From: a virus
Length of the DNA stretch: 27,647 nucleotides
Virus record (IMG/VR): IMGVR_UViG_3300042301_004023
Coordinates: 1 to 27,647 of that record
Direction: 5' to 3' (one strand)
Part shown: positions 1 to 27,647 of the stretch, piece by piece
How positions within the stretch are numbered: position 1 is the stretch's first letter
How the letters are laid out: every line of letters begins with the position of its first letter
The notes under the pieces: generated by a model
Told to the model about the DNA's origin: nothing
The model's database searches: none
Seen by the model: the letters and a program-made list of their open reading frames with translations, nothing else
Position numbers and translations under genes: made by a program

Positions 1-380
1 CTCACGGAGATGATGTCATACGTTCTGCAAATATAATAGAAGAATGCGGAGGAATGATAAGCTATAACTGGTGTTCTTTTAATACGAAAATAGGCACGAA
101 CGAAGGTGGTATGCAGTTATCTGGGGATAGAAATAATTCAACGGAAAGCAGAAAAGATTTTACATTTAGACAATGCAATGAAATTATTAAAAATATTCCT
201 AATGTCAAAAAATATTTTCATACTGATTTTGTATTAGATGAGAATAAAAACAACATATACGAATTTAAAATGAAGAATAAATCACAAATATTTAAAATTA
301 GATATTTCCCTAATTATAAATGGGAAAATTATTTTGATAGTGAATACACAAATAAAAATTCTAAGAATTGTCTATTCTAA
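1..380 (+). CDS. Glycosyltransferase, C-terminal part (truncated by window start)
   Basis: The reading frame is open from base 3 (His-Gly-Asp-Asp-Val) with no start codon in the window, so this is the last about 125 residues of a longer gene. It aligns by eye with the C-terminal third of the gene at 2820-3707: HGDDVIR matches HNDDDMR, an E-x-x-GGM-x-x-x-GDR segment matches KGGMTSAGDR, and a KKYF segment follows in both. Both end in a Leu-Phe pair. It is therefore a paralogue of that glycosyltransferase. The acidic triplet and GGM/GDR loop probably belong to the catalytic and acceptor end of a GT-A-like fold (inference). The ATG at 54 is internal. A strong promoter follows the stop codon at once, so this gene ends one transcription unit. 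The target is not visible; DNA hydroxymethyl-pyrimidine is the leading guess. Confidence 0.7.
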   Translation, partial: HGDDVIRSANIIEECGGMISYNWCSFNTKIGTNEGGMQLSGDRNNSTESRKDFTFRQCNEIIKNIPNVKKYFHTDFVLDENKNNIYEFKMKNKSQIFKIRYFPNYKWENYFDSEYTNKNSKNCLF

Positions 381-409
381 TTGACAAGTGTATTCTAACA
401 AAGTATAAT
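381..409 (+). promoter_or_regulatory. Sigma70-type promoter, perfect consensus
   Basis: TTGACA (381-386), a 17-bp spacer, and TATAAT (404-409). Both hexamers match the consensus perfectly. It lies right after the stop codon of the truncated glycosyltransferase and 23 bp before the small membrane-protein gene at 433, so it should drive the cassette 433-3707 using host RNA polymerase early in infection. Confidence 0.85.
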
Positions 410-432
410 GAGTTATTAACAGGGGAAATAAA

Positions 433-522
433 ATGAAAACAATAGAAATAACTCTAATTAGTGCTGCATGTTTTTGCATTCTTTGGGCTATAATAGAATT
501 TTACAAAAACTCTAAGAGGTAA
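433..522 (+). CDS. Single-pass membrane microprotein, 29 aa
   Basis: ATG at 433 follows an AGGGG ribosome site and the frame closes with TAA at 520-522, three bases before the next gene's ATG. The product begins MKTIEITLISAACFCILWAI and ends in the charged tail EFYKNSKR. Residues about 5-21 are hydrophobic enough for one transmembrane helix, and the positive tail suggests the C-terminus stays in the cytoplasm. It is the first gene after a consensus promoter and is tightly spaced with the glycosyltransferase gene, so it is very likely translated. No family is recognised. It may be a small membrane effector or simply a leader gene. Confidence 0.6.
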   Translation: MKTIEITLISAACFCILWAIIEFYKNSKR

Positions 523-524
523 AA

Positions 525-1331
525 ATGAAAATACTAGTTCCAACGTATATGAGAGAAACGAAACAGAAATGTTGGGAAAATCTCCCATTAGAAATCAGAA
601 AAAAAACTTATCTATGCACTCATAGCGATAGAGTTTCTATTCTTAAAGAAAACTATCCAGAAGCCAATGTCCATGACATTGGAATTACCGATGGTATCGC
701 AGATGTTCGTCAAAAACTTCTATATGTATTTAATGACGAAAAAGTTTTCATTGTTGATGATAATTGCACCTTTACATATCGCGAAGATATGAAATTGAAA
801 AAAATCGAAACTTCTGAAAAGTTTGAAGAAATGCTTGCAACAGTAGAATCTATGTTAGATACATATCCTATGGTAGGAATTTCTGATAGGGGAGGAAATA
901 ATAGAGTTCCTGAAAGTTTCCAAGAAATAGGTCGATCTTATTCGTGTTATGGTATTAACATAAAGAAATTTAAAGAACATGGGATTAGATTTGATGGAAT
1001 GTATCAAGATAATAAAGAAATTAAATTGTTTGAGGATTTCTATGTGATACTTTCCCTATTGTCAAAGGGATTAAAAAATGCTATACTATATGAGTTCGCA
1101 TTCAATCATCCTCATGGAGCAGAAGGTGGAAATTCAGTTCATAGGACAAATGAATTACAGAAAAAATGCTATCAAGAACTTTCTAGAAGATTTCCAGGAA
1201 TCGTGAAGTTAGTTGAAAAGAAAGATGCTTCGTGGGTGCTTGATAAAGAAAACAATTCACGAACAGAAGCTATTATATCATGGAAAAAATGTTTCGAGGG
1301 TTCTAATGCAAAATCAACAAAGTTGTTCTAA
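525..1331 (+). CDS. Glycosyltransferase, resembling TET-associated glycosyltransferases (TAGT)
   Basis: A 268-residue protein starting at ATG 525 with AGAGG upstream. The N-terminus MKILVPTYMRE is the first strand and loop of a nucleotide-sugar-binding GT-A fold. FIVDDN at residues 75-80 supplies a D-x-D-like acidic metal/sugar-nucleotide site. GGNNR (123-127), an R-F-D...FEDF stretch (155-172) and HPHGAEGGNS (195-204) follow the order I remember for the phage TET-associated glycosyltransferase family, which transfers sugars to hydroxymethylated cytosine in DNA; that family assignment is from memory. It is related to the truncated gene at 1-380 and the gene at 2820-3707, with the same acidic motif and a GG-x-x-x-x-R segment near the end. 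Its last 26 bases overlap the next gene. Role inferred: DNA base glycosylation; a surface-glycan target is the alternative. Confidence 0.65.
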   Translation: MKILVPTYMRETKQKCWENLPLEIRKKTYLCTHSDRVSILKENYPEANVHDIGITDGIADVRQKLLYVFNDEKVFIVDDNCTFTYREDMKLKKIETSEKFEEMLATVESMLDTYPMVGISDRGGNNRVPESFQEIGRSYSCYGINIKKFKEHGIRFDGMYQDNKEIKLFEDFYVILSLLSKGLKNAILYEFAFNHPHGAEGGNSVHRTNELQKKCYQELSRRFPGIVKLVEKKDASWVLDKENNSRTEAIISWKKCFEGSNAKSTKLF

Positions 1332-2823
1332 ATTTAATGTTATTATTCCTTGTGCTGGCGAAGCAACTAGAATGCGTCCAATTACAAGCAATATTTCTAA
1401 GGCGATGGTTCGTGTTAATGGTAAACCTTGCATAGATTTTATTCTTGAAAAAGTCATTGCTGATGGAGCAGATTCTATCATAATTGTAGATGGTGCATAT
1501 AGTGACATTCGTAAATACGTTTCTAAGAAATATAAAGGATATAATATAAAATTTACAGGTGCTTGTAAAAAAGATGGTCCTGGAAATTCAATATGGTCTG
1601 GCTTGAATTATTCTAACTTCATATATCCATTTAATAAAGAACTCCCTCTAGTTGTTTGGCTTGGTGATACAATTCTATTAGATAGCGATATCCCATACGG
1701 TAGTAATTTCTTAATGACTAAAGAAGTAGAATATCATTCTGACTGGTGTCTTTATGATGGAGAAAAATACTATAATAAACCATCTAAAAATATTCCTAAT
1801 GCAAAAGCACTTGTAGGAGTCTATGGATTTGATAAAACTCCAGAACCTTGGGAAAACATCTATCCAGAAATCTATCAGATATTAGAACATCATTCAGATT
1901 CCTATAAAATGATTGATTCTAAAGAATGGTATGACATAGGAAACATTCCTAATTACTATCAAACTTGTGCAGAACTTCTTAAATTAAAGTCTAGAAATTT
2001 CAATGTTCTTAACTATGATAGAGAATTAGGAATTGTAGAAAAAACAGTCATATCAAATGATTATCATGACGTTATTGTTCCAGAAAAGATGTGGTATAAA
2101 AATCTTACAGAAGAACAATCACTTTTTACTCCTAGATTTATTCATAGCGAAAATAAAGATTCTATAAAATTATCTTACGAATCGGGTATTCTACTTTCTG
2201 ACTTGCTTCTATATGAAGAAGTTTCTGATATTACATGGGAATATATTCTTGATAAAGTTATCAAGATAATGGATAAATATTTTCATACAAATAAAAGAAA
2301 TATAAAAACATGGCACGATACATTTTCAATGGGAAAGTATCTAATTGATTATAAAATGTGGTTTGAAAAAACAGAAAATAGATTACAAAAAACTGAATTT
2401 ACAAAAAAAGAAAAATTTAAAATAATTTCATTAGCTAAACAAGTTTCTGAATATCACGAATATGCGGATTGTATCCATGGTGATTTGCATTTAGGAAATA
2501 TTATCTATAATCCTTATTCTGATAAAATTATACTGATTGACCCTAGAGGTGAATATGGAGAAATTCAAAGTGGGGGCAATCCACTTTATGATTGGTGCAA
2601 ACTTTCTCATGATATAGTTCTAGGATATTCATCTATCGTTAATAATTGTGAACAGAATACTAATCTTGTAGAAATCTATAAAAAACTTTGTTACAAATAT
2701 GATATAGATTACGAATTAACAGTAAAGGGTGCGGTTGTTCTTCTAGCTTCTTGTATTCCTCTACATAGTGATGATAGCGAAAGACAAGCAAGAATGATGG
2801 AAAAGGTTAGAGAATATCTATGA
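1306..2823 (+). CDS. Fused sugar nucleotidyltransferase / APH-fold kinase
   Basis: I place the start at ATG 1306 (505 residues): GAGGG precedes it, and the frame extending back to 1213 runs inside the previous gene and adds only 31 unrelated residues. The N-terminal half is a nucleotidyltransferase: VIIPCAGEATRMRPITSNIS (residues 12-31) is the G-x-x-T-R-M-x-P phosphate-binding signature, VVWLGDT is the D-x metal strand, and EWYDIGN is typical of sugar-1-phosphate nucleotidyltransferases. The C-terminal half is a choline/aminoglycoside-type kinase: HGDLHLGN from His391 is the catalytic H-x-D-x-x-x-x-N loop, and IDPRG around residue 411 is the metal-binding site. The pair parallels the separate AmgK (anomeric kinase) and MurU (uridylyltransferase) enzymes, or LicA/LicC for choline. 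Between two glycosyltransferases, it most likely makes their nucleotide-sugar donor from a free sugar (inference). The stop codon overlaps the next ATG as ATGA. Confidence 0.75.
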   Translation: MQNQQSCSKFNVIIPCAGEATRMRPITSNISKAMVRVNGKPCIDFILEKVIADGADSIIIVDGAYSDIRKYVSKKYKGYNIKFTGACKKDGPGNSIWSGLNYSNFIYPFNKELPLVVWLGDTILLDSDIPYGSNFLMTKEVEYHSDWCLYDGEKYYNKPSKNIPNAKALVGVYGFDKTPEPWENIYPEIYQILEHHSDSYKMIDSKEWYDIGNIPNYYQTCAELLKLKSRNFNVLNYDRELGIVEKTVISNDYHDVIVPEKMWYKNLTEEQSLFTPRFIHSENKDSIKLSYESGILLSDLLLYEEVSDITWEYILDKVIKIMDKYFHTNKRNIKTWHDTFSMGKYLIDYKMWFEKTENRLQKTEFTKKEKFKIISLAKQVSEYHEYADCIHGDLHLGNIIYNPYSDKIILIDPRGEYGEIQSGGNPLYDWCKLSHDIVLGYSSIVNNCEQNTNLVEIYKKLCYKYDIDYELTVKGAVVLLASCIPLHSDDSERQARMMEKVREYL

Positions 2824-3707
2824 AAATTATTATAAGAAGTTACGATAGAGAAAATACAATACTTGATAATACTCTAGGGGAATTGCTAAAGCAGAAAGAT
2901 ATAGATCTTGCAGAATGTCTATATATCTATGTTGGTAATCAAGAACAATATGACAAGTATTCTAAAGTTCTTAAAGATTATCCTCTAAAAGAAATCTGTA
3001 TTCGCAGTGAACTTCCTGCAAATGTTCCTTTCAATGACGCTATCAAGAGGTTTCCCGAAGGAGACAAATTAGTTTTTATTGATGATGACCTTTACAAGTT
3101 TAGAATCTATGAAGAAATTGATATGGTTAAAAAGAAATTTACTGATTGCGAAAATCTTGGTGAAATATTAAATTATTGTTTTGATAAAGTAGATAAGAAT
3201 ATTGGTGGTGTAGTCAACATATATTTCGCACCCAATTTAAAATTTAAACAAGGTTCTGCTTTTTATGAATATAAACCAAGAAAAACAGGATCTTCATTCT
3301 GGGGAATGTATAACGATAAAGAATTGCTTGTAAATTATTCTCATAATGATGACGATATGAGAACCGCAATGATACTAGAAAAATATAGCGGGATGTATAA
3401 TCTAAATTGGTTTACAGCAGAAACTAAAGCTGGAGTAACTAAGGGAGGAATGACTTCTGCAGGGGATAGAGATTTCGAAAATCAAAAAGAATTTACAAAA
3501 CAAGTTTGCGAAGAAATGTTTTCTAATGAACCTCTAATTAAAAAATATTTCAGTAGATACAGATATAAAGAAACTATGAACATGCACTTCTTAGATTTGA
3601 AGAATATTAGGGAACTTAGAAAAATTATTCCTAATTGTCAAGAAATAAAGTGGAGTTCATATATGCAAGAATCACCTGATATTAAAAATTATAGTTCGTT
3701 ATTTTAA
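2820..3707 (+). CDS. Glycosyltransferase, paralogue of the truncated first gene
   Basis: A 295-residue protein, translationally coupled to the preceding nucleotidyltransferase/kinase by an ATGA overlap. MKIIIRSYDRE opens the fold, FIDDD (residues 86-90) gives the acidic sugar-nucleotide/metal motif, HNDDDMR (175-181) is a second acidic site, and KGGMTSAGDR (208-217) is the conserved C-terminal loop shared with the truncated gene at 1-380. Similarity to the 525-1331 protein is weaker but runs in the same order. The coupling implies it uses the donor made by the preceding enzyme. A TAGT-like DNA glycosyltransferase is my preferred reading; the exact sugar and acceptor cannot be read from the sequence. 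Confidence 0.65.
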   Translation: MKIIIRSYDRENTILDNTLGELLKQKDIDLAECLYIYVGNQEQYDKYSKVLKDYPLKEICIRSELPANVPFNDAIKRFPEGDKLVFIDDDLYKFRIYEEIDMVKKKFTDCENLGEILNYCFDKVDKNIGGVVNIYFAPNLKFKQGSAFYEYKPRKTGSSFWGMYNDKELLVNYSHNDDDMRTAMILEKYSGMYNLNWFTAETKAGVTKGGMTSAGDRDFENQKEFTKQVCEEMFSNEPLIKKYFSRYRYKETMNMHFLDLKNIRELRKIIPNCQEIKWSSYMQESPDIKNYSSLF

Positions 3708-3710
3708 TAG

Positions 3711-3739
3711 TTGCTTATATAGAATTATAATGTTATACT
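3711..3739 (+). promoter_or_regulatory. Sigma70-type promoter with extended -10
   Basis: TTGCTT (3711-3716), a 17-bp spacer, and TATACT (3734-3739) preceded by TG one base upstream. It starts three bases after the glycosyltransferase stop codon and lies 30 bp before the AAA ATPase gene, whose ribosome site is AGAGGAAA. Confidence 0.75.
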
Positions 3740-3769
3740 TCAATTGCAATTTAATATAGAGGAAATACA

Positions 3770-4825
3770 ATGACACATTATTTAAAAGTTAGTGACACAA
3801 TCACAGTTTTTTCTGGAAACTGCGAATTTACACAAAAACTTCCAACTAATATCTATCAAGTTGCTTACAATCAACAGAAAGGATATTTCTTAAATCAATT
3901 TTCTGATAGCAACACTATCCCAGAAAAAATCTATGGTAAATCTCAATTTCATGCTGATAGAGTTATAGAAACATTTGACAAGAAAAAAACTTCTATTGGA
4001 GTTTTACTTTCTGGAATAAAGGGAACAGGGAAAACTCTAACCGCTAAAATTATTTCTGAAATTTGTTTGTCTAGGAATATCCCAACTATCATTATTAATG
4101 AAAGTTATTCCGATAGCGATTTTTGCAAGTTCATTACAGACATTAGTGAAGAATGCGTTATCATTTTTGATGAATTTGAAAAAGTTTATTATGACGAAAA
4201 AGACCAAGAAAAAATACTAACTCTTTTTGATGGTGTTTATTCTAATAGGAAATTATTTATCTTTACCATTAATGACATTAGTAAAATCAATAAACATATG
4301 CTTTCAAGAAATAGCAGAATCCACTATCATTTCAGATATAGTGTTTTATCTGATGAAATGATTGTAGAATACTGTAACGAAAAATTAAAAGATTTAACAA
4401 AAAGAGATGATATTATTACAGTTTCTAAAGGAATCGGTAGTTTCTCATTTGATAATTTACAAGCTATTGTTTGGGAATGCAACAATTATCCAGATTTAAG
4501 TGTTAAGGAAATTTGTGATGACCTTAATTTAGAATTTAAACCTATGAATAACGATTCGTATAAAATAAAATCTATATTTGATAAAGTCAATAATAAAATT
4601 ATTGACACTGTTTTTTATGATGATACATCTCTATATAATGATAGTTCTTGCAGTGTTAGATTTTATTTAGAAAAAGAATGTGACGAAGAAATAAGGATTA
4701 ATTTCAATTCTTCAAACATTAAATTGCTTGATTATAAAAATGGTGAAATTTCATACGAAAATGAAGAATATATTGTCAATTTACACTCACCAAAAATGGA
4801 AAATATGTTGTCATTTTTGATTTAA
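3770..4825 (+). CDS. AAA-type ATPase
   Basis: A 351-residue protein. Walker A is GIKGTGKT (residues 82-89) and Walker B is VIIFDEFEKV with the Asp-Glu pair at 134-135. A stretch ending in SRNSRIHYHFRY looks like the sensor/arginine-finger part of an AAA module (SR-x-SR). The N-terminal 75 residues and the last about 120 residues are not recognised; the C-terminal part may bind the substrate. It has its own promoter and no tight partner gene, so it may be transcribed apart from the sugar cassette. T4-like phages carry AAA proteins in clamp loading and helicase work, but this is not a clamp-loader subunit by any motif I can see. A remodelling or defence-related role is open. Confidence 0.75.
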   Translation: MTHYLKVSDTITVFSGNCEFTQKLPTNIYQVAYNQQKGYFLNQFSDSNTIPEKIYGKSQFHADRVIETFDKKKTSIGVLLSGIKGTGKTLTAKIISEICLSRNIPTIIINESYSDSDFCKFITDISEECVIIFDEFEKVYYDEKDQEKILTLFDGVYSNRKLFIFTINDISKINKHMLSRNSRIHYHFRYSVLSDEMIVEYCNEKLKDLTKRDDIITVSKGIGSFSFDNLQAIVWECNNYPDLSVKEICDDLNLEFKPMNNDSYKIKSIFDKVNNKIIDTVFYDDTSLYNDSSCSVRFYLEKECDEEIRINFNSSNIKLLDYKNGEISYENEEYIVNLHSPKMENMLSFLI

Positions 4826-4830
4826 TTTGA

Positions 4831-4860
4831 TTGACAAAAGTGACTGTTAGCTGTTAGTAT
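4831..4860 (+). promoter_or_regulatory. Sigma70-type promoter (TTGACA, 18-bp spacer, TAGTAT)
   Basis: TTGACA at 4831-4836 and TAGTAT at 4855-4860 with TG one base before it. The perfect -35 and the extended -10 partly make up for the 18-bp spacer. It lies 66 bp before the gene at 4927 and upstream of a late box, so that gene may be expressed both early and late. Confidence 0.55.
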
Positions 4861-4892
4861 AGGATTACAACCTAATGATTATTGTCCTTTAA

Positions 4893-4900
4893 AATAAATA
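4893..4900 (+). promoter_or_regulatory. Late promoter box AATAAATA
   Basis: AATAAATA differs from the T4 late consensus TATAAATA at one base. It lies 26 bp before the ATG at 4927, leaving room for a leader with the AGAGG ribosome site. Late expression would fit a capsid-packaged product. Confidence 0.5.
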
Positions 4901-4926
4901 ACATATATTAAATTTAGAGGTTAAAA

Positions 4927-5298
4927 ATGATTAAAACATATAAAGAATTACATGAAAGTATTTTAAACGAAGCGTATAATCCCGATTGGAAAGTTGGTGA
5001 TAAGTTAAAGTTATCTTTTATCGCAAAACCTTCTGATTGGGCAGAAGTAAAGCAACATGCAAAATCTAAAGGCGAGGAAACAATGTGTGTTGTAGAAAAA
5101 GTTATTAGGAATAGCAAAATGTTTCAATCAATAGTTATTGATACATTTGTAAGAATTCCTGAATTAAAAGGAACTGGTGGAAGTGATGGAAAACCTAATG
5201 ATCCCGAAAAAGTTACTGTAATTTATGGAGCAGGAAAAGATGTTATGTTTGTAAATAGTTCTGGATACGATTATCCAAGATATATTGCATTGAATTAA
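4927..5298 (+). CDS. Hypothetical protein with capsid-targeting-like N-terminus
   Basis: A 123-residue protein starting at ATG 4927 after AGAGG. The N-terminus MIKTYKELHESILNEAYN resembles the capsid-targeting peptide of T4 internal proteins (MKTYQEFIAEA), and contains two L-x-E sites (LHE, LNE) of the kind cut by the prohead protease gp21. If cut after LNE, about 108 residues would stay in the head and could be injected into the host. The rest (VGDKLKLSFIAKPSDWAEVK... and a glycine-rich segment) is not recognised. It shares the N-terminal signature, but little else, with the genes at 14568, 16442 and 27284. A late box precedes it. Its stop codon overlaps the convergent GIY-YIG gene by four bases. 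Confidence 0.6.
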   Translation: MIKTYKELHESILNEAYNPDWKVGDKLKLSFIAKPSDWAEVKQHAKSKGEETMCVVEKVIRNSKMFQSIVIDTFVRIPELKGTGGSDGKPNDPEKVTVIYGAGKDVMFVNSSGYDYPRYIALN

Positions 5299-5795
5299 CT
5301 AATTTGTTGAATAGCAACAATATCTTTATGACGAGGTCTTTGATTGTTTAATACTTTGTAAAAGTGTCTTCTATCATAATTATACTTTTCACAAAAATCA
5401 TACATCCCAAATATTTCTTTAGTAGATCCATTATCAAATTCTATCAGATATCTAACTCTATTTTTATCTGATAGAATTTTTCTTTGTTCTGGAGTAACTA
5501 TTCTCCCAACAGTTCCTTCACCACCTTCTGTAAGATTATATCCAGCTTTTTTTGAATTGTATTCTTTTATGAAAAAAGTTTCCATTTCCATAACATGTTC
5601 AAAAGTTGAAGCACAATAGATAACTTCAAATGAAAAATTATCTACTCCATATTTTCTAATTGCTTTACCCACAGCATAGGGAGATTTTTTATGTTCTCTC
5701 CATCTGCGTTTATAGTTATTAGAAATCCCTATATAACATTTTCCATTAATTAAATTTTCTATTTTATATACTGCATAAATATGTGATGCTGACAT
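5295..5795 (-). CDS. GIY-YIG homing endonuclease
   Basis: I choose ATG at 5795 (166 residues, MSASHIYAVYKIENL...) because GGGGA sits six bases upstream; the TTG at 5807 would put that site inside the gene. IYAVYKIENLINGKCYIGIS is the GIY-YIG core with AVY in place of GIY, followed by the catalytic Arg region RRWREHK and a Glu-rich METFFIKEY helix. The NLTEGGEG turn is typical of phage seg-type enzymes. The C-terminal about 40 residues (FCEKYNYDRRHFYKVLNN...RHKD) form a small DNA-binding module also found at the end of the neighbouring HNH enzyme. The enzyme should cut a homologous locus lacking the gene and spread by repair. An AATAAATA box at 5859-5866 on this strand could give late expression, as is common for T4 homing genes. 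Confidence 0.85.
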   Translation of the reverse strand: MSASHIYAVYKIENLINGKCYIGISNNYKRRWREHKKSPYAVGKAIRKYGVDNFSFEVIYCASTFEHVMEMETFFIKEYNSKKAGYNLTEGGEGTVGRIVTPEQRKILSDKNRVRYLIEFDNGSTKEIFGMYDFCEKYNYDRRHFYKVLNNQRPRHKDIVAIQQIS

Positions 5796-5818
5796 ACTGT
5801 TCCCCAAATAATGTTAGA

Positions 5819-5898
5819 GTCGTTAGAGTTTCTCCTACTCGTGAACGACATATATAACTATTTATTGAGATAAAAATGACAGAACGGAATTTAAATAT
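5819..5898. repeat. Degenerate copy of the DUF4815 gene leader and start codons (direct repeat, copy 1)
   Basis: Bases 5859-5898 match 6879-6918 at 38 of 40 positions and include the ATG and first eight codons of the structural gene (here reading MTERNLNI). Upstream, 5819-5824 GTCGTT pairs with 5844-5849 AACGAC, matching in position the GTCTAT/ATAGAC pair of copy 2. The frame from this ATG (5876) runs on and stops at about codon 30, so this copy is dead. Its right end overlaps the 3' end of the HNH gene. Confidence 0.85.
5859..5866 (-). promoter_or_regulatory. Late promoter box AATAAATA for the GIY-YIG gene
   Basis: On the minus strand this reads AATAAATA, one base from the T4 late consensus, about 63 bp before the GIY-YIG start codon. 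The same bases form part of the duplicated leader, so the duplication may have supplied the promoter. Confidence 0.4.
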
Positions 5899-6805
5899 TT
5901 CTTTTCTTAGTAATTTCTATAACATCTTTGTGACGTTTTCTAGAACCATTTACTACAAAATATAAATTTCCAGAATTATACCCATTTTCTTTAGCCCATG
6001 ATGTTAAATTAGTAGTTTCGTATTTTTCTCCATTTTCCTTGATTATGGTGTATATAAAATGACAACGACTTACAGAAGCTTTTATTCTTAATTCCGGATT
6101 ATCAATATATGTTTGTTTAATAGATTTAGAAATTTTTTCTGAAAAATTTCTATCTTGTGATTTAAAAATAGAACATTCTTTCATTTTGGCTTTATACTTT
6201 TCGCACTGCCACAATTTCTTAGAGTTTTTTCTATGTTTTTCTTTATACTCTTCCGATCGCATTATTTTTTTCATTTTTTCTTTAAACTCTTCACACTGCC
6301 ACATTTCTTTACAATTTTTCCTATGTTTTTCTTTACATTCTTCAGATCGCATTATTTTTTCCATTTTTTCTCTATGTTCTTTATTCTTCCATTTATCAGT
6401 AACAATTTTTGATTGATGTGTTGAAAAATTTTTAGTGAGAGTTTCATAAATTCTAGAACTTTTGCATGTGTATCTTTTATGATTTTTCCTGCTATTTAAT
6501 ATACACATACAGTGAAACGCATGGGTCATGCTTTGATTCCGAAACGCTTTCCATAACATCCAATGTGCTATAAAATGTTGCCTTGCTGATAGTTTAATTA
6601 TATTCCATTTATGTTTTCTTCCATCTTTAAATTTCGGAAACATACTTTTAGGAAGAATATGATGCGCTTCTGTATATGTTCCTTTTTCTGGAACATTATT
6701 TCTTGCATATTCTATAAGTTTAATGTATCTAGTCAAATAGATTTCCGATACAGGGTTTGATGATTTTAAATGATTTTCTATAAATTGTATGCTATAAATA
6801 GTCAT
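5891..6805 (-). CDS. HNH homing endonuclease with internal 30-residue repeats
   Basis: A 304-residue protein starting at ATG 6805 with AAGGACAG upstream. The HNH core lies in residues 46-81: EAHHILPKSM (His48, His49), WNIIKLS (Asn68) and RQHFIAHWML (His77, His81). Residues about 135-215 hold two and a half copies of a charged 30-residue unit (KEKMKKIMRSEEYKEKHRKN...LWQC), like the NUMOD3-type DNA-binding repeats of homing enzymes. The end (SWAKENGYNSGNLYFVVNGS...RHKD) is the same small module that ends the GIY-YIG enzyme next door. The gene sits between two copies of the structural gene's leader, a strong sign of insertion by homing. Its C-terminal codons overlap the degenerate copy. Confidence 0.88.
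   Translation of the reverse strand: MTIYSIQFIENHLKSSNPVSEIYLTRYIKLIEYARNNVPEKGTYTEAHHILPKSMFPKFKDGRKHKWNIIKLSARQHFIAHWMLWKAFRNQSMTHAFHCMCILNSRKNHKRYTCKSSRIYETLTKNFSTHQSKIVTDKWKNKEHREKMEKIMRSEECKEKHRKNCKEMWQCEEFKEKMKKIMRSEEYKEKHRKNSKKLWQCEKYKAKMKECSIFKSQDRNFSEKISKSIKQTYIDNPELRIKASVSRCHFIYTIIKENGEKYETTNLTSWAKENGYNSGNLYFVVNGSRKRHKDVIEITKKRNI
6204..6383 (-). repeat. 90-bp tandem repeat inside the HNH gene
   Basis: The motif cactgcc recurs at 6204 and 6294, exactly 90 bp apart, and the bases between repeat with scattered changes. The period equals 30 codons, so the repeat lengthens the DNA-binding arm without shifting the frame. Confidence 0.7.
6793..6800 (+). promoter_or_regulatory. Late promoter box TATAAATA for the structural gene
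   Basis: An exact T4-type late box on the plus strand, about 95 bp before the DUF4815 gene ATG. It lies inside the first codons of the oppositely oriented HNH gene. The resulting leader would include the GTCTAT/ATAGAC dyad. A similar CATAAATA at 5774-5781 precedes the degenerate copy. Confidence 0.5.
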
Positions 6806-6840
6806 GTAAGCTGTCCTTGTGATTAATATTTTAGGGTAGA

Positions 6841-6918
6841 GTCTATAGGAGTTAGGGTTCCGTGATAGACATTAATATTATTTATTGAGATAAAAATGAC
6901 AGAACGGGATCTAAATAT
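6841..6918. repeat. Leader and start codons of the DUF4815 gene (direct repeat, copy 2, functional)
   Basis: Partner of the repeat at 5819-5898, offset by 1020 bp in the conserved part. GTCTAT (6841-6846) can pair with ATAGAC (6865-6870) across an 18-base loop. Both arms of this pair differ from copy 1, but pairing is kept. Confidence 0.85.
6879..6886 (-). promoter_or_regulatory. Late promoter box AATAAATA for the HNH gene
   Basis: The minus strand reads AATAAATA about 73 bp before the HNH start codon. It lies within the plus-strand leader of the structural gene, so transcription in both directions would start in this short region. Confidence 0.4.
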
Positions 6919-9900
6919 CGCACCATATTTTGATGATTTTAACGAGGATAAGCAATTCTATAAAATCCTCTTTAATCCTGGGAGACCTGTCCAAGCAAGG
7001 GAATTAACACAATTACAGAGTAACATACTCAATCAAAACAAACGCATGTTAGAACACTTCTTTGAAGAAGGTTCTATGATACTTCCTGGACAAATAGGTT
7101 ACGATTCTTTATACTCATATGTTAAAATCCAACCACAATATCTAACAGTCGATGTTAATGGTTCCCAATTTGTGGGAAAGGTATTAACAGGGCAAACTTC
7201 TGGAGTTTCGGCTTTAGTCCTACAATATACAAATATTGAGAATAGCGATCCTAAAACTTTTTATGTAAAGTATATTTCTTCTGGGAGTAGCGGAGTTAAT
7301 AAAGTATTTGCTAACGATGAAGTTTTACAAAGCAATCATTCAACTCCTCTATTCTGTAAGAGTGCAACAACTTCGGCGACTGGTAATGCTTCTGCCGCAA
7401 CTATTCAAGAAGGACATTACTTCGTTAATGGTTATGTAGCGAAAGTTCTTAGACAAACAATAGTTCTTGATAAGTATTCTAATTCCCCTTCTTATAAAGT
7501 AGGATTAACAATTCAAGAAAGTATTGTAGAATCTGGTGATGACAATAGTCTACTTGATAACGCTATCGGTTCACCTAATATTTCTGCTCCTGGAGCAGAT
7601 CGTTATAAGATAGAATTAATACTTTCTAAAAAAGCATTAAACGCAACCAGTGAAGAAACCTTCATTGAATTGATGCGATTAGATGCAGGGGAAATTAAAA
7701 GAAAAGTTGTATCACCTGATTATGCGTATCTTGAAGATACTCTAGCACAACGAACATTTGAAGAAAGTGGGAATTATACCGTTAAAGATTTCGGGTTAGA
7801 TATTAGAGAACACCTTAAAGAAAATAATAATGGTGGTAAATATACTTCTGGACAAGGTGGGGTTGAAACGAAAATAGCTATAGGGATAGAACCAGGAGTT
7901 GCCTATGTGAATGGGTATCGCATAGAAAGTGTTGCCACAAATTATATTGATTTAGATAAGTCTAGAACTACAGCACAAGAAAATAACGGGAGTCTATATG
8001 CTGATATTGGTCAATATGTTATTGTAAATAATATCCATAGTTTTCCAAATTTTGTAAATTATGCTCCTATTGATTTACGAAATGCAGTAACTGTAACACG
8101 AGGAACTGCGGCAGGGACAAAAATAGGAACTGCAAGAGTAAGAGGAGTAGAATTAAATAGTGGTGTTGCAGGTTCGGGAACAGAAACCTATAAGATATAT
8201 CTTTTTGATATAAAAATGAATTCTACTAAGTTATTTTCTGAAGTTCGTCAATTATATCTAGCAGGTGCAAACTCATTTACTTCTGATATTGTTTTAAATG
8301 ATGCTTCCCTTGCTGAAATAGTAGAACCTTCTAAAAATGTTTCTATATTTAGATTTCCAATTTCACCAGTTCAAAGAGTTCGAGCACTAGATCTTTCTGT
8401 AGATACTCTATATGACGTTAAACGCACATTTACAGGGACTACGACTTCTAGAAGCATTACATTTAATGCTGGGGCAAATGAAATTTTTGGAAACTTTAAT
8501 ACTTCAGATTGGGTGCTTACAATAACTTCTGGTGCTAATGTTGATAATCTAGTAAATTTATCTGGAAGAATAACATTCGGTGGTTCGCCAGTTGGGAAAG
8601 AAGTTACTATAAATCTTGTGTCTGCGATGCCTGCAGACGCTTCTGTAAGGTTAGTTGCTAATATAACTAAACAAATTGCAGGGGAAAAATCTAAAACTCT
8701 ACAATCAGATACTCGACAAGTTACTACTCCAACATCTACAATGTTACTTAATCGTGCTGACGTTTATAGAATAGTGGGAATATATGATTCTGGGAATTCT
8801 GGAGTAAATGCGGTCAATACAGATTTAAATATTACTAGCAGATATTCTTTAGATACTGGTCAACGTGATAATTTTTACGATATAGGAAGTGTGACTTTAA
8901 AAACTGGGGAATCTGCTCCAGTTGGGAGAGTTCTTATAGAATTTGAATATTTTTCGCATGGTGCAGGTGATTATTTTTCGGTTGATTCCTACACTGGTCA
9001 AATTGCATATAAAGATATCCCTAGTTATATTGCTAGTAATGGTTCTGTATATCAATTAAGGGATTGTTTAGATTATAGACCAAGAATTGATAATACTGGA
9101 GCAAACTTTACAGGGACTGGTTCTTCACTTACAGAACAAGTTCGCCCTAGGAGTAATATTTTTGCAGATTATTCATATTATCTTAACAGAATTGATAAGT
9201 TGATTGTTGATAATGCAGGAAACTTTTCTATTATTAAGGGAGTTCCTGGAATATCTCCAAAACCTCCATTGGACATTGCGAATGGGATGACTCTATATCA
9301 ATTATCTATTCGTGCATATACATTTACCCCTAAAGATATAATTGCAGAATTGATTGATAATCGTAGATATACAATGCGAGATATAGGAAAACTTGAAAAG
9401 CGTATTGATAATTTAGAATACTATACATCACTATCCCTTCTAGAATCTCAAACTTCTACTTTGCAAATTATAGACCCAGTTACAGGGCTAGAAAGGTTTA
9501 AAAATGGATTTGTAGTAGATTCCTTTAGAGACCATGGAGTTGGTGATGTTACTAATGTTGATTATAGATGTTCTATAGATAGGTCTAATGGTGAATTACG
9601 TCCGCCATTCAATGAGAAAAACTTTAAATTAGAGTTTTCTGCAGCAGATTCTAGTAACTATACAAAAACTGGTGATTTAATTACTCTCCCATTTACGGAA
9701 TCTGTTTTCATAAAACAACCTCATGCTTCTAGAGCAGAAAATGTTAATCCATACGCTATCTTCACTTTTAGAGGAACTATTCGACTTACTCCAGAATCTG
9801 ATGACTGGAAAGATACAGAAACACAACCGACTCTAAATGTGAACCTCCCAGACAATGTTGATGTGATAGCACAGATTGCACAACGTGCTGGATTTACAGG

Positions 9901-12079
9901 AACACAGTGGAATTCTTGGCAAGACCAGTGGGCTGGAGCAAATCAAGTAACAAATCAGTCCGTATCTACGACAAGAGTTACTGGAAATAATGTCAATGAA
10001 TTTGGACAATCATGGCCGATAAGATTTGATACTACTACACGAACAACTTTCGCACAAGAAGTAGGACAACAAAGGAGCGGAGTAACAACTTCAATCGTTC
10101 CTAGAACTGTCCAAACTTCGTTAGGAAACAGAGTAGTTTCTGTTGACCTAGTCCCTTTCATGAGAAGTATTGAAATTGGATTTTCTGCTAAACGATTAAA
10201 ACCTCTTACGAGAATCTATGCTTTCTTTGATGGCGAACCAGTTTCTGCATATTGCAAACCAACTGGTGGAAACTATGGTGATGCAATGATAACAGATGCT
10301 AATGGAGCATTTTCTGGTGTCTATAAAATTCCTAACAATAATACTATTAGGTTTAGAACAGGCGAAAGAACTTTTAGATTAACAGATTCTTCTTCAAACA
10401 TTGATGATAATACTACAGAAGCAGAAGTTAATTTTGTTGCTAGAGGATTAATTCAAACACAACAAGAAACTATCTTGTCAACAAGAATTGCACAAGTTGA
10501 TAGAAATCAAGTTTCTGATAGCAGAACAATTACTAGAATTTCTCAAACAACAGCAGTTCAAGAAGGACAATACTTTGACCCACTCGCACAAACTTTCTTG
10601 AATGAAGAAAATGGTGGGTGTTTCATAACTAAGATAGACTTATTCTTCAAATCAAAGGATGCAAATATTCCAGTTACAGTTCAACTTAGAGCAGTTGTTA
10701 ATGGATATCCTGGACCATTCATTTTTCCTTTCGGAGAAGTTACATATAATCCAAGTCAAGTGAATATTTCTGCTAATGGGAGTGTCGCAACAACATTCAC
10801 ATTCCCTTCTCCAGTTTTCTTGATTCCTAATGTAGAATATTGTTTTGTTGTCCTTTCAGATTCTATAGGATATGAGTTATGGACTGCAAGAATCGGGGAT
10901 AAAGAATTAGTAACACAAAATCTAATTTCAGAACAACCTTATATGGGTGTATTGTTTAAATCTCAAAATAGTTCTACTTGGACAGCCGATCAACTTTCAG
11001 ATATTAAATTTAACCTTTATAAAGCACAATTTAACACTGGAGTTTCTTCATTAATAACTTTCAAAAATCAAGTTTTAGATACAGTCACTCTCGTAAATAA
11101 CCCTTTCTATACGACAAGCGCAAGCAATCAAGTTGTTGTTTTTCATAGAAATCATGGATTTACAAATAATTCTAAAGTTACAATTTCCAATGTTGCTTCT
11201 GGGACATATAATGGAATTGCTCATACAGCATTTATAGGAACATTTACTGTCGCAAGTGTAGATTTGGATAGATATACAATAACAGTGGGATCAAATGCAA
11301 ATGCAACTGGAAACACTGGAGGAGCAAACATTATTGCAACTTCAAATATTTCTATGGATATTGCACACCCACAAGTTCAGGAATCTATCATAACAGGAAG
11401 TCAAACAGCATGGGCTTTGAAGACAACTTCTTCAAAACATCCTCATGGGTCACAAACTCCGTATGTTAAAGATTCTTCATTCCAACTTTGTCAAATTAAT
11501 GATAACAATATCTTTAATAATCCTAGACTAGTCGCTTCTCAAGGTAACGAAACGAATTTACTAGCAGGTGCTAAATCCTTTGAATTGCAGGGAGTTCTTG
11601 CAACCGGAAATGCAAATGTATCACCAGTTGTAGATACACAGCGAGTTTCTGTAATTGCAATCAATAATTTGATAGATGCTCCTGAAAGTGGGAATGTTTT
11701 CCAATTTGTTGCAGAAACTTCTGGGCAGAATGGGAGTGCAAAGGCAAAGTATATTACAAAAAGGATTACTCTAAACACACCCGCAATCGGAGTTAAGATT
11801 TTTGCGGCAGTTTCGAGATATAATGATAGTTTTGTAGATTTATATTTTAGAAAAAGAACTAGTGATGATACTACAAAATTTGAAGATATTCCATGGGTGA
11901 AATATGATCCAGTTTCTAATGTTCCTTCAAATAGTGAGAGTAGATATCTTGAATATAATTATCTTATAGATAATCAAGAATCATTTAACACTTTTCAAGT
12001 GAAGTTAGTATTTAGAGGCACGGATTCTACAAAAATAGTTAAACTTACAGATTTGAGAATTATTGCTCTTGGGACTTAG
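6896..12079 (+). CDS. Large virion structural protein, DUF4815 family
   Basis: A 1727-residue protein, the largest in the window. The N-terminus (DLNIAPYFDDFNED, then NPGRPVQARELTQLQSNIL and EEGSMILPGQIGYDS) matches the conserved opening of the DUF4815 phage structural proteins known from cyanophage-like T4 relatives, where they are virion proteins thought to belong to the baseplate or tail-fibre apparatus. The middle is long beta-rich, Ser/Thr/Asn-rich sequence. A stretch near residues 1000-1100 is rich in Thr, Gln and Val. The C-terminus (TPAIGVKIFAAVSRYNDS...) is also conserved in this family as I remember it. There is no signal peptide or membrane segment. Start ATG 6896 fits the family N-terminus. 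An exact late box lies 95 bp upstream. The stop codon overlaps the convergent gene at 12076. Confidence 0.8.
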   Translation: MTERDLNIAPYFDDFNEDKQFYKILFNPGRPVQARELTQLQSNILNQNKRMLEHFFEEGSMILPGQIGYDSLYSYVKIQPQYLTVDVNGSQFVGKVLTGQTSGVSALVLQYTNIENSDPKTFYVKYISSGSSGVNKVFANDEVLQSNHSTPLFCKSATTSATGNASAATIQEGHYFVNGYVAKVLRQTIVLDKYSNSPSYKVGLTIQESIVESGDDNSLLDNAIGSPNISAPGADRYKIELILSKKALNATSEETFIELMRLDAGEIKRKVVSPDYAYLEDTLAQRTFEESGNYTVKDFGLDIREHLKENNNGGKYTSGQGGVETKIAIGIEPGVAYVNGYRIESVATNYIDLDKSRTTAQENNGSLYADIGQYVIVNNIHSFPNFVNYAPIDLRNAVTVTRGTAAGTKIGTARVRGVELNSGVAGSGTETYKIYLFDIKMNSTKLFSEVRQLYLAGANSFTSDIVLNDASLAEIVEPSKNVSIFRFPISPVQRVRALDLSVDTLYDVKRTFTGTTTSRSITFNAGANEIFGNFNTSDWVLTITSGANVDNLVNLSGRITFGGSPVGKEVTINLVSAMPADASVRLVANITKQIAGEKSKTLQSDTRQVTTPTSTMLLNRADVYRIVGIYDSGNSGVNAVNTDLNITSRYSLDTGQRDNFYDIGSVTLKTGESAPVGRVLIEFEYFSHGAGDYFSVDSYTGQIAYKDIPSYIASNGSVYQLRDCLDYRPRIDNTGANFTGTGSSLTEQVRPRSNIFADYSYYLNRIDKLIVDNAGNFSIIKGVPGISPKPPLDIANGMTLYQLSIRAYTFTPKDIIAELIDNRRYTMRDIGKLEKRIDNLEYYTSLSLLESQTSTLQIIDPVTGLERFKNGFVVDSFRDHGVGDVTNVDYRCSIDRSNGELRPPFNEKNFKLEFSAADSSNYTKTGDLITLPFTESVFIKQPHASRAENVNPYAIFTFRGTIRLTPESDDWKDTETQPTLNVNLPDNVDVIAQIAQRAGFTGTQWNSWQDQWAGANQVTNQSVSTTRVTGNNVNEFGQSWPIRFDTTTRTTFAQEVGQQRSGVTTSIVPRTVQTSLGNRVVSVDLVPFMRSIEIGFSAKRLKPLTRIYAFFDGEPVSAYCKPTGGNYGDAMITDANGAFSGVYKIPNNNTIRFRTGERTFRLTDSSSNIDDNTTEAEVNFVARGLIQTQQETILSTRIAQVDRNQVSDSRTITRISQTTAVQEGQYFDPLAQTFLNEENGGCFITKIDLFFKSKDANIPVTVQLRAVVNGYPGPFIFPFGEVTYNPSQVNISANGSVATTFTFPSPVFLIPNVEYCFVVLSDSIGYELWTARIGDKELVTQNLISEQPYMGVLFKSQNSSTWTADQLSDIKFNLYKAQFNTGVSSLITFKNQVLDTVTLVNNPFYTTSASNQVVVFHRNHGFTNNSKVTISNVASGTYNGIAHTAFIGTFTVASVDLDRYTITVGSNANATGNTGGANIIATSNISMDIAHPQVQESIITGSQTAWALKTTSSKHPHGSQTPYVKDSSFQLCQINDNNIFNNPRLVASQGNETNLLAGAKSFELQGVLATGNANVSPVVDTQRVSVIAINNLIDAPESGNVFQFVAETSGQNGSAKAKYITKRITLNTPAIGVKIFAAVSRYNDSFVDLYFRKRTSDDTTKFEDIPWVKYDPVSNVPSNSESRYLEYNYLIDNQESFNTFQVKLVFRGTDSTKIVKLTDLRIIALGT

Positions 12080-12303
12080 GAACTACTTTCGATAATTCCT
12101 TTTTCCCAGTCATTTTTAAACCATTCAAAAAATCTTTGACAAAACTCTTTATCGTTTCCTAATTCATTATCACCAGTTTCTTCACGATAGAGAGAAACCA
12201 TACTTTCTAAATCATTCCTTACAACATAATCAAAGTAAGAAAGCATGGCTTGTTCATGCACTCCATCGCGATATCCAGATGGTATAATATTTAATATTTT
12301 CAT
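12076..12303 (-). CDS. Hypothetical protein, 75 aa
   Basis: I choose ATG 12303 (MKILNIIPSGYRDGVHEQ...), because AGGAG lies seven bases before it, whereas it would be only one base from the ATG at 12309 and inside the longer frame that reaches 12348. The product is acidic with aromatic helical segments (FDYVVRNDLES, FCQRFFEWFKNDWEKG) and no membrane segment. It is the last gene of a three-gene minus-strand unit driven by the early module at 12898-12926. The TAG stop of the preceding gene is part of its ribosome site, suggesting coupling. No family is recognised; small early proteins of this kind often act on the host. Confidence 0.6.
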   Translation of the reverse strand: MKILNIIPSGYRDGVHEQAMLSYFDYVVRNDLESMVSLYREETGDNELGNDKEFCQRFFEWFKNDWEKGIIESSS

Positions 12304-12313
12304 TACCATACTC

Positions 12314-12466
12314 CTAATTCTTGAGAATTCTCTTTTGCTCGTTTTCAATAACTTTTATTTTTGATTCTAAATCTAAAGATTTGAATAAATTGATTAAATC
12401 TTGTTTTATAGAATCCTGATTTTCGTATCTTTTAGATACTGTATATGGTTTATTTAATTCTTTCAT
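12314..12466 (-). CDS. Hypothetical microprotein, 50 aa
   Basis: ATG at 12464-12466 is preceded by AGGAG with five bases of spacing; TAG lies at 12314-12316. The product starts MKELNKPYTVSKRYENQD, continues with a helix-forming IKQDLINLFKSLDLESKIKV and ends in a lysine/arginine tail. It is likely one amphipathic helix. It sits 11 bases after the gene at 12478 and its stop merges with the next gene's ribosome site (TTAGGAG), so all three genes form one compact unit. No family is recognised. Confidence 0.6.
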   Translation of the reverse strand: MKELNKPYTVSKRYENQDSIKQDLINLFKSLDLESKIKVIENEQKRILKN

Positions 12467-12477
12467 AAAAACTCCTA

Positions 12478-12834
12478 TTAAGCTGCTATTAAGTATGGTT
12501 TAGAATAATCTCCGATATTAATTTGAGTGTAAAATTTAACATTAAAATAATCAGTTTGCCTATCTGATTTATCCCAGTTTCCTACATTCATAGCTGCATT
12601 TAATTCAAGTAGAAATTCTTGTGCAATACCTTCATAATTGGTTTCAATCCAATAGTGATTAACTTGTGTATAACCTCTATCACCAACATTAAAATCAATA
12701 GAACCAGATTTGATATTAACTTCTAATGTAGAATAATTACGAACTGAAATAGTTCCTTTCATATTATACTTTTTAAGAACAGCTTTGATTGCTGGAGCAA
12801 GTTGTTTTTTATTTTCTTGAGACATATAAGCCAT
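12478..12834 (-). CDS. Conserved phage protein of unknown function
   Basis: A 118-residue protein (MAYMSQENKKQLAPAIKAVL...) with AAGGAAT before its ATG. I recognise the pattern MSQE-x-K-x-x-LAPAIKAVLKKY-x-MKGT followed by a beta-rich segment and HYWIETNYEG as a protein found in many unrelated phages and plasmids, with no known function. The N-terminal helix plus alternating strands suggests a small alpha/beta domain. It is the first gene after the early promoter module at 12898-12926, so it should be made immediately after infection. Confidence 0.7.
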   Translation of the reverse strand: MAYMSQENKKQLAPAIKAVLKKYNMKGTISVRNYSTLEVNIKSGSIDFNVGDRGYTQVNHYWIETNYEGIAQEFLLELNAAMNVGNWDKSDRQTDYFNVKFYTQINIGDYSKPYLIAA

Positions 12835-12897
12835 GATATAATTCCTTATGTGAAAGTTTTAATTTTTAAGGTGATTTAATAACCGCCTCATAAAACT

Positions 12898-12926
12898 AAT
12901 ATAACACTTTTAAACTTACTTGTAAA
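12898..12926 (-). promoter_or_regulatory. Early promoter module P1 (TTTACA, 17 bp, extended TATATT)
   Basis: Minus strand: TTTACA (12926-12921), 17-bp spacer, TATATT (12903-12898) preceded by TG one base upstream. The conserved leader AGTTTTATGAGGCGG follows at once, then a dyad with one mismatch, then AAGGAAT and the ATG at 12834. The A/T-rich sequence upstream of -35 is also conserved with modules P4 and P5. Confidence 0.85.
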
Positions 12927-13139
12927 GCACAAAATGCAATAAAATTAAAAATAATTTCGTTTCCTTAGTCATTTCTATTAAAACCATCAAAAAGTCACTT
13001 TTTAAACCTTATAAATCAATAGGTTACAGCACCGAAATTTTCTGACCCTTATAGGGGTAGCTTAGTGAATTTTTAACTTTCTAAAATGGATAAAAAGTTA
13101 CTTAGAAATGTAGGTAAATCAAGGGGTTGAGAGTATTCC

Positions 13140-13147
13140 TATAAATA
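13140..13147 (+). promoter_or_regulatory. Late promoter box TATAAATA
   Basis: Exact T4-type late box, 25 bp before the -35 of early module P6 and about 110 bp before gene 13257. It could give late transcription of the gene 33/59 unit, but no direct evidence separates it from chance in A/T-rich DNA. Confidence 0.35.
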
Positions 13148-13171
13148 ATTTAAAATATAGATATTTTTCAC

Positions 13172-13200
13172 TTTACAACTTCATAAAATAATGCTATAAT
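13172..13200 (+). promoter_or_regulatory. Early promoter module P6 (TTTACA, 17 bp, extended TATAAT)
   Basis: TTTACA (13172-13177), a 17-bp spacer and TATAAT (13195-13200) with TG one base before. The leader GATTTTATGAAGCGG is the plus-strand version of the leader in the five minus-strand modules. It drives 13257 and probably genes 33 and 59. Ribosome site AGGAG follows. Confidence 0.85.
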
Positions 13201-13256
13201 GATTTTATGAAGCGGCGATAATCATCACTTTATAAAAACAATTAGGAGTTTATATT

Positions 13257-13499
13257 ATGACTGATTTAATTTACATAGAAAAAGGATTATTTACTACATT
13301 TATCCCAGAAACTGACCAAGGTATAGAACTCTATAATCAATTAGGTGATAACACAACAATAATTACAATTCATTTGAAGAGTGTCCTTCAACAAATTAGA
13401 AAAGCTGGGTATTCTGTTAAGAAAGCTCCAAAACGCAAACCAGTAACTCAAGAAGAACTAAATGAAATATTTGCTGAATTAGAAGAATTAGGATTATAA
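13257..13499 (+). CDS. Conserved phage protein of unknown function
   Basis: An 80-residue protein. The N-terminus DLIYIEKGLFTTFIPETDQG and the middle IITIHLKSVLQQIRKAGYSV match a small family that I remember from many phages (IEKGEFTTF...FTIH...IRAAGY), always of unknown function. The acidic C-terminal helix VTQEELNEIFAELEELGL is typical of the same family. The start ATG at 13257 has AGGAG nine bases upstream. It is the first gene after module P6 and comes just before gene 33's own promoter. Confidence 0.7.
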   Translation: MTDLIYIEKGLFTTFIPETDQGIELYNQLGDNTTIITIHLKSVLQQIRKAGYSVKKAPKRKPVTQEELNEIFAELEELGL

Positions 13500-13503
13500 A
13501 CAC

Positions 13504-13532
13504 TTGTAAATTTTATTCTATTATGTTATATT
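13504..13532 (+). promoter_or_regulatory. Sigma70-type promoter with extended -10
   Basis: TTGTAA (13504-13509), a 17-bp spacer, and TATATT (13527-13532) with TG one base before it. It lies just after the stop codon of 13257 and 28 bp before gene 33, giving that gene its own early start. Confidence 0.65.
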
Positions 13533-13560
13533 ATATTCTAATCACCATTAAGGAACTATT

Positions 13561-13794
13561 ATGGATACAGAAATTAATAAAATATCACAATTTAGTTTGA
13601 GAATTGCTTCTCTAATTAGAGAAAAACAAATGTCTTGTATGGAAGCAATACTTCATATTTGTAAGGAAGAAAATGTAGAACCTGAAGATATTGTTTCTTA
13701 TATTCCTGATAGTGTTAAATCGATGATACAGTCAGAAGCAGAAAAAAATAAATTACTAAAGAAAGAAACTATAGAAAAAAATAAATTATTTTAG
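13561..13794 (+). CDS. 33: Late-transcription co-activator gp33
   Basis: A 77-residue protein. MSCMEAILHICKEEN, then DIVSYIPDSVKSMIQSEAE and a KLLKK segment, line up with the core of T4 gp33 (MSYLEA...EEN...IP...IQSEA...LL). The last residues KNKLF give a short C-terminal hydrophobic motif of the sort gp33 uses to bind the sliding clamp gp45. The T4 protein (112 residues) has a longer N-terminus. The protein links RNA polymerase carrying gp55 to the clamp, so late genes with TATAAATA boxes are transcribed from replicating DNA; such boxes occur throughout this window. As in T4, gene 59 lies downstream, here with one small gene in between. Confidence 0.85.
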   Translation: MDTEINKISQFSLRIASLIREKQMSCMEAILHICKEENVEPEDIVSYIPDSVKSMIQSEAEKNKLLKKETIEKNKLF

Positions 13795-13803
13795 GATTAT
13801 ATT

Positions 13804-13962
13804 ATGGAATTATTAATAACTATAATTTTCTCAATATGGGGATTTTACTTCGGGTGGAATGTAGATAAGATAACAAAAAACAAAATTTTACAATTTACTT
13901 TAATTATTACCTGTTGTTCTGTAATAAATCAAATCTATAGTAAAATATTGACTTTATTATGA
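13804..13962 (+). CDS. Small two-pass membrane protein, 52 aa
   Basis: ATG 13804 with AGGA upstream; TGA at 13960-13962 overlaps the ATG of gene 59 as ATGA. The product has two hydrophobic segments (LLITIIFSIWGFYFGW, residues 3-18, and FTLIITCCSVINQIY, about 31-45) joined by a short charged loop DKITKNK. That is a hairpin topology. It sits between genes 33 and 59, which are adjacent in T4, and is coupled to gene 59. No family is recognised. Two short helices recall class II holins, but the early operon context argues against that. Confidence 0.6.
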   Translation: MELLITIIFSIWGFYFGWNVDKITKNKILQFTLIITCCSVINQIYSKILTLL

Positions 13963-14537
13963 AAAATGACTGGTATCCTATAGATCTATATGAAGCATAT
14001 ATTTCTATAAAATTACATTTTTCAAAACCTAATTTTAACTATCATCAATATATGGGGAAATCGAATATCTCAAAGAAATCCTTTGAACGAAGGAAAGACT
14101 TTGAGTTCTTTTTGATGCTCTATAAAAAACTTGATAGTAAGGAAATTACAGAAAATTTTCTTGTGTGTAACTATGTCTATAGTAATTATAATATTATAGA
14201 ACTTGCTAGTCCTGATGCAATGGAACTCTATAATAGATGGAATTCTAAAATGCAGGGTTTCATGTCATATCACTTTAAGAACGATATATTACATTTAAGA
14301 AATATTGATGTTAATTATTTAGAAATACCAGAAAAATGTTATCCGATAATCCTTTCAGAAATATTTAAAAAGAACGTAAATCTAGAAACTCTTATCGTTT
14401 TAGAAAAATATAATAAAGTCAACACTCAAGAATATAAAGAAAAATATGATGATATTATCTTTAACAAGTTCTATGCAAAATATAAACCTTACTATGATTT
14501 TTTCAAAAATAATGCTTTACTATCAATCCAGAAATAG
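13959..14537 (+). CDS. 59: DNA helicase loader gp59
   Basis: A 192-residue protein (217 in T4). The N-terminal YPIDLYEAYISIKLHFSKPN followed by KSFERRKDFEFFLMLYKKLD parallels T4 gp59 (VYKLYLMIKQHMNGKY ... YQKRRDKYFFQKLSEKY), and ITENFLVCNYVYSN...SPDAMELYNRW matches its LIFISNLVAN...DADALVFYREY. The all-helical, lysine-rich make-up fits. In T4 this protein binds fork DNA and gp32 and loads the gp41 helicase. Translation is coupled to the preceding membrane protein by ATGA. The gene ends at the start of a hairpin terminator. In T4 gene 32 follows directly; here it lies about 11.8 kb away. Confidence 0.82.
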   Translation: MKNDWYPIDLYEAYISIKLHFSKPNFNYHQYMGKSNISKKSFERRKDFEFFLMLYKKLDSKEITENFLVCNYVYSNYNIIELASPDAMELYNRWNSKMQGFMSYHFKNDILHLRNIDVNYLEIPEKCYPIILSEIFKKNVNLETLIVLEKYNKVNTQEYKEKYDDIIFNKFYAKYKPYYDFFKNNALLSIQK

Positions 14538-14561
14538 GGAGTGACTTCAAAAATCACTCCC
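14537..14561. terminator. Hairpin terminator after gene 59
   Basis: Perfect 8-bp stem GGGAGTGA/TCACTCCC around a 9-base loop CTTCAAAAA, followed on the plus strand by CAATTTTTATTTT. It starts at the last base of the gene 59 stop codon. The convergent gene at 14568-14918 ends just beyond, so it may serve both strands. It is the exact reverse complement of the hairpin at 27251-27275. Confidence 0.85.
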
Positions 14562-14567
14562 CAATTT

Positions 14568-14918
14568 TTATTTTGTAAAATTATTTTTGTCGTATGAACG
14601 AGTCAATAATAATAATTCACTATATGCTTTAGAAATAATTTCATAAGCTCTATTAAAATCTGACATATTAGTTGTATCTTTAATTCTACCAGTTGAAAAA
14701 CTAATCTCAACATTATGGCCATCATATGTTTTATCAATATTTAATTCTATTGTAGGAATAGTGCTTTTTTCAATTTTTGCATACGCACGAATTTCACCAT
14801 CATCTTCAATAATAACTTTACCGCCTAATTTATTATATATTGTTTTAATTTTGCTCTGAATATCTTCAACAGATCTATTCAAATTAGTTACTTCGTTTAA
14901 TTCTTTATATGTTTTCAT
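14568..14918 (-). CDS. Capsid-targeted-like protein (paralogue of 27284-27625)
   Basis: A 116-residue protein. MKTYKELNEVTNLNRS matches the pattern of T4 internal head proteins (MKTYQEFIAEA), with LNE as a possible prohead-protease site. The first 28 residues are the same as in the protein at 27284-27625 apart from one change; the rest is about half identical (KLGGK, IELNI, FSTG, KAYSELL). The mature part is mixed alpha/beta and is not recognised. Upstream are both an early module (14986-15014) and an exact late box (14950-14957). No strong ribosome site is visible: the ATG follows an A-rich run. Role inferred: packaged in the head and injected, where T4 relatives inhibit host nucleases or modify host enzymes. 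Confidence 0.6.
   Translation of the reverse strand: MKTYKELNEVTNLNRSVEDIQSKIKTIYNKLGGKVIIEDDGEIRAYAKIEKSTIPTIELNIDKTYDGHNVEISFSTGRIKDTTNMSDFNRAYEIISKAYSELLLLTRSYDKNNFTK
14848..14918 (-). repeat. 71-bp direct repeat, copy 1 (5' end of capsid-targeted-like gene)
   Basis: Identical to 27555-27625 at 70 of 71 bases, in the same orientation. Beyond this stretch the two genes have diverged to about half identity at the protein level, so the repeat is a sharply bounded block covering the capsid-targeting-like peptide and the next about 14 codons. Confidence 0.85.
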
Positions 14919-14949
14919 TTTTAAAATCTTTTTTTGATTAATTGTGACT

Positions 14950-14957
14950 TATTTATA
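14950..14957 (-). promoter_or_regulatory. Late promoter box TATAAATA
   Basis: Exact late consensus on the minus strand, 31 bp before the ATG at 14918 and inside the leader of early module P2. This gives the gene a late start as well as an early one. Confidence 0.55.
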
Positions 14958-14985
14958 AAGGTGATTATCACCGCCTCATAAAACT

Positions 14986-15014
14986 AATATAACACTTTTA
15001 AACTTACTTGTAAA
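14986..15014 (-). promoter_or_regulatory. Early promoter module P2
   Basis: Minus strand: TTTACA (15014-15009), 17-bp spacer, TG-extended TATATT (14991-14986), then leader AGTTTTATGAGGCGG and the perfect dyad GGTGATAATCACC. It drives the single gene at 14568-14918. Confidence 0.85.
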
Positions 15015-15027
15015 GTAAAAAATACAC

Positions 15028-15035
15028 AATAAATA
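15028..15035 (+). promoter_or_regulatory. Late promoter box AATAAATA of gene 15, almost leaderless
   Basis: Only six bases separate the box from the ATG at 15042. T4 late transcripts start about six bases after the box, so the mRNA would begin at or next to the start codon. There is no ribosome site. Confidence 0.6.
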
Positions 15036-15041
15036 ACATTT

Positions 15042-15827
15042 ATGTTAAACACCCCTTTCTATAATGCTTCTATAAGAAAATATGCTGCTTCTTTCGGGAA
15101 ACTCTTTTCGAATATTTCTATCATTAGAGGACAAGAATTAAAGAAAGTTCCCATAGCTTTTGAAAGTAGACAACAATGGTTACAGAGATTAAATCAAAGA
15201 AATACTATTGATGACTCTAATGCAGAAGTTAAGATGACCCTTCCTAGAATGTCATTCAATATTTCTGGCTTTTCATATGATACGGAAAGAGCAACTTCTA
15301 AATTTACTAGTTCATATCATAATACTAATAATGTTACGAAAAGGCAATTCAGAAGTGTTCCTTATAATATTGATTTTTCATTGAATATTGTTTCTAATAG
15401 CATTACAGATACCCTTCAAATTATAGAGCAAATCATACCTTATTTTAATCCAGAATATCACCTGAATATAAAGGATAATCCTCTTACAGAAGAAAGCTCT
15501 GCACTTCCTCTAACTTTAAATTCTTCTAGCTTTGTGAGTGATGTAGAAGGATTCGTAGGACAACGAAGATACACCTTTGCAGAACTACAATTTACTCTAC
15601 AAGGTAATTTTTACTTTGGTAGCGAAACTGGTCATCTAATAGAATATGTTGATGTTAATTTATATAGCATGGACGAAAATGAAGAAATTAATGAATATCT
15701 TGCTAAATTAGAAATTGATGCACAAGATATTAATTTTGAAACGACTTTTTCTGATAATACAAATATTAGCGCAGATAATATATATAACATTATAGAAACA
15801 ATAACAGAATATCAAGTCAATGAATAA
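15042..15827 (+). CDS. 15: Tail sheath stabiliser and completion protein gp15
   Basis: A 261-residue protein. FYNASIRKYAASFGKLFSNI at the N-terminus matches T4 gp15 (FYNSSFRRYATLMGDLFSNI) closely. VPIAFESRQQWLQRLN matches VPITYASKEHFMMKLN, TLPRMSFNISGFSYD matches ILPRINLHLVDFSYN, and IIEQIIPYFNPEYH matches IVEQILPYFQPHFN. Length is close to T4 (272). In T4 a gp15 hexamer caps the finished tail tube and sheath and receives the head. As in T4 the terminase small subunit follows. The ATG has a late box six bases upstream and no ribosome site. The final codons overlap gene 16. Confidence 0.92.
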   Translation: MLNTPFYNASIRKYAASFGKLFSNISIIRGQELKKVPIAFESRQQWLQRLNQRNTIDDSNAEVKMTLPRMSFNISGFSYDTERATSKFTSSYHNTNNVTKRQFRSVPYNIDFSLNIVSNSITDTLQIIEQIIPYFNPEYHLNIKDNPLTEESSALPLTLNSSSFVSDVEGFVGQRRYTFAELQFTLQGNFYFGSETGHLIEYVDVNLYSMDENEEINEYLAKLEIDAQDINFETTFSDNTNISADNIYNIIETITEYQVNE

Positions 15828-16218
15828 TATTTATGATAGTGAAAATGTAATAGCAGAAATTTATAATCCATCAATGGGGGATAGAAAAGAAGTTGCAGTT
15901 TCCGATAATACCATGGAAATTGAATATGCTAAAGAAAATATTAAGGAACTTATAAAAACTGGTGTTGGTGCTATTGAAACACTAGCAAGATTAGCAGAAA
16001 TGTCTGAAAGTCATAAAGATTATGCGGTGCTTGCAAGTATGTTGAAAACTGTTGCTGATTTAAACAGTAGCATTGTTGAATTAGAAAACAAGAAAACTCC
16101 TGCAGAAAAAAGCATTACTAATAATACAGTTAATAATCCTAATATTTACATAGGAACAACTTCTGATATTCTATCTAAATTGAAGATGATTGATTTAGAA
16201 GAACGCACTAATCAGTAG
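15820..16218 (+). CDS. 16: Terminase small subunit gp16
   Basis: A 132-residue protein (164 in T4). The central helical hairpin ENIKELIKTGVGAIETLARL...HKDYAVLASMLKTVADLN parallels T4 gp16 (MLMDAAKIMLETAKNA...[21 protein letters not shown]), and the C-terminal NIYIGTTSDILSKLK matches NATVFMGSPTELMDEI. In T4, gp16 rings recognise DNA and stimulate the large terminase gp17. The protein overlaps gene 15 by eight bases, so translation is coupled. Gene 17 should come next in T4 order, but here the next gene is convergent and no large terminase is in the window. The C-terminal codons overlap the minus-strand gene at 16208. Confidence 0.88.
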   Translation: MNNIYDSENVIAEIYNPSMGDRKEVAVSDNTMEIEYAKENIKELIKTGVGAIETLARLAEMSESHKDYAVLASMLKTVADLNSSIVELENKKTPAEKSITNNTVNNPNIYIGTTSDILSKLKMIDLEERTNQ

Positions 16219-16393
16219 TATCTTCAGACATATCGATAGAACCTATCGTATAGCTTAATTTACCCTTTAATTGTTGGTCATATAATCCAGTTACATATTT
16301 TAGAGCAGCCATAAAGTCTTTAAATATTTTGGTATCTTTCTTAATAAGTTTTCCAGTTTCTTTATCTTTTTGTTCAACAACAACGGTTCTCAT
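16208..16393 (-). CDS. Hypothetical protein, 61 aa
   Basis: MRTVVVEQKDKETGKLIKKD... is a short lysine-rich protein with a predicted beta hairpin, then a helix (FKDFMAALKYVTGLYDQQL) and an acidic tail. GGAAAG lies eight bases upstream of ATG 16393, and an exact TATAAATA on the same strand is 27 bp upstream, so it is probably a late gene. Its 3' end overlaps gene 16 tail to tail by 11 bases. No family is recognised. Confidence 0.6.
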   Translation of the reverse strand: MRTVVVEQKDKETGKLIKKDTKIFKDFMAALKYVTGLYDQQLKGKLSYTIGSIDMSEDTTD

Positions 16394-16420
16394 ACTATTC
16401 TTTCCATGTAACTTTAATTG

Positions 16421-16428
16421 TATTTATA
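16421..16428 (-). promoter_or_regulatory. Late promoter box TATAAATA
   Basis: Exact late consensus on the minus strand, 27 bp before the ATG at 16393, with a ribosome site in between. It also lies just past the 3' end of the upstream gene at 16442. Confidence 0.65.
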
Positions 16429-16441
16429 CTTTGCCGTTCTA

Positions 16442-17050
16442 CTATTTTATAGTTTTTCCAGGAGTTCCTATCATAACTTTAAAGACATATTCCTTACCGA
16501 GTTTTCTTAAATAACCATAATCATTAACGTATGGGTATTTGGAAATGGTCAACTTAGCGTCTTCGGGAATTTCACCTTTATAATTTTTGATAGGAATTAT
16601 ATCATCTTCTTTTAAAATTTTAGATACATCTTTAGGTTCTATCATAAATTGTTTGATGATGTTTTCGGGAATAGTCTTTAATAGAATACCTAGTGCAGTT
16701 TTAGATTTTTCACCATAAGAACGAAAAATATCTGCTTTATACATTTCTACAGCTTTTTTCTTACCTTCTTCAGTTCCGTCTGTAGCACTAGCAACAGATT
16801 TCCTCCCACTCTTGTCTTTATATAAAACAACTGCATTTACTTTTCCATCTTTAATAGACATTTTCCACATAGGTAAATCCAACATAGATTCCTTTTTCTC
16901 AAATCCACTTCCCTTAATACCTCCTATAGGAGCATATGAGGATTGTATAATATCCCATACTTGGTCTAAATATTTTTTCTTTTTATCCAAAGCAGTAACA
17001 CCAATAGCATTGACAAATGATTCTTGTAGAAATTCTTTGTAGTTTAACAA
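16442..17050 (-). CDS. Capsid-targeted-like protein with TTG start
   Basis: A 202-residue protein. The start is TTG at 17050, overlapping the stop codon of the hydrolase gene (17044-17046); the next in-frame ATG would remove over 50 conserved-looking residues. The N-terminus M-LNYKEFLQESFVNAIG fits the capsid-targeting pattern (x-x-Y-K-E-F-x-x-E) with LQE as a possible prohead-protease site. The body (VWDIIQSSYAPIGGIKGSGF, WKMSIKDGKVNAVVLYKDKS, GRKSVASATDGTEEGKKKA) has the strand-loop order of an acetyltransferase-like (GNAT) fold, and I remember similar proteins of unknown function in other T4-like phages. Function is unproven. It is coupled to the upstream hydrolase and both come from module P3. 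Confidence 0.6.
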   Translation of the reverse strand: MLNYKEFLQESFVNAIGVTALDKKKKYLDQVWDIIQSSYAPIGGIKGSGFEKKESMLDLPMWKMSIKDGKVNAVVLYKDKSGRKSVASATDGTEEGKKKAVEMYKADIFRSYGEKSKTALGILLKTIPENIIKQFMIEPKDVSKILKEDDIIPIKNYKGEIPEDAKLTISKYPYVNDYGYLRKLGKEYVFKVMIGTPGKTIK

Positions 17051-17607
17051 AATCCGTAATTCCCAGTTGTGTTTAAGAATTTTTTGATATAGGGAAGGGC
17101 TTCTTCCATGTGTAAAAACCTATGATTCCCACCTTCAAAAATAACTATTAAATATTCTTTACTATATTTATTAATAGTTGTTGCAGGATCTATAACTTCA
17201 TCCCCATTATCCAGCAATATCAAACCACAACCTCCAAAAGGCATTAGAAAATATTCTTCAACAATTTCTTTAGTTAATGTATATTGATTTCCATAATAAT
17301 CTACACTCTCACCAACATATTTTAACAAACTTATGTTTGGTTCTATAGCGGGGTTAATAGCTACGAATGGAATACCTAACATATTTCCAAGAACTGCTGC
17401 TCCCCAACCTCCCATAGAAGTCCCTACTATAAGCTCAATATCATTTTCTCTAATGTATTGTGCTATAAAACTAATCGTATCAATAGGAGGTTTTGCCCAA
17501 TCAATATCAACCCCAAAAACATTTTCTGTTATGGTTTTTAATTGAACTATTTTATTAGAGGTTGGGTCAAATTTAGAACCGAATCCATGTAAGTATAATA
17601 TATTCAT
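17044..17607 (-). CDS. Alpha/beta-hydrolase, YqiA/UPF0227-like esterase
   Basis: A 187-residue protein. ILYLHGFGSKFDP supplies the oxyanion HG loop, VGTSMGGWGA the nucleophile elbow with Ser64, LLDNGDEVID the acidic member (Asp133 or Asp136), and FEGGNHRF the catalytic His162. This is the compact YqiA/YcfP esterase plan without a lid domain. The substrate is unknown. YqiA-like enzymes act on short acyl or thioesters; in a phage it might remove an acyl group from a host product. AGGAAAT precedes ATG 17607. The early module at 17657-17685 drives it, and it overlaps the next gene at its stop codon. Confidence 0.82.
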   Translation of the reverse strand: MNILYLHGFGSKFDPTSNKIVQLKTITENVFGVDIDWAKPPIDTISFIAQYIRENDIELIVGTSMGGWGAAVLGNMLGIPFVAINPAIEPNISLLKYVGESVDYYGNQYTLTKEIVEEYFLMPFGGCGLILLDNGDEVIDPATTINKYSKEYLIVIFEGGNHRFLHMEEALPYIKKFLNTTGNYGFC

Positions 17608-17656
17608 ATAATTTCCTTTAGTTGTAAAGTGATGACTATCACCGCTTCATAAAATT

Positions 17657-17685
17657 ACTATAGCATTTTTAAACTTACTTGTAAA
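17657..17685 (-). promoter_or_regulatory. Early promoter module P3
   Basis: Minus strand: TTTACA (17685-17680), 17-bp spacer, TATAGT (17662-17657), leader AATTTTATGAAGCGG and a GTGAT/ATCAC dyad. The -10 is the least canonical of the six modules and lacks the TG extension, so it may be weaker. It lies between the o-spanin stop codon and the hydrolase gene. Confidence 0.8.
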
Positions 17686-17688
17686 GCA

Positions 17689-18045
17689 TTATCTTTCAGT
17701 TTCGTAATATTTTTTATATTCTATAACTATTTTTTCCAGTTCTTTAATATGATTTTCTAACGCTTGTGTATTGAGTGAAATATTCTCATAATTCTTTGGT
17801 GTTACACATATGAGAGTTGGGAGTTTCCCGCTATCAGTAAGTTCTAAAAATTTACTATTACTATTATTGCTAGTTAATACTGTAAAAGAAACTTCATTAA
17901 TTTTAGGAGTTTCAGGAATATCCAAATCTAGTGCTGGTTTTTCTATATATACTTTTTCTACCTTGTTGGGCGAATTCGAGACACATCCACTAACAATCAG
18001 TAAAGTTAGAATTAAAACAATCTGTTTTTTTCTTGCTTGCATCAT
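17689..18045 (-). CDS. o-spanin (outer-membrane lipoprotein, Rz1-like)
   Basis: A 118-residue protein. A basic start MMQARKKQ, a hydrophobic segment IVLILTLLI, and the lipobox VSGC with Cys21 show export and lipid attachment to the outer membrane; Ser22-type sorting is not blocked (the residue after Cys is Val). The mature part has a Pro-rich stretch and a C-terminal helix (LENHIKELEKIVIEYKKYY) that could pair with the i-spanin coiled coil. It begins inside the i-spanin gene in another frame, a 56-base overlap, which is the classical Rz/Rz1 nested layout. Together the two proteins fuse the inner and outer membranes at the end of lysis. Confidence 0.82.
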   Translation of the reverse strand: MMQARKKQIVLILTLLIVSGCVSNSPNKVEKVYIEKPALDLDIPETPKINEVSFTVLTSNNSNSKFLELTDSGKLPTLICVTPKNYENISLNTQALENHIKELEKIVIEYKKYYETER

Positions 18046-18400
18046 TTATAATCTTTTCGATAAGTTCTGGTTTTTTATATATTAATTTTTCTGTATCATG
18101 ATTATTGAATTTTGATTCTAATTTCTTCAAATTTTTATTCAATTCAACCTTTTCTTTGGAAACTTCTTTTTGAACTTTCCTAACAATTTTTACATTGGCT
18201 TTTTCTTCTTCAAGTAGCAGAGTTTGTTTTTCTAATTCTAGTTTATAATTATCTATAATAATATTTTTATCTGTCAAATTTTTTTCTAACTCATTTATTT
18301 TATTTTCCTTTAATTGTGAAGAAAAATTTAGAGCGATTATTAACAGAGCAATAGCACTATAGAAGAATAGTGTTTTATATTTAATTAAAAATGCTAGCAT
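17990..18400 (-). CDS. i-spanin (inner-membrane Rz-like protein)
   Basis: A 136-residue protein. Residues about 8-26 (YKTLFFYSAIALLIIALNF) form one N-terminal transmembrane helix; residues about 30-115 are a long Lys/Glu-rich coiled coil (INELEKNLTDKNIIIDNYKL...) that would lie in the periplasm; the C-terminus has two Cys residues in DCFNSNFTDC. This is the i-spanin plan. GAGG precedes ATG 18400. The 3' end overlaps the o-spanin gene, and the 5' end overlaps the stop codon of 18394-18669 by seven bases. Confidence 0.82.
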   Translation of the reverse strand: MLAFLIKYKTLFFYSAIALLIIALNFSSQLKENKINELEKNLTDKNIIIDNYKLELEKQTLLLEEEKANVKIVRKVQKEVSKEKVELNKNLKKLESKFNNHDTEKLIYKKPELIEKIINDASKKKTDCFNSNFTDC

Positions 18401-18669
18401 TCTTTATTCCTCAAATATGACATACCGCCAGTTTTATTCTGTAATAGAATAGATTTAGAATTGTTTTTCTTACAATACTCAATTACATCAGAATGTTTAT
18501 TATCATCAAAATATTTTTTCCAACGTTCGTATGGAGTTTTGCCATTCCTACATTTTTCGTATGTGTCACAATCAACTTCTATAACTGGGTGTCCCATAAA
18601 CTGTTTCTTAGGTTTGAAGGGTTCTTGAGTAGATACTTGATTAGATCCAGAATTGTTTGTAGTTTCCAT
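18394..18669 (-). CDS. Hypothetical late protein, 91 aa
   Basis: METTNNSGSNQVSTQEPFKP is a polar, probably disordered N-terminus; the rest (HPVIEVDCDTYEKCRNG, then WKKYFDDNKHSDVIEYCKKN) has five Cys residues and a helical centre. No signal or membrane segment. Start ATG 18669 has an exact TATAAATA five bases upstream and no ribosome site, so the late mRNA should begin at the start codon. It precedes the spanin pair in the same unit and could be a lysis or head-tail accessory, but I do not recognise it. Confidence 0.6.
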   Translation of the reverse strand: METTNNSGSNQVSTQEPFKPKKQFMGHPVIEVDCDTYEKCRNGKTPYERWKKYFDDNKHSDVIEYCKKNNSKSILLQNKTGGMSYLRNKEC

Positions 18670-18674
18670 AATAT

Positions 18675-18682
18675 TATTTATA
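18675..18682 (-). promoter_or_regulatory. Late promoter box TATAAATA, leaderless geometry
   Basis: Exact late consensus with only five bases (ATATT) before ATG 18669. A start six bases after the box would be the A of the ATG. It lies inside the 3' end of the preceding gene and should drive the lysis unit including the spanins. Confidence 0.65.
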
Positions 18683-19013
18683 TACGAATTCCATCATGAA
18701 TTTCTATAAACTTCATATTGAAGTCGCTAAGGTATTCTAGATAAACATATTGTTGTTTTAGTGATAAGAATAGTTCTTCACCAATAAAGAATAGAATAAT
18801 CCTCATTGACTGCAACACACCAAAAACATTAGCAGACATTATAAGAATGTTTAGGATTTCCCTTTCGGAAGATTTCCCTATCATTTTCTTCAATTTTGAA
18901 ATTTTCTTGATGTCTTGTATCATTTCTTTTTCAAAAATCGAAGAATATCTATAATGTAACGAACAGTATTGATAGATATTATCTTTATTCAATTTTTTTG
19001 TAATATAATCCAT
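18678..19013 (-). CDS. Conserved T4-like protein of unknown function (DUF7207-like)
   Basis: A 111-residue protein. The pattern ITKKLNKDNIYQYCSLHY ... IKKISKLKKMIG ... REILNILIMSANVFG ... ILFFIGEELFLSLKQQYVYLEYL matches a family I remember in most T4-like genomes (K-x-L-x-K-x-N...F-K-Y-I-K-R-L...ERLILNHLIVLNNVFG...LKPFLIYLNYL). It is entirely helical, and its function is unknown. In relatives it sits among late genes near baseplate or terminase genes. CATAAATA lies eight bases before the start, and no ribosome site is seen. Confidence 0.7.
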   Translation of the reverse strand: MDYITKKLNKDNIYQYCSLHYRYSSIFEKEMIQDIKKISKLKKMIGKSSEREILNILIMSANVFGVLQSMRIILFFIGEELFLSLKQQYVYLEYLSDFNMKFIEIHDGIRI

Positions 19014-19021
19014 TCACAGAT

Positions 19022-19029
19022 TATTTATG
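19022..19029 (-). promoter_or_regulatory. Late promoter box CATAAATA, near-leaderless geometry
   Basis: One base from consensus, eight bases before the ATG at 19013, and overlapping the last codons of the methyltransferase gene. The predicted mRNA would have a leader of two or three bases. Confidence 0.5.
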
Positions 19030-20590
19030 TGGGCAAGAATCCTATTTGTAGTAAGTTTTTATCCGATATTGAGTTTTGATTATACACTTTATAATTAGAA
19101 ATGTCATCATCAAAGTTTTTAACAAGTTGTTTGTCAATATCAGACATTTCTTCATAAGGTTTTTGAGAATAGTAATTAGGTAACCATCCCTTATCTTTAC
19201 AAACAAAAATATTGAATCTCCTTAAGGTATCATTATTTTTAAATTCTAAGTGTAGAGTTCCTTTCTTGTAGATATTGCAAATAAAGTATGTAGATTCAAT
19301 TTTTTTCGTTATTCCTTTTTCTAAAGCTCTAGTTATAACGTCAGACATTTTAATGTAGTCATTTCTGTTTTCGTCAAAGTATGAAATAACCTTGTCAATA
19401 TCATCTAATTTGGCTTTAAGATTCCAAGAAACATCCCACCGATTCCAATCAGAATCCCAAAATCTAAAATATGGGTTGATGACTTTATTTCCTATCTTAA
19501 ATGCGTCATTAGTTTTCCATGTATCAAAGTGCAATCTGTTTTTATCAGTTTCTGTATTCCAAGCATATTTTCTTGTAAAGTCATCAAATAGCGCAACAAC
19601 TGATTTTCCTATAGTATCCATATAAGATTCTGAAAGATTAAGAGCAAAGTTATGAATGTTGACCAGTGTAAAATCCATCTTAGAATATTTTCTAATTTGT
19701 TCATTAAATTGATTAACAGATACAGAAGTCATATTCTTATTAATTTCTGGAATTTCTATAGCCTTTTTCCAATAGGTTTTTCTAAGATTTTTTAAGAAAC
19801 TGTTGACTTTTGCATTAAGGACATCGCTAACTTTTCCTCCACTATCATTTGCAAGTGGAATATATTCTCGTAATTTCCTAAATTTCCCATAGTAATCCAA
19901 GTAGAATTGAACACCTTGTTTTCTTAAATCTTCATATTCAGAAACAAGAAAATCAATATTGCCTCTATGCGCAATCTGCGTAGAATCTTCAATGCTTAAA
20001 TTCAAATCATCATTAGCATCTAGCTTGGAATTTTTGAAGAGGACATCTTCAATATCATTTTCAATATTAATGTATATAAGAGCAATCTCAACATTGGTTT
20101 TTCTTTCCGCATCAATAAAAGCATTTTGTATATATTCTATATCAGCATTTAGATCTTGTAATTTCTTCACAAGTGATTTACGAGTATGAGAATATGGGTT
20201 CTTTAATGTTTCTGCATTGAGCAAGCAAACAATTTGACCATTATACATTAGTTCTATTGCTTTAAGAAGATGTTTATCACCATCTGAAAATGGAGGGTTC
20301 ATGATGATTAAATCATAGGCATCGCCCCCAGCATACTTTAAGAAATCAGTATCTACTAGGTCTATATCACTCCCTATAAGGAGTTTCTGTAATTGTAGAT
20401 CGTTTTCTATAGCATGAACTTCTGTTTTTCTATAATACCCACTTATTCGTTTTTCTTTAAGATAATTAACGATATTACCAGAACCTGCAGAAGGTTCTAA
20501 AACAAGTTGGACATTATTCCATTTGACCTTACTACACATTTTTGTTATAAGAGTTTCTGGAGTAGGGTAGAAATCAGGATTGTTTAACAT
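19025..20590 (-). CDS. DNA adenine methyltransferase, DUF4942 type
   Basis: A 521-residue protein. FYPTPETLITKM (7-18) opens the fold, LEPSAGSGNIVNYL (31-44) is the S-adenosylmethionine site, IEND (61-64) is the acidic motif II, and LIIMNPPFSDGDKHL (94-108) is the N-P-P-F catalytic motif of N6-adenine enzymes. From about residue 207 (LVSEYEDLRKQGVQFYLDYY) to the end the sequence resembles the DUF4942 region that follows such methyltransferases in phages and probably recognises the target. It would protect phage DNA from host restriction or mark it for another use. AAGGAAT precedes ATG 20590. It is coexpressed with 20597 from module P4. No restriction partner is seen. Confidence 0.85.
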   Translation of the reverse strand: MLNNPDFYPTPETLITKMCSKVKWNNVQLVLEPSAGSGNIVNYLKEKRISGYYRKTEVHAIENDLQLQKLLIGSDIDLVDTDFLKYAGGDAYDLIIMNPPFSDGDKHLLKAIELMYNGQIVCLLNAETLKNPYSHTRKSLVKKLQDLNADIEYIQNAFIDAERKTNVEIALIYINIENDIEDVLFKNSKLDANDDLNLSIEDSTQIAHRGNIDFLVSEYEDLRKQGVQFYLDYYGKFRKLREYIPLANDSGGKVSDVLNAKVNSFLKNLRKTYWKKAIEIPEINKNMTSVSVNQFNEQIRKYSKMDFTLVNIHNFALNLSESYMDTIGKSVVALFDDFTRKYAWNTETDKNRLHFDTWKTNDAFKIGNKVINPYFRFWDSDWNRWDVSWNLKAKLDDIDKVISYFDENRNDYIKMSDVITRALEKGITKKIESTYFICNIYKKGTLHLEFKNNDTLRRFNIFVCKDKGWLPNYYSQKPYEEMSDIDKQLVKNFDDDISNYKVYNQNSISDKNLLQIGFLPT

Positions 20591-20596
20591 AGTGAA

Positions 20597-20845
20597 TTAT
20601 TCCTTATCGTATATTTTAAATGTTTGAATATAATCTTTTGTAAGCATATCTTCATATCGTTCTTTATCAATCATATATTTTCTTCTTGTTGGAATCCCAT
20701 TAACTTGTTCGTTATCACTTTTTCTAAACTTCATTTCGTGTGGGTCATTGTCTAAATATTTTGCAATGATATGCTGTTTCGTTTCTTTAATAATATTCAA
20801 TATTCCAATTTCACTGCAATAATCTGTATAGTATATAATAGACAT
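20597..20845 (-). CDS. Hypothetical early protein, 82 aa
   Basis: MSIIYYTDYCSEIGILNIIK... has a beta-strand opening, a central basic/acidic patch (HEMKFRKSDNEQVNG) and a charged C-terminal helix (DKERYEDMLTKDYIQTF). No membrane segment, no recognised family. AAGGAAT precedes ATG 20845. First gene after module P4 and six bases before the methyltransferase gene, so the two proteins may act together or simply be co-regulated. Confidence 0.6.
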   Translation of the reverse strand: MSIIYYTDYCSEIGILNIIKETKQHIIAKYLDNDPHEMKFRKSDNEQVNGIPTRRKYMIDKERYEDMLTKDYIQTFKIYDKE

Positions 20846-20902
20846 AGTAAATTCCTTTTGAAAGTTATTTTTGAAGTGATTTAATCACCGCTTCATAAAA
20901 CT

Positions 20903-20931
20903 AATATATCACTTTTAAACTTACTTGTAAA
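20903..20931 (-). promoter_or_regulatory. Early promoter module P4
   Basis: Minus strand: TTTACA (20931-20926), 17-bp spacer, TATATT (20908-20903), leader AGTTTTATGAAGCGG and the perfect dyad GTGATTAAATCAC. Sequence upstream of -35 (TTTTATTGCATTTTATGC) is shared with P1. Drives 20597 and the methyltransferase. Confidence 0.85.
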
Positions 20932-20955
20932 GCATAAAATGCAATAAAATTGAAA

Positions 20956-21585
20956 TTATTTTTCTATAAACTTGTGTTGTTGTAATATAGAAGGAACACT
21001 ATATTCGTAAGTTTTTGATACTAATTTATTTTTTTCTACTGCATAATATTTTAAATTATACTTTAACTCTTTTTCTGATACATAGTAATTTCTATATGCA
21101 GTTATAAAATCATCATGTTTATATTTTTCCGGCATTGCTTGATATATTTTTGATGGTTCTATAAAGGGTAAATTAGGTATATTATCTGGAGTATATTTTA
21201 GATACGGAAGGAGGTTTTCAACAACATGTGATTTTTCAAAAACTTCATTATTTTTAATTCCTCTCCCGTATCTAATCCTATATTCTGTGCATAGTTCTTT
21301 AAGTAATGAATATAGAAACTTATAATTTCCTGATGATTGTCTAAGCCATATATTACATGGGTGTGATTGATGTGAAACTTTATATAGAATATCTTCTCTA
21401 TTATCAGGGAGTTTCCAGTGTTTCTTAAGTTTTCCATTAACTTCTGTCATAATTAATTCCCCGTCAAGAATTCTATGAGCTGTTCCTAACATTTGACACG
21501 TCTCCAAGATCATTTTCACGACATGTTTGTTGTTATGCAGATATGCACATTCAGAAACATTACGAGATAGAAAAAATATATTCAT
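20956..21585 (-). CDS. Conserved viral protein of unknown function (NKHVVKMILET family)
   Basis: A 209-residue protein. MNIFFLSRNVSECAYLHNNK and HVVKMILETCQMLGTAHR, then HQSHPCNIWLRQSSGNYKFL, YRIRYGR and IYQAMPEKYKHDDFITAYRN form a pattern I recognise from many phages and giant-virus genomes (D/N-KHVVKM-x-LE-x-x-Q-x-L-x-x-x-H ... HP...W...S...Y-x-WL ... MP-x-x-Y). The invariant His, Glu, Trp and Tyr suggest an enzyme. It is sometimes labelled a pyrimidine-dimer glycosylase, but it does not look like T4 DenV to me, so I leave function open. AAAAGGAAT precedes ATG 21585. It lies 23 bp after the SleB gene; no own promoter is seen. Confidence 0.7.
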   Translation of the reverse strand: MNIFFLSRNVSECAYLHNNKHVVKMILETCQMLGTAHRILDGELIMTEVNGKLKKHWKLPDNREDILYKVSHQSHPCNIWLRQSSGNYKFLYSLLKELCTEYRIRYGRGIKNNEVFEKSHVVENLLPYLKYTPDNIPNLPFIEPSKIYQAMPEKYKHDDFITAYRNYYVSEKELKYNLKYYAVEKNKLVSKTYEYSVPSILQQHKFIEK

Positions 21586-21608
21586 GATGAAATTCCTTTT
21601 TGTTATGA

Positions 21609-22154
21609 TTAATCTACTTTCATAAAGATATGAGAATTAAGAGCAATTTTATCATACCCATTTTTAGACCATGAAGGTTTAATTTTCTTGGTGTGAAAAT
21701 GTGTTGCTCCCTTTACATAATCCTTAGTAATATCACCATAGTATAAATCTTTAGCGATTACAAGTGCTTTTTTCCATGCTGCTTTTTCTGCTATATAATG
21801 ATTCTTTTTAAGAGTCCATGAAAACTGGTAAGGTTCATAAACAACACCACAAATATTTTTAGAATATCTTTCATCATTAACTCTATTCAATGTAACTTGA
21901 CCGACCGCTATCTGTTCATAGATAGGTTCTGACCTAGCTTCAAAATATATATTTTTCGCTAAACATTCTATACTCTTGTTTATAGGTTTAGGGGGTTCTA
22001 TAATTTTAACAAATTCCTTTTTTTGTTTTTTATGAGTTACTAAAGAAATTTGATTATCTAATTCATTATTATAGTTAAATTGATTATTGAATATAAATGC
22101 AGCACATAATAACAATCCAATAATAGATGAAGAATTTATAAAATTCATAAACAT
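21609..22154 (-). CDS. SleB-type cell-wall hydrolase (likely endolysin) with N-terminal anchor
   Basis: Up to 181 residues. IGLLLCAAFIFNNQF (about 12-26) is a hydrophobic segment with a polar start, either a signal-anchor or signal peptide, so the enzyme could reach the periplasm without a holin pore. CLAKNIYFEARSEP (64-77) with Glu72, VGQVTLNRVND and PYQFSWTLKK are the Hydrolase_2 (SleB) signature for cutting the glycan backbone of peptidoglycan; GATHFHTKKIKPSW is a later conserved loop. The late box AATAAATA overlaps ATG 22154 itself, while ATG 22148 (two codons in) lies five bases after that box, the same spacing as in 18394-18669, so 22148 may be the true start. A second box lies at 22167-22174. 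It could also be a virion lysin. Confidence 0.82.
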   Translation of the reverse strand: MFMNFINSSSIIGLLLCAAFIFNNQFNYNNELDNQISLVTHKKQKKEFVKIIEPPKPINKSIECLAKNIYFEARSEPIYEQIAVGQVTLNRVNDERYSKNICGVVYEPYQFSWTLKKNHYIAEKAAWKKALVIAKDLYYGDITKDYVKGATHFHTKKIKPSWSKNGYDKIALNSHIFMKVD

Positions 22155-22174
22155 ATTTATTGTCCATATTTATT
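22154..22174 (-). promoter_or_regulatory. Two late promoter boxes AATAAATA before the hydrolase gene
   Basis: Boxes at 22161-22154 and 22174-22167 on the minus strand, 13 bp apart. The nearer one leaves five bases before ATG 22148; the farther one leaves 12 bases before ATG 22154. No ribosome site is present in either arrangement. Confidence 0.55.
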
Positions 22175-22235
22175 GATGCTTGATAATAACATTCATTTAA
22201 GAAGTTTGCAAGTAAAATATTGAATGATTTTTTAC

Positions 22236-22243
22236 ACTAAATA
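22236..22243 (+). promoter_or_regulatory. Late-like box ACTAAATA before the tail fibre gene
   Basis: Two bases from TATAAATA, 29 bp before ATG 22273, with AAAGAG as ribosome site. It faces away from the hydrolase promoter. A TTTACA/TATAAT pair at 22231 and 22252 has only a 15-bp spacer and is less likely. Confidence 0.4.
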
Positions 22244-22272
22244 ACAGTTAATATAATGTTAAAGAGTTAAAA

Positions 22273-23223
22273 ATGGCGACTATAACTAATGTAAATACAG
22301 GAACTGTAGATAATGACAATACTGGAGATACTTTGCGAGCGGCATTTACAAAAATTAATACGAATACACAAAATATTAATACACAAATTACAAACACATT
22401 CGCTAATTTAAATGCAGGGATTAGTGTTAACGAAACAACAGATGTTACTTCTATATTATCCAATGCTGTTGCAATAGCAAGCGCAACAACTAATGGGTTT
22501 AGGATTGATAATCTACCTTCTACGAATCCATTAGTTTCTGGAATTCTTTATGAAGATAATAATGTTATTAAAAAATCTACAGGGACACATAACAGTTTTA
22601 TTAAACCAATAACTGCTAATTATACGTTAATATTAGCTGATAAAGGATATTATTTAAAAATTAACAGTTCTTCACCAGTAATCATAACTATCCCATTAAA
22701 TTCATCTGTTGCATTTAAAGAAGGCGACGTTATTGAATGGCAGCATTTTGGAATAGGAAATGTTTCTTTTAAAGGGGTTACTGGAGTTACTGTGAATAAT
22801 AGAGCAGAAACTGGGACAGACGAAAGTTTATTTTATAGTTATGGCAAAAATTCTTTTGGGTATCTCCAATATCAAGGGAGTAATACTTGGGTTGCTATCA
22901 ATACAAAAAGTAAAGAAAATTTCGTATCTTCATATACGCTATATACTAGTAGAACAACAGATGCTACTTCTGGTGTTTTTACTCTATATAAAAATTCTAC
23001 TTGGGTATTTGAAACGACAGGTCTTTATAATGGAGCGACTACAAAATTACAATATAGAGCAGTTGGTGACTCCGTATGGGTGGATGTTACATATAGCGAA
23101 ATATATGACGTAAATAAATTAACGCTATATTGTTCTCAAGATTTTGAAATGAGATATGTCCAAACAAATTCCAATACTGCGACATCTATCACAGCAAAAT
23201 TAACAAGAATAAGTGAAATCTAA
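22273..23223 (+). CDS. Tail fibre-like virion protein
   Basis: A 316-residue protein. NVNTGTVDNDNTGDTLRAAF followed by TKINTNTQNINTQI matches the repeated opening of many phage fibre and neck-whisker-like proteins (x-x-DGTGDPLR-x-AF-x-KIN-x-N), thought to be a trimerisation or attachment segment. The rest is beta-rich, Ser/Thr/Asn-rich sequence; the C-terminal about 100 residues (FVSSYTLYTSRTTDATSGVF...) resemble a small receptor-type beta domain. There is no enzyme motif. It is 12 bases before the tailspike gene, so the two may be made together, one serving as adaptor for the other (inference). A late-like box lies upstream. Confidence 0.7.
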   Translation: MATITNVNTGTVDNDNTGDTLRAAFTKINTNTQNINTQITNTFANLNAGISVNETTDVTSILSNAVAIASATTNGFRIDNLPSTNPLVSGILYEDNNVIKKSTGTHNSFIKPITANYTLILADKGYYLKINSSSPVIITIPLNSSVAFKEGDVIEWQHFGIGNVSFKGVTGVTVNNRAETGTDESLFYSYGKNSFGYLQYQGSNTWVAINTKSKENFVSSYTLYTSRTTDATSGVFTLYKNSTWVFETTGLYNGATTKLQYRAVGDSVWVDVTYSEIYDVNKLTLYCSQDFEMRYVQTNSNTATSITAKLTRISEI

Positions 23224-23235
23224 ACGGGTTTAAAA

Positions 23236-25704
23236 ATGATTGAAATACTAAGCAAACAAATATACTCAAAGCCATTTATAAACATTAGAGAATTCGGTGT
23301 AAAGGGTGACGGGATTGTTAATGATACGACTCCCTTAAGTAATTATTTAAACTATTGTGGTGCAAATAATATCACGGCAAGAGTTGCGAATGGGATTTAT
23401 AAAATTACAGATAATATAACTCTTTCTCAAACTGTTAATATAGAATTTGATAATAATGTGGTAATTGATGGAAGAACCATTCCCGTCGGTGTGTCATTAA
23501 ATCAAAGAAGTGCTTTAATACTCCCCGCTAATATTGGTTCTTCTGTTTCTATGACAGCATCACTATCAGAAGGTGGGTTTCAAGTAACTGTTTCAAGCAC
23601 TTCTTCATTTGCGGTAGATGATTATATTGTAATATCTTCTAATCAATTCTACAGTGATGGGGTTTCTACGAATAATAAATTAAGAGGATTTGTTGCAAGA
23701 ATTACAGGAATTGTATCAGGGACTGTTTTAGCAATAGATAGAGATAGCCCTTATAACATAGACCACACACAAACAGGAATTATTAGAAAATTATTAATGT
23801 ATAAAGGAATGTCCGTGGTAGGGAACGCAACTTTCTTATTAGGAGGAGTTGGGTCAATCCACAATGGAATAATTTTAAACAATACTATAGGAGCATTAGT
23901 TGAAGGTATAACGGTTGATGGTGCAGAGCAGTCCGCAGTCAATTTTGCAGCATGGAATCATCGTGCAAATGTTACAAATTGTAATTTAAGAAACAGCACA
24001 TCCCCCGCTGTGTTGACTACTGGGTATGGGATAACCTTTGGGACAGCATCAGAAGCATGTATTGCAGAAGGAAATTATATTGAAAATTGCAGACACTCTA
24101 TTGCAGGAGGAGGAACTCTCGCTTCTAATAAATGCACAATTAAAAATAATAGAACAGTTCGTTGTGGAATAGGGACAAGTGATTTAGATGCACATGAAGA
24201 TTGTTTTGATTGGACCTTTACCGATAACTGGTCAACTGCTGGAGGTGATAGATTGGGTGGTCTTGTTGCTAGAGGAAAACGAAATGTCATCATAAACAAT
24301 AAGTTGGAATACGGAAGTATTGGTATTAGAGTAGAAAACTTTATTGCGGACACAGCTGGACACAATAATCACACAATTATTGGAAATACTGTTGTTGGAT
24401 GTAATACTTCTATAACTTTTAGTAATGATTATAACTCTATTAGTAAAGCTATTGTTATAGGAAATAATCTTATAAATGCAAGGGACAATCATATAAACGC
24501 AAAAAATATGAGTAACTTAATTATAAATGGTAATTTATTTGAAGGAGTTTCTGGGAATACAGGTTCAAACGGACATGCTATTCTATTAGACGGAACTTGT
24601 GGTAAAATATCTGTTAATGATAATAATTTTAAAAATATAAATGCTTCAACTTCAAGAATGTGTGTTGCTACTACTTCTGGGGCTGTAGTTTCTGATTTTT
24701 CTATGTCTAGTAATAGTTATGATAATGTCAGAGGTATTGCAGACGTATATAGTGTTGAACGATTTTCTTCATATTCTTCTTCTGGTGAAATAGGATTAAC
24801 TACAACTTCTGGGAATGTATATTCTTTTAGAAATTGCAAAAATATAACTGTTTCTGGTGATGTTTTAAAAATTAATGGAGCAACAGGATCAAATGACTTT
24901 ATAACAATATTTAATACGAATAATGCTTATGCTAAAGGATTAAATATATTAAACAATTCTGTAACAGGACTTTATCGTAGACCATTAAATATAGTCCCAG
25001 TTTCTACGACATTAAATGGTGACGGGACTACAACTTCTTTCGCACTAGCATATACAGGAATTACCGCAGCGCAACTTTCTGTAACTATTGGAGGTGTTCT
25101 TCAAGATGAAAATACATACACATACTCTAGTCCTAATATCGTATTTGCAACAGCACCAGCTTCTGGGACAGGGAATATAATTGTTAGTGCAACATTATAC
25201 GATCAAATTACAATTTTAGGGAATGATTTTACAGAAGCTAATAATGGGACAAGGTTTATTATCCCATCAAAAGCTGTTCTTGTGACAGCAGCGTTTGGAG
25301 TTCTACAAAAAACGCCAGTTATTATAAACACAACAGGGGCTTCGCCTTCTATAACGATAAATAATACGAATGATTCTGATTTTATAGTTAGGTTAGCAGG
25401 TTCTACTGGAAACGTAACTGTTAGTAATCCATCTAGTCTAAACCCTTCAGAAATTACTATAAGAATTGTTAATAATGATACAATTAGTAGAACAATGAGA
25501 TTTAACGTAAATTACAGAAGAAATTTTGCAAATGCTATTGGTCAAGCATTATTCTCTGGGACAGGAAGCACAACATTAACTTCTGGTGGTCTTGCAAACG
25601 TAACATTTGTTGCAGGTGAAGAAAGAATTGTAAGGTTCAGACAAGCTAACGGTGTTTGGTTTGCTCTTAGTGATAGTTGGTCTACAAAAGCATTAGCACT
25701 TTAA
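23236..25704 (+). CDS. Tailspike with pectate-lyase-like beta-helix
   Basis: An 822-residue protein. INIREFGVKGDGIVNDTTPL (residues 16-35) is the N-terminal signature of pectate-lyase-3 superfamily tailspikes. From about 200 to 530, repeated short Asn/Gly-rich turns (GNATFLLGGVGSIHNGI..., ENCRHSIAGGG, NNRTVRC, NNHTIIGNTVVGC) show a right-handed beta helix. Around 590-660 (LNGDGTTTSFALAYTGITAA...) there is a beta-sandwich insert common in phage spikes, and the end is a second beta domain. The protein should bind and probably cut a surface polysaccharide of the host. No catalytic residue can be fixed by eye. The gene ends at a perfect 26-bp palindrome. Start ATG 23236 lies 12 bases after the fibre stop codon; the ribosome site is weak (ACGGG). 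Confidence 0.85.
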   Translation: MIEILSKQIYSKPFINIREFGVKGDGIVNDTTPLSNYLNYCGANNITARVANGIYKITDNITLSQTVNIEFDNNVVIDGRTIPVGVSLNQRSALILPANIGSSVSMTASLSEGGFQVTVSSTSSFAVDDYIVISSNQFYSDGVSTNNKLRGFVARITGIVSGTVLAIDRDSPYNIDHTQTGIIRKLLMYKGMSVVGNATFLLGGVGSIHNGIILNNTIGALVEGITVDGAEQSAVNFAAWNHRANVTNCNLRNSTSPAVLTTGYGITFGTASEACIAEGNYIENCRHSIAGGGTLASNKCTIKNNRTVRCGIGTSDLDAHEDCFDWTFTDNWSTAGGDRLGGLVARGKRNVIINNKLEYGSIGIRVENFIADTAGHNNHTIIGNTVVGCNTSITFSNDYNSISKAIVIGNNLINARDNHINAKNMSNLIINGNLFEGVSGNTGSNGHAILLDGTCGKISVNDNNFKNINASTSRMCVATTSGAVVSDFSMSSNSYDNVRGIADVYSVERFSSYSSSGEIGLTTTSGNVYSFRNCKNITVSGDVLKINGATGSNDFITIFNTNNAYAKGLNILNNSVTGLYRRPLNIVPVSTTLNGDGTTTSFALAYTGITAAQLSVTIGGVLQDENTYTYSSPNIVFATAPASGTGNIIVSATLYDQITILGNDFTEANNGTRFIIPSKAVLVTAAFGVLQKTPVIINTTGASPSITINNTNDSDFIVRLAGSTGNVTVSNPSSLNPSEITIRIVNNDTISRTMRFNVNYRRNFANAIGQALFSGTGSTTLTSGGLANVTFVAGEERIVRFRQANGVWFALSDSWSTKALAL

Positions 25705-25710
25705 TATTGA

Positions 25711-25736
25711 TTGGAAGCAGCTTAAGCTGCTTCCAA
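25711..25736. terminator. Perfect 26-bp palindrome, bidirectional terminator
   Basis: TTGGAAGCAGCTT is followed directly by its reverse complement, giving 13-bp arms with no spacer (about 11 bp and a 4-base loop as RNA). It lies between the convergent tailspike gene and the gene at 25722-26057 and contains that gene's last codons and stop. It is followed by TGTTT on the plus strand and TCAATATT on the minus strand; there is no long U run. Confidence 0.7.
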
Positions 25737-26057
25737 TGTTTCAATAACTTTTTTCAAACTAGTGAACTTTCCGTTTTTGCCTTTAATCATTAGAGTTCCT
25801 GCTGGAGTTTTTTCAAACATAGAAATTTCATTTAAAAACTTTTCAATAATATCTTTTGTATTTTTAGTTTGCATTGTGTTTCTATTTGTAACAATAGAAC
25901 GTTTAACTTTTGTGATGCCGAATTCTCTTGCAATGCTATAAACAGTTGCAATAGAAATGTTATATTTTTCTTTCATGAGAGCAGGAAGATTTTTCTCATT
26001 AATGTTTTCACGAATAGCTTGGGCAATAATTTTTCTTTGTTCAAATTGAATAGTCAT
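25722..26057 (-). CDS. Small HTH-like DNA-binding protein
   Basis: A 111-residue protein. Residues about 10-50 (IAQAIRENINEKNLPALMKE, then KYNISIATVYSIAREFGITK) have the helix-turn-helix layout of resolvase-like or RNA-polymerase-associated domains: helix, turn, then a helix with S-I-A-T-V-Y-S-I-A. A basic linker (KVKRSIVTNRNTMQTKN) follows and a C-terminal helix-strand part ends in KKVIETLEAA. It may be a small phage regulator that acts early. AAGGAAT precedes ATG 26057, and it is the only gene of module P5. Its last codons form half of the palindromic terminator. Targets unknown. Confidence 0.6.
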   Translation of the reverse strand: MTIQFEQRKIIAQAIRENINEKNLPALMKEKYNISIATVYSIAREFGITKVKRSIVTNRNTMQTKNTKDIIEKFLNEISMFEKTPAGTLMIKGKNGKFTSLKKVIETLEAA

Positions 26058-26122
26058 AATATAATTCCTTATTTTAAGGGTTGTTTAATTTATAAAGGTG
26101 ATTATCACCGCCTCATAAAACT

Positions 26123-26151
26123 AATATAACACTTTTAAACTTACTTGTAAA
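26123..26151 (-). promoter_or_regulatory. Early promoter module P5
   Basis: Minus strand: TTTACA (26151-26146), 17-bp spacer, TG-extended TATATT (26128-26123), leader AGTTTTATGAGGCGG and the perfect dyad GGTGATAATCACC. The leader and dyad are identical to those of P2. Drives 25722-26057. Confidence 0.85.
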
Positions 26152-26195
26152 GCACAAAATGCACGAAAATGAAAATATTTTCTATAAAATAGTGC

Positions 26196-26226
26196 TTTAC
26201 TTTCACTTCAAAAAATGTTATAAATA
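26196..26226 (+). promoter_or_regulatory. Overlapping early and late promoters of gene 32
   Basis: TTTACT (26196-26201), a 17-bp spacer and TATAAA (26219-26224) with TG one base before, form an early promoter. The same -10 bases belong to the exact late box TATAAATA (26219-26226). Transcription by either form of polymerase would start from nearly the same base and give a leader of about 90 bases. Confidence 0.75.
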
Positions 26227-26324
26227 ACTTACTTTTTAATTTTCGTTTTCACGCTCTGCGTTGTATATTATATTTTCTCCTAAAAAGTATATAGTCAATT
26301 TTAGAAAATATATAGGAAATATAA
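26227..26324 (+). promoter_or_regulatory. Gene 32 leader (possible translational control)
   Basis: About 90 A/U-rich bases. An ACGC/GCGT hairpin (near 26250-26260) is the only G/C stem. TCCTA near 26280 can pair with TAGGA of the ribosome site. T4 gp32 represses its own mRNA by binding an unstructured A/U-rich start region beyond a pseudoknot; an unstructured start region is seen here, but a pseudoknot is not. Confidence 0.35.
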
Positions 26325-27242
26325 ATGGTTAGTTTAGATAATTTAAGAAAAAATAAAAACAAGCGTTTGGAAGAACTTCAAAAGAAAGCCCAAGATACTG
26401 GTAAAGAAGCATACGGAACTAAAGATGATAGATTTTGGAACTTATCAAGGGACGAAAAGACAGGAATTGGTAAAGCTATTATTCGTTTTATTCCTTCTGC
26501 AGAAGCAAAAGATTCTGCAACAGTTTTTTCACATTCTTTTAAAAATGAAGAAACTGGAAAATGGATGATTGATACTTGTCCAACTACACACTATCATAAT
26601 GAATGGGATAAGTGTCCCGTTTGTCAATTAGCAGGTCAATACTATGAAGAAGGAACAGAAGATTCCAAAAAGTTGGCAAGTAGTGTTCGTAGAAAGAAAA
26701 AATACATTTCAAATATCTATGTTGTGAAGGACCCAAAATCCCCTGAAAATGACGGGAAAGTATTTTTATTCCAGTATGGTCAAAAAATCCATGATAAAAT
26801 CATTTCTATGGCTAAAGATGAATATGGCGATGGAGAAATTGTTGATGTATTTGATTTAGAAGATGGTCGTGATTTCACGCTGCGTTCTAAAAAGAATAAT
26901 GGTGGGTGGATTGACTATGACGATTCTAGTTTCGAAACATCAAATTGTTTTTCTAAGTTTGATGATGATAAACTGAATTCTATTTTGCAGAGTTCACATG
27001 CACTAGATGAGTTTATTTCTGAAGATAAAATACCAGCTTATGAAAAGTTAAAAGATCGACTTGATAAAGTTATGGGGAAATCAAAGACATCTGATAAAGC
27101 AAAAGTGATTGAAGATGCAGTAGAAACTCCTAAAGCTACAAAGCAAGAAAAAGTTAAAGAAACGAAAAGTATTCTTGAATCTATTTCTAGTTCTGATAGC
27201 GATGAAGAAATTGATATTGATGATATTCTAGCGAATATCTAA
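26325..27242 (+). CDS. 32: Single-stranded DNA-binding protein gp32
   Basis: A 305-residue protein (301 in T4). LRKNKNKRLEELQKKAQ is the basic N-terminal region for cooperative binding. GKWMIDTCPTTHY...DKCPVC with His70, Cys85, Cys97 and Cys100 is the zinc site (T4: His64, Cys77, Cys87, Cys90), and SNIYVVKDPKSPENDGKVF matches NILVVKDPAAPENEGKVF of T4. The acidic tail SSSDSDEEIDIDDI is the domain that binds partner proteins. It coats single-stranded DNA in replication, recombination and repair. Early and late promoters overlap upstream. A hairpin terminator follows. Gene 32 is separated from gene 59 by about 11.8 kb of mostly late genes. Confidence 0.95.
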   Translation: MVSLDNLRKNKNKRLEELQKKAQDTGKEAYGTKDDRFWNLSRDEKTGIGKAIIRFIPSAEAKDSATVFSHSFKNEETGKWMIDTCPTTHYHNEWDKCPVCQLAGQYYEEGTEDSKKLASSVRRKKKYISNIYVVKDPKSPENDGKVFLFQYGQKIHDKIISMAKDEYGDGEIVDVFDLEDGRDFTLRSKKNNGGWIDYDDSSFETSNCFSKFDDDKLNSILQSSHALDEFISEDKIPAYEKLKDRLDKVMGKSKTSDKAKVIEDAVETPKATKQEKVKETKSILESISSSDSDEEIDIDDILANI

Positions 27243-27250
27243 GTTCTATA

Positions 27251-27275
27251 GGGAGTGATTTTTGAAGTCACTCCC
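27251..27275. terminator. Hairpin terminator after gene 32 (inverted copy of 14537-14561)
   Basis: Stem GGGAGTGA/TCACTCCC with loop TTTTTGAAG, followed by TAATTTTACTATTT. All 25 bases are the reverse complement of the hairpin after gene 59, although the genes next to the two hairpins point the same way. Confidence 0.85.
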
Positions 27276-27283
27276 TAATTTTA

Positions 27284-27625
27284 CTATTTGTTGATTTTGT
27301 TATAAGTGTCAATTAGAGGTAATAATTCAGAATATGCTTTAAAAATTATTTTATAATTATTATCAAATTCTTGTATTTCTTTAATACTTTTAAATTCCCC
27401 TGAAGAAAATTTCAATTCAATTTCATGCTCCATTTCTTTTCTAATAATAAGTTCTATTCGTGGAGTTTTATTAATATCAAATTTTATATATCCGTGTATT
27501 CTATCATCATTCTGTTTAGTAAATTTTCCTCCTAATTTTTTAAATATAGTTTCTATTTTGCTTTGAATATCTTCAACAGATCTATTCAAATTAGTTACTT
27601 CGTTTAATTCTTTATATGTTTTCAT
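27284..27625 (-). CDS. Capsid-targeted-like protein (paralogue of 14568-14918)
   Basis: A 113-residue protein. MKTYKELNEVTNLNRSVED and the next residues are the same as in the 14568-14918 protein except for one Lys/Glu change; after residue 28 the two have diverged (KLGGK, IELII, KFSSG, KAYSELL remain). The N-terminus fits the T4 internal-protein capsid-targeting peptide with LNE as a possible prohead-protease site. Unlike its paralogue it has a good ribosome site (AAAAGGAAAT). The window ends 22 bases after its ATG, so its promoter is not seen. The core is alpha/beta and not recognised. Confidence 0.6.
   Translation of the reverse strand: MKTYKELNEVTNLNRSVEDIQSKIETIFKKLGGKFTKQNDDRIHGYIKFDINKTPRIELIIRKEMEHEIELKFSSGEFKSIKEIQEFDNNYKIIFKAYSELLPLIDTYNKINK
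27555..27625 (-). repeat. 71-bp direct repeat, copy 2
   Basis: Matches 14848-14918 at 70 of 71 bases, same orientation, 12.7 kb apart. With the hairpin terminator about 300 bp away in both places it forms a duplicated cassette flanking genes 15 to 32. Confidence 0.85.
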
Positions 27626-27647
27626 TTTAATTTCCTTTTTATTTAAC

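Follow-up and report, generated by a model that had tools for sequence, protein, structure and literature searches.

An HNH homing endonuclease gene was probably inserted, in antisense orientation, near codon 8 of the gene for a DUF4815 virion structural protein, leaving the displaced start of that gene as a stub on its left while a second 5′ end on its right restores the gene. The junction lies in the window, by which we mean the whole 27,647-nucleotide stretch of viral DNA analyzed here, and its features are collected in Table 1.

Table 1. Features at and around the DUF4815 junction of the window
Feature	Position	Strand	Match or remark
ORF, 123 aa	4927-5298	+	Stop overlaps the GIY-YIG stop
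GIY-YIG homing endonuclease gene	5295-5807	-	Pfam GIY-YIG, 3.7e-11; PHROG homing endonuclease, 3.9e-30
Left leader, upstream part	5813-5858	+	Weak likeness to 6834-6878
Left (dead) copy of the DUF4815 gene start	5859-5898	+	Leader, ATG (5876) and first codons
Mob-like HNH homing endonuclease gene (predicted)	5891-6805	-	PHROG 655, 1.2e-36; antisense to DUF4815; stop in left copy
Two tandem 90-bp units in the HNH gene	6176-6355	-	Coding for 30-aa repeats
Right leader, upstream part	6834-6878	+	
Right (working) copy of the DUF4815 gene start	6879-6918	+	Leader, ATG (6896) and first codons
DUF4815 virion structural gene (VrlC-like), 1727 aa	6896-12079	+	Pfam DUF4815, 1.6e-64

Duplicated start of the DUF4815 gene

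The two copies of the gene start agree at 38 of 40 positions, exactly where the sequence-only reading had placed them. Matches this good are expected by chance about 6e-10 times in the window, and the repeat is present only twice in the whole record. Each copy starts 17 bp ahead of the ATG and runs on through it to the second base of codon 8, so that the earlier description of an ATG and eight codons was right as to the ATG and nearly so as to the codons. On the gene side similarity is lost abruptly, with 11 of 32 positions identical beyond the repeat. On the upstream side it fades: an alignment of the upstream parts of the two leaders has 32 identical positions and 17 gap positions, a likeness equalled by 4 to 8 of 1,000 dinucleotide shuffles. 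Given this weak likeness over the 45 bp 5′ of each copy, the duplicated tract may reach ∼86 bp.

The left copy leads only into an ORF of 29 codons and the right copy into the full DUF4815 gene, and the HNH gene sits between them with the last 8 bases of its ORF inside the left copy. An end of the target gene is present on both sides of the endonuclease gene. This layout, including the stop codon in the dead copy and the GIY-YIG gene to the left of both copies, had been described from the letters and was borne out. A group I intron or intein was rejected because the left ORF ends after 29 codons and the right copy has its own ATG and a full gene. We also considered whether the leader might derive from the 3′ end of a gp8 gene, which lies directly upstream in annotated relatives, and rejected this; by eye, no frame is kept in both copies.

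By family match and by its HNH residues, the product of the gene between the copies is a predicted free-standing Mob-like HNH homing endonuclease and presumably has endonuclease activity. Residues H48, H49, and N68 and the motif QHFIAHWML are conserved in 11 of 11 aligned sequences; a Pfam search of the product gave no HNH match. The GIY-YIG domain of the neighboring gene, for which a later ATG at ∼5795 is an alternative start, scored 43.6 bits in Pfam against a cutoff of 22.6. A scan of the flanks of this GIY-YIG gene for repeats revealed no duplication, a search for its relatives in viral contigs confirmed none, and the 123-aa ORF beside it had no match among phages. The HNH and GIY-YIG products align without gaps over 47 residues near their C termini (score 76; best of 500 shuffles, 42), and they therefore probably end in one type of DNA-binding domain, which could partly account for the presence of both genes at one junction.

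For the target gene, 80 DUF4815 loci were gathered from viral contigs, with best segments ∼45% identical. Where the 5′ end was present, the end of another gene usually lay close upstream, a gp8-like gene in annotated Pelagibacter phages; the window's leader was found at none of these loci. Two loci carry a sense-strand GIY-YIG gene between the upstream gene and DUF4815 (L017, 770-1348; L011, 186-722), with a stop codon that overlaps the DUF4815 ATG (TAATG) and no duplication seen. Endonuclease genes have thus settled at the 5′ edge of DUF4815 on at least two occasions. At ∼45% identity or less, none of these relatives is close enough to stand in for an empty site of the window, and DNA-level relatives were found neither by megablast (25 kb) nor with a 26-mer or a degenerate peptide pattern.

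Flanking duplications at other endonuclease loci

We searched the regions flanking other endonuclease genes, most of them HNH genes, for direct duplications. Five of 25 testable loci had one, versus 1 of 65 control genes (Fisher p 0.006); the loci, having been gathered by similarity, are incompletely independent, and one positive (L118; a 61-bp repeat, not clearly coding) is weak. At two of the other positives, L084 (3646-5817) and L087 (3612-5283), a full gene, for PRPP synthetase and a P-loop kinase, respectively, is overlapped at its end by an antisense HNH gene, which is followed by a displaced C-terminal stub. The third, L089 (2067-5240), has the gene order of the window: a 51-residue N-terminal topoisomerase stub, an antisense HNH gene overlapping the stub, and the full gene. 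Compared with the endonuclease-less relative L146, the stub matches at 34 of 51 residues and the N terminus of the full gene at 26 of 50, the simplest interpretation being that the native end is the stub.

The remaining positive locus (L111) lies at nrdG. The nrdD/nrdG junction of T4-like phages was queried and matched 806 records, many of them empty, that is, without an endonuclease gene. These endonuclease-less phages settle the polarity, showing which end is native and which is foreign. The sequence-only reading implied that relatives lacking endonuclease genes should also lack the repeat, and at nrdG this was the case, with a single nrdG start in all four empty phages examined (L134, L135, L139, and L140). 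In phage F25, the HNH gene opens with the native nrdG start (39 of 39 nt identical to KIT03), and nrdG itself opens with a different, recoded 39 nt (30 of 39). The Klebsiella phages Roth04 and UTI-K1 likewise have an HNH gene that opens with the Klebsiella native start (38 of 39 and 37 of 39 nt identical to Roth68), followed by a recoded nrdG start encoding MNYDRIYPCCFVN; nucleotides 40 to 90 of nrdG are native (51 of 51 in Roth04). The loci with this division, a native nrdG start on the HNH gene and a recoded one on nrdG, are L111 (2986-3853), L138, L112, and L137.

The recoded start is common to Escherichia and Klebsiella phages, and a nearly identical one is present in FL44, which has a GIY-YIG gene at the junction. 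Recoded nrdG starts matching at a level of at least 90% occur in 89 records, and most of the matches listed coincide with an annotated endonuclease. At least two phages, U5 and ESh24, look like exceptions, which counts against the insertion reading: they have the recoded start next to nrdD, with no endonuclease annotation there. In T4, the first seven codons of mobC are shared with nrdG. The nrdG data establish that the arrangement of a stub plus a replacement exists in well-sampled isolates, with known polarity. Other phages show this layout at genes unrelated to DUF4815, and it may therefore be a route taken repeatedly by selfish endonuclease genes to enter essential genes without breaking them.

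Origin of the second gene start

Taken with these parallels, the window is best explained by entry of a free-standing HNH gene into the DUF4815 gene, antisense, after about codon 8. The inserted unit would measure 1,020 bp, the spacing of the repeat, and would comprise the HNH gene and a second leader, start codon, and first codons; the left copy would be the leftover stub of the former 5′ end. Its replacement would most likely be the allele of another phage, acquired when a break cut by the endonuclease was repaired by recombination, and repair from a divergent donor allele would leave the HNH gene flanked by two forms of the junction. With its leader, ATG, and codons restored by the right form, the DUF4815 gene would be unharmed by the insertion, and recombination between the 38/40 copies could cleanly excise the element. 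That the HNH gene was inserted with duplication of the junction, as first read from the sequence, appears well supported, mainly by the parallels with native and foreign copies, and the further proposal that the duplicate came from a relative fits. The GIY-YIG gene may have arrived before the HNH gene, as that reading also proposed, or after it. The duplication and where it lies are established for the window, and a like architecture is established for other phages, with native and foreign ends told apart at nrdG. As the copies differ at only two of 40 positions, the case for a probably foreign right copy depends on the weak likeness of the upstream parts and on analogy. Near the insertion, sequence differences may also lower re-cleavage. 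In the SegH/Hef system, SegH reportedly cuts DNA both with and without its gene, which would weaken this idea of protection.

A rather unlikely alternative, to which we nevertheless give some weight, is that repair of the HNH insertion, through slippage or unequal repair, made two copies of the junction from the phage itself, after which the dead copy drifted. The 95% identity of the 40-bp core suits such a local duplication, as do its two differences, at each of which the working copy has a GC pair and the dead one an AT pair. One of these gives the left copy Asn where most of the DUF4815 family has a conserved Asp, so that the left copy may have decayed and no longer be the unaltered native version. 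Against local duplication, changes are unevenly spread, with 2 in the 40-bp core versus many, with gaps, in the 45 bp upstream; p is ∼8e-5 with gaps counted as changes and 0.25 (not significant) without them, and the argument holds only if the upstream part is homologous. Moreover, in both the nrdG and the L089 parallel the two copies represent distinct alleles.

We consider it very improbable that the two copies are regulatory elements of one kind, such as promoters for the two leftward endonuclease genes, rather than an insertion scar. One copy does lie upstream of each endonuclease gene, with AATAAATA directed at the gene, and NATAAATA occurs upstream of genes 12 times in sense and 5 times in antisense orientation; however, these motif counts are small in a genome that is 70% AT, and the repeat extends through the ATG and seven codons and is absent elsewhere in the window. 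An assembly artefact joining two strains is less probable still, to the point of being hardly credible. The window comes from one metagenomic contig, and the closest conspecific contigs, L107 and L108 (99.8 to 99.9% identical), begin at 12990 and 13008, short of the junction. A join at the repeat, however, would remove the HNH gene rather than give the observed order, the unique junctions at 5899 and 6878 both lie outside the exact repeat sequence, and isolate genomes have similar structures.

Insertion of the HNH gene with a second gene end, the reading we prefer, suggests that free-standing phage endonuclease genes can invade essential genes without an intron or intein by bringing or acquiring a spare gene end. 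More tentatively, as a conjecture more likely wrong than right, phage HNH genes may commonly travel as cassettes with a recoded end of the essential gene they target, which upon insertion repairs that gene and renders the site resistant to recutting, a natural cleave-and-rescue element. The native and replacement nrdG ends are separable in laboratory T4-like phages, which makes mobility, gene rescue, and protection from recutting directly testable.

Known systems and other features of the window

The nearest known match is provided by the mobile ORFs of fungal mitochondria, in atp6 of Allomyces and atp6, atp9, cox2, and nad3 of Glomus (PMC3630166). There, as in the window, an endonuclease gene lies between a displaced native end and a foreign end that keeps the gene functional, but the fungal cases involve 3′ ends, mitochondria, and LAGLIDADG or GIY-YIG enzymes, whereas the window has a 5′ end, a phage, and an antisense HNH gene. 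T4 mobC and SegH at nrdD-nrdG, and their relatives, share with the window HNH and GIY-YIG genes on one junction and a duplicated or recoded nrdG start; they differ in their sense orientation and in that the stub gives the HNH endonuclease its own start codon. T4 mobA with the gene 60 bypass cassette also combines an endonuclease gene in an essential gene with a target change thought to protect from cleavage, but there the gene is split in two with a bypassed 50-nt insert, in place of a duplicated end (PMC5009743). As described in a T4 review that covers endonuclease classes with shared targets, split genes, and co-conversion, mobE of Aeh1 is likewise a Mob HNH gene within an essential phage gene, nrdA, which unlike DUF4815 remains as two polypeptides (PMC2988022). 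A word search of that review returned no mention of duplicated gene ends, nor do they figure in the passages found of a phage survey (PMC10448857); this literature coverage is partial, and we claim no priority.

A 96-nt intergenic element occurs in five copies in the window (12862-12957, 14950-15045, 17621-17716, 20867-20962, and 26087-26182). It reads CTTTACAAGTAAGTTTAAAAGTGTTATATTAG...GGTGAT..ATCACC on the minus strand, lies mostly upstream of leftward genes, and is likely a repeated promoter with a hairpin. Contigs L107 and L108 break at almost one place, just past a copy of this element, probably at assembly breaks. Four ORF products have similar starts: MIKTYKELHES (4927-5298), MKTYKELNEV (14568-14918 and 27284-27625), and LLNYKEFLQES (16442-17050). 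We take these starts to resemble the capsid-targeting peptide of T4 internal proteins (MKTYQEF), and the four products are possibly ejected internal head proteins.

Follow-up and report, generated by a model that had tools for sequence, protein, structure and literature searches.

Endonuclease genes and leader elements in the window

The window, i.e. the whole stretch analysed here, is a 27.6-kb virus fragment (27,647 nt) from IMG/VR with T4-like genes for a tail sheath stabiliser, a helicase loader and a late promoter transcriptional regulator (13561..13794, + strand; phrog_254, E 1.2e-14), and this predicted regulator gene of its own shows that the phage uses T4-type late transcription. Late-promoter-like boxes stand at 15028-15044 (+) and 18667-18682 (-), 5-6 nt 5' of a start codon, placed as they would be for leaderless late mRNAs, with box counts in the window near chance. 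Three genes in a row (525-1331, 1213-2823 and 2820-3707) resemble a TET-associated glycosyltransferase, a nucleotidyltransferase and an HMC-glucosyltransferase, from which hypermodified DNA appears likely in this phage.

Two - strand endonuclease genes are placed between a small + strand ORF (4927-5298) and a vrlC-like structural gene (6896..12079, + strand; phrog_358 and tblastn to VrlC proteins). HEG1 (5298..5795, - strand) encodes a GIY-YIG homing endonuclease (PF01541, E 3.5e-11; phrog_314, E 3.3e-30); its start codon was shifted upstream and the protein begins MSASHIY. HEG2 (5894..6805, - strand) encodes a homing endonuclease of phrog_655 (E 1.2e-36), of HNH type by PHROG description (phrog_12434 ‘HNH endonuclease’, E 1.9e-15), which begins MTIY. 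One copy of a leader element adjoins each of the two genes, and the vrlC-like gene lies downstream of copy 2. Beside copy 1 stands a 9-codon fragment of the vrlC-like 5' end (5876..5902, + strand), which pairwise alignment identifies as a diverged duplicate of 6896-6922 (two of the three differences are silent) and within which the HEG2 stop codon falls. In pairwise alignment the two leader copies, nine vrlC codons included, make up a diverged direct repeat. The sequence suggests that HEG2 may have arrived from another phage together with its own leader and vrlC start.

The first-pass annotation had described a six-pair dyad in both leaders, which is present as reported: GTCGTT (5819-5824) pairs with AACGAC (5844-5849) around a loop of 19 in copy 1, and GTCTAT (6841-6846) with ATAGAC (6865-6870) around a loop of 18 in copy 2. 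In copy 1 the dyad ends 27 bases short of the ATG at 5876, in copy 2 26 bases short of the ATG at 6896. The compensating changes between the copies are likewise confirmed: both sides are altered in two of the six pairs, and the remaining four are the same in each copy. Six pairs alone are not significant. When columns identical between the copies were kept constant and the letters that vary in copy 2 were shuffled 200,000 times, the six pairs formed in 14% of permutations (a null of about 0.14) and all ten pairs in 0.3% (0.003). The original six-pair claim guessed correctly from slender evidence.

On the + strand, both copies fold into a bulged motif larger than the reported dyad, with 6 bp, an A opposite GUG and then 4 bp. 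From sequence and folding, this hairpin, P1', extends in copy 1 over 5819..5849 (+ strand; 63.8 bits with model R2) and consists of a lower stem (5819-5824/5844-5849), an A5825-U5842 pair with bulged G5841 and G5843 on either side, an upper stem (5826-5829/5837-5840) and a loop (5830-5836). The P1' of copy 2, drawn in the same way (6841..6870, + strand; 63.7 bits with R2), has a lower stem (6841-6846/6865-6870), an A6847-U6863 pair with bulged G6862 and G6864, an upper stem (6848-6851/6858-6861) that includes one G.U on the + strand, and a loop (6852-6857). A second hairpin, P2' (5792..5814, + strand), is formed in copy 1 by ACAT (5792-5795) with ATGT (5811-5814), as read from the sequence and from P2 covariation in relatives; its opposite strand holds the SD-like GGGG and the start codon of HEG1. 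P2' is weak in copy 2, with a doubtful 3-bp counterpart only (6815-6817/6833-6835).

Relatives, covariation and the folding strand

The 80 loci fetched through vrlC included no close relatives of the window, all being at most 45% identical, with leaders that could not be aligned. The exact leader 28-mer had no match in IMG/VR and a 20-base pattern none in the genome collection; HEG1 (GIY-YIG) and a vrlC fragment confirmed no relative as queries, and blastn of one leader against cultured phages gave only short chance-like matches. A query with the tail sheath stabiliser returned two identical IMG/VR contigs, L104 and L105, in which this protein is 100% identical to that of the window and neither of which reaches the leader region. 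A pattern search of IMG/VR with the letters common to the copies fixed (GTC/GAC, TCACG and CTA) and the stem positions free returned 68 loci. The element, with TAGAGTC and a TAAATA box or close equivalent, is held by 49 of them, nearly always with an endonuclease-like ORF, and these represent 23 distinct leaders besides the two of the window. The other 19, which lack TAGAGTC and the boxes and several of which have a broken stem, were left out before alignment A2 (L116, L123, L130, L137, L139, L142, L143, L146 and L165, and ten of one coding family, L111, L115, L122, L129, L154, L160, L162, L163, L170 and L173); counts from A2 are partly selected because of this removal and the pattern-fixed letters.

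A covariance model (R1) picked up divergent members. Among 20 whole records 19 matched, with nine copies in a 329-kb record (G001) and eight in a 195-kb record; by eye, the P1 sequences seen in G001 differ among its copies. A direct search of ten endonuclease regions from cultured phages found the element in Variovorax phage V45v66 (57.2 bits, matched by region and not by whole record) and Pseudoalteromonas phage vB_Psh_XG4 (43.3 bits), and no match in the other eight. The negatives from fast whole-record scans of cultured phages are weak, since the fast search misses known members, such as L084 with 45 bits by direct search and 0 matches in the fast scan of its record.

In these relatives the hairpin proves to be under selection and kept by compensating changes, as the first-pass annotation had supposed. 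A second pattern test of IMG/VR left three lower pairs and the inner stem free and removed no row; it covers 80 loci among 120 stretches (matches listed). All three free lower-stem pairs are Watson-Crick in 83 of the 83 matches listed (249/249), each of which has at least two further upper pairs, and the hairpin is therefore certain once relatives are counted. Aligned leaders covary far above every shuffle: 94.7% of cells are paired in 60 distinct rows, compared with 63.2% after shuffling (0 of 500 shuffles as high) and at most 42% for slid structures, and both sides changed in 264 cells, compared with 75.7 in shuffles, with all 14 pairs affected. For 88 distinct rows from the loci of the second pattern test, 93.4% of cells are paired vs 74.7% shuffled (0/500). 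Both alignments were fitted to the covariance model, a bias of which the second pattern test is free. P2 covaries in both alignments too, and no one-sided change to another standard pair occurs in P1 in either; the outcome that the annotation had named as refuting, relatives with a single altered arm, was not encountered. Among the 60 rows both bulged bases are invariant, being C when read on the endonuclease strand and G in the RNA; the pair that they enclose alternates between A-U and G-C (31 and 25, with four A.C).

Wobble pairs reveal which strand folds. On the endonuclease strand, the P1 cells that depart from Watson-Crick pairing are 14 A.C, 0 G.U and 1 other among 1435, and P2 has 95 A.C, 1 G.U and 22 other among 712 (144 distinct rows each), together 109 A.C vs 1 G.U. 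This count omits only the L134 row, while L157:1-53 and L134:5471-5530 are omitted from most other counts of alignment A3. An A.C on the endonuclease strand is a G.U on the opposite strand. The RNA under selection is thus antisense to the 5' UTR of the endonuclease gene, which places the hairpin of the window on the + strand, where the annotation had drawn it. The wobbles span both letter orders and at least 101 distinct local sequences, although related rows are not independent, so that a single inherited event is no explanation. In 133 of 143 leaders the antisense strand gives the more stable fold of the whole leader; for P1 alone this holds in only 82 of 143. Even on the folding strand, G.U is rare in P1 (14 of 1435), which is stricter than expected of an ordinary RNA stem. 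The conserved fold lies opposite the gene, as in a cis-antisense RNA of a mobile-element gene. A leader in the sense-strand mRNA had been our initial reading and was dropped on the wobble count; kink-turn, group II domain V and hammerhead found no support by eye as identities.

Endonuclease partners and predicted promoter boxes

The element stands just upstream of genes of unrelated homing-endonuclease families (GIY-YIG, HNH and NUMOD3): among 53 downstream proteins scanned, phrog_314 was found in 27, phrog_655 in 26 and phrog_12434 in 14 (overlapping sets), NUMOD3 in 19, GIY-YIG in 5 and HNH_3 in 4, with further endonuclease families too. Two of ten odd downstream proteins examined singly had no endonuclease match (L108:4710-5135 and L211:594-1604). 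Behind the leader of L108:4710-5135(-), L212:507-962(+) and L110:5908-6354(+) are proteins that start MDIYDPIGKALGL, with NUMOD3, weak or no endonuclease matches; they are maybe DNA-binding remnants or a new type. L136, L214 and L219 combine an intact leader with a short endonuclease frame (12-44 aa) and possibly represent an RNA without a working enzyme. By eye, the endonuclease 3' ends have no common boundary or sequence.

The proposal that the hairpin is the leader of the vrlC-like structural gene as such was not borne out, since 49 of the 80 vrlC loci, searched with the covariance model, gave only one weak match (E 0.3) and element homologues adjoin many different genes. The element is assigned to the endonuclease genes because, among 21 loci retrieved solely through similarity to the HEG2 protein, 10 have it directly upstream of the endonuclease. 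A role as an endonuclease recognition site is likewise unsupported, as unrelated endonucleases have one structure in common with varying letters.

Mirror-image T4-type late-promoter boxes stand on both sides of the element. The predicted boxes of the HEG1 and HEG2 mRNAs, both AATAAATA, lie on the - strand at 5859..5866, 9 nt before P1, and at 6879..6886, 8 nt before P1. A TAAATA box occurs 2-8 nt before P1 on the endonuclease strand in 126 of 143 leaders and at exactly 5 nt in 84, most often as TATAAATA (42), GATAAATA (30) or ACTAAATA (25), besides others; T4 late promoters have five nt from the box to +1. In L133, L135, L138, L144 and L113 a TATAAATA box lies 23-38 nt from P1, with, by eye, a seemingly extra hairpin in between.

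The box predicted for the copy 1 antisense RNA, CATAAATA (5774..5781, + strand), lies within the His-Ile-Tyr codons of HEG1 and is followed by GCTG at 5788-5791; that for copy 2, TATAAATA (6793..6800, + strand), lies within codons 3-5 of HEG2, with GCTG at 6810-6813. Of 130 ORFs with 60 or more aa, 108 carry the antisense box (TATTTA) between -4 and +24 relative to the ATG; its frequency within ORF bodies would predict 0.8. The motif makes proteins of differing families begin Met-x-Ile-Tyr. It is in the Ile-Tyr frame in 93 ORFs and in other frames in 15 (e.g. Met-Tyr-Leu or Met-Ile-Phe-Ile), and the persistence of the letters in these 15 argues that the letters are conserved and not the protein. 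Box and CAGC were both found in 111 of 143 leaders, and 82 of these have a gap of 5 between the two; the box was absent by search in 32 of 143. A candidate antisense-RNA promoter, recognised by consensus, thus lies inside the gene start, and box and P2/P1 flank the SD and AUG, so that complementarity to the translation start region follows from position. After P1' the antisense strand reads A-Y and is then U-rich. This tract could terminate the RNA at a length of about 70 nt; As break it up, and it overlaps with the promoter box of the sense strand, which makes termination uncertain.

Proposed antisense control of homing endonucleases

In IS10, RNA-OUT (69 nt) base-pairs at the transposase start and keeps ribosomes away, with multi-copy inhibition as the result (PMC5006887). 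Convergent late promoters, an RNA mirroring the 5' UTR and loops that lie opposite the ribosome site, as in IS10, led us to choose antisense control for the present element. Building on the observed structure, its folding strand, its link with endonuclease genes and the conserved boxes at fixed spacing, we infer transcription, RNA ends, pairing and repression, and hold with moderate confidence that an antisense RNA resembling RNA-OUT controls endonuclease translation. Accordingly conceived, the 5' UTR and first codons of each endonuclease gene would hold a divergent small antisense RNA gene, in which (i) transcription directed outward by the late box in codons 2-4 would begin at the conserved GCUG, just 5' of the endonuclease AUG, and yield an RNA of about 70 nt; (ii) the RNA would fold into P2', its loop usually carrying CUCCUU-like anti-Shine-Dalgarno letters, and into P1', with 6 bp, two bulged Gs around the covarying pair, 4 bp and a loop, and would probably end in the U-rich tract after P1'; (iii) it would be fully complementary to the endonuclease mRNA from the predicted +1 of the latter to the AUG; (iv) pairing of the two would block ribosome binding, as RNA-OUT does on the IS10 transposase mRNA.

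RNA-OUT is a stem-loop with bulges, and a bulged stem-loop in an antisense RNA is common to both systems, as are a mobile-element nuclease gene with two converging promoters at its 5' end and an antisense RNA of about 70 nt, here predicted, over the ribosome site. In contrast to RNA-OUT, the element has phage late promoters, homing endonucleases in place of a transposase, two hairpins, one RNA family across unrelated proteins and complementarity to the whole predicted 5' UTR. It has no sequence match to RNA-OUT: at gathering score, no Rfam family was found in the window, and only tRNA in eight related loci. We raise, as a tentative extension, that a mobile antisense RNA gene might travel with unrelated endonucleases, outlive swaps of them and act in trans. 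Loop and stem vary among the copies of a single genome, and on this reading every RNA would silence its own kind during co-infection, as copy-number or incompatibility control for homing elements.

One bias is not needed by the antisense model: the neighbour on the 3' side is co-directional with the RNA in 87 of 143 cases and opposed in 37 (13 unclear, 5 short, 1 none). It would fit an outward late promoter with a structured leader that keeps the neighbour gene expressed after endonuclease insertion and so favours retention of the insertion. In the window, the vrlC-like gene is read in the same direction as the predicted copy 2 antisense RNA and begins 26 nt after P1', and promoters embedded in T4 endonuclease genes have been described (PMC2988022). 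We nevertheless consider this explanation unlikely, as 37 of the 124 neighbours with a clear direction are wrongly oriented, the start codon lies anywhere between 0 and 339 nt away, and it gives no account of an RNA that mirrors the 5' UTR exactly.

The structure could instead work in the endonuclease mRNA, its 5' leader hairpins hiding the ribosome site or protecting the 5' end on the model of the T4 I-TevI, segB and Aeh1 mobE hairpins. Such control, with mRNA hairpins and embedded promoters, is described for T-even endonucleases, and a late promoter with hairpins at the gene start, as here, for I-TevI, I-TevII, I-TevIII, segB, Aeh1 mobE and seg43(25) (PMC2988022). The late box at +1 spacing before P1 and a P2 that does enclose the SD or AUG agree with it. 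However, A.C stands where G.U would be expected on the endonuclease strand (109 vs 1), 133 of 143 leaders fold more stably on the other strand, and, in contrast to the T-even hairpins, which act in the mRNA, the element folds opposite to it and spans endonuclease types as one family. A T-even type fold hiding the ribosome site is thus decidedly unlikely.

Strict pairing, invariant bulged Gs, one 5' module common to unrelated endonucleases and its duplication and divergence in the window might also be expected of a one-strand DNA hairpin, similar to attC or a Y1-transposase end, that serves as a recombination or capture site joining the module to different endonucleases; a G.T-tolerant single-stranded DNA fold would yield the same strand asymmetry. 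Such a site is improbable, since the endonuclease 3' ends share no sequence by eye and promoter boxes, SD and AUG spacing would be left without explanation. An ordinary duplicated late promoter with a chance dyad would fit the diverged direct repeat and the insignificance of the six pairs alone (0.14) but is practically negligible given covariation across more than 140 distinct relatives, and is refuted by the second pattern test (83/83, among the matches listed).

Returning to antisense control, CfrI of cyanophage S-PM2 is an antisense RNA of unknown function over a homing-endonuclease gene in a T4-like phage, differing from the element in its length of about 225 nt and its extension over psbA (PMC2984593). 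The S-PM2 record gave no R2 match by the fast search, which misses weak members. In titles and abstracts of the open-licence literature, no antisense or conserved leader RNA of phage endonuclease genes matching the element family was found. As judged from sequence comparison, the element is a widespread, previously uncatalogued putative small RNA lying opposite the 5' ends of many unrelated homing-endonuclease genes.

Free-standing homing endonucleases rank with the most common selfish genes of T4-like phages, and, to our knowledge, how they avoid mistimed cutting of their own host phage is an open question. By analogy with the antisense RNA that silences IS10 transposase, the small RNA probably silences these endonuclease genes. 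The putative new RNA family has cultured representatives in which this can be tested. If true, the common Met-x-Ile-Tyr start would be explained as an overlapping promoter, and endonucleases of unrelated origin would have a general off-switch in the antisense RNA that they share.
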